Shown one piece after another: positions 1 to 64,000 of a stretch of DNA of 64,000 nt; position 1 is the first letter of the stretch; each line of letters opens with the position of its first letter. The stretch lies in assembly GCA_947441615.1 (NCBI GenBank), contig CANEUH010000004.1, forward strand, positions 62,001 through 126,000, written 5' to 3'. The stretch comes from Bacteriovoracaceae bacterium. GTDB taxonomy: Bacteria > Bdellovibrionota > Bacteriovoracia > Bacteriovoracales > Bacteriovoracaceae. The notes below the pieces were generated by a model that did no database searches, had not been told where the DNA came from, and worked only from the letters and a program-made list of their open reading frames with translations. The translations under genes were made by a program, and so were the position numbers.

Positions 1-676
1 GCAGTTCATTTGAACAAACTTTAAGGACTTCATCCACTTTGGCATAATTTTTAAATGAATAACCAATAACAATGTAGTCGGAACTTAGTCTTCGAAATAA
101 AGTTTCTGAACACTTTTCCTCAACTGGAACACCGTACTTTTCAGCAAGGCCATTAGAATCGACCCATGCTCTAATTTTTAATCCAAGTTCAGGATTGCCT
201 TTAACCACTTTATAGTAGTCATCAATCTGGTGCCCATCTCCTACTAAGAGAACATAACGTAGATTTTTTCCCTTCGCTCTTTGAGACCTTAAGAAACTAC
301 GGACTAAAAATTTAACCATTAGTAGAAGAGAGGTAGAGATAACAGAAAAATTAATCAATACGATTCGGGATATTTTTTCCGGGCTCAAGAAGTAAATGCT
401 CAAAATAAAACATATGATTACTGCAAGCATCGCTTTTAACGTTGCTAATAATTCCGAACCAATGCTTTTTAATCTCTGAGAGGAATAAAGCCCAAATCTT
501 CTGAAGAAATAGTATTGAAATCCAATGAGTAAAATGGTGTATTTTCCGTACCATAAGTGCTCTGGACTTACTGACTTAAAACGCAAGAAATAAGCAAGTC
601 CCCAAGAGGCAAGAACAACAATCAAATCCAAAAACTTATGAATGAGATTAATTTCTCTATGAAAACTTTTAAGCAT
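1..676 (-). CDS. Polysaccharide-priming undecaprenyl-phosphate sugar phosphotransferase, N-terminal part (cut by window edge)
   Basis: The frame is open from an ATG at 674-676 to the window start, giving about 225 residues. Residues 10-120 hold hydrophobic membrane segments (for example around LDLIVVLASWGLAYFL and the stretch after KAMLAVIICFILSIYF). A CoA-binding-like domain then starts with YVLLVGDG near residue 145. This layout is that of the N-terminal half of WbaP/EpsE-type enzymes, which transfer a sugar phosphate to undecaprenyl phosphate at the inner membrane and start exopolysaccharide or O-antigen units. The catalytic bacterial sugar transferase domain would lie beyond the window, so the assignment rests on the N-terminal half only. 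Confidence 0.7.
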   Translation of the reverse strand, partial: MLKSFHREINLIHKFLDLIVVLASWGLAYFLRFKSVSPEHLWYGKYTILLIGFQYYFFRRFGLYSSQRLKSIGSELLATLKAMLAVIICFILSIYFLSPEKISRIVLINFSVISTSLLLMVKFLVRSFLRSQRAKGKNLRYVLLVGDGHQIDDYYKVVKGNPELGLKIRAWVDSNGLAEKYGVPVEEKCSETLFRRLSSDYIVIGYSFKNYAKVDEVLKVCSNEL

Positions 677-904
677 AGTAGACCTTAAACTTTTAAGAGC
701 AGTAATCTAGCACTATTGATTCTAAAAGGACTAATCATTTTACAGAGAGCCCTGCGCAATGCAATATAAAAGCTTGATTTATCGTTTAAGTGATTGTTCG
801 ATTAATCATAATCACAACACCTCATTTATAAATTTCACCAATCTTCAGAGCTTCCAACTTCCAGAGTGCTATCAATGTCGTATCAAATAACGAAAAATCT
901 ACTT
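677..904. other. Intergenic stretch without a supported gene
   Basis: No credible reading frame is seen between the priming transferase start and the duplicated RNA module. The stretch is AT-rich. The only structure noticed is an interrupted inverted repeat, GTGATT (790-795) and AATCAC (810-815), with a GATTAATC palindrome between the arms. It could be an operator for the transferase, but nothing else supports that. Confidence 0.3.
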
Positions 905-925
905 TCGAAAAGGTGCCAGGTTAAC
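905..925. repeat. REP-like repeat, family B (GGTGCCAGGT), left edge of RNA module copy 1
   Basis: The motif AAAAGGTGCCAGGTTAACCC begins the segment shared with the second module copy at 3,209. The same GGTGCCAGGT core returns at the right edge of the RNA segment (about 1,257), so the motif brackets the RNA gene. Confidence 0.6.
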
Positions 926-966
926 CCACCGTAACCGCTCGAAAATTTGAAATCAAAAAATGAATT

Positions 967-994
967 TTGAGCTTAAGAAATGACATGCTAGGAT
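967..994 (+). promoter_or_regulatory. Predicted sigma70-type promoter of RNA copy 1
   Basis: A -35-like TTGAGC (967-972) and a -10-like TAGGAT (989-994) are separated by 16 nt. The second module copy keeps TAGGAT and the 16-nt spacing, with TTGCGC as the -35. The start would fall near 1,000. Confidence 0.5.
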
Positions 995-999
995 GGGGA

Positions 1000-1211
1000 T
1001 GAATGATGAGGTGGGCGATAGCGCTAACTACCACCCTAAAGCCACTTCAACTCATTCTTATAATTACAGCAAGCTGTAACAAAAGAATGAAAAGAGTCAG
1101 CACCCTAATCATTTCTTCCATGATTTACCTCACATAAGGGCGCCCTTCATTGGGTGCCTAACGGAAGAAAGTCAGAGAAGATTGCCCATCCTAAATGGGC
1201 CTACTTTTTTT
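1000..1211 (+). ncRNA. Candidate structured non-coding RNA, copy 1
   Basis: The segment has a promoter-like sequence upstream, several strong stems and an intrinsic terminator, and no convincing reading frame. Stems seen are CATTCTT (1053-1059) with AAGAATG (1083-1089), enclosing TTACAG/CTGTAA with a CAAG loop. Another is TTTCTTCC (1112-1119) with GGAAGAAA (1163-1170), enclosing GGCGCCC (1139-1145) with GGGTGCC (1152-1158). The terminator stem is GCCCAT/ATGGGC followed by seven T. A second copy at 3,304-3,513 keeps all of these stems, with one compensatory base-pair change (C1143-G1154 becomes T3445-A3456). I do not recognise it as tmRNA, RNase P, 6S, SRP RNA or a known riboswitch. It lies upstream of two small protein genes and a methyltransferase. 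Confidence 0.6.
1184..1211 (+). terminator. Intrinsic terminator of RNA copy 1
   Basis: GCCCAT (1184-1189) pairs with ATGGGC (1195-1200) around a 5-nt loop, and a run of seven T follows at 1205-1211. The same hairpin ends copy 2 near 3,485-3,513. Confidence 0.75.
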
Positions 1212-1254
1212 AGTCCTGATTTTTTATCTTAAATTTAAAAGAAGTTCAGTTTTG

Positions 1255-1277
1255 AAAGGTGCCAGGTACCTTTTTTT
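1255..1277. repeat. REP-like repeat, family B, right edge of RNA module copy 1
   Basis: AAAGGTGCCAGGTACCTTTT forms an imperfect palindrome (AAAGGTNCC against GGTACCTTT) between the RNA terminator and the first 70-residue gene. It matches the repeat at 3,557 in copy 2. Confidence 0.6.
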
Positions 1278-1302
1278 CAGATACTGATGTTAAAGAGGAA
1301 AT

Positions 1303-1515
1303 ATGAACTCAAATGAAACGTTAGAACAACTCTATAAACTTATTCGAGCTAAACATGGAAAGAATGAGGCTAGATCAACGGTCAAAGCTATCATTGGTAA
1401 TGTCCTTGATGATCTTGAGACTGAAGGTATTGAAGTCTCTGCTAATAATATTGCGCAAAGTCTTCAAAAGTATCTAGAAGATTTCCAGGAAGCTTCAAAA
1501 TCAGAAGTTGCGTAA
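1303..1515 (+). CDS. Small helical protein SP1, copy 1 (70 aa, unknown)
   Basis: The gene encodes 70 residues and follows AGAGGAAAT, a fair ribosome binding site about 7 nt before the ATG. The protein is charged and looks entirely alpha-helical, with a predicted turn near residue 42 and the C-terminal sequence QEASKSEVA. It has no membrane segment or signal peptide. The copy at 3,627 differs by one residue (Ile43 to Ala). It is a distant paralog of the next gene: both are 70 residues long, share LY near residue 10 and EA near 22, and end in QxAxKxxVA. The family is not recognised. The next gene starts directly after the TAA, so the two should be co-transcribed and may form a hetero-oligomer. 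Confidence 0.75.
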   Translation: MNSNETLEQLYKLIRAKHGKNEARSTVKAIIGNVLDDLETEGIEVSANNIAQSLQKYLEDFQEASKSEVA

Positions 1516-1728
1516 ATGAACACATCAAAACATATAGAAACTCTCTACCATATAATTAATCAACACATGGGCCCAATTGAAGCAAAGAATTTTGTCTCTG
1601 AGATTTTATTCAATGCCATAAGCGAGCTTCAAGAAGAGCAAAAGCCTATATCCGAAGAAGAAATTGAAAAGAAACTTTCAAAAAAAGTACAAGATTATCA
1701 ACAAGCCGCTAAAGCGCACGTTGCTTAA
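1516..1728 (+). CDS. Small helical protein SP2 (70 aa, unknown, paralog of SP1)
   Basis: The ATG directly follows the SP1 stop with no spacer, so translation is probably coupled. The product is 70 residues, highly charged and predicted helical, and ends QQAAKAHVA, like the QEASKSEVA end of SP1. Identity to SP1 is low, but equal length and aligned LY, EA and C-terminal residues suggest an old tandem duplication. In the second module copy this gene is broken (3,840-4,008), so this is the only intact SP2 here. No family was recognised. A short cytoplasmic accessory or binding protein is possible, but nothing in the sequence fixes a function. Confidence 0.7.
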   Translation: MNTSKHIETLYHIINQHMGPIEAKNFVSEILFNAISELQEEQKPISEEEIEKKLSKKVQDYQQAAKAHVA

Positions 1729-1785
1729 CCTCCAAAAGATATCATGCGCCTTTTGAATTCTCACATTTTGAATTAAGCTCACTCC

Positions 1786-2364
1786 ATGACAAAATTCGAC
1801 AAAACCTACTGGGATAAAAATTACTCTGACCCAATGAGTATGGATGGGATCGGAAATGCCAAAGAGCACGTGAAGTATCTTGAAGCCTTTCTTGCTGTTG
1901 AACACGTCGACGTGAGTTCTATCGTGGATCTAGGTTTTGGTTACTCTCACCTATTTAGAGAAATGCTTCGAGCGTTTAAACCCCACACAGCTGTTGGTAT
2001 TGAGCCCTCGCCCTATGCCTTTAAAAAAGCCAAACCTGATAAGCTTCGCCCTGTGCCTTCGACGGATCTCAAGCTTTTTGAAGAAGATCTCCTGACTTGG
2101 TGTCGAACGAATCGCAAAGATAATAAATTTGATCTCGGGATCTGCACCTCGGTCTTTCAGTATATTTCAGATAAGGATTTAAAGGAGATCATTCCCATTC
2201 TCGCAAGAAGAATAAAGTACCTCTATTTAACTGTGCCCACAGACGTGGAGCTAGGTCGCCAGGTTTCTGAATTAGAATTTAAAGATGAATATGCCATTCA
2301 CCGAAGTCGAAAAAGTCAAATAGGTACCGCCTACCTTTTCGACCAGAGTAATCGGGGCCTTTAA
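1786..2364 (+). pseudogene. SAM-dependent methyltransferase, copy 1, truncated at its 3' end by a palindromic repeat
   Basis: Residues 1-174 align with the intact paralog at 4,874-5,521 at roughly 80 per cent identity. They include motif I (VDLGFGYSHL, about 46-55), the acidic motif II (VGIEPS, about 71-76) and a motif IV-like FDLGICTSVFQY near 115. After HRSR the homology stops where a REP-like palindrome (2306-2343) enters. The last 16 or so codons are read from the repeat and flanking DNA, replacing about 40 C-terminal residues of the paralog. The AdoMet-binding fold may still form, so residual function is possible, but I treat it as a degraded copy. The substrate of the family is unknown. 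Confidence 0.65.
2306..2343. repeat. REP-like palindrome, family A (degenerate), inside methyltransferase copy 1
   Basis: The left arm GTCGAAAA and the right arm TACCTTTTCGAC match the family found at seven other places. Here about 10 extra bases sit in the left arm. The repeat marks the exact point where this methyltransferase stops matching its intact copy. Confidence 0.6.
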
Positions 2365-2378
2365 GTAGAAGCCAAATC

Positions 2379-3152
2379 CTAAATCTTCCTCAAAAACGCC
2401 TTAACCTTATGAATACACTTCACTGGGAATGGGTAACTTGCCTTAACCGCGAGGGTGTCTCCCTTCTCCCAGAATAACGTGTAACCATGGTCGGTAAGAA
2501 GTTTTTTAGCGGCGATAAAATCCTCATTCGAGAGATTTTTACTCTCAAATAAAACCACCTCAGGTGAGTACGTTTTAAAATCAATGAGCTTTAAAATTTC
2601 AAAATCATAGCCTTCGGTGTCCACACACAGAACATCTAATTTTTTAATGTTATGCTTATGAAATAAAGTCTGAACCTTAAGTGTAGGAACAAGAACAGTT
2701 TCTAATATTTTTGATTGGTCTTGGGGAATTTCAACTCCCTCTTCCTGGGCCTTGCGGATGATGTAGCCATTTTTAATATGCTCTTCAAGTGAGGTTTTAT
2801 CAAAACTTGAAAGTCCAGTCGCCCATCGCGCTTTAGAAATGGCAACACGATAAAAAGGAAGACTTCCCTCTTCTTTTCCAAGGGCCACGTTTTCAATTTT
2901 TACTCGTGGATTACCTTCATATGTTTTTGATAATCCCAAATCAAAAACATCTTTTTGGGGCTCAACTAAAAGCCCATTCCAATTAAAATTTGTGAAATAT
3001 TTATGAACGGGATCGTTAGTCTTTCCATCGTTGGCACCAACTTGGAAACAAAAAACAGGTTCACCTTTTTTCTTTTTTTGATCAGCATAGTAATCAAGAA
3101 AAGTGTAAATCGAAGTAAGTGGTGGTCTTAGGTGTCGTGGATTATTGGCCAT
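2379..3152 (-). CDS. FkbM-family methyltransferase
   Basis: The 257-residue product matches the FkbM family of class I SAM-dependent O-methyltransferases. An N-terminal glycine-rich motif reads FQVGANDGKTND (about residues 36-47). It is followed by GLLVEPQ (about 60-66, ribose-binding acidic position), VALGKEEGSLPFY and the family-typical VDTEGYDFEIL near 178, with VVLFES after it. FkbM enzymes methylate sugars or secondary metabolites, often in polysaccharide clusters. That fits the priming transferase at the window start and the glycosyltransferase at 6,865. It lies between the two copies of the RNA module on the opposite strand. The start ATG has no clear ribosome binding site. Confidence 0.85.
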   Translation of the reverse strand: MANNPRHLRPPLTSIYTFLDYYADQKKKKGEPVFCFQVGANDGKTNDPVHKYFTNFNWNGLLVEPQKDVFDLGLSKTYEGNPRVKIENVALGKEEGSLPFYRVAISKARWATGLSSFDKTSLEEHIKNGYIIRKAQEEGVEIPQDQSKILETVLVPTLKVQTLFHKHNIKKLDVLCVDTEGYDFEILKLIDFKTYSPEVVLFESKNLSNEDFIAAKKLLTDHGYTLFWEKGDTLAVKASYPFPVKCIHKVKAFLRKI

Positions 3153-3177
3153 AGGCCATCAGTTTAATAACCGATTC

Positions 3178-3200
3178 AAAAGGTGTCACGTACCTTTTTA
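3178..3200. repeat. REP-like repeat, family B variant
   Basis: AAAAGGTGTCACGTACCTTTTT is a variant of the GGTGCCAGGT palindrome. It lies just before the module copy 2 edge and 20-odd bases after the FkbM start. Confidence 0.5.
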
Positions 3201-3208
3201 AATTTAAG

Positions 3209-3229
3209 CGAAAAGGTGCCAGGTTAACC
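3209..3229. repeat. REP-like repeat, family B, left edge of RNA module copy 2
   Basis: AAAAGGTGCCAGGTTAACCC is identical over its core to the repeat at 905 and starts the second copy of the duplicated segment. Confidence 0.6.
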
Positions 3230-3303
3230 CACCCTAACCACTCGATAATTTGAAATCATAAAATCAATTTTGCGCTTAAGAAATGACATGCTAGGATGGG
3301 GGT

Positions 3304-3513
3304 GAATGATGAGGTGGGCGGTAGCTGTTACTACCACCCTAAAGCCACTTCAACTCATTCTTAACATTACAGCAAGCTGTAACAAAAGAATGAAAAGAGT
3401 CAGCACCCTAATCATTTCTTCCATAAAATCCTTCGGTAAAGGCGTCCTTCATTGGACGGCAAACGGAAGAAAGTCACAGAAGATGGCCCATCCTAAATGG
3501 GCCTTCTTTTTTT
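3304..3513 (+). ncRNA. Candidate structured non-coding RNA, copy 2
   Basis: This is the second copy of the RNA at 1,000-1,211. It keeps the TAGGAT promoter box just upstream, the CATTCTT/AAGAATG stem with its inner TTACAG/CTGTAA (3367-3382), TTTCTTCC (3415-3422) with GGAAGAAA (3465-3472), and the terminator stem GGCCCAT/ATGGGCC with seven T. The inner GGCGTCC (3441-3447) pairs with GGACGGC (3454-3460). Relative to copy 1, one C-G pair has become T-A, one G-T wobble has become G-C and one outer pair is lost. A first hairpin GGTAG (3320-3324) with CTACC (3331-3335) is better formed here than in copy 1. A 69-codon frame crosses this segment but ends inside the terminator and is unlikely to be real. 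Confidence 0.6.
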
Positions 3514-3556
3514 AGTCCTGATTTTTAATCTTAAATTTAAAAGAAGTTCAGTTTTG

Positions 3557-3577
3557 AAAGGTGCCAGGTACCTTATG
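3557..3577. repeat. REP-like repeat, family B, right edge of RNA module copy 2
   Basis: GAAAGGTGCCAGGTACCTTA lies between the RNA terminator and the SP1 copy, at the same relative place as the repeat at 1,255. Confidence 0.6.
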
Positions 3578-3626
3578 AGCTAAATCTAATAATGATTAAG
3601 ACCGATACTGATGTCAAAGAGGAAAT

Positions 3627-3839
3627 ATGAACTCAAATGAAACGTTAGAACAACTCTATAAACTTATTCGAGCTAAACATGGAAAGAATGAGGCTAGATC
3701 AACGGTCAAAGCTATCATTGGTAATGTCCTTGATGATCTTGAGACTGAAGGTGCTGAAGTCTCTGCTAACAATATTGCTCAAAGTCTTCAAAAGTATCTA
3801 GAAGATTTCCAGGAAGCTTCAAAATCAGAAGTTGCGTAA
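3627..3839 (+). CDS. Small helical protein SP1, copy 2 (70 aa, unknown)
   Basis: The protein is identical to the SP1 encoded at 1,303 except at residue 43 (Ala for Ile), and the DNA differs at only a few positions. It has the same upstream AGAGGAAAT ribosome binding site. The near-identity contrasts with the roughly 80 per cent identity of the two methyltransferases in the same modules. This suggests recent gene conversion or a later second duplication of the RNA-SP1 part. Its SP2 partner downstream is broken. Function is unknown. Confidence 0.7.
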   Translation: MNSNETLEQLYKLIRAKHGKNEARSTVKAIIGNVLDDLETEGAEVSANNIAQSLQKYLEDFQEASKSEVA

Positions 3840-4008
3840 ATCAACACATGTGCCCCATGGAAGCAAAGAATTTGGTTCTGAGATTTTATTCAATGCCATA
3901 AGCGAGCTTCAAGAAGAGCAAAAGCCTATATCCGAAGAAGAAATTGAAAAGAAACTTTCAAAAAAAGTAGAAGATTATCAACAAGCCGCTAAAACGCACG
4001 TTGCTTAA
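3840..4008 (+). pseudogene. Broken copy of SP2
   Basis: The segment matches SP2 (1516-1728), but about 43 bp at its 5' end are missing, including the start codon. The lost piece lies between two AACACAT direct repeats (1519-1525 and 1562-1568 in the intact copy), as expected for slippage or short-repeat recombination. A further one-base loss after GCAAAGAATTT shifts the frame. The rest is still close to identical, including the C-terminal codons and the TAA, so the damage is recent. Confidence 0.75.
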
Positions 4009-4021
4009 CTCACCATCTCAC

Positions 4022-4039
4022 CCCTTACCTGGCACCTTT
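4022..4039. repeat. REP-like repeat, family B, inverted orientation
   Basis: CCTTACCTGGCACCTTTACG is the reverse complement of the GGTGCCAGGT repeat. It lies between the broken SP2 and the HigBA-like pair, where the co-linearity of the two modules is interrupted. Confidence 0.5.
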
Positions 4040-4064
4040 ACGACATTGACTTAGAACACACCCG

Positions 4065-4124
4065 TCCGTACATTGTCCGTACATTGTATTAAATTCAAAA
4101 AATTACTTTAGTGGCATATGCCAC
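4065..4124 (+). promoter_or_regulatory. Direct repeat and palindrome upstream of the HigBA-like operon
   Basis: TCCGTACATTG occurs twice in direct tandem (4065-4075 and 4076-4086), and a perfect 14-bp palindrome GTGGCATATGCCAC follows at 4111-4124. The latter ends just before the AGGAGG ribosome binding site of the toxin gene. Antitoxins of this class usually repress their own operon through palindromes, so these are plausible operator sites. Confidence 0.45.
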
Positions 4125-4134
4125 AGGAGGTATA

Positions 4135-4509
4135 ATGAGGACATGGAAAATACGGCAAACAGTTGAGTTCCAGGACTGGTTTGATGAAGCAGATAATAAA
4201 CTTAAGGAATCAATTGTTGAGCATGTTGAACTACTTAGACTCATGGGCCCACATTTAGGAAGACCCTATGCAGATACGATTAAAGGTAGTTCGATTAAAA
4301 ATCTAAAAGAATTAAGATTTAATTGTATGGAAAAAGTTATTAGGATTTTTTATGTCTTTGATAATGAACGAAATGGTCTGTTGCTAATTGGAGGAAATAA
4401 ATCGAGCAGTCGAGCTAAAAGGTTTTATGAAGATTTCATCTCACTCAGTGAGAAAATATACTATAAGCAACTTAAGACGACCAAAGATCAAAAAAAGAAC
4501 AGCGAATAA
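4135..4509 (+). CDS. HigB-like toxin (phage Gp49-like/DUF891, RelE superfamily)
   Basis: With the ATG at 4135 the product is 124 residues. This start has AGGAGG at 4125-4130; an in-frame GTG at 4111 lies inside the palindromic site and is less likely. Features typical of the Gp49/HigB group are FQDWFDEAD near the N-terminus, LRLMGPHLGRPYADTIKGSSIKNLKELRF in the middle and IRIFYVFD with LLIGGNKSS after it. Such toxins are ribosome-dependent mRNA endonucleases. The antitoxin gene follows after 10 nt. The toxin precedes the antitoxin, as is usual for HigBA. Inserted between SP1 and the methyltransferase of module copy 2, it is absent from copy 1. Confidence 0.85.
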   Translation: MRTWKIRQTVEFQDWFDEADNKLKESIVEHVELLRLMGPHLGRPYADTIKGSSIKNLKELRFNCMEKVIRIFYVFDNERNGLLLIGGNKSSSRAKRFYEDFISLSEKIYYKQLKTTKDQKKNSE

Positions 4510-4519
4510 GGAAGTAACT

Positions 4520-4837
4520 ATGAAAAAAACAAGAAAATATAACTCTGATTTCTTTTCACATGCCAAAAGGTCTATGGACAAAAAAAACTTTGAAAAAGCG
4601 AGGCAAAAGGGTCAAGCGAAGGCGCATGAGCTGAAACTGAAATTAGCGCGAGAATTAATCGGACTCAATCAAACTGACCTAAAAGGAATGACACAACCAG
4701 AAGTTTCTAAAATTGAGAGAAGGAAAGATTTGAAAATTTCGACACTTAATAAATATGCTAAGGCCTTAGGGATGAAGTTAAAAATAAGCCTCATCTCAGA
4801 TGATGATGGAGAGGAACCGATTGCTATTTTTGGATGA
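4520..4837 (+). CDS. HigA-like antitoxin, XRE-type HTH
   Basis: The product is 105 residues from the ATG at 4520, preceded by AAGGAAG. The C-terminal half carries a Cro/CI-type helix-turn-helix: LARELIGLNQTDLKGMTQPEVSKIER, with the recognition helix at TQPEVSKIE, then LNKYAKALGMKLKISLI. The N-terminal 45 residues are lysine-rich and are probably the toxin-binding or DNA-contacting part. It should neutralise the HigB-like protein encoded just upstream and repress the operon through the repeats at 4065-4124. An upstream in-frame ATG would overlap the toxin gene by over 100 bases and lacks a ribosome binding site, so it was not chosen. Confidence 0.85.
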   Translation: MKKTRKYNSDFFSHAKRSMDKKNFEKARQKGQAKAHELKLKLARELIGLNQTDLKGMTQPEVSKIERRKDLKISTLNKYAKALGMKLKISLISDDDGEEPIAIFG

Positions 4838-4873
4838 TGCTGCAATTGACATCATTATTTAGAAGGAAACTCC

Positions 4874-5521
4874 ATGACAAAATTCGACAAAACCTACTGG
4901 GATAAAAATTACGCAGAACCCATGAGTATGGATGGGATCGGAAATGCCCGTGATCATGCTCGCTATCTAAAATCATTTCTCGCGATTGAACACGTCGACA
5001 TAAGTTCCATCGTTGATTTGGGATTTGGCTACGGCCATCTTTTTCGAGAAATGCTGAAAACATTTATTCCCCACCGCGCCGTTGGCATTGAGCCCTCTCC
5101 TTATGCCTTTAAGAAAGCAAAGCTTGATAAACTTCGCCCAGTTGAGTCCACGGACCTCAAACTTTATGAGGAAGACCTCATCACTTGGTGTCGAACTGAT
5201 AGGAAAAAAAATAATAACTTTGATCTTGGGATCTGTACCTCGGTGTTTCAATATTTAACTGATAAAGAATTAAAAGAGATTGCTCCCATATTGGGCCAAA
5301 GAATAAAGTACCTTTATCTTACTGTTCCAACCAACATTGAGCTTGGGCGCCAAGTCAGTGAACTTGAATTCAAGGATGAGTACGCCATTCATAGGACAAG
5401 AGAACAATATCAAAAAATACTAAGACCGCATTTCACCTTCGTAAGTTCCAGAGTCTTAGAGAGTAAAACTTATTTTAATGAAGAGACGAGTCACTTTACT
5501 GATTTGTTATTTCGGTATTAG
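4874..5521 (+). CDS. SAM-dependent methyltransferase, intact module copy
   Basis: The 215-residue class I methyltransferase carries motif I VDLGFGYGHL (about 46-55), VGIEPS (about 71-76) as the acidic loop and FDLGICTSVFQY near 116. It is followed by LYLTVPT and a C-terminal region HFTFVSSRVLESKTYF that is typical of small-molecule methyltransferases. AAGGAAACTCC before the ATG is a good ribosome binding site. It is the full-length version of the truncated gene at 1,786. The substrate is unknown. Its conserved place behind a structured RNA and the SP1/SP2 genes suggests one functional unit. A 34-codon gene follows immediately. Confidence 0.8.
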   Translation: MTKFDKTYWDKNYAEPMSMDGIGNARDHARYLKSFLAIEHVDISSIVDLGFGYGHLFREMLKTFIPHRAVGIEPSPYAFKKAKLDKLRPVESTDLKLYEEDLITWCRTDRKKNNNFDLGICTSVFQYLTDKELKEIAPILGQRIKYLYLTVPTNIELGRQVSELEFKDEYAIHRTREQYQKILRPHFTFVSSRVLESKTYFNEETSHFTDLLFRY

Positions 5522-5530
5522 GAGATCCCT

Positions 5531-5635
5531 ATGAAAAAAAGCACGAAAGCTAAAATCCTAGTCAAGGCCCTAAAAACGAAAACAGGACGAGCGGTCGCTA
5601 AAGTGGCCATCAAAAATTTTTTGAAGAAGAAATGA
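5531..5635 (+). CDS. Very small basic protein (34 aa)
   Basis: The reading frame starts at an ATG 9 nt after the methyltransferase stop, with AGGAG (5520-5524) overlapping that stop. It encodes 34 residues with about a dozen Lys or Arg and no acidic residue, ending FLKKK. The good ribosome binding site and tight spacing argue for translation. Module copy 1 has no counterpart because its 3' end is lost. It could be an RNA- or DNA-binding peptide, but that is inferred from charge alone. Confidence 0.5.
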   Translation: MKKSTKAKILVKALKTKTGRAVAKVAIKNFLKKK

Positions 5636-5638
5636 TTT

Positions 5639-5667
5639 GTCGAAAAGGTACCGTCTACCTTTTCGAC
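5639..5667. repeat. REP-like palindrome, family A
   Basis: Perfect 12-bp arms GTCGAAAAGGTA and TACCTTTTCGAC flank the loop CCGTC. It separates the convergent 34-aa gene and the HTH antitoxin gene. Confidence 0.8.
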
Positions 5668-5670
5668 AAT

Positions 5671-5985
5671 TTAGACTGCTTTGAGCTCGATCTCGTAATC
5701 ACAGTTTGCGCGCTTAAGCTGATCTCTTAAAACGACTAGAATAAAATACTTCTCATTTTGCTTTAATTTCTTTGCAAAATCTTTGGCGCGTTCAAGACTT
5801 ACAAACTTTCTTTCATTTTCGATATCACTTAAATGACTTATAGAAATTTTTAAGATTCTGGACATTTGTGCCAAAGTTAATTCTTCACCAAGACGGTGAT
5901 TTTTCAAAAGTTTTCCTAAATTAGTCTCCTTTACCCCAAGAGTTTTCAAAACTTTTTTTGCTGAACTATATTTACTAGTATTCAT
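5671..5985 (-). CDS. XRE-family HTH antitoxin (pair 1)
   Basis: The 104-residue protein has a Cro/CI-type helix-turn-helix: LTLAQMSRILKISISHLSDIEN, about residues 36-57, followed by RAKDFAKKLKQ. It lies downstream of, and overlaps by 11 bp, a RelE-type toxin gene. It is paralogous to the antitoxin at 13,013: both start MNTKS/MNTSK, share GKLLxxxRLxEE and end with RDQL or QDQL followed by a hydrophobic strand. It should bind and neutralise the toxin and repress the shared promoter. Confidence 0.85.
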   Translation of the reverse strand: MNTSKYSSAKKVLKTLGVKETNLGKLLKNHRLGEELTLAQMSRILKISISHLSDIENERKFVSLERAKDFAKKLKQNEKYFILVVLRDQLKRANCDYEIELKAV

Positions 5986-6259
5986 GCTTATTTACCTCAT
6001 TAATTACGATCTCTATAACCAGACTCGATTGATTTTCTTGATAAATCGCCCTATAACTTTTGCTCAATCGTATCGATCGCTGTCCCTTTCTGCTCCCTTT
6101 TAATGGTTCATCATGGTGGCCAGGAATTTTTCTGACCTCTTGAATTCCATAAAGCTCTACTTGTTCAATCCAAGAAAAAAGTTTTTCAAGGATGTAAAAT
6201 GGTAATTTGGTCAGATCCTTTTCAGCCTTCTTAAGTATAAAGACTTTTGTAACGATCAC
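5975..6259 (-). CDS. RelE/ParE-superfamily toxin (pair 1)
   Basis: The product is 94 residues from a GTG start, chosen because AAGGAG stands just before it and because it gives the same length as the paralog at 12,748. Family features are LTKLPFYILEKLFSWIEQVE in the N-terminal helices, VRKIPGHHDEPLKGSRKGQRSIRLSKSYRAIY as the core sheet with basic catalytic-side residues, and VIEIVINEVNKHEY at the end. The protein resembles HigB/RelE ribosome-dependent mRNases. Its last codons overlap the antitoxin start by 11 bp, identical in layout to the 12.7-kb pair. Confidence 0.85.
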   Translation of the reverse strand: MIVTKVFILKKAEKDLTKLPFYILEKLFSWIEQVELYGIQEVRKIPGHHDEPLKGSRKGQRSIRLSKSYRAIYQENQSSLVIEIVINEVNKHEY

Positions 6260-6268
6260 AACACTCCT

Positions 6269-6293
6269 TTTTTACACCTAAATGGTGTAAAAA
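6269..6293. promoter_or_regulatory. Palindromic operator candidate of toxin-antitoxin pair 1
   Basis: TTTTTACACC (6269-6278) and GGTGTAAAAA (6284-6293) form a perfect 10-bp inverted repeat with a 5-bp spacer, directly upstream of the ribosome binding site of the toxin gene. The paralogous pair at 12.7 kb also has an inverted repeat with a 5-bp spacer at the same place but with another sequence. Confidence 0.6.
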
Positions 6294-6409
6294 TCAATTA
6301 CGCATTTAGCTGAAAGTGAGGGGTAAATATTAATAGATGACTTATCTCAAAAATGTGCCGTTTGGGAGCTAGGGTGAGATCAAAGATTGTCTATTTTTCT
6401 TTTTTGAAT

Positions 6410-6438
6410 GTAGAAAAGGTACCGTCTACCTTTTCGAC
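6410..6438. repeat. REP-like palindrome, family A
   Basis: The arms are GTAGAAAAGGTA (one mismatch to the family) and TACCTTTTCGAC with loop CCGTC. The right arm touches the stop codon of the cupin gene. Confidence 0.75.
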
Positions 6439-6908
6439 TAAGAATTTAAGCGCTCAATAATGGTTTGAGCTTTAGGAAATTGCGCCAGAAGCTCGGCTTT
6501 CTTTCCAATTTCAAAGTCACTATAGTGAAAGGCCGGTGAAACAGTACAGCCCACAAAAGCATAGGTTGAGCCTTCTCCGAGATAGGCCCCAAACCACACT
6601 CCACCAGGAACAATGTGCTGAGGATTCTCTTTATTGAGTTTTGTTTCTCTCACCTCTCCTGAAGAGAGGAGCTCGACAATAATAAGTTCATCGCCTTCAT
6701 AAAAATGCCACAATTCATCGGATTTAATTCGGTGAAGACTCGACTTCGCGCCTTCATTCAGGAGATAAAAAATCGCTGTTGAATGAGCTGAGCGGTAAGT
6801 CTCCTTAAAAAATCCTCCCTCTGGATGAGGAAGAAGCCCATGAAAGTTTTTAAGGTCCTCTGCTCTAGACAAGGAAGCCTGCTTTTTTAAGGGTATCGCC
6901 AAAAACAT
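6438..6908 (-). CDS. Cupin-fold protein, DUF985 family
   Basis: The 156-residue protein carries the DUF985 pattern: LLPHPEGGFFKETYRS, AIFYLLNEGAKSSLHRIKSDELWHFYEGDEL, IVPGGVWFGAY and GCTVSPAFHYSDFEI. The family includes yeast YML079w and forms a beta-barrel. A small-molecule binding or isomerase role is suspected but not established. The gene overlaps the end of the glycosyltransferase gene by 44 bp if the ATG at 6908 is used. A TTG near 6872, at LSRAEDL, overlapping the glycosyltransferase stop, is an alternative start that would fit the family better. Confidence 0.8.
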   Translation of the reverse strand: MFLAIPLKKQASLSRAEDLKNFHGLLPHPEGGFFKETYRSAHSTAIFYLLNEGAKSSLHRIKSDELWHFYEGDELIIVELLSSGEVRETKLNKENPQHIVPGGVWFGAYLGEGSTYAFVGCTVSPAFHYSDFEIGKKAELLAQFPKAQTIIERLNS

Positions 6909-7971
6909 TGTTTTGTTTATCTGAGGAATACTTCTCGGCCGTTTGTTTATTTCGTAAGGAAACTCTTTCTCTTGTATTGAGGTCCACTAGTTGAGATAAA
7001 AGATCCACTAGATGCTTTTCTGAAAGCTCTTCTAAAATAAAGTCTCTTCCCTCATCTTCCAAAATCTCACTTGCTCCCACGTGGCGTCCTGTTATAACGG
7101 GAACCCCACAGTACATGGCCTCCAAAACACTTCGGCCAAATTCTTCAATGTGAGCAGGTAAGACAAAAACGTCCAAAAGATAATAGTAGTTTTTAACGTC
7201 AATGATAGGAGGGGCAAAGACCACTCCCTCTGAGGGCGCCAGCTCTTTATACTTTTGATCAATATTTCCACCAGCAATGAAAAGTTTTGCTTTTGGATGA
7301 GTCTTTCGAAATTCAATGAAAGATTTGATTAATAGACCTAAATTTCTTTTCTTAAAATTCCCTGAGGTCACGAGACCAATGACGAAATCATCATTTTTAA
7401 AATTAAATTTTTCTCTCCATTCTTGTCTGACACGAGAAGGGTTATCAACTTTAAACTTTGATAAATTCACTTCAGGATAAATCACCACTGCTTTATTTTC
7501 ATCAACCCCAAAACGCTTCACCAAATCGTTTTTCATCATCTGAGAATTACAGATGAGAAGCTTAAAGGATCCCTTATTAAATATCTCCTCGTGGATAAGC
7601 CCCACTTCGTGATTATTGGGGAGAGGTTTGCCTTCAATGAGTTCATGAGCGAGATGAACACAATTGTGAATGAATAAAATATCCTGATGAAAGATATCAC
7701 CATGACCAATCACGAGTTTCGGTCTGTGTTTTTTGATCCATCGATCAACTTGCATCTGATAAAAGCGGCGCCTGAAGTGACCTGAGATGGGCCAACGGAG
7801 GGTCTTCACGGGAATTCCGTTGAACTCTTCCACCATGGGAGCGTTCATCGTTTCAGCGATGGCATAAGATTTAAAACCAAGGCTTGAAAAAAATTGGCAT
7901 TCTTGAAGAACTTTCTTCGGAACACCTGACGCAGTGTCGCGAAGATCCTTTCTTGAAATCAATACTTTCAT
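6865..7971 (-). CDS. Glycosyltransferase, GT-B fold (GT4/GT1 type)
   Basis: The product is 368 residues with an N-terminal acceptor domain and a C-terminal Rossmann domain beginning near residue 195 (FVIGLVTSGNFKKRNLGLLIKSF). The nucleotide-sugar site has the family EX7E-type motif in EEFGRSVLEAMYCGVPVITG. RRFYQMQVDRWIKKHRPKLVIGHGD and LFIHNCVHLAHE resemble LPS-type glycosyltransferases. It probably adds a sugar to a cell-surface polysaccharide in the cytoplasm. No other polysaccharide gene adjoins it. The cupin gene follows with a short overlap. Confidence 0.85.
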   Translation of the reverse strand: MKVLISRKDLRDTASGVPKKVLQECQFFSSLGFKSYAIAETMNAPMVEEFNGIPVKTLRWPISGHFRRRFYQMQVDRWIKKHRPKLVIGHGDIFHQDILFIHNCVHLAHELIEGKPLPNNHEVGLIHEEIFNKGSFKLLICNSQMMKNDLVKRFGVDENKAVVIYPEVNLSKFKVDNPSRVRQEWREKFNFKNDDFVIGLVTSGNFKKRNLGLLIKSFIEFRKTHPKAKLFIAGGNIDQKYKELAPSEGVVFAPPIIDVKNYYYLLDVFVLPAHIEEFGRSVLEAMYCGVPVITGRHVGASEILEDEGRDFILEELSEKHLVDLLSQLVDLNTRERVSLRNKQTAEKYSSDKQNNVFGDTLKKAGFLV

Positions 7972-7989
7972 ATGATGAAATACTATTAT

Positions 7990-8018
7990 GTCGAAAAGGT
8001 AGCGTCTACCTTTTCGAC
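7990..8018. repeat. REP-like palindrome, family A
   Basis: Perfect 12-bp arms GTCGAAAAGGTA and TACCTTTTCGAC flank the loop GCGTC. It lies between the divergent starts of the glycosyltransferase and the secreted protein gene at 8,035, so it must sit in or near their promoters. Confidence 0.8.
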
Positions 8019-8034
8019 TTTATTAAGGTCATAA

Positions 8035-8652
8035 ATGATACTTACCACCCTTCTCCTCTCTTTCTTCTTGAACTCCCTCGCCTACGGAGAAATCCCCGTA
8101 TTTACGAGTGTTGGAATAAACGGCAAATTTATCTATGCCGGAGTCAAGGTAGGTCCAGTAGCAGAACCACCTGATACTTATTTATTGAAGATCTCAAGCT
8201 CTGATTTGGTGGCAAAAAAAGTACTTCTCCCCAAAGAACTTTTAAATCGAGAAGTGATCTCGATCTTAAGCGCTCCTGATAACCAAATTCTTGTCATTAC
8301 CCAATGGACTGTTGAGCAAGGCGACACACCTCTTATTCACCTCTTTAATCCGGCCAGAAACAACTGGAAAAAAATGGGGGAAATCAGTTGCATCACTTTT
8401 TCAAAAATCACGATAAAAAAAGATGCCCTTATTTTCCAATGTATTGAAAGTAATGCAAAAGGCGAAGATATTGTGGTTGTTAAAAAATTTCCCCTAAAGG
8501 GAGTTGTTCTAAGTGGGCCGAGTGAAGTGAATCATCCCCAGAAAAGTATGGAGAAAGAGAACATTAGTGCCGAGCTTTTAGGGGAAATTTACGATTGGAG
8601 AGACCTCAAAGTCACAGTCGTTACCAAAAAAGAGAAAACTTTCAAACCTTAA
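8035..8652 (+). CDS. Secreted protein of unknown function (205 aa)
   Basis: The N-terminus MILTTLLLSFFLNSLAYG is a clear signal peptide with a likely cleavage after AYG. The rest is mostly beta-strand-like with repeated hydrophobic strands (ISILSAPDNQILVITQW, LIHLFNPARNNWKKMGE), which resembles a small beta-propeller or kelch-like fold. No family motif is certain. AAGGTC stands 7-8 nt before the ATG. The gene is bracketed by REP-like palindromes on both sides, at 7,990 and 8,654. Confidence 0.65.
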   Translation: MILTTLLLSFFLNSLAYGEIPVFTSVGINGKFIYAGVKVGPVAEPPDTYLLKISSSDLVAKKVLLPKELLNREVISILSAPDNQILVITQWTVEQGDTPLIHLFNPARNNWKKMGEISCITFSKITIKKDALIFQCIESNAKGEDIVVVKKFPLKGVVLSGPSEVNHPQKSMEKENISAELLGEIYDWRDLKVTVVTKKEKTFKP

Positions 8653-8653
8653 G

Positions 8654-8682
8654 GTCGAAAAGGTATACGCTACCTTTTCGAC
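8654..8682. repeat. REP-like palindrome, family A
   Basis: Perfect arms GTCGAAAAGGTA and TACCTTTTCGAC flank the loop TACGC. It begins one base after the stop codon of the upstream gene. Confidence 0.8.
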
Positions 8683-8728
8683 AAGCTTTTGAACTTGACT
8701 TTGCGCACCGAAAGAACGACTTAAGCAC

Positions 8729-10042
8729 ATGACAAAATTTAATGATTTGCCTCTCTTAGATACGATTCTTAAAAACGTCCAAGAAGCTGGCTACGATACC
8801 CCAACACCTATCCAGGCCCAGTCCATTCCTCCTCTTTGTGATGGTAAAGATCTTTTGGGAATCGCTCAAACAGGCACGGGAAAAACAGCAGCTTTCACTC
8901 TCCCTATGCTTCAAAAGCTCTCGGGAAGAGATTTTAGTTTATCTCCCAAGGAACCTCGCTCCCTTATTCTCGCTCCAACAAGAGAACTTGCGTCTCAAAT
9001 TAAAGAGCAAATCGATAAATACGGGAAAGACTTAAAACTAAAAAGTGCCGTTATTTTTGGTGGTGTCGGACAAGCGAATCAAGTCAATGCCCTTCGTGGA
9101 GGTCTTGATATTTTAATCGCAACCCCAGGTCGCCTTTTAGATCTGATGAATCAGGGCTTTTGTAAATTAAATCGCGTCGAGATTTTTGTTTTGGATGAAG
9201 CCGATCGTATGCTTGATATGGGCTTTATTCATGATATTAAAAAAGTGATCGCTCAATTACCTGAGAAAAAACAAACCATGCTTTTCTCGGCGACCATGCC
9301 TAATGAAATTGTGGGAATTGCTAATCGAATTTTGAAAAGTCCCGTAAGAGTTGAAGTGACCCCTCCATCAAGTACAGTGGATAGAATCGATCAACGAGTG
9401 ATTTTTTGCCAGAAGGCCCATAAGTATCAACTTCTTCGTAAAGTTCTTCAAGAAGAAGGAGTGGAGCTCACTCTTGTTTTCACAAGAACAAAGCACGGAG
9501 CGAATAAAATTGTTGATTACCTTAATGCTCATCAAATTAAAGCTTCTGCTATTCACGGAAATAAATCCCAGTCCGCTCGTGAAGCGGCCCTAGAGAATTT
9601 TAAATCGGGAGCGATTAAAGTTCTCATTGCGACAGATATCGCTGCTCGCGGGATTGATGTTCAGGGTGTTTCTCATGTCGTAAACTTTGATATGCCCGTC
9701 GATGCTGAAAGCTATGTTCACAGGATTGGAAGAACGGCCAGGGCCGGAAAAGATGGAGACGCGATTTCATTTTGTGATGAAACCGAAAGAGAAGCTTTAT
9801 CGCGAGTGCAAAAACTCATAGGTCTTAAGCTTCCAGTTGAAACTTTTGTGGGAGTCGCTGAAAAATCAGTTCAGGACACGAGACCCCCTCGTCCTTATCG
9901 AGACCCAAGAGCGAAACCCAAGGCAAAACCAGACCCAAGACAAAACTCAAAACCAAATGCACCTGTGGGTCAGAAATTTCAGCAGCAACCCAAGAAAGAA
10001 GACAAATCAAAAGTTGGATATAAATTCAGGAATAAGAAATGA
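8729..10042 (+). CDS. rhlE: DEAD-box RNA helicase, RhlE type
   Basis: The product is 437 residues with the full motif set: Q motif TPTPIQAQSIP, motif I AQTGTGKT (about 46-53), PTRELA, GG, TPGRLLD, DEAD (VLDEADRMLDMGF), SAT, ARGID and HRIGRTAR. The C-terminal tail from residue 375 on is rich in Pro, Lys, Arg and Gln, as in RhlE proteins, and probably binds RNA. These helicases remodel RNA in ribosome assembly and mRNA decay. A 69-residue gene overlaps the stop by 4 bp (ATGA) and is probably translationally coupled. Confidence 0.93.
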   Translation: MTKFNDLPLLDTILKNVQEAGYDTPTPIQAQSIPPLCDGKDLLGIAQTGTGKTAAFTLPMLQKLSGRDFSLSPKEPRSLILAPTRELASQIKEQIDKYGKDLKLKSAVIFGGVGQANQVNALRGGLDILIATPGRLLDLMNQGFCKLNRVEIFVLDEADRMLDMGFIHDIKKVIAQLPEKKQTMLFSATMPNEIVGIANRILKSPVRVEVTPPSSTVDRIDQRVIFCQKAHKYQLLRKVLQEEGVELTLVFTRTKHGANKIVDYLNAHQIKASAIHGNKSQSAREAALENFKSGAIKVLIATDIAARGIDVQGVSHVVNFDMPVDAESYVHRIGRTARAGKDGDAISFCDETEREALSRVQKLIGLKLPVETFVGVAEKSVQDTRPPRPYRDPRAKPKAKPDPRQNSKPNAPVGQKFQQQPKKEDKSKVGYKFRNKK

Positions 10043-10248
10043 AAACAGATTACAAAAACCTCTCCGAACTCACTGATAAAAAACTCAGAACCCTTAGAAA
10101 TAATATCAATAACCGCATTGAATCTTTCACAAAGGGCGGAGAAAAAAATCTTCCTCCAAGTCACATGCTCCATGGACTCGATGAAGCTCAGTGCAAAGAT
10201 CTTCAAAAACAAGTCCTCGCTGAATTCAAAAAACGCGCTGGCAAATAG
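10039..10248 (+). CDS. Small conserved-looking protein coupled to the RhlE helicase (69 aa)
   Basis: The ATG overlaps the helicase stop (ATGA). The product is 69 residues, basic and helical, with the pattern LSELTDKKLRTLRNNINNRIESF followed by PPSHMLHGLDEAQCKDLQKQVLAEFKK. No family was recognised with certainty. The overlap implies coupled expression and perhaps a role with RNA or the helicase. The TAG stop is shared with the left arm of the REP-like palindrome at 10,248. Confidence 0.65.
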   Translation: MKTDYKNLSELTDKKLRTLRNNINNRIESFTKGGEKNLPPSHMLHGLDEAQCKDLQKQVLAEFKKRAGK

Positions 10249-10275
10249 TCGAAAAGGTACCGTCTACCTTTTCGA
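10248..10275. repeat. REP-like palindrome, family A
   Basis: GTCGAAAAGGTA and TACCTTTTCGA flank the loop CCGTC. Its first base is the last base of the stop codon of the 69-residue gene. Confidence 0.8.
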
Positions 10276-10321
10276 AATTTCCTAGGTGACACTTCTTTTA
10301 CTAAAATAATAATATTTAATT

Positions 10322-10702
10322 ATGATAAAGCCAAAATTAGATAACTATAAACGAGCACTCAAAACTCTTGAAGAGGCCATGCAGGCTCCACCGGCGTCAA
10401 AACTTGAGAGGGACGGTATTATTCAAAGATTTGAGTACTGCTTGGAAATTTCATGGAATTCAGCGAAAAAGGTTCTAGAGTATCAAGGTTATAAAACTGA
10501 TACTCCAAGAAACGTATTTAGAGAACTGGCAAAAATTGGGTGGATTGATAATCCAGAAGAATGGATTGAATATCTTGAAGCACGAAACAAGACTAGCCAT
10601 ATGTACCACGAAGAAATTGCAAATGAACTTTTTAAACTTGTTCCTCAATTTCTTAAATCATCTCAACATCTTTCTACAGTCCTTGAGGATAAGTTGAAAT
10701 GA
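10322..10702 (+). CDS. hepT: HepT-like HEPN toxin (HI0074 family)
   Basis: The product is 126 helical residues of the HI0074/HepT group (nucleotidyltransferase substrate-binding proteins). FEYCLEISWNSAKKVLEYQGY near 38-57, TPRNVFRELAKIGWID and WIEYLEARNKTSHMYHEEIA match the family. The HEPN active-site motif RX4HXY is intact as Arg88, His93 and Tyr95. HepT toxins are RNases held inactive by the partner MNT protein, which AMPylates the tyrosine in some systems. The partner gene overlaps by 4 bp (ATGA). Whether this protein is an active toxin here is inferred. Confidence 0.88.
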   Translation: MIKPKLDNYKRALKTLEEAMQAPPASKLERDGIIQRFEYCLEISWNSAKKVLEYQGYKTDTPRNVFRELAKIGWIDNPEEWIEYLEARNKTSHMYHEEIANELFKLVPQFLKSSQHLSTVLEDKLK

Positions 10703-11724
10703 GATCTTTTGGGCTAAAGCCATCTGAGATTGATCTAATAAAAAAGTATCTACAAAAGCATTTTGGCTCTATTCCAGACGTTAAAGTTTTTCTTTTTGGA
10801 TCTAGGGCAAAAGGATCTCATAAACCATTTTCTGATATTGACCTTGCTATAAAATCGAAATCTTCTGAAATAAAAAATAAGATTGCACTTTTCAAAGAGG
10901 ATTGGGACAACTCAAATCTACCCTATAAAGTTGATATTTCTGAGTGGAGAGACTTATATAAACCGTACCTCCCGGAAATAAATAAAACAAAAAGAAGTTT
11001 TTGGATCCCCAGCGAAAAAGAACTCCATCCCTGGAGAATATGTCCGTATGGTGAACATTGGGTCGTAAGACACCCAAGGTATCCGGTAGGCAGACAATTA
11101 CAAGAAGTTGATGGACATTGTAGAAAAAACAAGTCGGGAAAAGATTTACTTAAAAGCGATGAAATAGATTTGATATCAAAACTCACGGATTTTCAGGAAA
11201 CAAAGCCTTTACCTCAACCATATAAAGGTCAAGAGAGAATTATAGATCCGAATAAGTATGACATCTCTATTTCTGGCTGGTGTCGCTATTGGAATGAGAC
11301 TCTTAGACCTGAAATAGCAATAGATCCAAATTTTGTGAAGGCTCTCATTGAATCAGAGTCTCGGTTTAATCCAAATGCCATCGCCCAAAATAAAAAAGAA
11401 ATTGGCCCTGCTCGAGGATTAATTCAGATTACTGAATCAACATGGAGAATTCTAAAAAACCAGAAGGGAGAAATCAAAGATCACTTCATTGTTATTAAGA
11501 AGGAAGATCTTTTTGATCCTAATATCAATATATGTGTCGGCATAAGGTGGTTATTTAGAAAAAAAGAGATATTACAAAGAAGACTTGGAAGGTCTCCTCA
11601 ATGGACAGAAGTGATTGTGGAGTACAAAGGATTGGGTCCAGGTCTAAAAAAGAACAACTCAAAGAGCTTACAAATTATACAGGATTTTAACAAAATCTAT
11701 AAAAAATATCAGATCGCCAAATAA
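10699..11724 (+). CDS. MntA-like nucleotidyltransferase antitoxin fused to a lytic transglycosylase (SLT) domain
   Basis: Residues 1-105 form a minimal nucleotidyltransferase with VFLFGSRAKGSHKPFSDIDLA (GSRAKGS 34-40, Asp46, Asp48) and a third acid at Asp79 (YKVDIS), all needed for activity. Residues 110-165 hold a cysteine-containing element (HPWRICPYGEHWV, then GHCRKNKSGKD) known to me from SLT proteins of environmental Gram-negatives. Residues 205-311 form an SLT domain with catalytic Glu220 in ALIESESRFNPNA, then GPARGLIQI and FDPNINICVGIRWL. No start codon with a ribosome binding site or signal peptide lies at the junction, and the frame is continuous. MNT antitoxins end near residue 105, so the enzyme domain is appended directly. 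It overlaps hepT by 4 bp. The sequence cannot show whether both halves work or whether a deletion joined two genes. Confidence 0.8.
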   Translation: MRSFGLKPSEIDLIKKYLQKHFGSIPDVKVFLFGSRAKGSHKPFSDIDLAIKSKSSEIKNKIALFKEDWDNSNLPYKVDISEWRDLYKPYLPEINKTKRSFWIPSEKELHPWRICPYGEHWVVRHPRYPVGRQLQEVDGHCRKNKSGKDLLKSDEIDLISKLTDFQETKPLPQPYKGQERIIDPNKYDISISGWCRYWNETLRPEIAIDPNFVKALIESESRFNPNAIAQNKKEIGPARGLIQITESTWRILKNQKGEIKDHFIVIKKEDLFDPNINICVGIRWLFRKKEILQRRLGRSPQWTEVIVEYKGLGPGLKKNNSKSLQIIQDFNKIYKKYQIAK

Positions 11725-12485
11725 AATTCTCTCCAGTAGACTGATCCACTCAGTGCTCTTGAAAATTCTAACTTAAATTTGGAAAATCCAGCACGAGACT
11801 TAGGCCATAATTCCTCCGCAAGTCTTAGTGCAAAATCTAAATGACCGGAATAACTTAATTGCATTAACAATTTTAAAAACGAATGTGGTATTTCACCATC
11901 AGATCGAAATTCTTTTTTTATTTCTAGTCTCATTTCTTGGACATCTTTTGAGTTAATTGAACTTTTCATCAATTTAGGTGCCAATCTAAATTTTCCATTT
12001 TTAAGTTTTAAAATAACTTTCCCTTGGGCACTTGAAGAAAAACTATTGAAAAGATAATCAATCGGATTGTCCCAAAAGATTATTTCTAAAGATTCATCCT
12101 GATCCAAATTCTTTAATTGAAATCCTCTGCTCCCTCCTTGGATGTAAGCTAATTTATTCATACCATTTTGCAAGTTAAAAATAGTTAGGTTATAACAGCA
12201 ATGAGCACCCCCAGTCCATTGAGTCATAATAAGATCTATTTTTTTATCTCCATTCACATCTTTCATTTTTATATAATAATAAGAACCAAACTCTCGTTCT
12301 TCAAACACTGTTAGTCCATTTTTTATTATTGAAAAGTAACCTTGAAATCCATCAGATGTCTGACCAGTGATAATTTTATATTGATTAAGCTTTATTTTTT
12401 TAAATTCACGACTTCCGAAAGATTTAAAAGATAACATCAGTGTTAATAAAACTAAAAAAGACGTTGTATGCATCTTAAAATCCAT
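11709..12485 (-). CDS. Secreted protein with FG-GAP/VCBS-like repeats (258 aa, unknown)
   Basis: An N-terminal hydrophobic stretch (TTSFLVLLTLMLSFKSFG) is a signal peptide. The start may be the ATG of MHTTS, four codons in. The central part, YIKMKDVNGDKKIDLIMTQWTGGAHCCYNLTIF and LKNLDQDESLEIIFW, resembles the calcium-binding DxNxDxxxDL loops of VCBS/FG-GAP proteins and contains the GGAHCC signature found in periplasmic proteins of unknown function. The C-terminal 80 residues are helical. The gene converges on and overlaps the fusion gene by 16 bp. Function is unknown. Confidence 0.65.
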   Translation of the reverse strand: MDFKMHTTSFLVLLTLMLSFKSFGSREFKKIKLNQYKIITGQTSDGFQGYFSIIKNGLTVFEEREFGSYYYIKMKDVNGDKKIDLIMTQWTGGAHCCYNLTIFNLQNGMNKLAYIQGGSRGFQLKNLDQDESLEIIFWDNPIDYLFNSFSSSAQGKVILKLKNGKFRLAPKLMKSSINSKDVQEMRLEIKKEFRSDGEIPHSFLKLLMQLSYSGHLDFALRLAEELWPKSRAGFSKFKLEFSRALSGSVYWREFYLAI

Positions 12486-12555
12486 ATATTAATTCATTTT
12501 TAAATTTTTGTGTGCAAGTTAAGTTATCTATTTAAGAATTTAATATCAATCTCAA

Positions 12556-12621
12556 TAAGGTGCCAGGTTAAATTCTGTCGAAAATGTCGAAAAGGTACCG
12601 TCTACCTTTTCGACAGAATTT
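12556..12621. repeat. Composite of family B core and family A palindrome
   Basis: A GGTGCCAGGT core (about 12559) is followed by a nested palindrome. The family A unit with arms GTCGAAAAGGTA and TACCTTTTCGAC (12586-12614) lies inside a longer inverted repeat AAATTCTGTCGAAAA (12570-12584) and TTTTCGACAGAATTT (12607-12621). It lies in the 260-bp gap upstream of the second RelE/HTH pair. The only other item seen in that gap is the operator at 12,708. Confidence 0.75.
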
Positions 12622-12707
12622 CTCAATTGAACTAATCGTCGACTCACTTCAATTTTAGATCCGTCTTAGATCTTTTTTCAGTTATTTAGCACCTCATCTT
12701 CATCATT

Positions 12708-12726
12708 TCAAAATACGTCATTTTGA
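12708..12726. promoter_or_regulatory. Palindromic operator candidate and promoter of toxin-antitoxin pair 2
   Basis: TCAAAAT (12708-12714) and ATTTTGA (12720-12726) form a perfect inverted repeat with a 5-bp spacer. A -10-like TACAAT (12729-12734) follows directly, so a repressor bound here would block the promoter. Confidence 0.55.
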
Positions 12727-12747
12727 CATACAATAGAGGGGTTTAGG

Positions 12748-13023
12748 TTGTACAAGGTTGATCTTAGCCGAGTCCATAAAGATTTTTATCAATTACCTCT
12801 TTACATCATCACTAAACTTCACAGATGGATTGAAGGTGTTGAGAAGAATGGAATGGAGGAGATGAGAAAGATTCCAGGGTTTCACGATGAACCCCTTAAA
12901 GGTGAAAGAAAGGGATTTCGATCCATTAGACTCAACAAGGCCTACAGGGCGATTTATTACGAAAAATTCGATGCCCCCATTTTTGTCATCGTCATTATCG
13001 AGGTTAATAAACATGAATACTAA
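12748..13023 (+). CDS. RelE/ParE-superfamily toxin (pair 2)
   Basis: The product is 91 residues from a TTG start preceded by GAGGGG. No ATG or GTG is available between this point and an upstream stop. It is a clear paralog of the toxin at 5,975, sharing LPLYIITKLHRWIEGVE, MRKIPGFHDEPLKGERKGFRSIRLNKAYRAIYYEK and the C-terminal IEVNKHEY. The basic core residues of RelE-type mRNases are kept. The antitoxin gene overlaps its last 11 bp, exactly as in pair 1. Expected activity is ribosome-dependent mRNA cleavage, inferred from the fold. Confidence 0.85.
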   Translation: MYKVDLSRVHKDFYQLPLYIITKLHRWIEGVEKNGMEEMRKIPGFHDEPLKGERKGFRSIRLNKAYRAIYYEKFDAPIFVIVIIEVNKHEY

Positions 13024-13318
13024 ATCTATTAAATACGGTCTAAAAGAATTGGTTCGTGAGTTTGGGCCACTTAGTTTTGGAAAACTTCTTGAAAGTTATC
13101 GCTTGAGTGAAGAGATGTCGCAAAAAGAGTTTTCTAAGCACCTTGGAATTAGTCAGGCGTCTCTTTGTGATCTTGAAAAAGGAAGACGAATTCCAAGTCC
13201 CGAACGAGCGGCCAAAATTGCAAAAAAATTAAATGAGCCAGAATCTTTTTGGGTGCAACTTGCTCTTCAGGATCAATTGAACGAGGCGGGTCTGAAGTAC
13301 AAAGTCTCTATCGCTTAA
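13013..13318 (+). CDS. XRE-family HTH antitoxin (pair 2)
   Basis: The product is 101 residues from the ATG at 13013, which overlaps the toxin stop. The helix-turn-helix is MSQKEFSKHLGISQASLCDLEKGRRIPSPERAAKIAKKL, about residues 36-73, followed by FWVQLALQDQLNEAGLKYKVSIA. It is paralogous to the antitoxin at 5,671. An in-frame ATG at 12887 lies deep inside the toxin gene and is rejected because the paralog begins at the same overlapping position. It probably represses the operon through the inverted repeat at 12,708. Confidence 0.88.
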   Translation: MNTKSIKYGLKELVREFGPLSFGKLLESYRLSEEMSQKEFSKHLGISQASLCDLEKGRRIPSPERAAKIAKKLNEPESFWVQLALQDQLNEAGLKYKVSIA

Positions 13319-13566
13319 CTCTTTAGCTTGAGCCTAATAGCACCCTTAAAGTTCTCTGGATCCACTTCAATTCCTTTTTGGGTGATTACTATTTTTCCTT
13401 CTCTCACGAGTGCTCTAGAGACTTCCCTCACATGCTCCATCTCCTCTCTCCAGTTTTCTGGATAAAGGGAGCGCGCGACTTCTGAAGGACAAATGGTTTT
13501 CCCTGGATCTCTTCTTAAGAGCATTTCTAGAATGAGATTCGCGATTTTTTTATCAGTTGGATTCAT
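13315..13566 (-). CDS. DUF3253 small protein
   Basis: The 83-residue protein matches DUF3253: GKTICPSEVARSLYPENWREEMEHVREVSRALVREGKIVITQKGIEVDPENFKGAIRLKLKS carries the family pattern of a winged-helix-like fold with the invariant GKTICPSEVAR and the final RGPIR-like GAIR. The role is unknown; family members are often encoded alone. It overlaps the epimerase stop by 14 bp and is probably the last gene of an operon with it. It also overlaps the convergent antitoxin gene by 4 bp. Confidence 0.85.
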   Translation of the reverse strand: MNPTDKKIANLILEMLLRRDPGKTICPSEVARSLYPENWREEMEHVREVSRALVREGKIVITQKGIEVDPENFKGAIRLKLKS

Positions 13567-14494
13567 GCCACTTCATGAGGCGAGAGATCCCCTCTTCAAA
13601 ACTCACCTTAGGTTCCCACCCAAGTAGATTTTTTGCCTTGGAGATATCGGCCCAAGTAATATCCATGTCGGCCTTGATTTTTTCCTGAAGGTGAAGCTTA
13701 GCTTTCTTACCGGAATTCTTTTCCATCAGAGCAATCATCTGGTGAAGTGTATAAGGATTATTTCCGCCACCAAGATTAATAATTTCATATCCTAATTTTT
13801 TGGAAGCAAGAATTGTTCCTTCAGCGATATCATCAACAAAAGTAAAATCCCGCGACTGACTACCATCTCCAAAAACAGGAAGCTCTTCGCCTTTTAAAAT
13901 TTTATCCGCAAAAATGAAGGGAGACATGTCGGGTCTTCCAGCGGGCCCATAAACTGTAAAATACCTCACCACTGAAACATCAATGCCGTATAAGTAATGA
14001 TAAGAGTACGCCATGACTTCAGCAGCTTTCTTCGTCGCTGCGTACGGAGAGATCGGAGTATTCACCGGAAGATCTTCTTTAAACGGCATCGGTTGCCCGG
14101 CGTACAAAGAACTTGTGGATGCGAGGACAAACTTTGGTGTCTTATATTGTTTCATGAGATCAAGAAGATGAAGAGATCCCATCGCATTGGTGGTCATATA
14201 TACATCTGGGTTTTCCATGGAGTAACGAACACCGGCCCTCGCAGCGAGATTAAACACGACATCGAACTCATGCTCTCGGAAAAGTTCAGCGAGCTTTGCC
14301 TTGTCTTCAATATCAATTTTTTGAAAGTGAAACTTTGGATTTTTAATTTGTGAAAGTCGATACTCTTTAAGTTTCACGTCATAATAATCATTAAGATTAT
14401 CAATCCCAACGACTTCAACCCCTCTTTCAAGAAGTTTTTCAGCAGTCTTGGCCCCAATAAAGCCAGCTGCACCAGTAAGTAACACTTTTTTCAT
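13553..14494 (-). CDS. NAD-dependent nucleotide-sugar epimerase (UDP-glucuronate 4-epimerase-like)
   Basis: The product is 313 residues from the ATG of MKKVLLTGAAGFIGAKTAEKLL; an upstream in-frame ATG lies at 14512 within the cysteine synthase end. It is a short-chain dehydrogenase of the extended type, with the NAD motif TGAAGFIG (about 7-14), DNLNDYYDVKLKEYRL typical of UDP-glucuronate epimerases, NLAARAGVRYS, the catalytic triad residues in STSSLY and YAATKKAAEVM, and FTVYGPAGRPDM. It interconverts UDP-sugars for surface polysaccharide, probably UDP-glucuronate and UDP-galacturonate. It appears co-transcribed with cysteine synthase upstream. Confidence 0.85.
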   Translation of the reverse strand: MKKVLLTGAAGFIGAKTAEKLLERGVEVVGIDNLNDYYDVKLKEYRLSQIKNPKFHFQKIDIEDKAKLAELFREHEFDVVFNLAARAGVRYSMENPDVYMTTNAMGSLHLLDLMKQYKTPKFVLASTSSLYAGQPMPFKEDLPVNTPISPYAATKKAAEVMAYSYHYLYGIDVSVVRYFTVYGPAGRPDMSPFIFADKILKGEELPVFGDGSQSRDFTFVDDIAEGTILASKKLGYEIINLGGGNNPYTLHQMIALMEKNSGKKAKLHLQEKIKADMDITWADISKAKNLLGWEPKVSFEEGISRLMKWHESN

Positions 14495-14508
14495 AGATGA
14501 AAATCCTA

Positions 14509-15507
14509 TCATGTCGAAAAGGTAGACGCTACCTTTTGAACAACGAGGCCTTTTTCTTTGAGGAATTCGGGGTTAAAGACTTTACTTTGATAGCGGAGAG
14601 CAGAATCACAAAGAATGGTCGCAATTCTTTTTCCTGAACCCTTATTCTCCAGAGCATACTTATAGGCCGCAAACACATTTAACGCCGCTGACGTTCCGAT
14701 CAGAAGGCCATCGTGCTCCGCTAAATGATAGAGCATCGAGATCATATCCTGATCATTCACCTGAACAGCATCATCAACAACCGCTTCTTTAAAATTGGCC
14801 GTGAGTCTCATGATGCCAATCCCCTCAGTGATAGAGCTTCCCGTTGAAGTGATCTCACCAAGCTTTACATAATTATAAAGCCCTGACCCCATGGGATCAG
14901 CGAGTCTGATGTGAATGGATTTATCCGCCTCTTTTAAAAACTTAGAAACTCCACCTAAGGTTCCCCCTGTTCCCACAGAAGAGACAAAGGCATTTACCTT
15001 ACGATCCATCTGATAAAAAATCTCTGGCCCCGTTGTCTCGTAATGCGCTCGAAAGTTAGCGGTATTTTCAAATTGGTTTGCCCAAAAAGCATTTGGTCTC
15101 TCAGAAGCTATTCTTTTGGCGGTATGATAAAAGTGATTCTCATTAGCGAAGGGACAAGGAGCGACTGTGATGAGTTCCACTCCAAGAGCGCGAAGGGTGT
15201 CGTATTTTTCCTGGGACTGATTATTAGGCATCACAATAATGCATTTATAACCCTTTTGGGCCGCAATCGTCGCTAGACCAATTCCTGTATTGCCCGCAGT
15301 TCCTTCCACTATCGTAAAGCCAGGTTTAAGGTTTCCACTTCTTTCCGCTTCTTCAATAATTCCCAAAGCTGCGCGATCTTTTACACTTCCACCAGGATTT
15401 AAAAACTCTGCTTTTCCAAAAATTTCACAACCCGTCATCTCCGACAGGGATTTAATTTTTATGAGTGGTGTTTTTCCGACAACTTGGTGAACATATCCCT
15501 TAATCAT
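14509..15507 (-). CDS. Cysteine synthase family PLP enzyme
   Basis: From the ATG of MIKGYVHQ, preceded by GGAG, the product is 332 residues; an 18-residue longer start at 15561 lacks a good ribosome binding site. Motifs are PGGSVKDRAALGII with the PLP lysine, EGTAGNTGIGLA as the phosphate and substrate loop, SSVGTGGTLGGVSKFL and TILCDSALRYQSKVF. The enzyme makes cysteine from O-acetylserine and sulfide, although cystathionine beta-synthase-like members share these motifs. The last residues (KVASTFST) are encoded by a REP-like palindrome that supplies the stop codon region. Confidence 0.88.
   Translation of the reverse strand: MIKGYVHQVVGKTPLIKIKSLSEMTGCEIFGKAEFLNPGGSVKDRAALGIIEEAERSGNLKPGFTIVEGTAGNTGIGLATIAAQKGYKCIIVMPNNQSQEKYDTLRALGVELITVAPCPFANENHFYHTAKRIASERPNAFWANQFENTANFRAHYETTGPEIFYQMDRKVNAFVSSVGTGGTLGGVSKFLKEADKSIHIRLADPMGSGLYNYVKLGEITSTGSSITEGIGIMRLTANFKEAVVDDAVQVNDQDMISMLYHLAEHDGLLIGTSAALNVFAAYKYALENKGSGKRIATILCDSALRYQSKVFNPEFLKEKGLVVQKVASTFST
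14513..14539. repeat. REP-like palindrome, family A, forming the 3' end of the cysteine synthase gene
   Basis: GTCGAAAAGGTA and TACCTTTT flank the loop GACGC, which is the reverse complement of the GCGTC loop of the copy at 7,990. The end of the right arm is altered (GAAC instead of CGAC). It is the last family A copy noticed in the window. Confidence 0.75.
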
Positions 15508-15566
15508 AGAAGCTCCATTATAGAGAGAATCATAGCAATACCTCGGAGAATATGCCATCATGAAGC

Positions 15567-17177
15567 ATGGTGAAAAAACTCAAAACTCACCTGACTCTTA
15601 CTCTCATCTTTTTGGTGATGACGCTCGGTCAGCAGGTCCTTTTCTATGTCCTTAAAGGAATGCCCAATGTTTGGCTTCCTATTGGGAAATATTTCGGCAT
15701 TTTTGCCTTTTTTTTCGCAGCAACCTTCATAAAATCTTTTTTTCTTCGTTATTTTTTTCTCTCGTTTGTGCTCATCTTAAATTTCTTTCAGATGGCGCAT
15801 TTGTCCTATTTTGGTACTCAAATTCTTCCGGGAGAGATCTACCTTCTGTTCTCACAGCTTCATGAAATTCAAGGGGTCCTGTGGGTAGAGTATCAGCATG
15901 TGTTTTTGCCTCTTGTTTTCACTGTGATTCCAGGAGCACTTGGATATTTTGCTCTCAGGAAATTCAAAACTTCTTTTGAATCAAAAGTTATCGGAATTCT
16001 TTTTTGTATCTACCTTGTTTATAACCCTATAAGAACTCTCGTTACTGGAAATACTTGGGGAAGGCAGCCCTCCACAAGAGAACTCGCAGGTATGAATGTG
16101 TATCTCGCCTTCTCCTATTTCTCGGGAAAAATTCTCCCCCATAAACTCCTTTCCAATAAAACAGACACGGCCCTCAATTCTTCTACAAAACTTGTCCTTA
16201 CAAAATCTGAAGACTCTTCTTGGGATAAAGTGATCTTCGTTCTCGGAGAAAGTCTGACTCCACACCACATGTCGCTCTTTGGGTACGAAAAACCAACCAC
16301 TCCCTTTTTAGTTGAACAAAAAAATGATCCGAATTTTTTTCATACCATTGGGCTCTCAAGTGGAGTCTCAACCGATATTTCTGTCGCTTTTTTTCTTAAC
16401 CTGGGTTTTGGTGAAGCTGGAGGACTAAAAGCAGCCAAGGGCCAGCACTGCCTTTTTAAACTTGCTAAGGAAAAAGAATTTAAGACTCACTTCTTATCAA
16501 TTCAAAGCGCTCAGCAACTTCGCTACATTTCTCCCTATCTTTGTTCATCATCTTTGGATGATTACCGCTCTTTGGAAGACATTTCTCCCCAAACTCTTGA
16601 TCATCAGGCCGCAGATGATAAGGATCTCCTTCCTCATTTAGAAAAAGTTGTGTTGGAAGATTCAAAAAATTTCATTATTCTCCACCAACGAGGCTCCCAT
16701 GGCCCATGGGAGATGAGATCTCAAGTTAAAAATCGCCGTTTTCCACATACAGATAAAGTGAATCACTACAATAACTCGATTGTTGAATTTGATTTGTTTT
16801 TTAAAGAACTTTCAAACGTATTAAAAAAATCAGACAAGAAAATTCTCGTGGTCTATGCCTCCGATCACGGTGAGGCGATGGGACAAGATGGAAAATGGGG
16901 GCACGGACAACTCATCCGCCCGGCCTTTGAAATTCCAGTACTGATGAAGAGCTTTAATAAAGAACTCCCACCGCTGACAAAATCAATTCCTAAGTTTATT
17001 CCTCATTACAATATTGCTCTTTATTTAGCGCAAGAAATTGGCCACCAACCCAATCAAGAGATCACTACCCCGCCAAAGGACTTTGTGATTTTTGGAAATG
17101 ACATTGATGGCTTCTCAGGAAAAAGTGAAATTTTATTCAATCCGAATGGCACTTATGATTTCAAAGTGATCCCCTAG
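15567..17177 (+). CDS. Phosphoethanolamine transferase-like membrane sulfatase-fold enzyme
   Basis: The 536-residue protein has about five N-terminal membrane segments (residues 5-180) and a periplasmic alkaline-phosphatase-fold domain. The domain has FVLGESLTPHHMSLFGYEKPTTPFL, the nucleophile and metal region of EptA/CptA enzymes, LHQRGSHGPW with metal-binding His, and YASDHGEAMGQDGKWGHGQ with further metal ligands. It probably transfers phosphoethanolamine from phosphatidylethanolamine to lipid A or another surface glycan. The nucleophile is Ser or Thr within GESLT. The ribosome binding site is poor. The 3' end overlaps trmO by 45 bp in convergent orientation. Confidence 0.85.
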   Translation: MVKKLKTHLTLTLIFLVMTLGQQVLFYVLKGMPNVWLPIGKYFGIFAFFFAATFIKSFFLRYFFLSFVLILNFFQMAHLSYFGTQILPGEIYLLFSQLHEIQGVLWVEYQHVFLPLVFTVIPGALGYFALRKFKTSFESKVIGILFCIYLVYNPIRTLVTGNTWGRQPSTRELAGMNVYLAFSYFSGKILPHKLLSNKTDTALNSSTKLVLTKSEDSSWDKVIFVLGESLTPHHMSLFGYEKPTTPFLVEQKNDPNFFHTIGLSSGVSTDISVAFFLNLGFGEAGGLKAAKGQHCLFKLAKEKEFKTHFLSIQSAQQLRYISPYLCSSSLDDYRSLEDISPQTLDHQAADDKDLLPHLEKVVLEDSKNFIILHQRGSHGPWEMRSQVKNRRFPHTDKVNHYNNSIVEFDLFFKELSNVLKKSDKKILVVYASDHGEAMGQDGKWGHGQLIRPAFEIPVLMKSFNKELPPLTKSIPKFIPHYNIALYLAQEIGHQPNQEITTPPKDFVIFGNDIDGFSGKSEILFNPNGTYDFKVIP

Positions 17178-17870
17178 AAATCGAAAACGTACATTAAATC
17201 CAGCAACACTCACTCCGTATTCTTCCTCTGAGTTTTTATCCTGAGCAGGTCTTGGATCCAAGGCGATGACTTTTTCAATCAGCTCACTTTCAGAAACTTT
17301 TTCGCATGTCCAAGTCACTTTTTGAAACTGAGGGGCTTCAAGAAAAGGAGAGCGAGCAGAAATATGATCCACATAAGGAACATAAGGTTTGATATCAAAG
17401 ATGGGAGTTCCATCCACGAGATCCACCCCTTTAACCCACAAAATAATGTCATCCTTAAGGATTTCCAATCGATCAAATTCCACAACTGAGAGACCCAATC
17501 GATTAGGCCTGTGCGGAGATCTTGTCGCAAACACTCCCATCTTTGCTTCGTTCAAGAAACGAGGAGGACGAACGAGTCCGCTCATTGGTACATCGGGTAT
17601 TTTGTGGAACTCAAATATGAGCCAAAGGTGACTTGATTCATTGAGTCCGCGGAAGGCCTCTGCGTAAAAATCATTTTTGGGAAAAACCATCTTCCCCCAA
17701 GCTTCCGAAATGAGAAGAGATTGTCTTGGAACTCCAAATTTTTCAACAAACGGAGTTTCAATCCAACACAATGGAAAAACATGAGTCATCAAAAAATCTC
17801 CATTTCTTACAATTTCATACATCATTGAGGTAAGGGTTGAAAGGTTACCAGTGATTTGGTCCAATTTCAT
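17133..17870 (-). CDS. trmO: tRNA m6t6A37 methyltransferase TrmO (TsaA family)
   Basis: The product is 245 residues. It carries the TsaA/VirR-like beta-barrel core: PRQSLLISEAWGKMVF, SHLWLIFEFH, GVFATRSPHRPNRLGLSVV and VDLVDGTPIFDIKPYVPYVD, with the C-terminal IALDPRPA region also found in E. coli TrmO. The enzyme uses SAM to methylate N6 of t6A37 in tRNA-Thr. The N-terminal 30 residues before FPLCWIETPF are longer than needed, so a downstream start (for example MYEIVRNGD) is possible. It overlaps the convergent membrane enzyme gene. Confidence 0.9.
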   Translation of the reverse strand: MKLDQITGNLSTLTSMMYEIVRNGDFLMTHVFPLCWIETPFVEKFGVPRQSLLISEAWGKMVFPKNDFYAEAFRGLNESSHLWLIFEFHKIPDVPMSGLVRPPRFLNEAKMGVFATRSPHRPNRLGLSVVEFDRLEILKDDIILWVKGVDLVDGTPIFDIKPYVPYVDHISARSPFLEAPQFQKVTWTCEKVSESELIEKVIALDPRPAQDKNSEEEYGVSVAGFNVRFRFLGDHFEIISAIRIE

Positions 17871-18004
17871 ACTGAATTTATCAATCTCTTGTTTTTACTA
17901 AAGTGTAGCAAAGGTTTTGGTGCCCATTTGCACCATAAATCACGGCACGGTGCTTGCTTAAGAAAACCTTGAGAGGCCATGATGGCGTCAAGGATGAAAC
18001 ATTT

Positions 18005-18619
18005 ATGAACACTTCAATTGACTGGAGTAACTTTAATTCAACTTTGTTAATCGAGGTCACTCGACCAAACGGAGTCTTCACTTCCTCTGGAGTGGCGATT
18101 AATTCCAATACGGTTTTAACAGCGGCCCATTGTCTTGAGGGAGAAATTCTCAAAATCAGAGTCTCGAATAATTTTACTTACAATCCAAAGAGTACTTTTT
18201 TTGAAGTAGCTTCATTTGAAATTCATCCCGAGTATAATAAAAAAGAATCGAACTTTAAATCAGACCTGGCCAAAATTAAACTAAAGACTCATCTTCCGGT
18301 TGAAACAATTTTTTTTCCTATCATTAAAAAAGATAAAGATCTCATTGGAAAAATCATGCGTCTGGGTTTTGGATCAAGAAATGACCAAAACTCCCGCACT
18401 CTAATTACTCCTGAGCTCAAAGAAGTTCGCTCACTTGAAAAAGTCCTTGAGCTTAATGATATTTTTTCTTTTTCTGGTGACTCAGGTGGTCCCATTTTCA
18501 TTCAAAATCAGGGTCAAATGTACTTAGTTGCGATTCACTCAACGCTCTCCTATGGGCCAGAGGGTAAATACTCATATAATCCATTACTTTCGTCTCACCG
18601 CGATTGGATTTCGGCATAA
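18005..18619 (+). CDS. Trypsin-like (S1) serine protease lacking a signal peptide
   Basis: With the start at MNTSIDW the product is 204 residues; an upstream in-frame ATG at 17954 adds 17 unlike residues. The catalytic triad is present: TAAHC, FKSDLAKIKL and [11 protein letters not shown]. It aligns from its first residues with the mature part of the neighbour at 18,639 but has no signal peptide. The cysteine that would pair with that of TAAHC is Ser here (FTSSGVA against FTCSGVA). This copy may act in the cytoplasm or be decaying. No hydrophobic leader was found in the other frames upstream. Confidence 0.75.
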   Translation: MNTSIDWSNFNSTLLIEVTRPNGVFTSSGVAINSNTVLTAAHCLEGEILKIRVSNNFTYNPKSTFFEVASFEIHPEYNKKESNFKSDLAKIKLKTHLPVETIFFPIIKKDKDLIGKIMRLGFGSRNDQNSRTLITPELKEVRSLEKVLELNDIFSFSGDSGGPIFIQNQGQMYLVAIHSTLSYGPEGKYSYNPLLSSHRDWISA

Positions 18620-18638
18620 ATGTCCATATGATTCGGCC

Positions 18639-19301
18639 ATGAGGGTTTATCTTTTTTTAATCCTATTTCTATTGCCCAAGATCACCAAGGCCCAAAGCGA
18701 GCAGTGGGAGAGATACAACTCTTCTCTATTAATTGAGATCACTAGAGAGAGCGGTATTTTTACTTGCTCAGGTGTAGCAGTGACAAGATCTATTTTGCTT
18801 ACAGCTGCTCACTGTCTAGAAGGAGAAATTAAAGCAATTAAAGTCTTTATCCAAGAAAGGTATATCCCTCAAAATGATTATTATAAGGTAAAAAAATTTT
18901 ACTTACATCCTCAATATTCTTCAACGCATTCGCTCTACGAATCAGACATCGCAAAGATTGTACTAAAATCACCTCTACCATCTTCAATTAATATTTGTCC
19001 CATTTTCATAGGAAGTCATTCGTCTGGCAGAATCAGTCGAATGGGTTATGGAAAAAGAAATGGAGACAATATTAGAACGATGGTCACACCCATTTTAAAA
19101 AGATTCGATTTAGAAAAGAATGTCCTAGAACTTTATGATGAATTCTCTCAGTCTGGAGACTCCGGAGGTCCTATCTTTATGACTTCCGGAGAAGAGATCT
19201 TTCTTATGGGAATTCACTCCACATTATCTTATGGACCTCAAGGAACCTTTTCACTAAATCCTATTTTAGAAAAAAATCTAACTTGGATTTTTAAGAATTA
19301 A
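18639..19301 (+). CDS. Secreted trypsin-like (S1) serine protease
   Basis: The ATG at 18639 gives 220 residues starting [18 protein letters not shown], a standard signal peptide. The triad is in [16 protein letters not shown] and [10 protein letters not shown], and the first disulfide cysteines (FTCSGVA and TAAHC) are kept. It is a tandem paralog of the preceding gene; both share LLIEIT near the mature N-terminus and [18 protein letters not shown]-like ends. The likely location is periplasmic or extracellular, a digestive or processing protease. The 3' end overlaps the carbonic anhydrase gene by 11 bp. Confidence 0.88.
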
Positions 19302-19926
19302 ATTCGTACCGATAAGCAGAATCAATCTTTGTATCAGGCTCAAGAGTGATCAGTTGCTTAACTAAACCAGTATTAATGTCATAGACCCATCCATGAACAT
19401 AAGGTTGTTGATGGTTATGCCACGCCTTCTGGATAATTGATGTATGCGCAAGATTTCTAACTTGTTCAATAACATTTAATTCAACCAAACGATTTACTTT
19501 TGAAAATTCATCTTTAATGGAATCAACCTCAACTTTGTGACTAAAATATGTGTCCTCAATATTTCTCACCCAATTATCAATTAACCCCAAACTTTGATGT
19601 GAGATCGCAGCTTTCACCCCACCGCAATTATAATGACCGCAAACGATCACATGCCTCACTTTAAGATTTTCAACTGCATACTGAAGTACACTCAAAAAAT
19701 TCATATCAGTATGAACAACGAGGTTAGCTATATTTCGATGGACAAACATTTCCCCCGGATCAGTATTGGTGATTTCAGAAGGGGGAACCCTTGAGTCCGA
19801 GCAACCAATCCATAGGTACTCTGGATTTTGATCTTTTGCCATTTTAAGAAAATAATCCTTATCAATATCAATTTTACTTTTTGCCCAAGCCTTATTTTCC
19901 AATATTAATCTTTTAATTTTATCCAT
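19291..19926 (-). CDS. Beta-class carbonic anhydrase
   Basis: From the ATG at 19926 the product is 211 residues, one base after the SulP stop. Zinc ligands are Cys42, His98 and Cys101, with Asp44 in CSDSR and Arg46 forming the catalytic pair; [10 protein letters not shown] follows the family. It interconverts CO2 and bicarbonate in the cytoplasm. The neighbouring SulP transporter gene directly upstream on the same strand points to a bicarbonate uptake and conversion unit. A longer start at 19950 would lie inside the SulP gene. Confidence 0.92.
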
Positions 19927-19927
19927 A

Positions 19928-21469
19928 TTATTCCGCCTTAAACATTGCACTTAGTGCAAGGGGTGATTTTTTTAACTCTACATTAACTCGAATTGATTGG
20001 GCCCTTTTTATAAAGTCTTCAATGAGTTCAACAATATCATCATCAACATAAACACTTTTTGAACCATCTATAACTAAATAAGAATCTTCAGGTATTTTAT
20101 GAAGCATCTTCATCATGATGCTTTTCTGTAGAAAAGATACATCCTTATAAAAACGTATCAAATAAAGATTACCTTCATTTACCAATACGATCGATTTATG
20201 AATATTTGATCTCATGACAAAAATGAATCCAACGATCATTCCAATCATGATTCCGATTAAAAGATCCGTAAAAAGGATTGCTGTGATCGTAACAATGAAA
20301 GGAATGAATTGATTTAAACCACGCACATACATTTTTTTTATAATTTGGGGCTTTGTCAGTTTGTATCCAACAAGTATTAGGATTGAGGCGAGACAGGAAA
20401 GTGGAATTAAATTTAACAAGGGTGATATGGATACGACACAAAGAAAAAGCCAAAATCCGTGAAGAATTGTGGAAAGCTTTGATTTAGCACCTCCGGCCGC
20501 ATTAGCAGAAGTTCTTACTATGACAGCAGTCACGGGAAGCCCCCCTACTAGACCAGAAATCGCATTCCCAAACCCCTGAGCAAAAAGTTCACGATTCTTT
20601 GAGGTAGATCTCCCCTCTTCATCAATTTTATCTGCGGCCTCCACCGACAAAAGAGATTCAATGGACGCCACAATTGCTAAGATAAGAGCCGTTTTATAAA
20701 TTTCAAAGCGGTTCAACTGAGTCCAGTCAGGAGGACTTAAGGTATAAAAAAGTTCTCCTACACCTCCTTTAAATGGCAAATCAACAAGATGCTTATCTAG
20801 GACTGTTAGTTCCGGTATAAAAAATTGAAAGAATTGATTAATAATCACCGAAGCTAAAACAGCAATTAAAGGTCCTGGCACAATTTGGAAAAACATTTTC
20901 CCTCGTGAAGCTGCTTTATCCCATTGAAGCATAACCACCATAGCAAGGATTGCAATCAAGGTTGAACCGAAGTGACTCGACTGAATGGCCCTAGAGATCT
21001 CAGTAAACGTATTCTGACCATCGAGCTGGTTAAAACTTTCATCTCCAAAAAAGTCAGCGTCGTATCCAACAAAATGAGGAAGCTGTTTTAAAATTAAGAT
21101 TAATCCAATCGCAGCTAACATCCCTTTGATAACTGAAGTAGGAAAATAATTTCCAATATTTCCTCCTCTCGCGAAACTAAAAATGATTTGAATTATGCCT
21201 GCAAGAAAAACACTTAAGGTGAAGGCATTAAAGCTACCTAAATCTGAGATGGCACCAGCTACGATGACCGTAAGTCCTGCCGCTGGTCCAGAGACACTTA
21301 AGGGAGAATTACTGATAAAACCGACAACGATTCCCCCAATCATTCCAGCGATAAGACCAGAAGATAGTGGAGCACTACTCGCGAGAGAAACACCTAAGCA
21401 TAAGGGAAGTGCCACAAGAAATACAACGAGTGATGACCTCAGATCATATTTCCAGGTAGTTAAATTCAT
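19928..21469 (-). CDS. SulP-family anion transporter (probable bicarbonate transporter)
   Basis: The 513-residue membrane protein has about 11-12 transmembrane segments and SulP signatures ([103 protein letters not shown]). A short STAS-like domain is at the end ([24 protein letters not shown]). Members move sulfate, bicarbonate or other anions. The carbonic anhydrase gene one base downstream favours bicarbonate, as in BicA-type pairs, by inference. Confidence 0.9.
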
Positions 21470-21507
21470 TAATGACTCCGCGTGGATTAAAAATTTTTAA
21501 TTTGCCA

Positions 21508-21537
21508 ATAATATCTGTAACTTATAGTATAAGTCAA
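21508..21537 (-). promoter_or_regulatory. Predicted sigma70 promoter of the SulP-carbonic anhydrase operon
   Basis: On the minus strand, TTGACT (21532-21537) and TATTAT (21508-21513) are spaced 18 nt. The divergent FAH gene starts at 21539, so its own promoter must overlap this one. TATAGT at 21523-21528 would leave it nearly leaderless. Confidence 0.45.
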
Positions 21538-21538
21538 C

Positions 21539-22135
21539 ATGGATAAAATCATCTGCCTTGGAAAAAACTATCAAGATCACACTCTCGAAATGAAGGAAAA
21601 AGCACCTGATAGGCCAGTTCTCTTTATTAAGCCCGCCTCAACATTTATTGAGCCCAAGGAGAACGCGGCTATTGTTCTGCCTTGGAAGCGTGGACTTATT
21701 CACCATGAGTGTGAAATCGTTTTTAAACTTTATAAGAAAAATATCATAGGTTTGGGCCTTGGTCTTGATCTCACACTTAGAGATGTACAAAAAAAATTAA
21801 AAGAGAACGGTCACCCTTGGGAAATTGCTAAGACATTTAAAAACTCAGCGATCGTGACTCCAATTAAGGGACTGCGAGATTTTCCTAAAGACTGGCAAGA
21901 CTGTCCGTTCACTCTCAAAGTGAATGGAGAAATTCGCCAAGAATCGAAACTCAATAATGCCATCATGAAAGCAGATGAAATCATTCACTACGTGGATGAA
22001 TTCTTTCCTCTCTGTGATGGGGATCTTATTTTTACGGGAACACCAAGTGGAGTAGGCCCATTACAACCGAATGATCAAATAGAAATGAGCTACGGCCCCA
22101 TTCATCATTCCTTCAAGGTTGTAGACATTGGATAA
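21539..22135 (+). CDS. Fumarylacetoacetate hydrolase (FAH) family protein
   Basis: The 198-residue single-domain FAH protein has CLGKNYQDHTLEM, PVLFIKPASTFIEP, IHHECEIVFKLYKK (metal-binding His and Glu), GLDLTLRDVQ and DLIFTGTPSGVGPLQPNDQIE. Such enzymes are divalent-metal hydrolases or decarboxylases such as oxaloacetate decarboxylases and acylpyruvases; the substrate cannot be told from sequence. No ribosome binding site is seen before the ATG and a promoter-like box lies about 11 nt upstream, so the mRNA may be leaderless. A 57-residue gene overlaps its stop. Confidence 0.88.
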   Translation: MDKIICLGKNYQDHTLEMKEKAPDRPVLFIKPASTFIEPKENAAIVLPWKRGLIHHECEIVFKLYKKNIIGLGLGLDLTLRDVQKKLKENGHPWEIAKTFKNSAIVTPIKGLRDFPKDWQDCPFTLKVNGEIRQESKLNNAIMKADEIIHYVDEFFPLCDGDLIFTGTPSGVGPLQPNDQIEMSYGPIHHSFKVVDIG

Positions 22136-22301
22136 AAGACAACTCTCCCACGATATCCTCAACGCGCTTGAGCGACTAAGAATTATGCATGATCTAGCGA
22201 AAGATCAAAATTTTGCCGTGATAAAAAAAGAAGAGCTTTTAAATGATCTCGCTGAAACCTTAGAAAAACTTGAAGTGGATTTCAAACAACTCATTCAATA
22301 A
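22128..22301 (+). CDS. Small helical protein overlapping the FAH gene end (57 aa, unknown)
   Basis: A TTG at 22128, in the last codons of the FAH gene, opens a frame of 57 codons ending at TAA 22299-22301. The sequence begins LDKRQLSHDILNALERLRIMHDL and ends KLEVDFKQLIQ. It is fully helical and resembles the H-box helix of histidine kinases (LSHDILNALERL). An ATP-binding domain is absent. The overlap with FAH and the 7-bp convergent overlap with apaG leave no non-coding gap, which supports the frame as real. Confidence 0.5.
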   Translation: MDKRQLSHDILNALERLRIMHDLAKDQNFAVIKKEELLNDLAETLEKLEVDFKQLIQ

Positions 22302-22696
22302 ATATCGATAAATTCTTTGGGCACTTCAAAATGAAAAACAGGAGTGTCAATTTTGAAAGTGTTTCCATTTTCATCCACCATATTAAAATGGCCCCACATC
22401 TCCCCTTTCATCGTAGGAAGTGGGCAAAAGCTTTGGTACTCAAATGAATCACCTGGCTTAAAAAATGGTGTTTCTCCAATGACACCAGGACCTTCAACAT
22501 ACTTTAGTTGGCCTTTATCATCCTTAATGTTCCATTTCCTGGACTGGAGCTGTGCGGCCACAGTTCCAATATTGGTAATCAGGATGGTGTAACGATAAAG
22601 ATATTGAAACTGAAGAGGGTTTGATTGATCGAAATCAAAATCTGTTTTGACTTCAATTCGAAAGGAATGACTAATCGAGACAAATGGGTAAGTCAT
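22295..22696 (-). CDS. apaG: ApaG protein
   Basis: The 133-residue protein has a fibronectin-III-like ApaG fold: YLYRYTILITNIGTVAAQLQSRKWNIKDDKG, VEGPGVIGETPFFKPGDSFEYQSFCPLPTMKGEMWGHFNMVDENG and IDTPVFHFEVP. In other bacteria ApaG affects diadenosine tetraphosphate and divalent cation handling; the molecular role is not settled. The start overlaps the msrB stop by 4 bp (ATGA), so it is translated from the msrB-apaG mRNA. Confidence 0.92.
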   Translation of the reverse strand: MTYPFVSISHSFRIEVKTDFDFDQSNPLQFQYLYRYTILITNIGTVAAQLQSRKWNIKDDKGQLKYVEGPGVIGETPFFKPGDSFEYQSFCPLPTMKGEMWGHFNMVDENGNTFKIDTPVFHFEVPKEFIDIY

Positions 22697-23136
22697 AGTG
22701 GTTTAAAATCCAATGAAACAGAGTTTATACACCAACGCTTTCCTGTTGGGGCCGGGCCATCATCAAAAACATGACCCAAGTGGGAGCTGCATTTAGAGCA
22801 CTGAACTTCCACTCTGTGCATGTTGAAAGAGTAATCATCAATAAGTTTCACATTTTTACTATTCATCACATCTGTAAAACTTGGCCAACCTGAACCCGAA
22901 TCGAATTTTGTGGATGAACTAAAGAGTTCCTGCCCACAAGCGACGCAGATGTAAGTCCCTTTTTCATAATGCTTATTGTATTTTCCCGAAAAGGGAGATT
23001 CTGTGCCACCCAAGCGGCAAACACTATATTGTTCTGGTGTTAATTTTTTCTTCCATTCATCCTGGGGTGAACTCATTTTGTTTTCCGTGTTAGTTGATCC
23101 TAAAAGTGTCATGATTCCAGCAAAGAAGCTTTTCAT
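22693..23136 (-). CDS. msrB: Peptide-methionine (R)-S-oxide reductase MsrB
   Basis: The product is 147 residues from the ATG of MKSFFAGIM (a longer start at 23181 is possible). The domain begins at DEWKKKLTPEQYSVCRLGGTESPFSG and has two zinc pairs (CVAC and CSKC) and the catalytic RWCINSVSLDF. The recycling cysteine position reads YSVC. The N-terminus is short and hydrophobic (MKSFFAGIMTLLG) and may be a signal sequence or anchor. It repairs methionine-R-sulfoxide in proteins. It is followed by apaG with a 4-bp overlap. Confidence 0.92.
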   Translation of the reverse strand: MKSFFAGIMTLLGSTNTENKMSSPQDEWKKKLTPEQYSVCRLGGTESPFSGKYNKHYEKGTYICVACGQELFSSSTKFDSGSGWPSFTDVMNSKNVKLIDDYSFNMHRVEVQCSKCSSHLGHVFDDGPAPTGKRWCINSVSLDFKPL

Positions 23137-23184
23137 GTATGGATTATAACTGCTAGTATACAAAAAGTTAACAAAGGTCATCTC

Positions 23185-24069
23185 TTGAGTTCAATAGAAG
23201 TCTATGGTTTAGCCATCGGTGCCAATCTCGCTTATTCGACAGCAAGCATGATTTTCGCTATTTATGCTAAGCGCTTTTCATCGATGTGGATTAATCAAGT
23301 TAAGGCCTTCATCGCATTTTTGGCGTTCCTTGTGGCGATGGTTGTGACAAAACAAATGGTTTTTGTTTCAACTTCAACTTGGACGCTCCTTGCCTTAAGT
23401 GGATTAAGTGGGCTTTGTATTGGGGACCTTTTTCTGTTTCGCGCCTTTACTACCTTGGGGCCAGCGCGATCTCTAGTCATTTATAGCTTTCAGCCTCTTC
23501 TCTTGGGAATCTACGGTTATTTTTTTCTAGGCCAGTTTTTTACTCTAAACCAAACTCTCGCAGTTATTTGCATGATGATTTGTATTTTTATCTTCATGCT
23601 AGAGCGAAACAAGACAACTGGGGCCTGGGATCTGAGAAGTTTTATTTGGGCCTTTGTTGGAATTGGTCTCGATGCTTTTGGAGTTATGCTGACTAGACAA
23701 GCTTATGAATCCAATCCTTCGCTTGAAACTTTTCAAGTCAATGTCATTCGCTGCATGGGTGCACTGATTGGATTTCTTCTCATTAAGCCCAATAGTTATG
23801 TGACGGCCGCTAGAGATATTTGGAGTTTAAGAAAAAGAGAAATGACTTTAGTTATTGTGGCGTCTATTGGTGGATGTTTTCTTTCGTTAACACTTTATCT
23901 AGCGGCATTAAAGTACGCTCATGTGGGAACTCTCACGGCGATAGCGATTACTGGGCCTGTTTGGGTTTCACTTTTAGAGTGCCTCTATTATCGTCGATGG
24001 CCAAATCCATATCTGATTGGAGCGTTTGCTTTCTTTTTAACTGGTTTTTACTTAATGGTTATTGCTTAG
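23185..24069 (+). CDS. EamA/DMT-superfamily transporter
   Basis: The 294-residue protein has ten predicted membrane helices in two EamA repeats (around residues 5-135 and 150-290), each with the conserved end pattern (LGPARSLVIYSFQPLLLGIYGYFFLGQ and HVGTLTAIAITGPVWVSLLECLYY). Members export amino acids, nucleotide sugars or other small metabolites; the substrate is unknown. The start is TTG at 23185 with no clear ribosome binding site, in the 49-bp gap to the divergent msrB. The 3' end overlaps the next convergent gene by 11 bp. Confidence 0.85.
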   Translation: MSSIEVYGLAIGANLAYSTASMIFAIYAKRFSSMWINQVKAFIAFLAFLVAMVVTKQMVFVSTSTWTLLALSGLSGLCIGDLFLFRAFTTLGPARSLVIYSFQPLLLGIYGYFFLGQFFTLNQTLAVICMMICIFIFMLERNKTTGAWDLRSFIWAFVGIGLDAFGVMLTRQAYESNPSLETFQVNVIRCMGALIGFLLIKPNSYVTAARDIWSLRKREMTLVIVASIGGCFLSLTLYLAALKYAHVGTLTAIAITGPVWVSLLECLYYRRWPNPYLIGAFAFFLTGFYLMVIA

Positions 24070-25429
24070 AAGTTTTGTCTTTGGATTTTTTCTCACCACT
24101 TGTGAGTTCAAGACACTTCATCTCTTCTTTTTTATGTCCTCGGATATGAATCCGAAAGCCTTGAAATGGTTTATACTTTGCCTGATAAAGATTCACGAAT
24201 TCCTTTTCATCTAAAAGATCCATCGGAGAATTTTTAAGGGCCTGTTCTTTAAATATTTTCTCATGACTCTTATACATTGCCTCGACTCTTTCAAGGTATC
24301 CTGGCGTCATTTTAGTCACGAATCTAGTATTGAGATCTCCTTGATCAAAATCAGGGCCAGCAAGTTCTGCTTTTGTTTCAAAACTAATTCCACTCAACTG
24401 AATGTTTGAACTTTTAACTTCATTTAATACTTTACTAGCAAAGAGTGCTCTCTCACTCGCTAAAGAAAGATTTCTCTCATCACTTTTTGGATCAATCACT
24501 TTTTTTCCACCGATGACAGTATTGAATGGAGTTTTTGACGAGCTCGCAGTGACAGAGATATCGGTCACAATCATCTCAGGGTTTGATTTTACAAAATTGA
24601 TAATTTTAACTTTGACTGGCTCAATCTGATCGGCGCCAACAGTACTTCTTCCCTCATCAAAGCTCGTGGGAATGAACTCACTATATAGAGTCACCTTTTC
24701 ATCAACACATTCTTTAATTGGATTTTTTTCTGGAACATAATCTGGATCAAGGCCCACGAAGTAAGACCCTGGCTCATCCAATTCAAGAGCATACTGATGA
24801 ACAATCCCGCTCTGAACGGAATTACAAATGTGAAGATTCTGTCTGTCTTTTCGTAAAATGATATTAAAGAGATCCATCGTCGTATCATTTTTTAATTTAA
24901 CTAACCATTTTCGATAAGTTCCCGCACTAGGCATCCCGTAATTGGCACTTTGGACTCCCTGAAGAGTTGCCTTACGGAACTTCAATTCAACTTCACAATT
25001 TTTATCAAATCCTTTCTCCATCGGAGGAACACTTTTGTAGCCATGACATCCAGGAACGTCTGCTCGAAAAGTCTGGTAATAGTAGATCGATAGTCCTAAG
25101 AGTCTCGCTCGGCAATCATTACCAACTTTTTGACAAGTTTGATCATTAGAAATCTGTAAAAGATCTCTTTGAAAGGAATCTTTCACTTTTGGGTTTTCAA
25201 GAAAAGCTTGTGAGTATTGCTCCTCAACTAACTTAGTAGTTAAGGCCACCATGTTCTTCATCTCTTTGGGAGAAACGGCTTCTTGCTCCTCTTTTAAATC
25301 GGAGCAGCCTCGATAAAGTCGATCTTTGTAATAACTAATCGCATCTGACTTATTTTGAGCACTAAAGAATTCCTGCTGGGCCCAAGAATTGAGACTAAAA
25401 AATATAAAAAAGAGTGAGAGAAATCTCAT
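24059..25429 (-). CDS. Secreted protein of unknown function with OmpA-like segment (456 aa)
   Basis: MRFLSLFFIFFSLNSWAQQ is a signal peptide. The first 170 residues are helical with several cysteines (GCSD, TCQK, NDCRARL, PGCHG, KNC), which suggests periplasmic disulfides. A beta-sandwich-like part follows (LHICNSVQSGIVHQYALELDEPGSYFVGLDP). The segment VKIINFVKSNPEMIVTDISVTASSS and SERNLSLASERALFASKVLNE resembles an OmpA-C/MotB peptidoglycan-binding domain in which the final part is altered. It may be an envelope-associated protein of predators, but no firm family can be given. Confidence 0.6.
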   Translation of the reverse strand: MRFLSLFFIFFSLNSWAQQEFFSAQNKSDAISYYKDRLYRGCSDLKEEQEAVSPKEMKNMVALTTKLVEEQYSQAFLENPKVKDSFQRDLLQISNDQTCQKVGNDCRARLLGLSIYYYQTFRADVPGCHGYKSVPPMEKGFDKNCEVELKFRKATLQGVQSANYGMPSAGTYRKWLVKLKNDTTMDLFNIILRKDRQNLHICNSVQSGIVHQYALELDEPGSYFVGLDPDYVPEKNPIKECVDEKVTLYSEFIPTSFDEGRSTVGADQIEPVKVKIINFVKSNPEMIVTDISVTASSSKTPFNTVIGGKKVIDPKSDERNLSLASERALFASKVLNEVKSSNIQLSGISFETKAELAGPDFDQGDLNTRFVTKMTPGYLERVEAMYKSHEKIFKEQALKNSPMDLLDEKEFVNLYQAKYKPFQGFRIHIRGHKKEEMKCLELTSGEKKSKDKTSKQ

Positions 25430-25515
25430 ACATAGTCCTCTTAATGAGGGCTTATCGGATTTTTGCTGCTCCCCCTAAACATTTTTTAACTACATGTAAT
25501 TACAGAGATTATGTC

Positions 25516-25543
25516 TTGACTTTTCTTCTAAACAAAATATACA
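25516..25543 (+). promoter_or_regulatory. Predicted sigma70 promoter of metH
   Basis: TTGACT (25516-25521) and TATACA (25538-25543) are separated by 16 nt, about 29 nt before the metH start. No B12 or SAM riboswitch-like structure was found in the 142-bp gap. Confidence 0.5.
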
Positions 25544-25571
25544 CTAGAGTATTCAAAATTGAGGGATAGAT

Positions 25572-28500
25572 ATGTCACAACTAGAAAATCTTTTAAAAGA
25601 AAGAGTTCTTATTCTTGATGGTGCGATGGGGACCATGATCCAAAAGTATAAATTAGAGGATCATGACTATCGCGGAGAGCGCTTCAAAGATTGGAAACAT
25701 CCACTGAAAGGAAATAATGATTTATTAGTCCTCACAAAACCTCATGTGATTGAAGAAATTCATAACAAATATCTAGAAAGTGGTGCTGATATTATTGAAA
25801 CAAACACCTTCAGCTGCACTAGAATTTCCATGGCCGATTATCACATGGAAGATCTCGTTCCGGAACTCAACCTTGAGGCCGCAAAAATCGCTCGTCGATG
25901 TGCTGATGAGTTTACAAAGAAAAATCCAAACAAACCTCGTTTCGTCGCTGGCTCCATTGGGCCCACAACCAAAACGGCTTCACTTTCACCAGATGTAAAT
26001 AACCCTGGTTTTCGTGCGGTTGATTTTGATCAACTGGTTTCAAACTACTTTGAACAAACGAAATACCTTGTTGAGGGTGGTGTTGATATCCTTCTCGTAG
26101 AAACAGTTTTTGATACGCTCAATTGTAAAGCTGCTCTCTTTGCCATTGCTGATTACTTTGAAAAAGAAAAGAAAAAACCTCTTCCAGTCATGGTCTCTGG
26201 AACAATCACCGATGCTTCTGGAAGAACACTTTCTGGTCAAACGATTGAAGCCTTTTTATATTCCGTTTCTCACTATCCTCTTCTTTCAATTGGTATTAAT
26301 TGTGCTCTTGGAGCAGAACTCATGAGACCTTATATCGAGATTCTCTCTAAGGAGTCTCCGTTTCATATTTCTGTTTATCCCAATGCGGGTCTTCCCAATG
26401 AATTTGGGCAATACGATGAAACGCCTAACCATATGGCGGGAACACTTAAAGAGTGGTTTAACAACAAGTGGGTCAATATTGTCGGTGGTTGTTGCGGAAC
26501 AACTCATGAGCATATTAAAGCGATTGCTGATGCTGCCCAAGATTCAGCTCCGCGCGCCCTTCCAAAAAATGACCATATTCCTAAGTGGTCAGGACTTGAA
26601 CCACTTAAAATTTTTAACGGATCTAACTTTATTAATATCGGTGAGAGAACGAATCTCACGGGTTCACTTGCTTTTAAAAAACTCATCGTTGAAAAAAATT
26701 ACGACGATGCTCTTCGAGTAGCAAGAGAGCAAGTTGAAAATGGCGCGCAAATCATCGACATCAATATGGATGAAGCGATGATTGATTCAGAAGCCGCGAT
26801 GGTGACATTTGTAAATCTTGTCGCTAGTGAACCAGATATCGCAAAAGTTCCACTTATGATTGATTCGTCAAAGTGGAGTGTTATTGAAGCAGGTCTAAAA
26901 AGAATCCAAGGTAAAGCGATCGTGAATTCACTCTCTCTTAAAGAAGGAGAAGGAAAATTCATCGAGCAGGCAAAACTTGTAAAAAAATACGGTGCTGCCT
27001 GTGTGGTCATGGCCTTTGATGAAAAAGGACAAGCTGATAATCTTGAGAGAAGAATTGAAATTTGTACTCGTGCTTATAAAATTCTCACTGATAAAGTACA
27101 TTTTGCTCCTGAAGATATTATCTTTGATCCAAATATTTTAACGGTCGCGACCGGAATGGAAGAGCATAACAATTATGCTATCGACTTTATCGCTGCGACT
27201 AAATGGATCAAAGGAAATCTCTCCTTCGCGAAGGTTAGTGGTGGTATTTCGAATCTTTCCTTCTCTTTTAGAGGAAATAATCTCGTTCGTGAGGCCATGC
27301 ACTCAGCTTTTCTCTACCATGCCATCAAAGCTGGTCTAGATATGGGGATTGTCAATGCTGGTGCCTTACCCGTTTATTCTGATATCCCTAAGGATCTTCT
27401 TGATCACGTCGAAGACGTGATTTTTAACCGCCGACCAGATGCTACTGAACGCATGATTGAATTTGCCTCAAAAGTTAAATCAGTTGGAAAAGTTGAAAAG
27501 AAAGATGATGAATGGAGAAACCTTCCCGTTGAAAAGCGTCTTGAATACGCTCTTATTAAGGGTATCGTCGATCATATTGAAGCTGATACAGAAGAAGTGA
27601 GAAAGAAAGTCACTCGCCCTCTTGAAGTGATTGAAGGGCCCCTCATGTCAGGAATGAATGTTGTGGGAGATCTTTTTGGGGAAGGAAAAATGTTTCTTCC
27701 TCAAGTGGTGAAATCTGCACGTGTCATGAAGAAAGCTGTCGCTTATCTTCAACCCTACATTGAAGCCGAAAAATCAGGAAAGACTGTAACTCATGCAGGA
27801 AAAATCCTCATGGCAACAGTGAAGGGTGACGTGCACGATATTGGAAAAAATATCGTCGGTGTCGTTCTAGGTTGTAATAACTATGAAGTTATCGATATTG
27901 GAGTGATGGTTCCGTGTGAAAAAATTCTTGAGGAAGCAAAAAAACAAAATGTTGATATGATTGGTCTCTCTGGTCTTATTACACCTTCCCTAGATGAAAT
28001 GGTTCATGTCGCAAAAGAAATGGAGCGACTTAAATTTAAAGTGCCTCTTCTTATCGGTGGTGCAACGACCTCTCGCGTTCATACAGCAGTTAAAATTGAT
28101 CCTCATTACTCTGGATCTATTATCCATGTCGCGGATGCCTCAAGGGCCGTTCCGGTGGTTGAAAAGCTACTCAATAAAAATACAAAAAAGAAAACCCATG
28201 ATGAGCAAAAAGCAGAGTATGAAAAAATGCGAATCGCTCACGCTGCTTCTCAGAAAGAAGAAAAATACCTCACACTTCCTGAAGCGCGCGCCAATAAAGT
28301 TAAAGTTGATTGGGAGAAAACTGACATCAGAAAACCAACAAAGCTTGGTGTTACCGTATTAGAGGATTACCCAATTTCAGAACTTGTTCCCTATATCGAT
28401 TGGACTCCCTTCTTCATGACGTGGAGACTTCGTGGTGCGTATCCCATGATTTTTGATGATAAGGAAGTTGGAGTCGAAGCAAAGAAACTTTTTAATGATG

Positions 28501-29303
28501 CTCAAAATCTTTTAAAAGAAATTGTAAAAAATAAATCCCTTAAGGCAAGAGCGGTCTTTGGCCTATTTCCGGCGAATGCTGTGGGGGATGATATTGAAGT
28601 TTACGCTGTTCAAGATAAAGTTCACGAGTGGACTTGTGACACCCACGGGAAACACTCTAAAACTCTTCAGGTTGGAAATACCAGTAAGCTTGAGGCGACT
28701 CTCCATATGCTGAGATCTCAAAGGCAAATGGAAGAAGCGACTTCTCCGAATCCAAGTCTGTCTGATTTTATTGCACCTAAAGAGCTCGGTAAAACGGATT
28801 ACGTCGGTGCCTTTTGTGTGACGGCCGGAGTTGGTTTAGAGGAATTATCAAAAAAATATGAAAAAGATCACGATGACTATAATGCCATTATGGTGAAGGC
28901 CCTGGCCGATCGCTTAGCTGAAGCCTTTGCTGAACGCCTTCACGAGAAAGTTCGTAAAGAATACTGGGGATATGTTCCAACTGAGGCACTTTCTCGGGAA
29001 GACCTTGTGAGAGAAAAGTACCAAGGGATTAGACCTGCTCCAGGCTATGCTGCCTGTCCTGATCACTTAGAAAAAAAGACTCTCTTTAGGCTTTTAGATA
29101 TTGAAAAGAATATCGGTGTGACTCTTACTCACTCCATGGCGATGGTTCCACCTTCGTCTGTGAGTGGTTGGTATTTTTCTCACCCAGAATCTAGATACTT
29201 TAACGTTGGGAAGATTGGGAAAGATCAGGTTGAAGATTATGCAAAAAGAAAAGATATAAGCCTCTCTGAGATGGAGAAGTGGCTCTCAGCAAATTTATTT
29301 TAA
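25572..29303 (+). CDS. metH: Cobalamin-dependent methionine synthase MetH
   Basis: The 1,243-residue protein has all four modules. An N-terminal homocysteine-binding barrel carries zinc cysteines (NCALG and [10 protein letters not shown]). A pterin-binding domain follows near 345-630 ([26 protein letters not shown]). The cobalamin cap and binding domain has DVHDIGKN near residues 752-759, whose His is the lower cobalt ligand. The C-terminal AdoMet reactivation domain has [12 protein letters not shown] and [21 protein letters not shown]. It transfers the methyl group of 5-methyl-THF to homocysteine. metF follows after 9 bp, so both should be one operon. Confidence 0.97.
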
Positions 29304-29312
29304 AGGATCGTT

Positions 29313-30269
29313 ATGGCAAAGGTAACTGAACATATTAAGAACTCGAAATCGACTCTCTTCTCTTTTGAGATACTTCCACCAAGTACCGGTGAGAGTATTC
29401 AAAAGCTTTTCGATAACATCACTCCCCTTATGGAATTTAAACCTAAGTTCATTGATGTGACTTATCACAGAGAAGAGTATGTGTTTAAAAAAATGCCCAA
29501 TGGGCTTCTTGAACAAAAGTCGATTAAAAAGCGTCCTGGAACCGTTTCCATTTGTGCGGCCCTCATGCACAAGTTTCACGTGGACACCGTCCCTCACATC
29601 ATTTGCGGAGGCTTTACCAAAGAAGAAACAGAGTATGCTCTTATTGATCTGAATTTCCTAGGGATTGATAATGTCCTCGCTCTTCGAGGGGATTGTATTA
29701 AGGGTCAAAAGTCTTTTGAATCTACTCAAGGGGGCCATCATTTTGCGAGTGAACTTGTATCTCAAATTTACTCGATGAATAAAGGCGTATATCTTTCTGA
29801 TGAACTTCAAAACCCAACTCCAACGAAGTTTTGTATCGGAGTCGCTGGGTATCCAGAAAAGCATTATGAGGCGCCGAATTTAAAAACTGATCTTAAGTTT
29901 TTAAAACAAAAAATTGATAACGGTGCTGACTACATCGTGACTCAGATGTTTTTTGATAATAAAAAGTTTTTTGAATTCGTGGATAAATGTCGAGCCGAAG
30001 GGATTAATGTTCCTATTATTCCAGGCCTAAAACCCATTACCAGCAAATCACAAATTTATAACCTCCCTAGAAACTTCTACATCGATATGCCTGAAGAATT
30101 AATCGATGCCATTGATAACTGTAGAAATGATAATGATGTAAAAAATGTGGGAGTGGAGTGGGCGATTGCTCAGTCTAAAGAGCTAGTTAAGCATAATGTT
30201 CCGTGCTTACATTTTTATTCGATGGGAAAATCCACAGCGATTCAACAAATTGCTTCTAAACTTTTCTAA
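29313..30269 (+). CDS. metF: 5,10-methylenetetrahydrofolate reductase MetF
   Basis: The 318-residue TIM-barrel flavoprotein has SFEILPPSTGESIQKLFDNI at the N-terminus with the catalytic Glu, FIDVTYHREE, HIICGGFTKEETEYALIDLNFLGIDNVLALRGD (family core), FCIGVAGYPEKHYEAP and TQMFFDNKKFFEFVDKCRAEGINVPIIPGLKPI. It makes the 5-methyl-THF used by MetH. AAGGATCGTT before the ATG is a fair ribosome binding site, and the gene lies 9 bp behind metH. It is longer than E. coli MetF by about 20 residues, with the extra residues near 70-80. Confidence 0.95.
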   Translation: MAKVTEHIKNSKSTLFSFEILPPSTGESIQKLFDNITPLMEFKPKFIDVTYHREEYVFKKMPNGLLEQKSIKKRPGTVSICAALMHKFHVDTVPHIICGGFTKEETEYALIDLNFLGIDNVLALRGDCIKGQKSFESTQGGHHFASELVSQIYSMNKGVYLSDELQNPTPTKFCIGVAGYPEKHYEAPNLKTDLKFLKQKIDNGADYIVTQMFFDNKKFFEFVDKCRAEGINVPIIPGLKPITSKSQIYNLPRNFYIDMPEELIDAIDNCRNDNDVKNVGVEWAIAQSKELVKHNVPCLHFYSMGKSTAIQQIASKLF

Positions 30270-30272
30270 GCA

Positions 30273-30650
30273 TTACTCGCGCGGGCATTGTTTACAGTCA
30301 TCTTTTTTGATTGAAAGCTCGCGCAGCTCTTCGACTTTTTGATAAAAATAATCTTTTATCTTCTTGCCCTGGTCGTTGTCTAGAAGCCAGGCGAATTTTG
30401 AAACACCCGGAAGTGTGTTCACGAGGTAATCCACGACCTCAGGGCCTTTTAAAATCACTTTATCTTTTGAAATCAGATGAACTTTGAGAAGACAATCTTG
30501 TCTATTAAGCTCAGGGAATTCAATGTAGACGGCCTCATCTCGCGCTGAGACAAAGTTTAAATTTTTATCAAGATGCTCTAAACCTTGTTTAAATCTTAAA
30601 CAAAGAGGACATTCTGGATCATAGAGAATAAGAGGTAATTGGTAATTCAT
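30273..30650 (-). CDS. DCC-family thiol-disulfide oxidoreductase-like protein (DUF393)
   Basis: The 125-residue protein has the DUF393 motif LILYDPECPLCLRFKQGLEHLD near the N-terminus, a variant of DGxCPLC, then FVSARDEA in the place of the family RD motif, and VDYLVNTLPGVSKFAWLL. The C-terminus carries an extra CxxC (CKQCPRE). The family is thioredoxin-like with unproven redox activity. It converges on metF with a 3-bp gap. The phoX gene starts divergently 46 bp upstream of its start. Confidence 0.8.
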   Translation of the reverse strand: MNYQLPLILYDPECPLCLRFKQGLEHLDKNLNFVSARDEAVYIEFPELNRQDCLLKVHLISKDKVILKGPEVVDYLVNTLPGVSKFAWLLDNDQGKKIKDYFYQKVEELRELSIKKDDCKQCPRE

Positions 30651-30696
30651 GTGAGTCTATAATATCATAAGAAAAAAAATTTCCCAGAAGGGCACA

Positions 30697-32241
30697 ATGA
30701 ACCGACGTCATTTTCTACAGTTTCTAGGAGTCTCAGGAGTTTTAAGTTCACTTCCTGGATGCTCAACTTCACCTTTCTCATTTGCCACTCCCGAGCTCCC
30801 TGGTCTCTCGCCTAGTCTTCTAGATCAAGTTCAAACTGCCAGTGGAATTGACCACAAGATTCTTATCCGGTGGGGAGATAAAATAAATACCAAAGAAACT
30901 TTTGGATTTAATAATGACTTTATTGCCTTTCACACTTTAGAAAATGATCGAGCTCTTCTTTGGGTGAACCACGAGTACGTGAGCCCGACGTTCATTAATG
31001 GCCCAGAGAGAACCAAAGAAAATGTGGATAGGGAATTAAAGGAAGTTGGTGGAAGTATCCTAGAAATCAAACATCAAAATCAAAATTGGACTGTGGTCAA
31101 AGACTCTAAATACAATCGGCGCCTTGATGCGAATACAAAGATACCCTTTGCTTGGGATGAAAAAATTGCTGGGAAAGATTTTGGCGTTGGCACGATGGGA
31201 AATTGTGCTGGTGGAAAAACTCCTTGGGGAACCTTTCTCACTTGTGAAGAAAATTATGAAATATTTTGGGGAGACAAAACAAGATCAGGCGAGAAAACTG
31301 AGAGCTGGCTAGGGTGGAATAAAGTTTATCCAAGGTCCCCAGAGCAATATGGCTGGGTCGTTGAAGTAGAACCTAAAACAGGTAAGGCAAAAAAACTCAT
31401 CTCCTTAGGTCGTTGCGCCCACGAATGTGCCGCAGTCACAAAGGCAAAAAATGGCAAAGTCGTGGCCTATACGGGTGATGACAAAAACAACGAGCATCTT
31501 TATAAATTTATATCGAACTCAAATGACTCACTCGATAGAGGAAAACTCTATGTTGCAAATCTTGAGAAAGGTGAATGGATCTCACTTGATATTAATGATC
31601 AGCCAATTCTAAAAAAGAATTTCAAAAATCAAACAGAAATTCAAATCTATGCCAGAGAGGCAGCGAAGCTTATTGGAGCGACCCCTCTTGACCGACCTGA
31701 AGATATTGAATTTGATCCACTCACTGGAAATGTTTTTGTTGCACTTACAAATAATAAAGTTAATAAAAATTATCACGGTAGTATTTTAAAAATTGTTGAA
31801 AATAATAATGATCCAGCATCTCTAAGCTTTAAACATGAGGTCTTTCTCGCCGGTGGAAAAGAGAATGGATTTGCCTGCCCAGATAATATGGTTTTTGATC
31901 CCCAAGGAAATCTTTGGTTCACGACTGATATGGCCGGTGGAGAAATGAACAAGGGACCTTATGAAGGCTTTGGAAATAACGGTCTTTTTGTGTTTATACG
32001 AAATGGTCAACACCAAGGTAAAATCATGCGAGTGGCCTCGGCTCCAGTAGACGCCGAATTCACTGGACCATGTTTCTCTCCGGACTATAAGACACTCTTT
32101 TTATCCGTTCAGCACCCAGGTGAAACAAGTTCATCGGTTGATAAGCTCACAAGTCACTGGCCAGATGGAACCATTCCTAAACCTTCAGTCATTACACTCA
32201 ATGGACCACTACTCGATCAAATTGTTCAGGGGAAAATATGA
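30697..32241 (+). CDS. phoX: PhoX-family alkaline phosphatase, Tat-exported
   Basis: The 514-residue product starts MNRRHFLQFLGVSGVLSSLPGC, a twin-arginine signal with a lipobox-like LPGC. The PhoX (DUF839) pattern is present: WVNHEYVSP, GTMGNCAGGKTPWGTFLTCEENYEIFWG, GWVVEVEPKTG, GRCAHECAAV, YTGDDKNNEHLYKF, ARPEDIEFDP-like LDRPEDIEFDPLTGNVFVALTNN and GEFTGPCFSPD-like AEFTGPCFSPD. PhoX enzymes release phosphate using iron and calcium in the periplasm. The following 2Fe-2S gene overlaps by 4 bp. No Pho box was identified. Confidence 0.9.
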   Translation: MNRRHFLQFLGVSGVLSSLPGCSTSPFSFATPELPGLSPSLLDQVQTASGIDHKILIRWGDKINTKETFGFNNDFIAFHTLENDRALLWVNHEYVSPTFINGPERTKENVDRELKEVGGSILEIKHQNQNWTVVKDSKYNRRLDANTKIPFAWDEKIAGKDFGVGTMGNCAGGKTPWGTFLTCEENYEIFWGDKTRSGEKTESWLGWNKVYPRSPEQYGWVVEVEPKTGKAKKLISLGRCAHECAAVTKAKNGKVVAYTGDDKNNEHLYKFISNSNDSLDRGKLYVANLEKGEWISLDINDQPILKKNFKNQTEIQIYAREAAKLIGATPLDRPEDIEFDPLTGNVFVALTNNKVNKNYHGSILKIVENNNDPASLSFKHEVFLAGGKENGFACPDNMVFDPQGNLWFTTDMAGGEMNKGPYEGFGNNGLFVFIRNGQHQGKIMRVASAPVDAEFTGPCFSPDYKTLFLSVQHPGETSSSVDKLTSHWPDGTIPKPSVITLNGPLLDQIVQGKI

Positions 32242-32522
32242 GAAAAGAAGCGCTCAATTCGAAAATAGAAGTCTACGTTTGTAACTTTAAGCGTGATGGT
32301 GGGGAAAGCTGCTTCGAGCGAGGAGCAAAAGATCTCACAGACAATCTTAAGGCGTGGGCAAAAAAAGATCATCCAAATGAAATTAAGGTGATTCGAGGTG
32401 GATGCCTCGGGAAATGCTCAGAGGGGATAGCTATTTCTTGTTATCCAGAAAGAAAATTACTTTTAGAAGTTGAATTAAAAGACGAAGAAGAAATAAAAAA
32501 GGGCCTCAAAGAGGCCCTTTAG
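32238..32522 (+). CDS. 2Fe-2S thioredoxin-like ferredoxin
   Basis: The 94-residue protein has four cysteines spaced as in thioredoxin-like 2Fe-2S ferredoxins: VYVCN, ESCFERGA and GGCLGKCSEGIAISCYPE. The cluster ligands would be Cys in VCN, ESC, GGC and GKC. It overlaps phoX by 4 bp (ATGA), an unusual partner for a phosphatase. The last codons form a hairpin that serves as the terminator of the opposite gene. A redox or metal-delivery role for PhoX, which needs iron, is a speculation. Confidence 0.85.
   Translation: MRKEALNSKIEVYVCNFKRDGGESCFERGAKDLTDNLKAWAKKDHPNEIKVIRGGCLGKCSEGIAISCYPERKLLLEVELKDEEEIKKGLKEAL
32495..32519 (-). terminator. Intrinsic terminator of the carboxypeptidase gene, inside the opposite coding sequence
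   Basis: AAGGGCCTC (32499-32507) pairs with GAGGCCCTT (32511-32519) around AAA. Read on the minus strand it is followed by six T. It lies within the last codons of the plus-strand ferredoxin gene. Confidence 0.7.
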
Positions 32523-32527
32523 AAGTC

Positions 32528-33871
32528 TTAAAACTGAAAGGTTTTTTTACTGTTAACATCCACTGAAGGAAACTTCTGAGTTTTTGTCCCTTCGAAAGTA
32601 ATGTCATACTTTCCTGGATTTAAAATGACATAATAACTGCCATCAGGATTTATTTTATAAGTCTGAGCTATTTTTGTTTCCCCAGCTTTTGAAATTTTGA
32701 TCAGGTTAAACTCTCCATCTTTTACACGACCTTGAAGACTAGAACCTTGAAGTCTGTTTAAGAGATGCATCCAACCAGCACGATTACGAAGAACTGTTTT
32801 ATCTCTCATTTTTGAGTAATCAGGGTGGAAGCCATCCCAAGTGCTATTCACTTCAATCACATAAGGAATCACTTGGTGTTCAGTATACATCCAATCGATA
32901 TCCCCACCATCAGCATTGTAAAGAAGCTGCCAAGCTGTCCCTGGTTTATAATCAAGCTTCTTCCCTATCTCAGCACCAATTGTTTCAACAGCTTCCTCGG
33001 CTGGCGTTCTTCTCGGGCGACATCCATATGGATAAATCACGATTTCTGAATAGGAGTGGTAAGAAATATTAAATACCGGCTTAATGGAGGCTACAAAATT
33101 CATCATCGCTTGAGTTTCTGGCTCTGAAGCAGGAGCTGTCCCACGGTAATCTTGAGCAGAAGTTGAAGCACTTGAACCGTTACAAGAATTCCAGCCAGCT
33201 GGGTAGTTACGGTTAATGTCAACTCCGTGGCCATTTCTTGTGTTTTTTCTCCACATCGAGTCTTCAGTCCACATTTTATTGTTACCATCTAGGTTAAACA
33301 TCGGAATAACCCAAATTTCAGTAGTGTTGACCCACTTCGTGACTTCTGCATCTTTTTCATAATTAGTAGTAAGGTACTCAATCATGTCAGTTGTAATTTC
33401 TGGAGTCATGACTTCGCGAGCGTGGTGCATAGCATTTACAAGAAATACTGGTTCTTTTTCTGCTGTCTTAGCATTGTCAGAAATTTTGATCGCATGGATG
33501 TCTCTTCCTTCGATCGTCTTACCAATCACCTTCACTTCTGTGATGTCTGGGTACTGAGCATGGATGCGATTAACAAAATCTAAGATTTCATCGGGATTTT
33601 TATAGCGGTTATCTGGGCCCGCGAGAAGATTTTGTGGGAAAGAGAATTTGATTGTCGTTTTCTGGGACTGGATAAGAGAAAGTTCCTCTTGGTTCAGAAG
33701 GGCCTCGATCTCCATGGTCTTATAGTTCACACCTGTGATGTCGAACTGATTTTCTTTAAGATATTTTTTCATTGAGTCTGTAAGATCAAATCTTACAATC
33801 ATAGATTCTGCAGCAAACGCCGTACCTGAAATCATCGCAATGACAAACAGGATTCCTTTCCAGTTAAACAT
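32528..33871 (-). CDS. Secreted zinc carboxypeptidase, M14 family
   Basis: The 447-residue product has signal peptide MFNWKGILFVIAMISGTAFA, a propeptide of about 90 residues, and an M14 carboxypeptidase domain starting near DNRYKNPDEILDFVNRIH. Zinc ligands are in NAMHHAREVMTPE (His and Glu) and SYHSYSE (His). The substrate-binding GVDINRNY and the catalytic Glu of PYVIEVNS are present. The last 80 residues resemble a carboxypeptidase-regulatory or pre-albumin-like beta-sandwich (INPDGSYYVILNPGKYDITFEG). It digests proteins from their C-termini outside the cytoplasm. Confidence 0.92.
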   Translation of the reverse strand: MFNWKGILFVIAMISGTAFAAESMIVRFDLTDSMKKYLKENQFDITGVNYKTMEIEALLNQEELSLIQSQKTTIKFSFPQNLLAGPDNRYKNPDEILDFVNRIHAQYPDITEVKVIGKTIEGRDIHAIKISDNAKTAEKEPVFLVNAMHHAREVMTPEITTDMIEYLTTNYEKDAEVTKWVNTTEIWVIPMFNLDGNNKMWTEDSMWRKNTRNGHGVDINRNYPAGWNSCNGSSASTSAQDYRGTAPASEPETQAMMNFVASIKPVFNISYHSYSEIVIYPYGCRPRRTPAEEAVETIGAEIGKKLDYKPGTAWQLLYNADGGDIDWMYTEHQVIPYVIEVNSTWDGFHPDYSKMRDKTVLRNRAGWMHLLNRLQGSSLQGRVKDGEFNLIKISKAGETKIAQTYKINPDGSYYVILNPGKYDITFEGTKTQKFPSVDVNSKKTFQF

Positions 33872-34061
33872 TTCACACTCCTTTGCAAATGTACGTATGA
33901 GAAAATCAAATCCTACGCTTTAAGTAAACAAATCGAATGAAGCTGTAAGAAATTTTTTAGTCAGTAGTAGATCAAAAAGATCCGGCATTTCATTCCCCCG
34001 TATTTAACCTATGGAAAACCTTGGCGCTCATGTATGCTTTATGAAAGTAATAAGAGTTAAG

Positions 34062-35462
34062 ATGGAAGAAAATAACGAAACCCCAGAACCAGAAAACCAA
34101 GATCTTCTGCAAGATCTTTCCGAGCAAGGAAAGACAGCTGAACTCGTGGAGATGTTTGAAGAACTTCCTACCATGGATGTTGCTGAGTTCATGGAAGAGC
34201 GTCCCATCGAAGAAATTCTTCAGTATCTAAAAAAACTAGATCTTGAGGACCAAGGAAGAATTTTTTCTGACTTTTCAGTCGACCTTCAACTTAAATTTTT
34301 TCACTCCGTTGATCGAAGAACTTTTGCAAGTATCTTTGGCCAGATGTTCTCTGACATTCGTGCTGACTTATACCAAGAACTCACGAAAGAAGAACAAATT
34401 GAACTACTTCCCTACCTAGATAAAAAAGTCCGAGAAGACGTAATCATTCTTTCAGCTTATCCACCGGAAACTGCTGGTGGAACAATGACGACGGATTTTG
34501 CCACTATCTTTGCTGATATGACGGCGTCTGAGGCGTTAGCGAAGATAAGAAAAGACGCTCCCTCAAAAGACATGATCTATTACATCTACGTTGTCGATCA
34601 CTCGATGGTGATGAAGGGATTAGTGACTCTAAAAGATCTCGTCATGCATGAACCGAAAGATAAAGTTCTCGAGATGCTAAATGAATTTTTTGTGTATGCA
34701 GAAGTTAATGAAGACCGAGAATCTGTGGCTCAAAAAATTGAAAAGTATGACCTCGTTGCCATTCCTGTTTTAAATTCACTCAATCAGCTTGTTGGAATTG
34801 TTTCCCACGAAGAAGCGATCGATATTATTCAAAAAGAAAACACCGAAGATATCGAAAAGCTCATGGGGATCATGCCATCTGCGAATGATGAAGAGTATAT
34901 GGCGACATCTTCATTTCATCATTTTAAAAAACGTGTGATTTGGCTCGTTTCTCTGGCAGCGATTGGAATCATTTCTGGAATGATTATTAATGAGTACCAG
35001 GGAGTATTAGAGCAATTTATTATCCTTGCGATGTATATGCCAATGATGGCCGCGACCGGTGGAAACACAGGAGCTCAAGCAGCGACAGTTGTCATTCGTG
35101 CTCTCTCCTTGGGTGAAATTAATGATGATGAGTGGCTCAAAATTGTCTTTAAAGAAATGAAGATTTCACTCATGCTCTCACTTTGTGTCGCCCTTTTAAC
35201 ATATTTAAAAATTGCCTTCCTCTCCTTCCACTCGATGCTTCCGAGTGGATTTAGTATGGAGTATGTAGCGATCATTATTTCCATTGCGATTGCCGTGCAG
35301 GTTGTATCTTCAGCCGTTATTGGGGCCGCCCTTCCCCTTGTTGTGAGACGCTTAGGTGGTGACCCCGCAGTAGTCGCGAGTCCAGCGATCACAACGATTG
35401 TTGATATTACGGGGCTTCTCATTTACTTTACAATTGCTTCTAGCACTCTTGGTATTTCCTAA
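34062..35462 (+). CDS. mgtE: Magnesium transporter MgtE
   Basis: From the ATG of MEENNETPE the product is 466 residues; two upstream in-frame ATGs (34011, 34041) have no better ribosome binding site. It has the N-terminal superhelical MgtE domain (to about residue 120), two CBS domains (about 120-260), and five membrane helices with the conserved PMMAATGGNTGAQAATVVIRALSLGE and GGDPAVVASPAITTIVDITGLLIYF. It imports magnesium, gated by cytoplasmic Mg binding to the CBS and N domains. No magnesium riboswitch-like leader is visible in the short upstream gap. Confidence 0.93.
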   Translation: MEENNETPEPENQDLLQDLSEQGKTAELVEMFEELPTMDVAEFMEERPIEEILQYLKKLDLEDQGRIFSDFSVDLQLKFFHSVDRRTFASIFGQMFSDIRADLYQELTKEEQIELLPYLDKKVREDVIILSAYPPETAGGTMTTDFATIFADMTASEALAKIRKDAPSKDMIYYIYVVDHSMVMKGLVTLKDLVMHEPKDKVLEMLNEFFVYAEVNEDRESVAQKIEKYDLVAIPVLNSLNQLVGIVSHEEAIDIIQKENTEDIEKLMGIMPSANDEEYMATSSFHHFKKRVIWLVSLAAIGIISGMIINEYQGVLEQFIILAMYMPMMAATGGNTGAQAATVVIRALSLGEINDDEWLKIVFKEMKISLMLSLCVALLTYLKIAFLSFHSMLPSGFSMEYVAIIISIAIAVQVVSSAVIGAALPLVVRRLGGDPAVVASPAITTIVDITGLLIYFTIASSTLGIS

Positions 35463-35505
35463 TTCAATCTGAAGCGCTATGATGTTTTCTCTTTAGGAGA
35501 AAACT

Positions 35506-36879
35506 ATGCATATCGTCATCCTCTGCGGTGGTTCTGGCACGCGCCTTTGGCCAGTTTCAAGAAGCCTTTACCCTAAGCAGTTTGTAAAATTATTTGAAAA
35601 TGAATCTCTTTTTCAGAAAACAGTAAAAAGAAATACTTCTCTTTCTCATTCATTCACTGTCGTTATTAATCAAGAACAATACTTCATGGGTCTAGATCAA
35701 ATGGAAGAACTTCATCTTCCAATTGATAAAAGCTTCATTCTAGAACCCACTGGTCGAAATACCGCTCCCGCAATTGCGATGGCCGCTTTTCACGCTAAAC
35801 CAGATGAGATTCTTCTCGTTGTTCCTTCGGATCATTTAATTCATAAACAAGCTGATTACGAAGCTGCTGTAAAAAAAGCGAAGGATCTAGCAGAAAAAGA
35901 TCGACTCGTAACTTTTGGAATTAAGCCCTCGTATCCTGAAACAGGCTACGGCTATATTGAGGCCAATGGTATCGAAGTAAAATCCTTCAAAGAAAAACCA
36001 GATATGAAGACAGCGGAAGGTTATCTCAAGGCTGGTAATTATTTTTGGAATTCAGGAATGTTTTGCTTTAAGGCGAAAATTTTTCTTGAGGAACTTAAAA
36101 CACATGCGCCAGACATTTATGAAACAAGCCTTCATGCTTATGAACACGCCAGAAAAGATCAAGCCGTTCGTCTTCTTCTTGAAGATATGAAAACCATCCG
36201 ATCTGAAAGTATCGATTACGCCGTCATGGAAAAGTCTCAAAAAGTGAATGTCGTTCCGGCCGATATCGGTTGGAGTGATCTCGGCTCTTTTGATTCTTTG
36301 TATGAAACTCTTCCTAAAGATAAAGATGGAAATACTTTATCTCAAAATACCATACACATTGGTTCAAAAAATAATCTGGTCATTTCCGATGATAGACTTA
36401 TTTCTACGATTGACGTTGAAGACCTTATGATCGTCGATACGAGAGATGCGATTGTTATTTCAAAAAAAGGCTCTACTCAAAAAGTAAAAGAGCTCGTCGC
36501 AGAAGTAAAAAAAAGAAATCCAGAAATGGCGAATGTTCACATGACGGCGCATCGTCCATGGGGAACCTATACGATTCTAGAAGAAAATCCAGGCTACAAA
36601 GTTAAGCAAATTACCGTTCGTCCTGGAGCAAAGCTCTCACTTCAGTTTCATCATCACCGTTCAGAGCATTGGATTGTTGTGAGTGGAGTTGCTACTGTGA
36701 CAGTTGGTGAAAACACATTTGATCTTAAGGCCAATGAATCGACCTACATTCCAAAAGAGGCCAAGCATCGCCTCGCTAATTTTGGAAAAGAGAACCTGGT
36801 TATTATTGAGGCCCAGGTTGGAAGCTACCTTGGAGAGGATGACATAGTGCGCCTTCAAGATGATTACAAGCGTAACTGA
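35506..36879 (+). CDS. manC: Mannose-1-phosphate guanylyltransferase / mannose-6-phosphate isomerase (ManC/CpsB type)
   Basis: The 457-residue bifunctional-type protein begins MHIVILCGGSGTRLWPVSRSLYPKQFVKLF, the pyrophosphorylase signature. Other motifs are LEPTGRNTAPAIAMAA, VPSDHLI, GYGYIE, FKEKP, NAGMF-like WNSGMFCF and the zinc-isomerase cupin at the end (RPWGTYTILEENPGYKVKQITVRPGAKLSLQFHHHRSEHWIVVSG, with metal-binding histidines). It supplies GDP-mannose for surface polysaccharide. AGGAGAAAACT precedes the ATG. Confidence 0.93.
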   Translation: MHIVILCGGSGTRLWPVSRSLYPKQFVKLFENESLFQKTVKRNTSLSHSFTVVINQEQYFMGLDQMEELHLPIDKSFILEPTGRNTAPAIAMAAFHAKPDEILLVVPSDHLIHKQADYEAAVKKAKDLAEKDRLVTFGIKPSYPETGYGYIEANGIEVKSFKEKPDMKTAEGYLKAGNYFWNSGMFCFKAKIFLEELKTHAPDIYETSLHAYEHARKDQAVRLLLEDMKTIRSESIDYAVMEKSQKVNVVPADIGWSDLGSFDSLYETLPKDKDGNTLSQNTIHIGSKNNLVISDDRLISTIDVEDLMIVDTRDAIVISKKGSTQKVKELVAEVKKRNPEMANVHMTAHRPWGTYTILEENPGYKVKQITVRPGAKLSLQFHHHRSEHWIVVSGVATVTVGENTFDLKANESTYIPKEAKHRLANFGKENLVIIEAQVGSYLGEDDIVRLQDDYKRN

Positions 36880-36952
36880 TTGAATTTTAGGTATGTAGAC
36901 GATTGACCTTAAAAGTTGTTATGTTTAAAAGAGAACACACACAGAGGGCCTC

Positions 36953-37018
36953 ATGATTAGATCAGTATTGATCTTGATAGCGTTTTGTTACGTCGTAACA
37001 ACGCTTACAAGATTTTAA
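36953..37018 (+). CDS. Putative hydrophobic micro-protein (21 aa)
   Basis: An ATG preceded by GAGGG opens 21 codons encoding a strongly hydrophobic peptide (MIRSVLILIAFCYVVTTLTRF) that fits one membrane helix. The coding DNA contains a perfect 17-bp odd palindrome (TTGTTACG-T-CGTAACAA) that could instead be a regulatory site for the deacetylase gene 12 bp downstream. The frame is short enough to be chance. Confidence 0.3.
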   Translation: MIRSVLILIAFCYVVTTLTRF

Positions 37019-37030
37019 GGTTAAGGTGAA

Positions 37031-37843
37031 ATGGAAGTCACCAATGTCCTTAACTCCTTTTCCTCTCTGTTTAAACCCTCACATTTAATTTTAAAAAATT
37101 CGACTCCGTTTACCGTGATGATTCTCTCTCCTCATCCTGATGACGAAAGTATTGTGGGATCCTTGGGACTAAGATTACAAAAAGAAAATAATGCCCACAT
37201 CATTAACGTTGCCGTGACTCTTGGTTCAAAAGAAGAGCGAAAGCTTGAGAGAACGAAAGAGCTTCATGAGGCTTGTGAAATTCTTGATATGGAAAATATC
37301 ATTCTTCATGAGAATTGGAAGATCAAAGAAAAAGAATTAAAGAGTCTGATTCAGAAGTATCAGCCACAACTTATCATTGCTCCTCACTCAAAAGATTTTC
37401 ACCCCACTCATATAAAGACTTCGGAATTAGCGAAGAAAGTCCTGTTATCACTTAAAAAAGAAACGATCCTCGTTGCTTGGAGTGAGTTTTGGGGTCAGAT
37501 GACGAAACCCAATATCTTACTCGAAGTGCCTCAAGAAATTCTTGAACTTCAAATGAACGCTCTTACAAAACATAAGGGTGAAATTGAAAGAAATCCTTAT
37601 CACTTAAGACTTCCCGCTTGGATGATGGATAACGTTAGAAGAGGTTCAGAAATTATTGGTGGGAAAGGAATGGAAGCTCATGCCATGGCATTTGGAGTTC
37701 TTTATCAATTGCAAATATCTAAACTAGGGAAAATGCAGAATCTTAAACTCAAAGATTCCTTTATCTCTTCGGGAATAAATATCGCTCAGATGTTTAAATT
37801 AATTTTAGATGCTGCTTCTGGATCTAAAACTAAAGTGAAATGA
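37031..37843 (+). CDS. LmbE-like (PIG-L) deacetylase
   Basis: The 270-residue protein has the zinc motif SPHPDDE near residue 35, GSLGLRLQKENNAHIINVAVTLGS and a second-metal region IAPHSKDFHPTHIKTSELA. The family removes N-acetyl groups from GlcNAc-containing lipids or thiol precursors. Its 3' end overlaps the convergent nagB by 58 bp, and nagB also acts on glucosamine compounds, so a role in amino-sugar turnover is plausible. The C-terminal 30 residues, read through the overlap, may be non-essential. Confidence 0.82.
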   Translation: MEVTNVLNSFSSLFKPSHLILKNSTPFTVMILSPHPDDESIVGSLGLRLQKENNAHIINVAVTLGSKEERKLERTKELHEACEILDMENIILHENWKIKEKELKSLIQKYQPQLIIAPHSKDFHPTHIKTSELAKKVLLSLKKETILVAWSEFWGQMTKPNILLEVPQEILELQMNALTKHKGEIERNPYHLRLPAWMMDNVRRGSEIIGGKGMEAHAMAFGVLYQLQISKLGKMQNLKLKDSFISSGINIAQMFKLILDAASGSKTKVK

Positions 37844-38508
37844 GGATGACTCTTTAAATAAGTCGCTGGGCAATTTGGATCATCATGATGATTCAGGATG
37901 TATTTCACAACGTCGGCTTTGGCCTTCCCCGTCACTAACATCAAAAGCTCTTTACTCTCAAGAATCGTTCCAATCCCCATGGAAAGAGCATGGGTTGGAA
38001 TCTTATCCGTGAATTGATCACGATTGGCCCTTAGAGTATCTTCTGTTAAAGGAATAATTCTTGTTCTGGAAGATTTTAAAGATCCTGGCTCGTTAAAACC
38101 CACATGTCCATTAAGACCTAAACCCAAAAGCTGTAAATCAACTCCCCCACTTTCTTTGATGAGATTCTCGTAATGTTCGTCACCACCCGATAAATCAGCC
38201 GGTGGGAAAGCAAATTGAGACTCCTTTAGTCCAAGGGGTTTTACAAAGTGATCCTTAATATAGGATTTGAAGCTAGAAGGATGACCTTCAGGAAGTTCTA
38301 GGTACTCATCAAGCATAAAAAAGAAACAGTCTCGAAACGGATTCTCATAAATCTTTTGAAGTTTTTCTAAATGGGCATAGACGGGTATCATCGTCCTACC
38401 GGTCGCTAGCCCCAAAACTGAACGGGGATGAGAAATCGCCTTCTCTAAAATCAAAGTTGCAACTGTTTGAATCGCTTCGTTCGTTGACGGTGCCTGAATA
38501 ATTCTCAC
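37786..38508 (-). CDS. nagB: Glucosamine-6-phosphate deaminase NagB
   Basis: The product is 240 residues from a GTG at 38508 (VRIIQAPST), with AAAGG 6 nt upstream; a longer ATG start at 38565 adds residues unlike the family. Motifs are LGLATGRTMIPVY for phosphate binding, FMLDEYLELPEGHPSSF with the catalytic Asp and LGLGLNGHVGFNEPGS with catalytic His and Glu. It converts glucosamine-6-phosphate to fructose-6-phosphate and ammonia, probably from peptidoglycan or chitin sugars. It overlaps the deacetylase gene by 58 bp tail to tail. Confidence 0.92.
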   Translation of the reverse strand: MRIIQAPSTNEAIQTVATLILEKAISHPRSVLGLATGRTMIPVYAHLEKLQKIYENPFRDCFFFMLDEYLELPEGHPSSFKSYIKDHFVKPLGLKESQFAFPPADLSGGDEHYENLIKESGGVDLQLLGLGLNGHVGFNEPGSLKSSRTRIIPLTEDTLRANRDQFTDKIPTHALSMGIGTILESKELLMLVTGKAKADVVKYILNHHDDPNCPATYLKSHPHFTLVLDPEAASKINLNI

Positions 38509-38583
38509 GGGGTACCTTTTATTAACTATCAATAAGATAGTAATCCGAGCTTTGAGTCTATTCAAGGGTCAACTCTGTAAAAA

Positions 38584-38630
38584 ATTCGGATTCCGAATTC
38601 AACATTTGAAATCCGAATCTTATTCGGGAT
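38584..38630. promoter_or_regulatory. Two inverted repeats upstream of the NtrC-type activator gene
   Basis: ATTCGGA-T-TCCGAAT (38584-38598) is a perfect odd palindrome, and ATCCGAAT-ctt-ATTCGGGAT (38611-38630) is a second, one-mismatch copy of the same half-site ATTCGGAT. Both lie within 60 bp upstream of the activator start, suggesting binding of a dimeric regulator, possibly the activator itself. Confidence 0.55.
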
Positions 38631-38641
38631 AAAAGAAATCA

Positions 38642-39964
38642 ATGAAACCTAAGTTATCGTTTCTTATCATTGAAGATGATAAGTACGCCCGTCTTAATCT
38701 ATTTGAGATCCTGCGACCCTTTGGAGTCACAGACGAGGCCAGTGATCAAGAGAGCGCTGAAAATAAGCTCAATACTGGCCATTATGACGTTGTGATCACG
38801 GACATTGAGCTTGGTAACGGTTCGGGTGTTGATCTCATTGGAAGAATCACACGTAAGGGCTCCCATTGTATTGTCGTGAGCTCCTTTGAATGTGAGGAAA
38901 CGATTGAAAAATGCTATACCTTGGGTGCTAGGCATTTTCTGTCGAAATTTAAGATCAAAGATCAGCTTCCAGCCTATATTCAGAAGTTTATCAATTCTAG
39001 AAATTCTCTTTTCGATAAAATTATAAAAGAAGATTTTATCACTCAGGATGAAGAACTTATCCAAGAAATGAAGCGCTTGTGTGACATCAACTGGAAAGGG
39101 CAGACACTGTTTATTTCAGGACCAACAGGAACCGGAAAGTCCCTATTGGGAAAACTCATCCATGAAATCACTCACCCAGAGGCGAATCTTGTTCACTTAA
39201 ATTGTTCTGAGGTTGCAGAAAATCTCTTAGAGTCAGAATTATTTGGGCATGAAAAAGGTGCCTTTACTGGGGCCGATCAAAAGAAAGATGGAAAGCTTAA
39301 ACTCGCCCATGGCGGAACACTTTTCCTTGATGAAGTTGCGACCATGCCCATGGCCATGCAACAAAAGCTTTTAAAAGCTTTGGATGAGAAAACCTTCTAT
39401 CCTGTAGGGGCCTCTATTCCCGTTAGAGCTGAATTCACCCTTGTGACGGCGACATGTGAAAACATCCAAGAGAAAATATCTAAAAAAGAATTTCGTGAAG
39501 ATTTTTTCCACCGTATTACAGGATTTCAATTTCACCTAAAACCTCTTTCAGATAGACCCAATGATATTGAGTTATTAGTAAAACATTTTCAAAGACTCTC
39601 CCCTCGTAGATTTGTGATCAGGCCCGAGGCCCTGGAGCTTTTAAAGAGATATTCTTGGTCAGGAAACATTAGGGAATTACGAAAGACATGTGAGCGCTTC
39701 TCTCAGGGAATCACAGGGATTATTGATGAAGCGTTAGTTTCAAAGATGCTCGGCTTAGAAGCACCTCGTATTAGTATGAAGGAAAATTGGGAGGAGCATG
39801 TCTTTCAACATGGACTTAGATCCTATATTTCTCAAATTGAGAAAAGAGCTGTTGAAGAGTCCATGATAAGAAACCAAGGAAAAATCACTGCTTGTATTAA
39901 AGATCTAAAAATATCGAGTTCCGCCTTTTATAGGATTCTTCAGGAAAATAAGCTCCAGTTATAG
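38642..39964 (+). CDS. NtrC-family sigma54-dependent response regulator
   Basis: The 440-residue protein has three domains. The receiver domain (1-125) contains IIEDDKYAR and the phosphoacceptor Asp in VVITDIELGNGSG, with a conserved-Lys region at HFLSKFKIKD. The AAA+ domain (140-370) has Walker A GPTGTGKS, the sigma54-contacting GAFTGA in ELFGHEKGAFTGADQ, Walker B GGTLFLDEV and arginine-finger REDFFHRI. A Fis-type helix-turn-helix lies at the C-terminus (GKITACIKDLKISSSAFYRILQ). No histidine kinase is adjacent. A sigma54 promoter begins directly after its stop codon, so the next three genes are its obvious targets. Confidence 0.92.
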   Translation: MKPKLSFLIIEDDKYARLNLFEILRPFGVTDEASDQESAENKLNTGHYDVVITDIELGNGSGVDLIGRITRKGSHCIVVSSFECEETIEKCYTLGARHFLSKFKIKDQLPAYIQKFINSRNSLFDKIIKEDFITQDEELIQEMKRLCDINWKGQTLFISGPTGTGKSLLGKLIHEITHPEANLVHLNCSEVAENLLESELFGHEKGAFTGADQKKDGKLKLAHGGTLFLDEVATMPMAMQQKLLKALDEKTFYPVGASIPVRAEFTLVTATCENIQEKISKKEFREDFFHRITGFQFHLKPLSDRPNDIELLVKHFQRLSPRRFVIRPEALELLKRYSWSGNIRELRKTCERFSQGITGIIDEALVSKMLGLEAPRISMKENWEEHVFQHGLRSYISQIEKRAVEESMIRNQGKITACIKDLKISSSAFYRILQENKLQL

Positions 39965-39981
39965 TTGGCACGGTCCTTGCT
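39965..39981 (+). promoter_or_regulatory. Sigma54 (RpoN) promoter
   Basis: TTGGCACGGTCCTTGCT matches the -24/-12 consensus YTGGCACGrNNNTTGCW at essentially every position, with GG and GC 10 bp apart. It starts right after the activator stop codon and precedes the gene at 40,020 by 38 bp. Confidence 0.88.
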
Positions 39982-40019
39982 TCAGGGTCTACATCTGAAT
40001 CAAAACAGGAGTAGCCCAG

Positions 40020-40367
40020 ATGTCCCTACAAAATACAACAATTCAACGTTACCGCCTCTTCTTTCCTCAAGAAACACTTCGTGAAATCTCAGCTCGTACT
40101 GGGATCCAAATCACCCGAGTCTTTCGTCTCGTCAACGGAAAACCGATGAGACTACAAGAATTCGAGGCCTTCGAGAAAGCGATTCAAACCAGAATCGCTC
40201 TTAATCCAAATCAATCCCGCCTAAGTAAGAACCTAGAAGAGGCTTCTTCCTTCTTAACAAATGAAGAACTTGGTCGAGTCGCTGATTACATAGAAAGAAA
40301 AGTCATTAATAAAAAATTCTCACGACATTATTTAAATCCAATTTTTGAAGAAGCAGTGATCGCTTAA
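40020..40367 (+). CDS. Small putative DNA-binding protein, first gene of the sigma54 operon (115 aa)
   Basis: The ATG is preceded by AGGAG. The N-terminal half has a helix-turn-helix-like arrangement, TLREISARTGIQITRVFRLVNGKPMRLQEFEAFEKAI (residues 18-54), in the way XRE or phage regulators have one. The C-terminal half is helical and polar. No family is recognised. As first gene behind a sigma54 promoter, it could feed back on the operon or control other genes. The next gene follows after 9 bp. Confidence 0.65.
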   Translation: MSLQNTTIQRYRLFFPQETLREISARTGIQITRVFRLVNGKPMRLQEFEAFEKAIQTRIALNPNQSRLSKNLEEASSFLTNEELGRVADYIERKVINKKFSRHYLNPIFEEAVIA

Positions 40368-40376
40368 GGAGTATCT

Positions 40377-40856
40377 ATGAAAGGTTTAACATCACTAGAA
40401 CGTGTTATCGTTGAAAGTCTAGGGAAACAGGGACTTCCATTTGAAAAGATTCAAGAACAAACTGGAGTACAGGAAAATGTCTGCTTCAATTTGATTCAAG
40501 CCTTGATCATAAAGGGGATTATTTCATTTGATAAAAATGTATATAAAATCAATCCCAACATTAGTCCTCTTATTATTGAAGAAATAAATGGCAAAGACGC
40601 GAAGAGAGAAGAGTCGCTTGAATTAATTGAAGCGATTATTGAGATGAATTCGGAGAGAATCTATCGCCTTCAAAAAGTCGCCCTCGACGAAAAAGATGAA
40701 AAAATTTTTAAGGCGATGCTTTACAATCTAGAGTCCTTTTTAAAAGAGGCCAATCAAAAATCACAAAGCACCTTGACTTTGAAGAACAAGAAAATTGTAT
40801 TTTGGGGGATGAGTGATGTTCAAAAAGTTATAAACCAAATCGTTGTTGGTGAATAG
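40377..40856 (+). CDS. Putative winged-helix protein of the sigma54 operon (159 aa)
   Basis: AAGGAG stands 7 nt before the ATG. Residues 1-62 read like a winged-helix domain (LTSLERVIVESLGKQGLPFEKIQEQTGVQENVCFNLIQALIIKGIISFDKNVYKIN: helices, recognition helix and a hydrophobic wing). The remaining 95 residues form long helices with charged heptad-like spacing (IEEINGKDAKREESLELIEAIIEMNSERIYRLQKVALDEKDEKIFKAMLYNLESFLKEA). No catalytic motif is seen. It is probably a transcriptional or protein-interaction regulator. It is followed after one base by a lipoprotein gene. Confidence 0.65.
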   Translation: MKGLTSLERVIVESLGKQGLPFEKIQEQTGVQENVCFNLIQALIIKGIISFDKNVYKINPNISPLIIEEINGKDAKREESLELIEAIIEMNSERIYRLQKVALDEKDEKIFKAMLYNLESFLKEANQKSQSTLTLKNKKIVFWGMSDVQKVINQIVVGE

Positions 40857-40857
40857 G

Positions 40858-42207
40858 ATGAAAATACTAATGCTATTACTTCTTATTGCTTGCGGAAAAC
40901 ATGAAGAGCCTAATTTTGTTGATATGAGAGATAAAGATGGAGATCAAATTTTAAATCATGAAGAAGATTCACTCCATAAATATATTGCGAACATTGATGA
41001 AATAAAAAAGATCAGTGGTACTTTGTCTTTTAATCAAAATGGACTGCACCATTTCCCTGTCTCGAATGATTTTTCATTAAAAGAAATGATTCTTCATCAC
41101 ATGACAATAGATGAGCGTTTGATAAAAGAGGCCCCCTTCTTGGATGAAGGTGAGAAATTGAAAATAAAAAAAGATTTTGAGATTCCATTAACTAAACTTC
41201 AATACCAAATAGAACTTAAGCTCGATACTGACTCAGGTGATGCGGATCAGTTAATTTTGAAAACTCATGAAGGTGAAATGATTTTAAGTGCTTGGTCGAG
41301 CATCATGTCTTTTCAGTTAACCAAAGATGAACTTGTTGGAGTCCTTAACGGTAAATTTCATCTTCTGATTAGAAAAAACCTGAGCTTTGAAAAAATTAAA
41401 TCCATACGAGAGAAAACATTTAAGTTCTATTTTATCAGTAATAAACGTATTGAGATTAAGTATGTGTCAAAAGAATTAGATTTCGAGGAACTAAAGCACT
41501 TATTAAAAATTTATCAAACTGTTCCCTATATTGAACAAGACCTATTGTTTAATCATCAACTGTCTGAGTCACCACATTTTATTCACAAAGAATTAAAAAA
41601 TGGTGATCACTTTCTGGTCGAAATTTCTCCGCTTGATTTGGGAGAACGTTTAAAAAACCATTTCACACAAAAAAGGCATCTCATAGAAAGACTCAATGGG
41701 ACAAGCTCTCAGTCAATCGAATTTAAAAATCCTCAGGGATTAAAAGTCTATTTGAGAATACTATCCCTTGAACAGGTATTAAGAACTTTTGGTGAATCAA
41801 ATGAGAAATTAACTCACGGACATGGTAGTGGAGGCGGTGCTTTTGGTAATGGTCCTGACAAAACAACTTGTACCCACTATTTGAGATCTATTCAAAGCGA
41901 GAGCAAGATGACTCCGAGTATCGATTATCTACTAAAAAGTATTAACGAAATTGAATTAATTGAAAAAATGACCATTCTAGAAAGATTTAATCAAGGTCAT
42001 TTAGAAACGGTGCTCACTTTCACCGACTCACCGGGAAACATGTCTTTTTCACTAAAAAACTTAAAAGATAACTCTTACGTAACTACGGGGGAATACAAAA
42101 ACAGTTGTGCCCACTTAAGGAGTCAAGAACGTAAATCTTCCTTTAAAACCAATCCTGAGGGTAAATTAAGTATTGAAATTGAAAGCTTTGTTGAGAAGGT
42201 TTTATAA
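40858..42207 (+). CDS. Lipoprotein with EF-hand-like loop, last gene of the sigma54 operon (449 aa)
   Basis: From the ATG at 40858 the product starts MKILMLLLLIACGKHEEP, a short lipoprotein signal with lipobox LIAC. Just after the anchor, DKDGDQILNHEED fits a calcium-binding EF-hand or thrombospondin-3-type loop. The rest is unknown. Around residue 320 a glycine-histidine-rich piece (THGHGSGGGAFGNGPDKTTC) precedes a C-terminal region with two further cysteines (CTHY and SCAHL) that may form a disulfide. The protein should sit in the outer or inner membrane facing the periplasm or outside. It is the likely effector of the sigma54-controlled unit. Confidence 0.72.
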   Translation: MKILMLLLLIACGKHEEPNFVDMRDKDGDQILNHEEDSLHKYIANIDEIKKISGTLSFNQNGLHHFPVSNDFSLKEMILHHMTIDERLIKEAPFLDEGEKLKIKKDFEIPLTKLQYQIELKLDTDSGDADQLILKTHEGEMILSAWSSIMSFQLTKDELVGVLNGKFHLLIRKNLSFEKIKSIREKTFKFYFISNKRIEIKYVSKELDFEELKHLLKIYQTVPYIEQDLLFNHQLSESPHFIHKELKNGDHFLVEISPLDLGERLKNHFTQKRHLIERLNGTSSQSIEFKNPQGLKVYLRILSLEQVLRTFGESNEKLTHGHGSGGGAFGNGPDKTTCTHYLRSIQSESKMTPSIDYLLKSINEIELIEKMTILERFNQGHLETVLTFTDSPGNMSFSLKNLKDNSYVTTGEYKNSCAHLRSQERKSSFKTNPEGKLSIEIESFVEKVL

Positions 42208-42225
42208 TCCACATACAATAGGGAG

Positions 42226-42999
42226 ATGAATCTAGTTCTCATTAGTTCTAATATCCGATTTGATAATCCTGAAGATGGGGCCAATGCCTGGTCCTATCGT
42301 AGGGACCTTTTAAAAGACATTCTTCTTTCCCATGATCCCCATATTATTGCGACCCAAGAAGGAAGAAAGAATCAGCTCAAAGATTTTGCGGGTCTATTAA
42401 ACCATTTTGAAATCATTGATAACCATCGAGACTGGATCAACGAAAGAATGTATCCAAGTTTTTTTATTAAAAAAAATAATTTCAACGTTTTATCAAGTAA
42501 TGATCTTTGGTTATCGGAAACACCACACCTGGCCGGAAGCTTTTCTTTTGGTAGTGCCTTTCCTAGGCTTATGACTTGGATGCACGTACGCCCTCATCAT
42601 ACCAATCAGGACCTTCTGATCGTTAATACGCATTTAGATCACATCCAGCCTCATACGAGAATGGAACAAACGAAAGTACTTACTCAAGAGATTATTAAAA
42701 TTAAGAACCAAAATTCAAAACTTATTATTATGGGGGATTTTAATGATAGTCCCCAAAGCGACATAAGAGATTACCTCAATAAATCTTTTCCAGACCTAAA
42801 CGATAGCTGGGGCCTCCATAATAAGGCCGAAGAATCCTCTCACCATTCCTTTAGAGGGGAAAATCTAAACGGATCTAGAATCGACTGGATACTGGCAGAT
42901 AAGGGACTCACGATAGAGGAATGTTTCCTTGAAAAGAGATCTGTCGATGGGAAATATCCATCTGACCATTTCCCAGTCATCTGCAAAATTAAGCTTTAA
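42226..42999 (+). CDS. Endonuclease/exonuclease/phosphatase (EEP) family protein
   Basis: The 257-residue protein has the EEP metal-hydrolase motifs: ISSNIRFDNPEDG with metal-binding Asn, IIATQEGRKNQL with metal-binding Glu, VNTHLDHIQPHTRMEQ with catalytic His, IIMGDFNDSPQS with Asp and Asn, SRIDWILAD and SDHFPVICKIKL with the final Asp-His pair. It lacks a signal peptide. Members cleave phosphodiesters in DNA, RNA or phospholipid; the substrate here is unknown. The 3' end overlaps the decarboxylase gene by 11 bp. Confidence 0.88.
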   Translation: MNLVLISSNIRFDNPEDGANAWSYRRDLLKDILLSHDPHIIATQEGRKNQLKDFAGLLNHFEIIDNHRDWINERMYPSFFIKKNNFNVLSSNDLWLSETPHLAGSFSFGSAFPRLMTWMHVRPHHTNQDLLIVNTHLDHIQPHTRMEQTKVLTQEIIKIKNQNSKLIIMGDFNDSPQSDIRDYLNKSFPDLNDSWGLHNKAEESSHHSFRGENLNGSRIDWILADKGLTIEECFLEKRSVDGKYPSDHFPVICKIKL

Positions 43000-43918
43000 C
43001 AGCGACTTCTGCACCCAATTGGAGATAAGTTTCGATCCCCTTATCCGTATTGGTCATAATATCTTGAGATGGTTTCCAGGCCCCTTTTTCACCAAGTAGA
43101 ACAACAGTTGATCCACCAAAAAGAAAGTAGCCTTTTTCTTCACCTCTCATAAAAGGTTTGCTCCATCTGTGAGATTGGACAATTTTTCCGACACAAATCG
43201 CTCCAACCTCAATGTAGGCCAAGCGACCAAAGTTTTCCGTTTGAAGAATAGATACATGTCTTTCATTTTCAATAAAAATTTGGTTCTTATTTTTTAAAGC
43301 AAATGGATTAACTGAATCATAGGCACCAGGCACTCTAAAGTTATCTAAAACCTTTCCACTATCAGGATAATGGTAGCGATGGTAGTCCACAGGACATAAA
43401 CGAGCGATGAGAAGTGGTCCACCTTCGAAAATTTTTGCCACCTGATCGTTTCCTACAAGATCTTTAGCTTTGAGAAAATGCCCTTTCACTGGATAAACTG
43501 AAGTGTCGTTAACTGACTCAAATCCAACGTAGCGGGCCTCAGCGAAGGCAGGCATCCTTTGGGCCTCAGTAACAAATGAGCGTTTACCTAACTTAAATCT
43601 TCTTATAAAAAATTCGTTAAAGGTTCTGTAGGAATCCCGTGGATCGAGAGCAGGTCTCGTTCCTGGTTCATACTCATCAATTTGGATGTTAAATTTTTCA
43701 ATAAAAGGTCTCACCTTTTTATGACTTGAAGGGAGGTCCTGGAAAGCACCATAGGCCTTACTAAAATATTTGTTGGTAAAAATATTTCCAACCTTTTGCC
43801 CAGCAGAAGATGTATAAAGAAATTTGATAAACCAATCCCCATAAACCTTTTCAATTTCAGTACTTCCCGTTTTTCGATTGAAATATTTAATTTCTGGTGG
43901 ATTGCTGACTGTAGTCAT
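42989..43918 (-). CDS. psd: Phosphatidylserine decarboxylase
   Basis: From the ATG of MTTVSNPPEIKYF (AGAGGAA 9 nt upstream) the product is 309 residues; the 21-codon longer TTG start lacks a ribosome binding site. The enzyme matches phosphatidylserine decarboxylases: TFNEFFIRRFK, GHFLKAKDLVG, LIARLCPVDYHRYHYPDSG, ENERHVSILQTENFGRLAYIEVGAICVGKI, and the self-cleavage site GGST (in YFLFGGSTVVLL) whose Ser becomes the pyruvoyl group. It makes phosphatidylethanolamine at the membrane, the donor for the phosphoethanolamine-transferase-like protein at 15,567. Confidence 0.93.
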   Translation of the reverse strand: MTTVSNPPEIKYFNRKTGSTEIEKVYGDWFIKFLYTSSAGQKVGNIFTNKYFSKAYGAFQDLPSSHKKVRPFIEKFNIQIDEYEPGTRPALDPRDSYRTFNEFFIRRFKLGKRSFVTEAQRMPAFAEARYVGFESVNDTSVYPVKGHFLKAKDLVGNDQVAKIFEGGPLLIARLCPVDYHRYHYPDSGKVLDNFRVPGAYDSVNPFALKNKNQIFIENERHVSILQTENFGRLAYIEVGAICVGKIVQSHRWSKPFMRGEEKGYFLFGGSTVVLLGEKGAWKPSQDIMTNTDKGIETYLQLGAEVAVKA

Positions 43919-43996
43919 TCGCTTAATTCCTCTTGGGTGTTTAGTTGAAACATCATATACTTTTAACGCCAAATTAGTCAAAGCTAGGAGTTCAAT

Positions 43997-45031
43997 ATGA
44001 GAATCTCACTTTTTATTCTATTAAGCTTATTTTACTTCAACGCTATCGCCACAACGAAGCTCTTACCCGTTGAAGAAAAGACCATCGAAATCTACCGAAA
44101 AGCAGTTCCAAGTACCGTCAACGTTTCAAATATTCGTTTGGCCAGAAACATGTTCTATGGAGAAGTAGAGATTCCTCAAGGTGCGGGTTCTGGGTTCGTT
44201 TATGATTCAGCAGGGCACATCATTACTAATTTTCATGTTGTTCAAGGTGGATCTTCTTTTGTGGTAACCTTTCATAATGATCCCAAACAATATAAAGCTA
44301 AAATTGTTGGAGTTGCTCCAGAAAAGGACATCGCTGTTTTAAAGCTCGAAAATAGGCCAACGAAACTTTCTCCTATTGCCTTTGGAACCTCCAAAGAACT
44401 TATGGTTGGACAATATTCATTTGCAATTGGTTCACCTTTCGGACTTGATTATACTCTTACGACAGGTGTGATTTCTGCTCTCGGTAGAAAAATTGACGGT
44501 ATTGGTGGAGTCAAAATCAATGACATGATTCAAACCGACGCCGCCATCAATATGGGCAACTCAGGTGGCCCTCTTCTCGATTCAACCGGGCAATTGATCG
44601 GCATGAACACAGTGATTTTTTCAACCACTGGATCAAGTGCAGGTTTGGGTTTTGCAGTTCCAGCAGATACGATTAGAACGATTGTTCCTCAACTTATTCA
44701 ACATGGAAAAGTTATCAGACCAGGTCTTGGAATCGGCATCGCTCCAGAAAGTATGAAAAGAAGAATACTTGGCGAGGACAAAGGAATTATTGTTTCTTAT
44801 GTTGATGAAAAAGGATCAGCTGCCCAAGCGGGTATTCGAGGAATGACTCAAGATCAGTATGGCAGAACTTACCTTGGAGACATTATCATTAACGTTGATG
44901 CTCAAGACGTTAATAACCTAGACGATATTTATCAAGTCTTAGATAAGAGAAAAATTGGCGACGAGATTAATATCAAATATCGCCGAGAGGGAAAAGTTCT
45001 CTCAACCAAAGTGAAACTAAAGGCCCTTTAA
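43997..45031 (+). CDS. Periplasmic HtrA/DegP-like serine protease with one PDZ domain
   Basis: The 344-residue product has signal peptide MRISLFILLSLFYFNAIA, a trypsin-like S1C domain with His near 79 (ITNFHVVQGG), Asp near 111 (KDIAVLKL) and Ser near 190 (NMGNSGGPLLD), and one C-terminal PDZ domain from about 250 (GIIVSYVDEKGSAAQAGIRG to VKLKAL). AGGAG precedes the ATG. It is a quality-control or signalling protease of the periplasm, closest in domain layout to DegS or single-PDZ HtrA. The stop overlaps the aminotransferase gene by 15 bp. Confidence 0.92.
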   Translation: MRISLFILLSLFYFNAIATTKLLPVEEKTIEIYRKAVPSTVNVSNIRLARNMFYGEVEIPQGAGSGFVYDSAGHIITNFHVVQGGSSFVVTFHNDPKQYKAKIVGVAPEKDIAVLKLENRPTKLSPIAFGTSKELMVGQYSFAIGSPFGLDYTLTTGVISALGRKIDGIGGVKINDMIQTDAAINMGNSGGPLLDSTGQLIGMNTVIFSTTGSSAGLGFAVPADTIRTIVPQLIQHGKVIRPGLGIGIAPESMKRRILGEDKGIIVSYVDEKGSAAQAGIRGMTQDQYGRTYLGDIIINVDAQDVNNLDDIYQVLDKRKIGDEINIKYRREGKVLSTKVKLKAL

Positions 45032-46168
45032 TTGAAGGGCCGCGAGCTTTAAAGTTTCCTCTTTCTTGGCAAAGCAAAATCTTAAAAACTTCTCTCCTTC
45101 AGATGACTTTAGATAGAAAGCAGAAGGAGGAACTGTTGCGACCTTTCTCTCTTGAATGAGCTTTAAGGCAAACTCGACATCTTTTAGATTCGTTTTTTTT
45201 GAGATCGGAACCATCATAAAATAAGTTCCTTTAGGAATCTGAAAGTCAAAACCAAGTTCTCTTAATTCTTTATAAAAGAAATCTCTTTTTGACTTATAGA
45301 GCTCAACAAATCCTGGTAGATAATCTGGTAATTTTTTAAGACCTTCTGCAACAGCTTCTTGGATAGGCGTTGATACTGCAAAGGTGACATATTGGTGAAC
45401 AAGTCTCACGGCCTTAGTAATACTTTCATTGGCACAGATCCATCCAATTTTCCAACCGGTGAGACCAAAAGTTTTTCCAGCACTTGAAACAGTGATGGTT
45501 CTCTCATACATACCTTCAAGAGTGGCGGTGGGAATGTGCTTAGCACCATCAAAAAGTAGAAACTCATAAACTTCATCTGACATCAGGTATAAGTCATGCT
45601 TCATCGAAAGATGAGCGACATCGATTAATTCTTCTTTCGACCAAACTTTACCTGTTGGGTTATGAGGATTATTTAAAATAATCAGTTTCGTTTTTGAAGA
45701 GATAGATTTTTCTAATTCATTTTTATCAATACTAAAATCTGGAGCATGCATCGTAACAGGAATGGGTATGCCTCCTGCCATTTTTATTGAGGCCACATAT
45801 GAATCATAAAATGGCTCTAAAACGATCACTTCATCACCAGGGTTAATTAAAGCCGTAATGACAAGATAGATGGCTTCAGTTGCACCGACTGAAATTGTAA
45901 TGTGGGATTCAGGATCATAATTTAGTTTATAGAAATCTTTGTAGTAATTTGAAACCTCTTGTCTAAGAGAGACCGTACCAGGAAAGGGTGCGTATTGATT
46001 GTGGCCTTCTTGCATCTTTTTATAGGCAATATCTTTAAGCCATTCGGGACCATCAAAATCTGGAAAGCCTTGACCCAGATTGACGGCATTATGCTCCCTT
46101 GCAAGTTTACTTATGGTTCCAAAGATTGAGTCCTTAAAACCCGCAATCCTTGTTGCTGTCTCTTTCAT
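45017..46168 (-). CDS. PLP-dependent class I aminotransferase
   Basis: The 383-residue fold-type I aminotransferase has NLGQGFPDFDGPEWLKD, NQYAPFPGTVSLRQ, SVGATEAIYLVI, ILNNPHNPTGKVW, SDEVYEFLLFDG and the PLP lysine in SSAGKTFGLTGWKIGW, ending with LRFCFAKKEETL (substrate carboxylate Arg). It is most like methionine and glutamine transaminases of the YbdL/kynurenine aminotransferase group. With MetH and MetF elsewhere in the window a role in methionine salvage is possible but only suggested by family. It starts 42 bp downstream of the permease gene on the same strand. Confidence 0.88.
   Translation of the reverse strand: MKETATRIAGFKDSIFGTISKLAREHNAVNLGQGFPDFDGPEWLKDIAYKKMQEGHNQYAPFPGTVSLRQEVSNYYKDFYKLNYDPESHITISVGATEAIYLVITALINPGDEVIVLEPFYDSYVASIKMAGGIPIPVTMHAPDFSIDKNELEKSISSKTKLIILNNPHNPTGKVWSKEELIDVAHLSMKHDLYLMSDEVYEFLLFDGAKHIPTATLEGMYERTITVSSAGKTFGLTGWKIGWICANESITKAVRLVHQYVTFAVSTPIQEAVAEGLKKLPDYLPGFVELYKSKRDFFYKELRELGFDFQIPKGTYFMMVPISKKTNLKDVEFALKLIQERKVATVPPSAFYLKSSEGEKFLRFCFAKKEETLKLAALQLKGL
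45022..45041. terminator. Hairpin over the overlapping stop codons of htrA-like and aminotransferase genes
   Basis: GGCCCTT (45022-45028) pairs with AAGGGCC (45035-45041). It covers both stop codons of the convergent genes and could act as a bidirectional terminator, though the T-run is weak on both strands. Confidence 0.45.
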
Positions 46169-46209
46169 TATGACCTCGATATGAATAATTTATGTCTTTA
46201 GAGATTGCC

Positions 46210-47232
46210 CTACTCCTTAGGGTCCATGGCATCCCTCACTCCTTCTCCTATTAATGAAAGCATCGTAAGTGTAAGAAATAACGCCAGCGAAGGATAAAGG
46301 GCCAACCACCAACCCTCTGTGAAATGTTTTTGTGCCTGATTCAGAAGCTCTCCCCAACTTGGAGTAGGTGGAGTTAAACCAAAACCCAAATAATCAAGAC
46401 TCGCGAGTGCAGTAATATTTCCAGCGATGACAAATGGGGAGAACGTAATGATTGGTGACAAAGAATTTGGTAAAAGATGCTTAAAGAAAATTCTCATATG
46501 ACCAGCACCAAGTGCGCGAGCTGCCTCAACAAATTCTTTCTTCCGATTTTTTAAATACTCTCCACGAACGTAGTAGCTAATAGAAATCCAGCCAAATAAA
46601 CTTGAAAGGATGACGAGAAGAAATAAAGTAGGCTGAAAAATTGAAATAATAATAATGAGAAGAAAAAATTGTGGCACAGTAGAGAGGACCTCGACCACTC
46701 TTTGTCCCCAAAAATCAACTCTTCCTCCAAAATATCCCATGAGCCCACCTAAAACGGTACCGACCACAAAAGTTAAGATCCAAACCATTAGAGCAAATGA
46801 GATCGAGTATCTTAATCCATACAAAAGTCTGGTTAAAATATCTCTCCCCCTGTCATCAGTTCCCATCCAGTTATCCTTTGATGGGTTTGAAGGATAAACG
46901 TCCACGACCTTATTTGATTCAAATGGATCCCACTTCACAACAGGCCAAAGCACAAAATCTCCCCTGTCGCTCAAAAGTTTCATCTCTCTGTAATCAGTCA
47001 CCATTGAACTCTCTAAACCAAATTCAGAAGGATGATAACTATTGATGACTGGAAAATAACTCTTGTGATTATACTTCAAATAAAGGGGTTTACTATTGGC
47101 CCAGAATTCAGCGGTAAAGCTAAAAAATAAAGCAATACCAACTAACCAACTTGAAATAACCGCTAAACGATTTGCCTTAAATCTCTTCCATTTTTTTAAT
47201 GTATCTTCATTTTTAATTAACTTTTCAATCAT
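46210..47232 (-). CDS. Peptide ABC transporter permease, YejE/DppC type
   Basis: The 340-residue inner-membrane permease has an N-terminal helix, a periplasmic insert of about 90 residues (YHPSEFGLESSMVTDYRE to NWMGTDDRGRDILTRLLYGLR) typical of YejE, five further helices and the EAA loop near the end (EFVEAARALGAGHMRIFFKHLLPN) that contacts the ATPase. It overlaps the preceding permease gene by 4 bp. It forms the channel with the YejB-like protein. No ATPase gene follows: the next gene is an aminotransferase. Confidence 0.9.
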   Translation of the reverse strand: MIEKLIKNEDTLKKWKRFKANRLAVISSWLVGIALFFSFTAEFWANSKPLYLKYNHKSYFPVINSYHPSEFGLESSMVTDYREMKLLSDRGDFVLWPVVKWDPFESNKVVDVYPSNPSKDNWMGTDDRGRDILTRLLYGLRYSISFALMVWILTFVVGTVLGGLMGYFGGRVDFWGQRVVEVLSTVPQFFLLIIIISIFQPTLFLLVILSSLFGWISISYYVRGEYLKNRKKEFVEAARALGAGHMRIFFKHLLPNSLSPIITFSPFVIAGNITALASLDYLGFGLTPPTPSWGELLNQAQKHFTEGWWLALYPSLALFLTLTMLSLIGEGVRDAMDPKE

Positions 47233-48263
47233 GTGAAATCAATCCTTGGGTCAACAAGTACGTAGGCAATATCCGAAAGAACATTTCCGAGAAGAAAAAG
47301 TGCACTTTGTATAAAAACTAATCCCATTATGACATTATAATCGCGTGAGAGAACACTCTTGTAACTTAGTAATCCCACTCCATCGAGCTGAAAAATTGTC
47401 TCTAATAAAAGTGAACCTGCAAAAAAGACCGATAAAAAGCCACCAAGTCCAGTGACGATTGGTATAAGGGCATTCTTTAAAGCATGCTTCATATAAACAA
47501 CTTTCTCATCAAGACCTTTTGCTCTGGCCGTACGAATATAGTCCTTTTTAATTTCATCAATGAGTGAATTTTTCATGAGAATCGTGAGACTCGTGAAAGA
47601 GCCTATCGTGTAACATATCAGAGGTAGGGTAAAATGATGAATTCGATCAAATATTTGTTCCCAAAAAGTAAATTCATCAAACGCTTCAGAATTTAATCCC
47701 CCGACCGGAAACCATTCAAAAAAGCTACCGCCGGATAAAAATACAATTAAAAGAATTGCCAACATAAATGGAGGAATTGAATAGAAAATAAAAAGAAGAA
47801 AGCTACTTACAATGTCAAACGTACTACCTTTCTTAATGGCCTTAACAATCCCTAGGGGGATAGAGACGATGTAACTTAAGATCAGTGAAATAATTCCAAA
47901 TTGAAGGGAAACGGGAAACTTACTGGTAATAACATCAATCACCGGCTCTTCGTAGGTAAAACTTTCGCCAAAGTTAAGTGTCGCGATATTCTTTAACCAT
48001 AAGAGGTAGCGAATATGGAGTGGTTTATCAAAACCATACTGCTTTTTAAGCGCCTCCATCACTTCATCGGAAACACCTTGAGTTGCGCCTCGGCTCTTTG
48101 AAGACCCCTCTCCAGCCCCGTCACCGGAACCAAATCGCATCTGCTGGAGTTTTTGTTCAATGGGTCCGCCAGGGGCCATATTAATGATCACAAAAACGAC
48201 AACAGTCACCCCGAGAAGAGTTGGTAAGATGATTGCAAGTCGACGTAAAAAGTATTTCAGCAT
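47229..48263 (-). CDS. Peptide ABC transporter permease, YejB/DppB type
   Basis: The 344-residue permease begins MLKYFLRRLAIILPTLLGVTVVVFVIINMAPGGPIEQ, the DppB/YejB start. A YejB-like insert of about 40 residues lies near residues 38-80 (LQQMRFGSGDGAGEGSSKSRGATQG), and LNFGESFTYEEPV precedes the helices. The EAA loop reads IRTARAKGLDEKVVYMKHALKNALIPIVTG. It starts 3 bp after the binding-protein gene, and its stop overlaps the next permease. It imports peptides such as microcin C-like compounds in the model family. Confidence 0.9.
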   Translation of the reverse strand: MLKYFLRRLAIILPTLLGVTVVVFVIINMAPGGPIEQKLQQMRFGSGDGAGEGSSKSRGATQGVSDEVMEALKKQYGFDKPLHIRYLLWLKNIATLNFGESFTYEEPVIDVITSKFPVSLQFGIISLILSYIVSIPLGIVKAIKKGSTFDIVSSFLLFIFYSIPPFMLAILLIVFLSGGSFFEWFPVGGLNSEAFDEFTFWEQIFDRIHHFTLPLICYTIGSFTSLTILMKNSLIDEIKKDYIRTARAKGLDEKVVYMKHALKNALIPIVTGLGGFLSVFFAGSLLLETIFQLDGVGLLSYKSVLSRDYNVIMGLVFIQSALFLLGNVLSDIAYVLVDPRIDFT

Positions 48264-48266
48264 AAA

Positions 48267-49877
48267 TTACTCAACGGCCCAAAACTGTTGCCCAATTCCA
48301 TAAGGATAAGTTTCTTTTTTCTTGATCACTCTTTTAGAGTGAGCATAAAGACTATATTTCTGATTAAACCACCAGATATAGGGATAATCATCTGCGATGA
48401 TTTCGTATACCTTTTTTAGATCAGCAATCCTTTGAGTCCGATCATAGGTTTGTCGTGCTTTATCAATGAGTCTATCAACTTCAGGATTCGAATAATTGAT
48501 AAAATTTGAACCTGCTCCGGCGATAGAACTTGTATGCCAAATTTGTTTTGGGTCCCATTCAACACTTCCTCCACCCCAGGCAAGTCTTACGGCCTCAAAA
48601 TTTCTTTCATCCAGCAGTTTAACAAAAGAGTTCCATTCAATATTTTTTAGATTAAGTTCAACACCAACTTTACTCGCATCCTCTTTAAATATCGTTAGAT
48701 ACTTCATAATATCGAGGTTCGGCTCAAGAATGGTTATTGAAAATTTTGTTTTTTTACCATTGATCACTTTATCCAAAATGCCATCTTTGTCTGAATCTTT
48801 CCATCCGGCCCTATTAAGAGTTTTTAAGGCTTCATTGGGATCAAACGGAGTAGCCTTCACATTTGGTGAGGCATAATCTGATTGAATATAAAGGGGCCCT
48901 GTTGCAAATTCAGATAAATTATATTCGAATTTACTTAGCATGAGGGGACGATTAAAAAGCATTGATAATGCTTTTCTAACTTCACGATCTTTTAATATCG
49001 GATGTTTTAAATTAAAACCAATGAAACTATAACTTTTGGGTGTTTTGTTTTCAGTCTTAACTTTAGTGATTTTTTTATCCCAAATTTCACCCACTGTTTT
49101 TTTAATAAATCCTTCAGCTCTTAACCCTTGAAAGTCAAGATCACCCTTTTTTAAAAGTTCGAGATAGACGTTCTCTTCCATAACCATTTTAAGATTTATT
49201 TTCTTAATGACATTCGTATTCTTTTCAGTCTCAGTCATTCTTCCCCACCAATCTGAATTCTGAATGAGTACCAGTTTTTGACCTTTGTCATATTTTGAAA
49301 GAGTGTAGGCACCTGTACCGATTAATTTTCGACCAAATTCTTTTTTATTTACGGGATTAGAGTAGAAATGCTTCGGTAAGATGCTGAGTCCTGCACAGAC
49401 ATCAAAATTCATGAAATAATCATCTTTAACAGTGAAGCGAACTAAATACTTATCTAATACCTCAACGGACTTGATAGATTCGTAATAGGGTCTAATTTGA
49501 ACGGCTTTCCAATCATCTGAAAAAATCACCTCATAAGAAAACTTAATGTCCTCAGCTGTTAGCTCCTTTCCATCATGCCATTTAACTCCTTGCCTGATTC
49601 TGAATTCGAAGACTCTTTTATCTTTTGAAATACTCCAATCAGTTGCGAGGACAGGCTTCCATTCGTAGGTTTCAATATCACGTTCAAGTAAAGTTTCGAA
49701 AATGTATCCGTGAATATTTGATGAGTACATATCAGATGCAGACAACGGACTCAACGTTGTTGGCTCACCACCAATATTATAATTAATCGTATTTCCTGAT
49801 TTTTTATTTTTTGGAACGCATGAAATAGCGATCGTTAATAATATAAAGACCATGAGTCCTTGAAATTTATATGCCAT
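48267..49877 (-). CDS. Peptide ABC transporter substrate-binding lipoprotein (YejA/OppA type)
   Basis: The 536-residue product starts MAYKFQGLMVFILLTIAISC, a lipoprotein signal with Cys20. The family 5 binding-protein pattern follows: EPTTLSPLSASDMYSSNIHGYIFETL, ATDWSISKDKRVFEFRIRQGVKWHDGKELTAEDIKFSYE, IGTGAYTLSKYDKGQKLVLIQN, YSFIGFNLKHPILKDREVRKALSMLFNR and the end FNQKYSLYAHSKRV. It delivers peptides to the permeases encoded downstream (3-bp gap). A coiled-coil secreted protein gene lies 16 bp upstream in the same direction. Confidence 0.92.
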   Translation of the reverse strand: MAYKFQGLMVFILLTIAISCVPKNKKSGNTINYNIGGEPTTLSPLSASDMYSSNIHGYIFETLLERDIETYEWKPVLATDWSISKDKRVFEFRIRQGVKWHDGKELTAEDIKFSYEVIFSDDWKAVQIRPYYESIKSVEVLDKYLVRFTVKDDYFMNFDVCAGLSILPKHFYSNPVNKKEFGRKLIGTGAYTLSKYDKGQKLVLIQNSDWWGRMTETEKNTNVIKKINLKMVMEENVYLELLKKGDLDFQGLRAEGFIKKTVGEIWDKKITKVKTENKTPKSYSFIGFNLKHPILKDREVRKALSMLFNRPLMLSKFEYNLSEFATGPLYIQSDYASPNVKATPFDPNEALKTLNRAGWKDSDKDGILDKVINGKKTKFSITILEPNLDIMKYLTIFKEDASKVGVELNLKNIEWNSFVKLLDERNFEAVRLAWGGGSVEWDPKQIWHTSSIAGAGSNFINYSNPEVDRLIDKARQTYDRTQRIADLKKVYEIIADDYPYIWWFNQKYSLYAHSKRVIKKKETYPYGIGQQFWAVE

Positions 49878-49893
49878 ACCTGGCTCCTTAAAA

Positions 49894-50589
49894 TTATTTC
49901 TTTATGTAGAGAGCAGGATCAAGTGACCAACGATCTAATTTTAAATTATGGTCCTCAATTCTATAAGATTCTATTTTCGTATCAATCTCATTTACTCTTG
50001 CTTCGGCATTTTTAAATTCCATAAAGATATGGGCTTTATCTTCTTCAAGAGAAGAAAGTTCTTTCTGCCATTCGATCTCTAATTTCTGTCGAAGTATTTC
50101 ATAACGTTTATTAACGGCATCTACTTTTTCAACATGCCCAGTAAGTTCTTTTTGATGCCTCTCTTTTTTTACTTGCATCGCAATTCTTTTTTTCTGGAGT
50201 ATCTGAACTAACTCATTGGCCATTTTTACTGTCTGTGCTAAATCTGGGCTTTCAAAATGAAGATAAGATCCTGTTGTAAAATGAACTTTCCTGATGCAAT
50301 TTTCAAATTGATGTACTTTGATCAGAAGATAGTCATTGGTACGTCCTTCGACAAGTCCATCGCACCTTTGCTCTGGATAGCTATCGCTCCAGAATTCAAT
50401 TCTATCCTTTCGATTAAAAAATTTGATATTTGCAAAATCTGTCCTAATACGAAATAGATGGGCCGAAGGATTCATTCTCGAAATGAGTCCCGTAAAGTGA
50501 CTTCCATATTCATGCTTATCAGATTCATTCGATTGGGCATGAACAGATAAAGCATTAAAAATAATGAAAAGAATAATGAGTTTCGCCAT
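49894..50589 (-). CDS. Secreted coiled-coil protein at the head of the peptide importer operon (231 aa)
   Basis: MAKLIILFIIFNALSVHAQ is a signal peptide. Residues 25-110 look like a small beta-barrel (FTGLISRMNPSAHLFRIRTDFANIKFFNRKDRIEFW, EGRTNDYLLIKVHQF) and residues 115-215 form a long coiled coil rich in Lys, Glu and Gln. No family is recognised. It is spaced 16 bp from the binding-protein gene and should be co-transcribed with the importer. A periplasmic adaptor or scaffold role can be guessed from layout only. Confidence 0.6.
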   Translation of the reverse strand: MAKLIILFIIFNALSVHAQSNESDKHEYGSHFTGLISRMNPSAHLFRIRTDFANIKFFNRKDRIEFWSDSYPEQRCDGLVEGRTNDYLLIKVHQFENCIRKVHFTTGSYLHFESPDLAQTVKMANELVQILQKKRIAMQVKKERHQKELTGHVEKVDAVNKRYEILRQKLEIEWQKELSSLEEDKAHIFMEFKNAEARVNEIDTKIESYRIEDHNLKLDRWSLDPALYIKK

Positions 50590-50631
50590 GGATAAATTAT
50601 GCCATGGACACAGATTTTTTCGAGCCTAGAA

Positions 50632-51306
50632 TTACTCTTTTCTTAAGATAATACTTGAGCGAAACTCTTTCTCATGAAGAGGCTCTTCATATTTAAGCAC
50701 TCGCATACCCGAAAAGAGTCGTAAAAGTTCCTGCTCTTTCAGAAAATTTTCATCGTCGAGAGTATTGCGCTTTCTTTTAGACTTTTCTCTTAAGGTAAAT
50801 GCCTCATAAATAAGCACTCCTCCAGGTTTAAGCCAAGTTTTGATTTTTTCAACAAGGGACTTATCAACATAGTAGAAACAGACAATTGCATCAAATGAGT
50901 TAGGCTGAATTTTGTACTCTTCAAGCGAGGCCACAACCCCTTTAATTTTGACTCCAAATTCCTGGGCAAGAATGTACGCCTTCTTTACAGCGACAGAACT
51001 GATATCAATCCCAGTTACTTTATACCCTTTCTGGGCCAAAAAGACGGCATTTCTTCCTTCTCCCATTCCCATGTCAAGGACAGTCCCTTCAAAGGGAATG
51101 TAGTGATAGTTTTCCGCCAGAAAGCTCGCTGGAGATTTTCCAAAAATGAATGTGGGTCTAGAGTATTTTTCATCCCACTGAGTTTTTGAATCCTGCGATG
51201 TTTTAATTCCAGTTAAATGCTGAAATCGACTTCCAGAAATAGGATCTCGCGCCTGGAGTTCTAATTGAGTGAAAATGGTTATAAGAGAAATGAGTATGAA
51301 TTTCAT
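50632..51306 (-). CDS. SAM-dependent methyltransferase with a predicted signal peptide
   Basis: The 224-residue protein has a class I methyltransferase fold close to the TehB-like group: SPASFLAENYHYIPFEGTVLDMGMGEGRNAVFLAQKGYKVTGIDIS (motifs I and II), SFDAIVCFYYVD and LKPGGVLIYEAF. The N-terminus MKFILISLITIFTQLELQA is a typical secretion signal. Export of an AdoMet-dependent enzyme is odd because AdoMet is not normally found in the periplasm. The only later in-frame Met is at the VLDMG motif, so internal initiation would destroy the fold. The signal therefore looks real by sequence. Confidence 0.78.
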   Translation of the reverse strand: MKFILISLITIFTQLELQARDPISGSRFQHLTGIKTSQDSKTQWDEKYSRPTFIFGKSPASFLAENYHYIPFEGTVLDMGMGEGRNAVFLAQKGYKVTGIDISSVAVKKAYILAQEFGVKIKGVVASLEEYKIQPNSFDAIVCFYYVDKSLVEKIKTWLKPGGVLIYEAFTLREKSKRKRNTLDDENFLKEQELLRLFSGMRVLKYEEPLHEKEFRSSIILRKE

Positions 51307-51349
51307 TTTATTTAAAATACCACTATTTAATTATGCTGCAAAGCCTGCC

Positions 51350-51829
51350 TTAATTTTCCTGGGAATCTTCAACTGAATTCTCTGTAAATAAAATAGACTC
51401 CGAATTGTTTTCTAAATTTTCTTCATCCGTGATTGAAAGTGCTTCATTTTGAATCCCTAATTCAGCATCGAGGTAAAGATTCAACGTACTCAGGAGCTTT
51501 TCCATTTTTCGAATTTTTCTATCAATAAAATCTTCTACTGTGTTTGGCATGTCCTCAGTCTGAAATAGATACCAGCTCATTTCTTCTGAGTGAGTATAAT
51601 ACTGATCAAGAACTGTAATGAGATCTGAACTACAATGAGAGAGCTCATCAATCGAAGTCCCTTCGTATCTATTTTTAAAGATAGTCGGAAAATGCTCTCG
51701 GGTACGTCTTAAAGCGAAGATTTCAAGATATTCTGATTTTCGACTTTTAATTCTATCGAATAAATTATTTGCATCATTTTTCAAAAGAACCAAAATTCTT
51801 TGTGCTGACTCGGAATTTTTACTTTTCAT
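51350..51829 (-). CDS. Unknown cytoplasmic protein (159 aa), second gene of a pair
   Basis: From the ATG of MKSKNSESAQR, which overlaps the upstream stop (ATGA), the product is 159 residues, helical and acidic at its end (DEENLENNSESILFTENSVEDSQEN). There is no signal peptide and no recognised motif. The pair with 51,826-52,290 is tightly coupled. The helical middle (HSEEMSWYLFQTEDMPNTVEDFIDRKIRKMEKLLSTLNLYLDAEL) suggests a protein-interaction role. Confidence 0.6.
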   Translation of the reverse strand: MKSKNSESAQRILVLLKNDANNLFDRIKSRKSEYLEIFALRRTREHFPTIFKNRYEGTSIDELSHCSSDLITVLDQYYTHSEEMSWYLFQTEDMPNTVEDFIDRKIRKMEKLLSTLNLYLDAELGIQNEALSITDEENLENNSESILFTENSVEDSQEN

Positions 51830-52290
51830 ACAATCGCCCCAATTCCTGCCCTCTTGCCACCAGGCCATTTAAGAGTTTTCTCTGACTTAAGCTCATAATA
51901 ACGAGCTATCTTTTGACTTAAGTCACGAGCATCCAGCGGGTACTTCATAAAGAAATAATTTTTCTGCTGATTATGAGTTTTAGATTCGTTTATTTTTGAA
52001 AAACTTGAAAGATGAAAAAATGACAATCTCTTTGATTTTAAAACAAATTTTAATAGGCCTCTAATTTTTTCATTATAACATTTAAACTCTCTACTATCAG
52101 TGACTGAGCAAATGAGCATCACCTGAGATTGATCTGAACATGACATTAATTTTTGTAATTGATCTATGCGAACTGGGACCAGTACAAAATCTAATTCACT
52201 AAAAAGTTTATGGAAGGTATAAAATTTTTTAGGAAGATTTTCTTCAAAGGTTAAATAAAATATAAAAGGAGCATTTTCATTATTTTTCAT
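51826..52290 (-). CDS. Unknown protein (154 aa), first gene of a pair
   Basis: The product is 154 residues with alternating strands and helices (FIFYLTFEENLPKKFYTFHKLF, DFVLVPVRIDQLQKLMSC, QVMLICSVTDSREFKCYNEKIRGLLKFV, RLSFFHLSSF), resembling a receiver-like or Rossmann-like fold but lacking a phosphoacceptor site that I can identify. AAGGAGGCATG before the start is a strong ribosome binding site. The next gene overlaps its stop by 4 bp. It may be a pseudo-receiver domain; this is a weak inference. Confidence 0.6.
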   Translation of the reverse strand: MKNNENAPFIFYLTFEENLPKKFYTFHKLFSELDFVLVPVRIDQLQKLMSCSDQSQVMLICSVTDSREFKCYNEKIRGLLKFVLKSKRLSFFHLSSFSKINESKTHNQQKNYFFMKYPLDARDLSQKIARYYELKSEKTLKWPGGKRAGIGAIV

Positions 52291-52306
52291 GCCTCCTTTT
52301 CGGAAC

Positions 52307-53071
52307 TTATAAGAGAGACTTAAACCACTTCACTAATTTCCTGAGTAATCCAATCAGAAGGCCTAAACCAAGTGAAAAAAGCCCTTGAGCGTTCATTGAC
52401 GATGAAACCACAGAAGTTGTTCCGCAGCTCAATGGTTGATTGGAATTCTCCTGTTTTGAATACGCCAGAGGAGAAACATATCTTGTGAGTTGTCTGTACT
52501 CTGTCTGAGCGTGAGCATCAGTCATTCCATTCAGGTCATCAGAATGAAGGCCGTTGTATGGATACTGTAAACTAGGTGCCATAACGGCCAACATATTTTC
52601 AGAGTGATCTAGGCCGATTGTATGACCTAATTCATGGACCAAAGTAGTCCCAATATTCATATTATTGATACTTGAATATGGTGAGTTGAAAGCATTATGG
52701 TTTCCATTTATAACAATTTCTGATTTCGCAAAATATGGACCATTGGTATAGCGAATCGCAACGGCAAGAACCGACTGGGGATCCATCCTCGTTTCTGCGG
52801 CAAAATTAGTCGACCAACGAATAATATTACTTGTACCTGTTCCAGCTAAGTCCCAAAGACTTAACCCTGTTTGATTTTCCCACTGCCTAATGGCCGCAGT
52901 AGATAACTCATCTAACAGGGCTTTTCGAGTGGGATCTTTTTCAACGATCACAAATTTCACGGGAAGAGAAGCCCAGTAAAATCCATTTTTAAAATCCTGA
53001 GTCAGCTGATAACCCCAGGCGGAATAGCTTACCAATAAAAGTAGGAACCATTTTTTGCCCATTATTTTCAT
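52307..53071 (-). CDS. Secreted matrixin-like zinc metalloprotease with C-terminal membrane segment
   Basis: The 254-residue product has signal peptide MKIMGKKWFLLLLVSYSAWG, a metzincin domain with GTTLVHELGHTIGLDHSENMLAVMAP (HEXXHXXGXXH zinc site and the Met-turn), and a C-terminal tail with CGTTS, a hydrophobic stretch (GLFSLGLGLLIGLL) and basic end (RKLVKWFKSLL). Such a tail, with Cys plus helix plus Lys/Arg, resembles bacterial C-terminal sorting signals. It is a periplasmic or surface protease, fitting a predatory or degradative lifestyle. A small secreted gene precedes it on the same strand. Confidence 0.88.
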   Translation of the reverse strand: MKIMGKKWFLLLLVSYSAWGYQLTQDFKNGFYWASLPVKFVIVEKDPTRKALLDELSTAAIRQWENQTGLSLWDLAGTGTSNIIRWSTNFAAETRMDPQSVLAVAIRYTNGPYFAKSEIVINGNHNAFNSPYSSINNMNIGTTLVHELGHTIGLDHSENMLAVMAPSLQYPYNGLHSDDLNGMTDAHAQTEYRQLTRYVSPLAYSKQENSNQPLSCGTTSVVSSSMNAQGLFSLGLGLLIGLLRKLVKWFKSLL

Positions 53072-53089
53072 CCTGAAAAAGAGTTGGTT

Positions 53090-53398
53090 CTAAATTTCTT
53101 CCATCCAACAAAGTTTTTCACTTCGGAGTTGAACCCGATAGGCTTGATCGACTTCAACATGGAAGGGGCCATTTTGGAGAACGTCTAGTAAAACTCTTTC
53201 ATCCACATCTCCTTTCAATGTTCGTTCGTTTTCAAAAACGACTTTGTTCATTGAAAAAATATCCGATGGACCAACTGGCGCAATAATTTCCTTAACTCTC
53301 CCTTCAAATTGATCAGGGCAATCATGTGCACCTGCAACAACGGTTGCCCACGAAGGAATCGATAAAGTCATCACTAATAATGTGATTATTGATCTCAT
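53090..53398 (-). CDS. Small secreted protein next to the matrixin (102 aa)
   Basis: From the ATG of MRSIITLLVMTLSIPSWA the product is 102 residues with a clean signal peptide; a start 14 codons upstream is less likely. The mature part has two cysteines (HDCPDQFEGRVKE and EKLCWMEEI) and strand-rich sequence (FSMNKVVFENERTLKGDVDERVLLDVLQ). It lies 18 bp upstream of the matrixin gene and may be its inhibitor or chaperone, which is a guess from the pairing only. Confidence 0.6.
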   Translation of the reverse strand: MRSIITLLVMTLSIPSWATVVAGAHDCPDQFEGRVKEIIAPVGPSDIFSMNKVVFENERTLKGDVDERVLLDVLQNGPFHVEVDQAYRVQLRSEKLCWMEEI

Positions 53399-53557
53399 GC
53401 CTAACTCCTTGGCATTTTCTCCTTGGATAGCGGCCAGCATCCTACTGACCTATCCTTGCCTCCATGATTGCACGGAATATGCCAAATAGAGAGATGGGCT
53501 AAAATGTCTTAATTATTATGATGAGTGAAAGACTCGGGGACAAAAGGTAACTTCTTA

Positions 53558-53587
53558 ATAAAAAAGGGCACCACTATGGGTGCCCTT
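53558..53587 (-). terminator. Intrinsic terminator of groESL
   Basis: On the minus strand AAGGGCACC pairs with GGTGCCCTT around a short loop and a run of at least five T follows, about 30 bp downstream of the groEL stop. Confidence 0.75.
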
Positions 53588-53615
53588 ATTTGGTCTAGTT
53601 TTTAGGAGGCAAAAA

Positions 53616-55298
<1,683 letters not shown>

Positions 55299-55586
55299 TT
55301 ATTGAAAAATTCCAAGAATTTCGTCTTCTTTCATGATGATGTAGTTTTCACCACCAACCTTAACTTCTGTTCCAGAGTATTTACCGAAAAGAACTTTATC
55401 GCCTTTCTTCACATCTAGGCTTTTTACTGTTCCATCTTGAAGACGGTAGCCAGTTCCTACGGCAACAACTTCACCCTGTGCAGGTTTTTCTTTGTGGCTA
55501 TCAGGGATGATAATTCCACCAGCTGTTTTAGTTTCTTCCTCAAGTCTTTTAATAAGAACACGGTCTTGAAGTGGTTTAACTGTCAT
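55299..55586 (-). CDS. groES: Co-chaperonin GroES
   Basis: From the ATG of [15 protein letters not shown] the product is 95 residues, the normal size; AGGAGG precedes it at good distance, while the upstream ATG at 55619 lies before that site. Motifs are [22 protein letters not shown] (mobile loop and GxG region) and [32 protein letters not shown]. It caps GroEL. The mRNA leader carries a palindrome TTTTGCA-A-TGCAAAA at 55607-55621. Confidence 0.96.
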
Positions 55587-55606
55587 AGATCCTCCATTCG
55601 ATAATA

Positions 55607-55621
55607 TTTTGCAATGCAAAA
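55607..55621. promoter_or_regulatory. Inverted repeat in the groES leader
   Basis: TTTTGCA and TGCAAAA form a perfect inverted repeat with a one-base centre, 21 bp upstream of the groES start codon. It is not the CIRCE element (TTAGCACTC-N9-GAGTGCTAA), which was not found. Confidence 0.4.
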
Positions 55622-55657
55622 AGGTTTAATAAAGTTGTCTCGATTTTGCCTCCGAGA

Positions 55658-55685
55658 AGATGGGAACGCCAGAACAAGTGTCAAG
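55658..55685 (-). promoter_or_regulatory. Sigma32-like heat-shock promoter of groESL
   Basis: On the minus strand CTTGACA (-35 like CTTGAAA) is followed after 13-14 nt by TCCCATCT (-10 like CCCCATNT), about 72 bp before the groES start. The match suggests RpoH control. The rest of the 345-bp gap up to 55,931 holds this promoter, two GTTGCAA repeats (about 55,793 and 55,814) and the FliA-type promoter of the next gene. Confidence 0.55.
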
Positions 55686-55860
55686 GTCATGTAATAAAAA
55701 TAGTAAGTGTAAAAAGGTTAACCACCTGAAAGATCTTTTATTTTGGCCTAAATGAACGCCATCCCATGGCCTATTACCTGACAAATTTTATCGTTGCAAC
55801 CCGATCTCACTGTTGCAAATTTTTCCTCTATTTTCCAATAAATATAAACAGTTAGAACCT

Positions 55861-55887
55861 TCAAGTTCCGGTGAGACACGCCGATAT
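55861..55887 (+). promoter_or_regulatory. FliA (sigma28)-type promoter
   Basis: TCAAGTTC, an 11-nt spacer and GCCGATAT closely match the sigma28 consensus TAAAGTTT-N11-GCCGATAA. It stands 45 bp before the start of the lipoprotein gene at 55,932, on its strand. Confidence 0.6.
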
Positions 55888-55931
55888 AGTTATCACTGTA
55901 TAATAAACCTAAGCATTCTCAAGGAAAGATA

Positions 55932-56435
55932 ATGCTCAATAATTTGACCCGAAAACTTTGTCCTCTTATGTACCTCGCCATCGCTACGATGGGTTGTGGG
56001 AAAAAGATAACCGAGCCAAAATCACGGCCGGCGAGCCAAACTCAAAACCAGGAACTTCCAAGCATCTATATTATTCGTCTAGATGGTTCACAAGCCTCGA
56101 GAAAAAACTTTTCTGTGCCTGGTCCTGCTCAATTCGAGATTCCCGATCGGCTGGTCGTAAGGCAAGGATCAACCATTAAAAAAGTGGTTGAAGTGGCCTA
56201 CGATGTGAATGAGTTTGATAGTGACGATTATCAGTTCAAATGCTCTTATTATTCTTCTTATAGTCAGCAGGAAATGATCCTCACTCGTTGTGTTGATTAT
56301 GATGGCAATGACTTTGGGGATCTTTCAGGTCAAAAATTCACTCTACGCTATAACGATATCATCCAGATGAGATTCACGGGCGCCCCTTCATCTGATTTAG
56401 TGGTTGAAGCCGTTTACAGCATGAAGTGGATCTAG
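55932..56435 (+). CDS. Lipoprotein of unknown function behind a FliA-type promoter (167 aa)
   Basis: The N-terminus MLNNLTRKLCPLMYLAIATMGC is a lipoprotein signal with lipobox near IATMGC; CAAGGAAAG precedes the ATG. The mature part starts with a low-complexity linker (KKITEPKSRPASQTQNQELPS) and then a beta-rich domain with two cysteines (QFKCSYYSSYS and LTRCVDYDGND) and an acidic loop (NEFDSDDYQF, DYDGNDFGD) that might bind calcium. No family is recognised. The sigma28-type promoter suggests expression with late flagellar genes, so a motility or attachment role is possible. Confidence 0.65.
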   Translation: MLNNLTRKLCPLMYLAIATMGCGKKITEPKSRPASQTQNQELPSIYIIRLDGSQASRKNFSVPGPAQFEIPDRLVVRQGSTIKKVVEVAYDVNEFDSDDYQFKCSYYSSYSQQEMILTRCVDYDGNDFGDLSGQKFTLRYNDIIQMRFTGAPSSDLVVEAVYSMKWI

Positions 56436-56464
56436 TTTTTTCAAATCGCTTGTAGGAACTTATG

Positions 56465-56700
56465 AACTGACCCATATCAATGGTGTTGAAACTTAAAATT
56501 CACCAGTAATGTCCGAGATTTAAAACTTATTTTGAGAAACTGCCCTGAACGAGGACACAAAAAACCTTTCTAATATATTTACTTGATTCATCCTGGCACT
56601 CGCTCAGAAGTGTTTACTACATTTTGCGCCAGGATGAGACTGGTGAATTTTTAAGTTCACAAATGAAACGATTTTTTAACACCATTCAACAGGGTCAGTT
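56465..56700. repeat. 236-bp imperfect inverted-repeat element
   Basis: The region has four nested pairs in order: AACTGACCC (56465) with GGGTCAGTT (56692-56700), ATGGTGTT with AACACCAT, AACTTAAAATTCACCAGT with ACTGGTGAATTTTTAAGTT, and TCATCCTGGC with GCCAGGATGA near the centre. No protein frame spans it and no target-site duplication flanks it. It fills the 313-bp convergent gap between the lipoprotein and M48 genes. It may be a mobile element remnant (MITE) or a long structured RNA. Confidence 0.65.
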
Positions 56701-56748
56701 AAAAAAACTTAAGCATTCTCTTCATTCAAAACGAATACACCAATCTTA

Positions 56749-58554
56749 TTACTTAAGATTATCAACCGAGGCCGGCATTCTCTGGGCATTGGTCTGATAG
56801 AGACGAGACACATCTTCTTTATAAGTTGAATCAAGTTTTTCAAACTGTTTCGCATTAACGAGAAGCCTGTACCCCTCAGTAAAATTCAGTTCAGCAGTTT
56901 TTCTTAAGACCAGAAAATAATCATCATTTGAAAGGCTTGACTGGTAGGTTGAGTAATACTTCTTAAGAAGATCGTAATCTTTTAATTGAGAAATATAGAT
57001 GAGAGTTTTCCCTTTATCTGCTCCCTGACTCACGAAATATTCAATCAATTCGGGGTCTTTTTTCTTTACCACATGGTACATTAGTGTTTGACCAACGAGC
57101 TGAGGACGATCATTTATTTTCAACACAAGAGTCTTGTTTTTAATAATGTCCTGGGATGAAGAATTTTGAAGGAAGGCGATATTCTCACTTCCCAATTTCA
57201 ACTCCCAAAATGCCCAAAGACTCAAAGTCATGAGACTGACAACTCCAGGAATAGAAACTCTCCAATCAAAAAAATGTGATAAGAAATTACGAATTTTTTT
57301 GGGTTTTGAAACATAGTAATTAAAAGGAAGTCCTGAGCTAATTTTATGCTCTAGGTACGAGATTCTTTTTTTGGGCTCTGGATGGGTAGAAAAAGTCTCG
57401 CTAAACCACTTACTAATTCGACCTTTCTTTTTATCGACCTTATACTTTGTCTTGAGGTACTGCGGAAGCTCCTGAGGAGAAGTTAATTTTTCAAGTGCCG
57501 ACTTAAAGGCTTCAAGATTCGCACCCATAACCATAACGGCATAGCCATCTGCTTCAAATTCATGGGATCTAATTGTATCAAACATTATTGAGTGATTAAA
57601 AAAATACCAAATCATGCAAAGTAGAGTTGTCGCAACAGCAGTGAAACTCGTATGAAGGTGGGCATCTTCTCCCCAGTAGAGAAATGAAATAGAGAAAACA
57701 CTAAATCCAATAATCAGTGTCCCAAACAGGAGTGAAACAAAATTTTTAAAAAGATCAATCACTCGTTTATGTATATGACGGTTCACGACATGTCCTAACT
57801 CGTGAGCAATAATGGCATCAAACTCTTCATGAGTTAGTGAATCTCTAAGAGACTTACCTATGAACATAGTTTGATTAGAAAAGAAAAGAAGCTTTAGACC
57901 TACCACAAACGCATTTTTAATATCGGCTTCGATCCATCTAACACGCATATTGGGCTGTTTAATTTCAAAAAGTCTTTTATTTATAATCTTTAAATACTCT
58001 GGCTCAGTTATTTCACGGTTAGGTATTAGCCTGAGCATAATAATAACTGTGCATACGATGGTTAAAACTGAAACAAAGATAATATTTAGAAAGAGTTCTA
58101 GAATCCAAATTCCACCAGAATGAGTTGAGCCATCTTCCTGGAATGCCCAGTTGATTGAAGCATAAACAAGTATTGGAAGCAGGACCAATCCAAAATTAAC
58201 TCTCAATTCTTTAATGAGATGATTTTTAAAGGACTCATATAACTCTAACTTCGTGTGTTTTTCAATATAACGAATAAAAAATTGGTACAAAAAAAAGCCC
58301 AAGAAAACTAAACATAAATAGATTGCACCAAGACCAACAATACCTAAACTAATCGCCTTTTCACTTATCAGGTGAGCAACGATAATTGAAAGAAATCCTT
58401 CAAAGATAAAAACATAGAAGTGATGACCTAAAATCATTTCTCGGTGGGAGAAGTTATTCGCCTCAATTAATGAAGATAGGAAGACCTCACGTTCTTTTCT
58501 GAACTTTCTGATATTGTAGACAATGGCGAGAAGCAGAAAAAGAGCATAGAGCAT
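56749..58554 (-). CDS. Membrane-bound M48-family metalloprotease
   Basis: The 601-residue protein has an N-terminal membrane part of about four helices (residues 1-190) and an M48 Ste24/HtpX-type domain. The domain has AIIAHELGHVVNRHIHKR as the zinc HEXXH site, two more helices, and the third ligand Glu in DTIRSHEFEADGYAVMVMGA, followed by STHPEPKKRISYL as in other M48 proteases. One further helix and a helical domain with ankyrin-like pieces (LIEYFVSQGADKGKTLIYISQLKDYDLLKKYY) follow. It is probably an inner-membrane quality-control or processing protease. Confidence 0.88.
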   Translation of the reverse strand: MLYALFLLLAIVYNIRKFRKEREVFLSSLIEANNFSHREMILGHHFYVFIFEGFLSIIVAHLISEKAISLGIVGLGAIYLCLVFLGFFLYQFFIRYIEKHTKLELYESFKNHLIKELRVNFGLVLLPILVYASINWAFQEDGSTHSGGIWILELFLNIIFVSVLTIVCTVIIMLRLIPNREITEPEYLKIINKRLFEIKQPNMRVRWIEADIKNAFVVGLKLLFFSNQTMFIGKSLRDSLTHEEFDAIIAHELGHVVNRHIHKRVIDLFKNFVSLLFGTLIIGFSVFSISFLYWGEDAHLHTSFTAVATTLLCMIWYFFNHSIMFDTIRSHEFEADGYAVMVMGANLEAFKSALEKLTSPQELPQYLKTKYKVDKKKGRISKWFSETFSTHPEPKKRISYLEHKISSGLPFNYYVSKPKKIRNFLSHFFDWRVSIPGVVSLMTLSLWAFWELKLGSENIAFLQNSSSQDIIKNKTLVLKINDRPQLVGQTLMYHVVKKKDPELIEYFVSQGADKGKTLIYISQLKDYDLLKKYYSTYQSSLSNDDYFLVLRKTAELNFTEGYRLLVNAKQFEKLDSTYKEDVSRLYQTNAQRMPASVDNLK

Positions 58555-58627
58555 TTACTTGACTCTCCATTAAACTTATCGGAATTTGATGGGATAAATA
58601 TTAAAGAAAAGAGATAGGAGACCATTT

Positions 58628-58960
58628 ATGTCAAACACCCATCTGACTCTTAAGGAATTTCACGACAGGCACCTGAAAATTGGTAAAAATGATGTCATTT
58701 TAGATGTGAGAAATCCGGATGAATTCAAAGAGTCCCATATTCAAGGGGCGCTCAATTACCCTGTTTCTGAAGTGGTTCAACATATCGAAGAACTTAAAAA
58801 ATACGACCATATCTACATCCATTGCAAAAGAGGCGGAAGAGCACAAACAGCTTTTCAAATTTTATCAGGTTCAGGATTAACAAATCTTGTTTGCATTTCA
58901 GATGCAGGAATGGATATGTGGATAACTGAGGGATTCCCAATCGTTAAAGGTTCACTTTAG
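58628..58960 (+). CDS. Single-domain rhodanese
   Basis: The 110-residue protein has DVILDVRNPDEFKESHIQGALNYP and the active-site loop HCKRGGRAQTA with the catalytic Cys, then the typical C-terminal GMDMWITEGFPIVKG. AGGAGACC precedes the ATG. Such proteins carry sulfur as a persulfide from thiosulfate or other donors in the cytoplasm. It starts divergently 73 bp upstream of the M48 gene start, and its end overlaps the next convergent gene by 4 bp. Confidence 0.9.
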   Translation: MSNTHLTLKEFHDRHLKIGKNDVILDVRNPDEFKESHIQGALNYPVSEVVQHIEELKKYDHIYIHCKRGGRAQTAFQILSGSGLTNLVCISDAGMDMWITEGFPIVKGSL

Positions 58961-59388
58961 AAACAGATTTGTTCATGGTTTATGACATGAATGACATCAG
59001 CTACATTCCCTAACGAAAAATGACCAAGCTTAGCTTTTACTCGCACCGGAAACTTAACCGTTGTTAAGCCGGTGCAGTTATAACCGAGAGTGTTTTTTTC
59101 TATTAAATTTTGAGTGTAAGCACTTAAAAGAGAACTCAAGTTTTCCATGTTCATTCGTTTATCAAGAATTTGGGAACAGGAATTACGACAACTAAGGAAG
59201 CTGGAGGAAGAATAATTATCGTATGAGTTTAGCTCAAATCTCTTAAGGGTCACGGGAGATGCTTTATGTGCACCAGTCAAAGGAGCAAAGGCTACTATTA
59301 AACAGTCACAGTTTAAGGCCATGACTGGTTTTGAAAATATTAATAATATTAGAAATTTCCAAATGCTAGTTTTCAAACAAAGAATCAC
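58957..59388 (-). CDS. Small secreted cysteine-rich protein (143 aa, unknown)
   Basis: A hydrophobic start (IWKFLILLIFSKPVMA) is a probable signal peptide with cleavage after VMA. The mature protein begins LNCDCLIVAFAPLTGAHKA and has about seven cysteines (NCDC, SCRNSC, YNC, ICF), so it should be stabilised by disulfides in the periplasm or outside. Its start overlaps the end of the preceding secreted protein gene by 23 bp, so both are probably expressed together. No family is recognised. Confidence 0.6.
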   Translation of the reverse strand: MILCLKTSIWKFLILLIFSKPVMALNCDCLIVAFAPLTGAHKASPVTLKRFELNSYDNYSSSSFLSCRNSCSQILDKRMNMENLSSLLSAYTQNLIEKNTLGYNCTGLTTVKFPVRVKAKLGHFSLGNVADVIHVINHEQICF

Positions 59389-59827
59389 ATTTCGCTTTAT
59401 CTAAACCTAGTTCTTTAAAAGCTCTCTTCAATTGCTCTTCATCAGACTCATTGGCCCTCTTTGTAACCTCTTTCCGACTTAAGACCGGAAATACTTTTAC
59501 AAAATTATCCTGAACCTGGCCCTTAGCTCCTATAAAAAAAACTTGAGCAACAATATACCCAACCTTCAAGTCTGATTTAGTTACTTTATATTCGAGAGTA
59601 ACTTCATTCATTTTCTTATTGGGAGACTCACTTGCTCCCAACTTACCATGTACAAGGTCACCCTTTTTTGAGTGGACTACCAGTTTAACTTTTTGATCAA
59701 GGAACAGGTGATCAACTTGTTTTACGAGTTGACCATCGACATAGATTTTAGATTCTGCAGCATGAGTTGTAGCAGAAACGAAGAGAAGTATTAAAAGTGA
59801 AAACAGTTGGATGAGTTGTTTTTTCAT
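59366..59827 (-). CDS. Small secreted protein (153 aa, unknown)
   Basis: MKKQLIQLFSLLILLFVSATTHAA is a clear signal peptide. The mature part is beta-rich with alternating strands (KIYVDGQLVKQVDHLFLDQKVKLVVHSKKGDLVHGKLGAS, NEVTLEYKVTKSDLKVGYIVAQVFFIGAKGQV), like an immunoglobulin-type or periplasmic chaperone-like fold. It ends in a helix with one Cys (ELGLDKAKCDSLFEN). It overlaps the next cysteine-rich secreted protein gene by 23 bp. No function can be assigned. Confidence 0.6.
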   Translation of the reverse strand: MKKQLIQLFSLLILLFVSATTHAAESKIYVDGQLVKQVDHLFLDQKVKLVVHSKKGDLVHGKLGASESPNKKMNEVTLEYKVTKSDLKVGYIVAQVFFIGAKGQVQDNFVKVFPVLSRKEVTKRANESDEEQLKRAFKELGLDKAKCDSLFEN

Positions 59828-59863
59828 AAAGTCCTTTTCGGATATACAAAAAAAAACTTAATT

Positions 59864-62497
59864 CTATTTTAGATCGTACCAGTTATTTCCTGAGCTTATC
59901 TCAACTTTAAGAACAGTGGTTAAAGTTACTGCTCCTTCCATCTGTTCCCGAACTAATTGCTTCATTTGATCGATTTCTCCAGGGAAAACATCAAAAATGA
60001 GTTCATCATGAACCTGAAGAACCATTTTGGATTGAAAATTAAGTTCCTTGAGTTTTCTTTGAATATTTATCATCGCAAGCTTAATAATATCAGCAGCAGT
60101 TCCTTGAATGGGACTGTTAATCGCCACTCGCTCGGCCATCGCCTTCACTTGGCGGTTTGTTGATTTGATGTCGGGAAGAAATCTTTTTCTACCAAAAAGA
60201 GTGATCGCGTAACCAGTGTCTTCTGCTGTTTCTTTTAAACTATCGAGATAACTTTTAACTGAATAAAATTTATGAAAATAATTTGTAATGTACTTTTTCG
60301 CCTCGCCTTGTGAAATATGCAGGGCCTGAGAGAGGCCAAAGCTCGTTTGGCCATACATGAGTCCAAAGTTAATTGCCTTCGCACTGTTTCTCATTTCTTT
60401 AGTCACTTGATCCAAGGGCACATCAAAGATTTCTGCTGCTGTTTGCTTATGAATATCTCTATCGTGCTTAAAGGCATCAAGCATATTTTTATCTTGAGAG
60501 AAGTGGGCCAATAGCCTTAATTCAACCTGCGAATAGTCGGCGGATAATAAGACTCGACCAGCTGAAGGGACAAAACCACGACGCAATTTTCTACCGTTCT
60601 CAGTTCTTACTGGAATATTTTGAAGGTTGGGATTATCAGATGAAAGCCTACCTGTTGCTGCATTAGATGGTTGATAGTGGGTGTGAATTTTTTTGGTGTT
60701 TGGGTTCACCATCGTTGGAAGTGCTTTCACGTAAGTTGAAAGCAGTTTCTCAATCTCTCGGTACTTCAGAAGAAGCTCCGGAATGGGGCTTAATTTCATC
60801 GCCGCTAGTTCTGAAAGGACTTCCGCGTCCGTAGAATAACCGGTTTTGGTTTTTCTTATGACAGGCAGCTGAAGCTTCTCAAAAAGAAGCTCACCTACCT
60901 GCTTCGGTGACCTGAGGTTAATTTTATCACCTGAAACTTTTAAAACCTCTGATTCAATGTCTTCAATTTGCTTAGAGAACTCAACTTCAAGCTCTTTATA
61001 GAAAGGAATATTAAGATGAATTCCTTCAAGCTCCATGGCCGCGAGGACTTTAATCAGTGGAATATCTAATTCTACATAGGGCCTTTCAACATCTACTTCT
61101 TTTAGTTTTTCCTGAAGAATCGAACGAAGTTTTAAAATAGCTTCGGCTTTTTCACCAAGTGTCTTAATTTCTTCATCTGATTGCTGTCCAAATAAATCCG
61201 TCTGACCTTGGGGTGTTGATGCAAGCTTATAACCCAGAAATTCTTCCATGATTGTCTCTAAGTCGTGTCGATATTCAGGATTTAAAATAAAATGCGCCTG
61301 AGCAAGATCAAAATAACGAAACTCAGGATTCACTCCCGCCAACATGCAAAGTTGTAACAGGGGCTTTGATTGATAACATACAAAAGTTATTCCTGAGATG
61401 TTTAAGATCTCGGCAAAAGATTTTGCATTATCCTGGTTTAAATGGATGAGTCCTATTGATTTTTCGGTGGCAACGAGCGCCGATTTCCAAATTTGATGTT
61501 GATTCATTTCGTCATCAGTCACAGATACAACTGAGGCAAACTTATGTCCTGAAATTTCTTGTTTAAATTCATCGACAGTCCAGGAACTAACTTTTTTACT
61601 ATCAACTTTTTCGACCTGTCGTGGAATAGATTTTACATCATTAACTTTGAATTCCTGAAGTTTTGTTAACCAAGAACGAAATCCAACTCTATTAAGAAAA
61701 GCTTCGACTTCAGGAGTGAGTTTTAATTTGTATGCAGAATCAGTCGATGACATTTTCAAATCAAGGTCGCATACTATTTTCACTAACTCTCGAGAGAGAA
61801 GCGCCATATCTTTATGATTAGCAAGAGCAGTCTGACTTCGCTTATTCTTGATGGAATCTACATTTTTGAGAATATTTTCAAGATCTCCAAACTCCTCAAT
61901 AAGATTTTGAGCACCTTTGGGCCCGATACCGTCAACGCCCGGTATATTGTCTGAGGAATCTCCAATGAGGGAGAGGTAATCCATAATCTGTTCTGGATAC
62001 ACACCCATTTTATCTTTAACATCTTCTCTTAGGTAAATTTTTTCCTTCATGGTATCGAGCATTTTTATTGGCCCATCCACAAACTGCATGAGGTCTTTAT
62101 CACCGGAGGCAATAAGAATTTCATCAAAGTCATTTTTCCATTGAGTTGCAGCAGAGCCAATAATGTCGTCCGCTTCGTATCGAGGGGCCTTAATTTCTGG
62201 TAGCCCAAGTACTTTAACTAACTCATCTACAATCGCAAATTGGGGGATGAGCTCATCTGGTGGTTCTGACCGATGGGCCTTGTAGTCGGAGTAAATCTCT
62301 TTACGAAAAGATCCCTCTTTGGTGTCTCGAGCGACCAAAATATGAGTGGGTTGATACTTTTGAATCATATTATGGAGCATTGATAAGACTCCATAGACTG
62401 CATTCACCGGTGTACCTTCTGGAGTATGAAGTGGTCGAATGGCAAAGAATGCACGGAAAATGAAATTAGAAATATCAATAATGATCAATTTTTTCAT
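59864..62497 (-). CDS. polA: DNA polymerase I
   Basis: The product is 877 residues. The N-terminal 5'-3' exonuclease runs from MKKLIIIDISNFIFRAFFA to about residue 290, with acidic sites such as YEADDIIGS and LIGDSSDNIPGVDGIGPKGA. The middle domain (about 300-490) lacks the 3'-5' exonuclease residues: at the motif I place it reads FASVVSVTDDE instead of DXE, so proofreading is probably lost. The polymerase domain is intact, with motif A DYSQVELRLLAHFS, motif B KAINFGLMYG and motif C LQVHDELIFDV. It acts in Okazaki-fragment processing and repair. Confidence 0.96.
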   Translation of the reverse strand: MKKLIIIDISNFIFRAFFAIRPLHTPEGTPVNAVYGVLSMLHNMIQKYQPTHILVARDTKEGSFRKEIYSDYKAHRSEPPDELIPQFAIVDELVKVLGLPEIKAPRYEADDIIGSAATQWKNDFDEILIASGDKDLMQFVDGPIKMLDTMKEKIYLREDVKDKMGVYPEQIMDYLSLIGDSSDNIPGVDGIGPKGAQNLIEEFGDLENILKNVDSIKNKRSQTALANHKDMALLSRELVKIVCDLDLKMSSTDSAYKLKLTPEVEAFLNRVGFRSWLTKLQEFKVNDVKSIPRQVEKVDSKKVSSWTVDEFKQEISGHKFASVVSVTDDEMNQHQIWKSALVATEKSIGLIHLNQDNAKSFAEILNISGITFVCYQSKPLLQLCMLAGVNPEFRYFDLAQAHFILNPEYRHDLETIMEEFLGYKLASTPQGQTDLFGQQSDEEIKTLGEKAEAILKLRSILQEKLKEVDVERPYVELDIPLIKVLAAMELEGIHLNIPFYKELEVEFSKQIEDIESEVLKVSGDKINLRSPKQVGELLFEKLQLPVIRKTKTGYSTDAEVLSELAAMKLSPIPELLLKYREIEKLLSTYVKALPTMVNPNTKKIHTHYQPSNAATGRLSSDNPNLQNIPVRTENGRKLRRGFVPSAGRVLLSADYSQVELRLLAHFSQDKNMLDAFKHDRDIHKQTAAEIFDVPLDQVTKEMRNSAKAINFGLMYGQTSFGLSQALHISQGEAKKYITNYFHKFYSVKSYLDSLKETAEDTGYAITLFGRKRFLPDIKSTNRQVKAMAERVAINSPIQGTAADIIKLAMINIQRKLKELNFQSKMVLQVHDELIFDVFPGEIDQMKQLVREQMEGAVTLTTVLKVEISSGNNWYDLK

Positions 62498-62503
62498 GAG
62501 GGC

Positions 62504-63004
62504 CTACTGAAGTGGAACAGGAGGGGTATCAAACCATGAACCTTTTGATTTACGCAAATCTAATCTAGTACCATCATTCGCAATAACTGTTGTATCGGCC
62601 ATAATGTCGCCCAATCTGTGCGCAGTATCACCACGAAAGAGGAAATAAACTTCCATCGCCGCAAGTGGTAAAGCAAAAATACCTGCAATAAACCATCCCC
62701 AAAACGGAAAAATCAAAAATCCAAGTGGTAGTGTAAAAGGAAGATTTCTAATAAACGATTGCCAAGCAGAACAAGGAGTTCCATCAATTAAAGAAACGAC
62801 TCCAAAACCCATAAAGCGCTTCCCAATAGATTGTCCGTCATAGAGAGAGTCAGAGACACAAAGATAGATCACTCCGAGTATGAGTCCCATCGGATAATAA
62901 AAGATCGCCCCCAGTGTAACCAGGCCGATATCGATACTTTTAGCTATTAGTCGAGACCTTCTTGCCCTATAAATGGGCCCGGTTAGGAGCAACTTTCTAT
63001 TCAT
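62504..63004 (-). CDS. RDD-family membrane protein
   Basis: From MNRKLLLTGPIYRARRSRLIAKSIDIG the product is about 166 residues; an ATG 6 codons upstream is also possible. It has the RDD signature (RSRLIAKSIDIGLVTL with Arg and Asp residues at the start of the first helix), four helices and DGQSIGKRFMGFGVVSL before the second pair. The C-terminus is soluble (RLGDIMADTTVIANDGTRLDL). The family occurs as small inner-membrane proteins, some acting as sodium-proton antiporters. The role here is unknown. It ends 6 bp before the polA start. Confidence 0.85.
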   Translation of the reverse strand: MNRKLLLTGPIYRARRSRLIAKSIDIGLVTLGAIFYYPMGLILGVIYLCVSDSLYDGQSIGKRFMGFGVVSLIDGTPCSAWQSFIRNLPFTLPLGFLIFPFWGWFIAGIFALPLAAMEVYFLFRGDTAHRLGDIMADTTVIANDGTRLDLRKSKGSWFDTPPVPLQ

Positions 63005-63153
63005 CGAAGATATTGTAGCCAAAAAATCGCAGCTTGAACGTAATTTCGTTTATTTCCGACAATGCTCGTCGGTTGTTGACTTCTATCCACTTGTCCGACG
63101 ATTATCAATAAGTTAAAGTAAAGCGTTCCGAGCACAGCGCATAAGGAGATTCT

Positions 63154-63480
63154 ATGGCAAATTTAACAAGTGTAACTTCTTCAAACTTTGAACAAGAAGT
63201 TATCAAATCAGACAAACCAGTTCTTGTAGACTTTTGGGCCGAGTGGTGTGGACCTTGTAAGGCACTTTCTCCAGTCCTCGATGAGATAGCTTCTGAAATG
63301 AGCGGAAAAGCGAACATCGTAAAAGTTAACGTTGATCAAGCTTCAGATCTTGCTCAAAAATTTGGTATCCGTGGTATCCCTACGTTGATTTTCTTCAAAA
63401 ATGGTGAAGTAAAATCAACTCTCGTTGGTAACCAACCAAAAGCTGAAATTGTTAAGAACATCAATTCTTTAATTGGTTAA
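63154..63480 (+). CDS. trxA: Thioredoxin
   Basis: The 108-residue protein has the active site WAEWCGPCKAL (Cys32 and Cys35), Asp26 in VLVDFW, the cis-Pro in RGIPTLIFFKNGEV and a standard length. AAGGAGA precedes the ATG. It reduces disulfides in the cytoplasm. A possible promoter, TTGTCC-N17-TAAAGT, lies upstream near 63,090-63,120. A hairpin follows the stop. Confidence 0.96.
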   Translation: MANLTSVTSSNFEQEVIKSDKPVLVDFWAEWCGPCKALSPVLDEIASEMSGKANIVKVNVDQASDLAQKFGIRGIPTLIFFKNGEVKSTLVGNQPKAEIVKNINSLIG

Positions 63481-63489
63481 TCGAAGGAA

Positions 63490-63511
63490 CGGGCAGATTT
63501 TATTCTGCCCG
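63490..63511 (+). terminator. Hairpin after trxA
   Basis: CGGGCAGA and TCTGCCCG pair around a 6-nt loop between trxA and gmhA. The T-run is weak, so it may be an attenuator more than a full terminator. Confidence 0.55.
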
Positions 63512-63522
63512 TGAATTTTACT

Positions 63523-64000
63523 ATGAGTTTTATCCGTTCATCTCTTCTCGAAGCACAGACAACACTAAATAAATTTATTGAGAATGAGGAAAATGTTCAA
63601 AAAATTGAACAGGCCATTTCTATTTTTGTAGATTCATTTAAAAACAAAGGTCGTGTTTTTAGTTGTGGAAATGGTGGCTCGATGTGTGACTCCCTTCATT
63701 TTGCTGAGGAATTAACGGGCCGCTACCGTAAGGATCGCGCTCCTTTACCTGCAACTGGTATTTCTGAAGCTGGACACATCACATGTATTGCCAATGATTT
63801 TGGGTTTGACCATATTTTCTCTCGCTTTATCGAAGCATGGGGCCAGAAAGGCGACACGCTTCTAGCGATTTCTACTTCTGGAAACTCGGCCAATGTCATC
63901 AAAGCAGTGGAAGTTGCCAAGTCAAAGGGTATGAAAGTCGTTGGTCTTCTAGGCAAAGATGGTGGGAAACTAAAATCCATGGTTGATGTCCCCCTTATTA
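63523..64000 (+). CDS. gmhA: Sedoheptulose-7-phosphate isomerase GmhA, 5' part (cut by window edge)
   Basis: The frame runs from the ATG at 63523 through the window end, about 159 residues. It carries the SIS-domain pattern GRVFSCGNGGSMCDSLHFAEELTGRYRKDR, with the GmhA zinc and catalytic region at HFAEELTGR, then LLAISTSGNSANVIKAVEVAKSKGMKVVGLLGKDGG. The enzyme makes D-glycero-D-manno-heptose 7-phosphate for the LPS core. The C-terminal 30 or so residues lie beyond the window. Confidence 0.93.
   Translation, partial: MSFIRSSLLEAQTTLNKFIENEENVQKIEQAISIFVDSFKNKGRVFSCGNGGSMCDSLHFAEELTGRYRKDRAPLPATGISEAGHITCIANDFGFDHIFSRFIEAWGQKGDTLLAISTSGNSANVIKAVEVAKSKGMKVVGLLGKDGGKLKSMVDVPLI

What the first reader, a model, noticed from the sequence alone, without database searches (positions are those of the whole stretch)
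10322..11724. HEPN/MNT toxin-antitoxin pair whose antitoxin is fused to a lytic transglycosylase
HepT has an intact RX4HXY motif (Arg88, His93, Tyr95). The MNT protein has intact GSRAKGS, Asp46, Asp48 and Asp79, and then continues in frame into a cysteine-containing element and an SLT domain with catalytic Glu220. A cell-wall-cleaving domain tied to a cytoplasmic antitoxin is unexpected: if the antitoxin is degraded or cleaved, both an RNase and a wall enzyme might be released. An accidental gene fusion is the alternative.
Basis: partly seen in the sequence, partly recalled or inferred. Interest (0 to 1): 0.8.

Follow-up and report, generated by a model that had tools for sequence, protein, structure and literature searches.

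The report
Antitoxin fused to wall-cutting enzyme, with inhibitor
In a relative of the predatory bacterium Bacteriovorax, the antitoxin of an RNA-cutting toxin is joined in one protein to an enzyme that cuts bacterial cell walls; the fusion is real and conserved, has arisen more than once, and sits beside a gene for a secreted protein that probably blocks the wall enzyme, so it looks like a wall-toxin and protector pair hooked onto a toxin-antitoxin operon.

Summary
In detail: HepT (10322-10702) and an in-frame MNT-Cys/His-SLT fusion (10699-11724), with every named residue present. It is not an accident or assembly error. Ten other Bacteriovoracaceae-type genomes carry the same fusion (HepT just upstream wherever the contig reaches it). 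An Oligoflexia genome made it independently (AU p 0.0015), and another genome fuses HepT itself, there the last gene of the pair, to the same module. Both halves are under purifying selection.

The Cys/His+SLT half belongs to a large Bdellovibrionota-centred family of leaderless muramidases (0/79 with a hydrophobic N-terminus). Nearly every member has an adjacent, usually overlapping gene for a secreted protein (74/83 same strand within 60 bp). In the window that partner is the convergent gene 11709-12485(-), weakly similar to the lysozyme inhibitor PliI. Many members sit behind other toxin-antitoxin pairs (HigBA, BrnTA, HicAB, Phd/ParE, AbiEii).

Best reading: a wall-toxin/periplasmic-inhibitor cassette hooked onto the last gene of a type VII TA operon. 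MNT still restrains HepT, while SLT stays harmless in the cytoplasm and acts only across the membrane. T6SS is absent from 58/58 genomes searched and T4SS shows no association, so the export route is unknown. Nothing has been tested at the bench.

The parts
10249..10275 (.). 27-bp palindrome TCGAAAAGGTA-CCGTC-TACCTTTTCGA, left border of the unit, directly after the stop of the upstream 69-aa gene
   Evidence: exact match, identical to 12587-12613; 8 in window, 26 in genome, 0 expected
10322..10702 (+). HepT-like HEPN toxin (HI0074 / NTase_sub_bind family), RX4HXY = R88..H93.Y95; also Q35/E38, which align with the Mg-binding Q44/E47 of Legionella HEPN
   Evidence: PF08780 4.9e-35, TIGR01987 1.6e-23; alignment to 8xdj; residues
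10699..11724 (+). MNT - Cys/His - SLT fusion protein, 341 aa, ATGA overlap with hepT
10699..11007 (+). MNT (minimal nucleotidyltransferase) antitoxin domain, residues 1-103, GSX10DXD G34/S35..D46.D48, D79
   Evidence: PF01909 1.2e-13; Foldseek 8xeh, 1no5
11008..11178 (+). Cys/His element, residues 104-160 (WRxCPxGxHWVxxHPR...VDGHCRKN..KD...DEI), C115 and C141
   Evidence: invariant columns in 63 homologues; the same domain occurs in secreted HExxH proteins
11251..11703 (+). SLT (GH23-type lytic transglycosylase) domain, residues 185-335; catalytic Glu220 codon 11356-11358
   Evidence: PF01464 1.3e-12; E220, S221, G240, Q243 invariant in 63 homologues
11709..12485 (-). secreted partner (signal peptide, 258 aa), candidate periplasmic inhibitor of the SLT domain; convergent, 16-bp tail-to-tail overlap with the fusion gene
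   Evidence: 29-45% identical to nine proteins next to SLT genes elsewhere, one of them also convergent; weak PliI match by Pfam and fold
12587..12613 (.). second identical copy of the palindrome, right border of the unit

Best explanation
The window holds a three-gene unit: hepT, mnt-slt, and a convergent secreted partner gene. It is a wall-toxin/inhibitor cassette fused onto the last gene of a type VII (HEPN/MNT) toxin-antitoxin operon. Shown by sequence: the gene pair, the intact motifs, the fusion, its conservation and repeated origin, and the adjacent secreted partner. Inferred: (1) in the cytoplasm the MNT domain adenylylates HepT on Tyr95 and keeps the RNase off, with the SLT half as a silent passenger because there is no peptidoglycan there; (2) the SLT half acts only once it crosses a membrane, most likely as a toxin against the wall of other cells, or of the own cell after membrane breach; (3) the secreted partner binds and inhibits the SLT domain in the periplasm and so protects the producer and its kin. 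Being tied to the TA operon gives the cassette shared expression, and makes it hard to lose, since losing the antitoxin half would free HepT.
For: Conserved fusion with HepT upstream in L041-L050 (in L044 hepT is damaged, in L045 it is cut by the contig end). dN/dS about 0.17 (MNT) and 0.12 (SLT). Independent fusion in L053: its SLT half nests among unfused forms (100/97), its MNT among stand-alone MNTs, one clade rejected with AU p 0.0015, and its linker is the Lys-rich leader of the unfused protein. HepT fused to the same module, with MNT upstream, in L205. Partner gene beside SLT: 74 of 83 on the same strand within 60 bp, 72 of these with a hydrophobic N-terminus; SLT proteins 0 of 79, partners 73 of 75. 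The window partner belongs to one of at least three unrelated partner families. PliI-like: Pfam E 0.0095, Foldseek probability 1.00 but E 0.056, top PDB sequence hit E 0.54. Known parallels: leaderless muramidase effectors with periplasmic immunity, one with PliI topology (PMC6536674). The Cys/His domain occurs in Sec-secreted proteins too.
Against: No export route: T6SS VipA is absent from 58 of 58 relatives, and T4SS TrbI is as common without the SLT family as with it. No evidence that partner and SLT bind; each PliI similarity is below significance, and the profile search found no PliI. Some distant members (APPGxHVV type) have no adjacent partner. The enrichment of TA genes upstream has no full statistical control, because the family lists are cut at 25 families.
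Confidence: 0.58

Rival explanations
1. One reading: stress-induced loss of the antitoxin frees both an RNase and a wall enzyme in the same cell, as a double suicide switch.
For: Both activities are encoded in one TA operon and all catalytic residues are intact.
Against: Degrading the antitoxin would degrade the SLT half with it; there is no internal start, no signal peptide and no periplasmic access. In MNT-degenerate relatives and in L044 the SLT half survives without a working HepT/MNT pair.
Confidence: 0.1
2. Abortive-infection module: phage infection triggers HepT (RNA cleavage), and when phage holin or envelope damage opens the inner membrane the leaderless SLT lyses the cell early; the secreted partner prevents accidental lysis.
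For: TA operons often defend against phage (general knowledge); a leaderless muramidase behaves like an endolysin that waits for a membrane hole; the locus is a TA hot spot.
Against: No link to phages or defence islands found: no viral or phage homologue. Most family members are not in TA operons. Not tested against defence-gene libraries.
Confidence: 0.17
3. Ordinary envelope enzyme: the SLT family helps build or remodel the wall (VirB1-like or predator-specific) and the TA links reflect chance neighbourhoods in a TA-rich region.
For: SLT domains often serve secretion machines; the loci are TA-rich also away from SLT (HTH_3, HipA, ParE among controls); Bdellovibrio uses a secreted lysozyme-like DslA (PMC7511926).
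Against: Leaderless in 79 of 79, patchy and multi-copy, three unrelated secreted partners, three separate fusions to HEPN/MNT genes.
Confidence: 0.12
4. Accidental gene fusion or assembly error with no function.
For: Metagenome-type assemblies could in principle misjoin genes.
Against: Same fusion in eleven genomes, selection on both halves, independent repeats, and an ordinary unfused pair elsewhere in the same genome.
Confidence: 0.02

Closest known systems
Type VII HEPN/MNT toxin-antitoxin (HepT/MntA of Shewanella oneidensis, PMC7641770; Legionella pneumophila HEPN-MNT, PMC11586414; HI0074/HI0073)
   Same: Gene order of the HI0074/HI0073 kind, RX4HXY toxin, GSX10DXD antitoxin, the Lpg metal-site residues; MNT fold matches 8xeh and 1no5.
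   Different: Known antitoxins end after about 100-140 residues. Here the antitoxin continues into a Cys/His element and a lytic transglycosylase, and a secreted partner gene adjoins. I found no description of such a fusion in the papers searched.
Periplasm-targeting effector/immunity pairs (T6SS Tse1-Tsi1, X-T4SS X-Tfe/X-Tfi, PMC6536674)
   Same: A peptidoglycan-cutting protein without signal peptide beside a gene for a secreted, possibly PliI-like partner.
   Different: No T6SS, no association with T4SS, no known delivery domain; tied to TA operons; inhibition untested.
Family 1 lytic transglycosylases (Slt70, MltE, MltC; Bdellovibrio DslA)
   Same: SLT fold, catalytic Glu in an ES motif, G-L-x-Q motif.
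   Different: Leaderless, preceded by an invariant Cys/His domain, fused to TA proteins.
PliI, periplasmic inhibitor of I-type lysozyme (3od9)
   Same: Secreted beta-rich protein; partial fold and weak sequence match to the window partner.
   Different: Below Pfam's cut-off (16.1 against 27 bits); the partner has an extra C-terminal helical domain.

Membership tests
Type VII HEPN/MNT toxin-antitoxin | Adjacent co-directional HEPN and MNT genes | tested here: met
   ATGA overlap, both families over Pfam cut-off
Type VII HEPN/MNT toxin-antitoxin | RX4HXY in the toxin, GSX10DXD in the antitoxin (Class I, PF08780/PF01909) | tested here: met
   R88/H93/Y95; G34 S35 X10 D46 x D48; class definition from PMC7641770
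Type VII HEPN/MNT toxin-antitoxin | NCBIfam equivalog cut-offs for HepT_toxin and MntA_antitoxin | tested here: not met
   25.6 and 34.1 bits against 60 each; the HI0074 subfamily model is met, 83 against 55.8. So it belongs to the HI0074/HI0073 branch, not to the Shewanella-type equivalogs
Type VII HEPN/MNT toxin-antitoxin | Toxin is an RNase neutralised by adenylylation of its Tyr | not testable with these tools
   needs biochemistry
Family 1 (SLT) lytic transglycosylase | SLT domain with catalytic Glu and ES / GLxQ motifs | tested here: met
   PF01464 over cut-off; E220 S221 G240 Q243 invariant in 63 sequences
Family 1 (SLT) lytic transglycosylase | Export to the periplasm or outer membrane by a signal peptide | tested here: not met
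   0 of 79 family members have a hydrophobic N-terminal core
Effector/immunity pair of a contact-dependent secretion system | Leaderless toxin next to a secreted partner gene | tested here: met
   window partner 11709-12485(-)
Effector/immunity pair of a contact-dependent secretion system | Presence of T6SS | tested here: not met
   VipA absent from 58 of 58 genomes
Effector/immunity pair of a contact-dependent secretion system | Presence of T4SS in carriers | tested here: inconclusive
   TrbI present in the own genome but absent from G001 and G025, which carry the SLT family
Effector/immunity pair of a contact-dependent secretion system | Partner inhibits the toxin | not testable with these tools
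   needs binding and activity assays
PliI lysozyme inhibitors | Pfam PliI cut-off | tested here: not met
   16.1 against 27 bits, E 0.0095; fold match 3od9 TM 0.49-0.50 by target length, E 0.056

The most novel reading that the evidence does not exclude
A composite class of conflict system: wall-degrading toxin plus periplasmic inhibitor cassettes that repeatedly attach to, and fuse with, the last gene of many kinds of toxin-antitoxin operon, so that the TA pair guards, regulates and stabilises the cassette and its state controls when the wall toxin is made or released.
Probability: 0.33. Interest if true: 0.87.

Novelty: new variant of a known kind. Interest (0 to 1): 0.74.

Why it matters
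It links three kinds of bacterial conflict parts normally studied apart: RNase toxin-antitoxin, peptidoglycan-cutting toxin, and periplasmic immunity. The fusion arose at least twice with the antitoxin last and once with the toxin last, so chance is unlikely and a selected advantage can be tested directly. If confirmed, it adds a wall-targeting arm to TA biology, points to an unknown export or release route in Bdellovibrionota, and offers several new families of muramidase inhibitor.

Tried and rejected
Assembly or frameshift artefact: rejected (same fusion in eleven genomes, selection on both halves). Phage endolysin or prophage remnant: no homologue in IMG/VR or the phage collection. Plasmid-borne element: only MNT-part hits in plasmids. 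T6SS delivery: rejected for these genomes. X-T4SS delivery: no association. Separate SLT product from an internal start: rejected for the window. PF01934 search of the own genome gave nothing because this HepT belongs to PF08780. Profile search of the partner against PDB sequences gave only chance hits. Papers: none found that describes a TA protein fused to a lytic transglycosylase; most subscription papers are not in that library.

Full report
WHAT IS THERE. The window lies in a 3.26-Mb genome whose closest relatives are Bacteriovoracaceae (Bdellovibrionota). hepT (10322-10702) and the fusion gene (10699-11724) overlap by ATGA. HepT is of the HI0074 branch (PF08780 E 4.9e-35; TIGR01987 E 1.6e-23), not the PF01934 branch. 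It aligns with the Legionella HEPN toxin (8xdj, E 3.4e-18), keeping R88/H93/Y95 and also Q35/E38, which fall on the Mg-binding Q44/E47 that matter in that protein (PMC11586414). The fusion has MNT (residues 12-96), a Cys/His element (about 104-160) and an SLT domain (about 185-335). AlphaFold2 gives mean pLDDT 93.3 over 341 residues, and Foldseek finds HEPN-MNT 8xeh and HI0073 for the front and SLT enzymes for the back.

IT IS NOT AN ACCIDENT. The same fusion occurs in L041-L050 (Bacteriovorax, Bacteriovoracaceae and Bdellovibrionales assemblies), in most cases with an intact hepT overlapping by 4 bp; in L045 the contig ends inside hepT. dN/dS (NG86, dS near saturation, so rough) is about 0.17 for MNT, 0.15 for the Cys/His element and 0.12 for SLT. 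The own genome also has an ordinary unfused pair (L039). The window gene has no start codon in frame between residues 80 and 125, so SLT is made only as a fusion.

IT AROSE MORE THAN ONCE. In a tree of the C-terminal module (78 rows), L053 from an Oligoflexia genome sits among forms without MNT (100/97 and 100/88 support). In a tree of MNT domains it sits among stand-alone MNTs, and one clade of all fused MNTs is rejected (AU p 0.0015). Its linker, AAKKKTSKKRIRKSRQKPKPSPTP, is the Lys-rich leader of unfused relatives such as L088 (VAKKKKITKKQTQKSKKKPKSSPTP): an antitoxin gene run into a complete SLT gene. In L205 (another family of the phylum) the gene order is MNT then HepT, and there HepT (PF01934 E 4.2e-25, RNRLTHEY intact) is fused to the same module. 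The rule seems to be that the last gene of the TA pair is the one fused. Fusion to an antitoxin as such is not the rule.

WHERE THE BACK HALF COMES FROM. The Cys/His+SLT module is a family found in 129 places in one genome per species of GTDB (mostly Bdellovibrionota, some Myxococcota-type and Legionellales assemblies) and, by whole-protein search (which also counts MNT-only matches), in about half of 98 relatives. Front ends vary: active MNT; an MNT-derived domain that has lost GSR..DxD (profile match probability 87.7, P 3.4e-6) and has no hepT upstream; the STAS-like DUF4325 behind a HATPase gene; HepT; or only a short Lys/Arg-rich leader. In L044 hepT is internally damaged while mnt-slt and partner are intact. 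So the SLT half is kept without HepT.

THE SECRETED PARTNER. None of 79 SLT proteins has a hydrophobic N-terminal core, but 73 of 75 directly following genes do. 74 of 83 SLT genes have a same-strand gene within 60 bp downstream, usually overlapping by 4-16 bp. The partners fall into at least three unrelated families (65, 10 and 3 members; the last GH18-like). In the window the partner is the convergent gene 11709-12485(-), a member of the second family (29-45% identical to nine others); L045 has the same convergent layout. This family has weak PliI similarity by Pfam (E 0.0095, below cut-off), fold (3od9, probability 1.00, E 0.056) and single-sequence search (top hit, E 0.54). These lines are not independent and none is significant alone. 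PliI-like topology is known in immunity proteins for wall-cutting effectors (PMC6536674). Inhibition is therefore my best inference but has not been shown.

LINK TO TOXIN-ANTITOXIN OPERONS. Besides HEPN/MNT, SLT genes of this wider family directly follow HigBA (L060), DUF4258/DUF2283 (L062), DUF4160/DUF2442 (L054), HicAB (L110), Phd/YefM plus RelE/ParE-like toxins (L096, L117), AbiEii (L109), and, in this very genome, Phd/ParE, BrnTA and a Gp49/HTH pair (L037, L038). A control of 60 other operon-upstream genes from the same loci gave mostly housekeeping families with a few TA genes; both lists are cut at 25 families, so I give no p-value. In the genus, the site between the helicase/69-aa gene and the epimerase holds HepT/MNT-SLT in two genomes, VapBC in four, a HicB-like gene in one, and no TA gene in G017: a TA hot spot. 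The unit in the window is bracketed by two identical 27-bp palindromes.

HOW IT MOST LIKELY WORKS. Step 1 (inferred from PMC7641770): MNT adenylylates HepT Tyr95 and keeps the RNase off. Step 2 (inferred): SLT has no substrate in the cytoplasm and is a silent passenger. Step 3 (inferred): it acts after crossing a membrane, in other cells or after damage to the own membrane; that the Cys/His domain also occurs in Sec-secreted HExxH proteins supports an extracytoplasmic workplace. Step 4 (inferred): the partner, exported by Sec, guards the periplasm. The route is open: T6SS absent, T4SS not associated. Fusion to the antitoxin would make the cassette costly to lose, which fits its repeated origin, but the HepT-fused case shows that this cannot be the whole reason.

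VERDICT. Observation confirmed; interpretation partly supported. As a TA pair it is a member of the HI0074/HI0073 branch of type VII systems by motif and family (biochemistry untested). As a whole it is a new variant that joins a TA operon to a wall-toxin/inhibitor cassette.

Noticed in passing
window 2316, 5640, 6411, 7991, 8655, 10249, 12587, 14514: Near-identical 27-bp palindromes, 26 in the genome, most of them in two clusters on contig C4 (about 3-13 kb and 64-77 kb); they sit between genes and often flank TA pairs. Could be repeat-type terminators or cassette borders.
   Followed up: partly
window 8729-14512 and L230-L248: The stretch between the helicase/69-aa gene and the epimerase is a hot spot that holds different TA systems in different species of the genus.
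   Followed up: yes
window 4111-4837, 5671-6259, 12748-13318: Three further RelE/HigB-type TA pairs within about 9 kb, one of them directly beside the unit.
   Followed up: no
L188, L189, L191, L192, L194, L200, L201, L202: Sec-secreted proteins with the same Cys/His domain followed by an HExxH metallopeptidase-like domain, mostly with a lipoprotein-like gene overlapping downstream; another possible toxin/inhibitor pair.
   Followed up: partly
L205 1502-2849: MNT gene followed by a HepT-Cys/His-SLT fusion: the toxin, not the antitoxin, is fused.
   Followed up: yes
L085, L087, L111, L014, L030: SLT module fused behind a STAS-like DUF4325 domain, downstream of a HATPase-domain gene, with a secreted partner.
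   Followed up: partly
L051, L058, L046: Partner gene is a secreted GH18-like protein; possibly a catalytically dead hydrolase used as inhibitor.
   Followed up: no
L107: SLT gene overlapping a kinase gene with weak zeta-toxin similarity; its N-terminal helical part may be an antitoxin.
   Followed up: no
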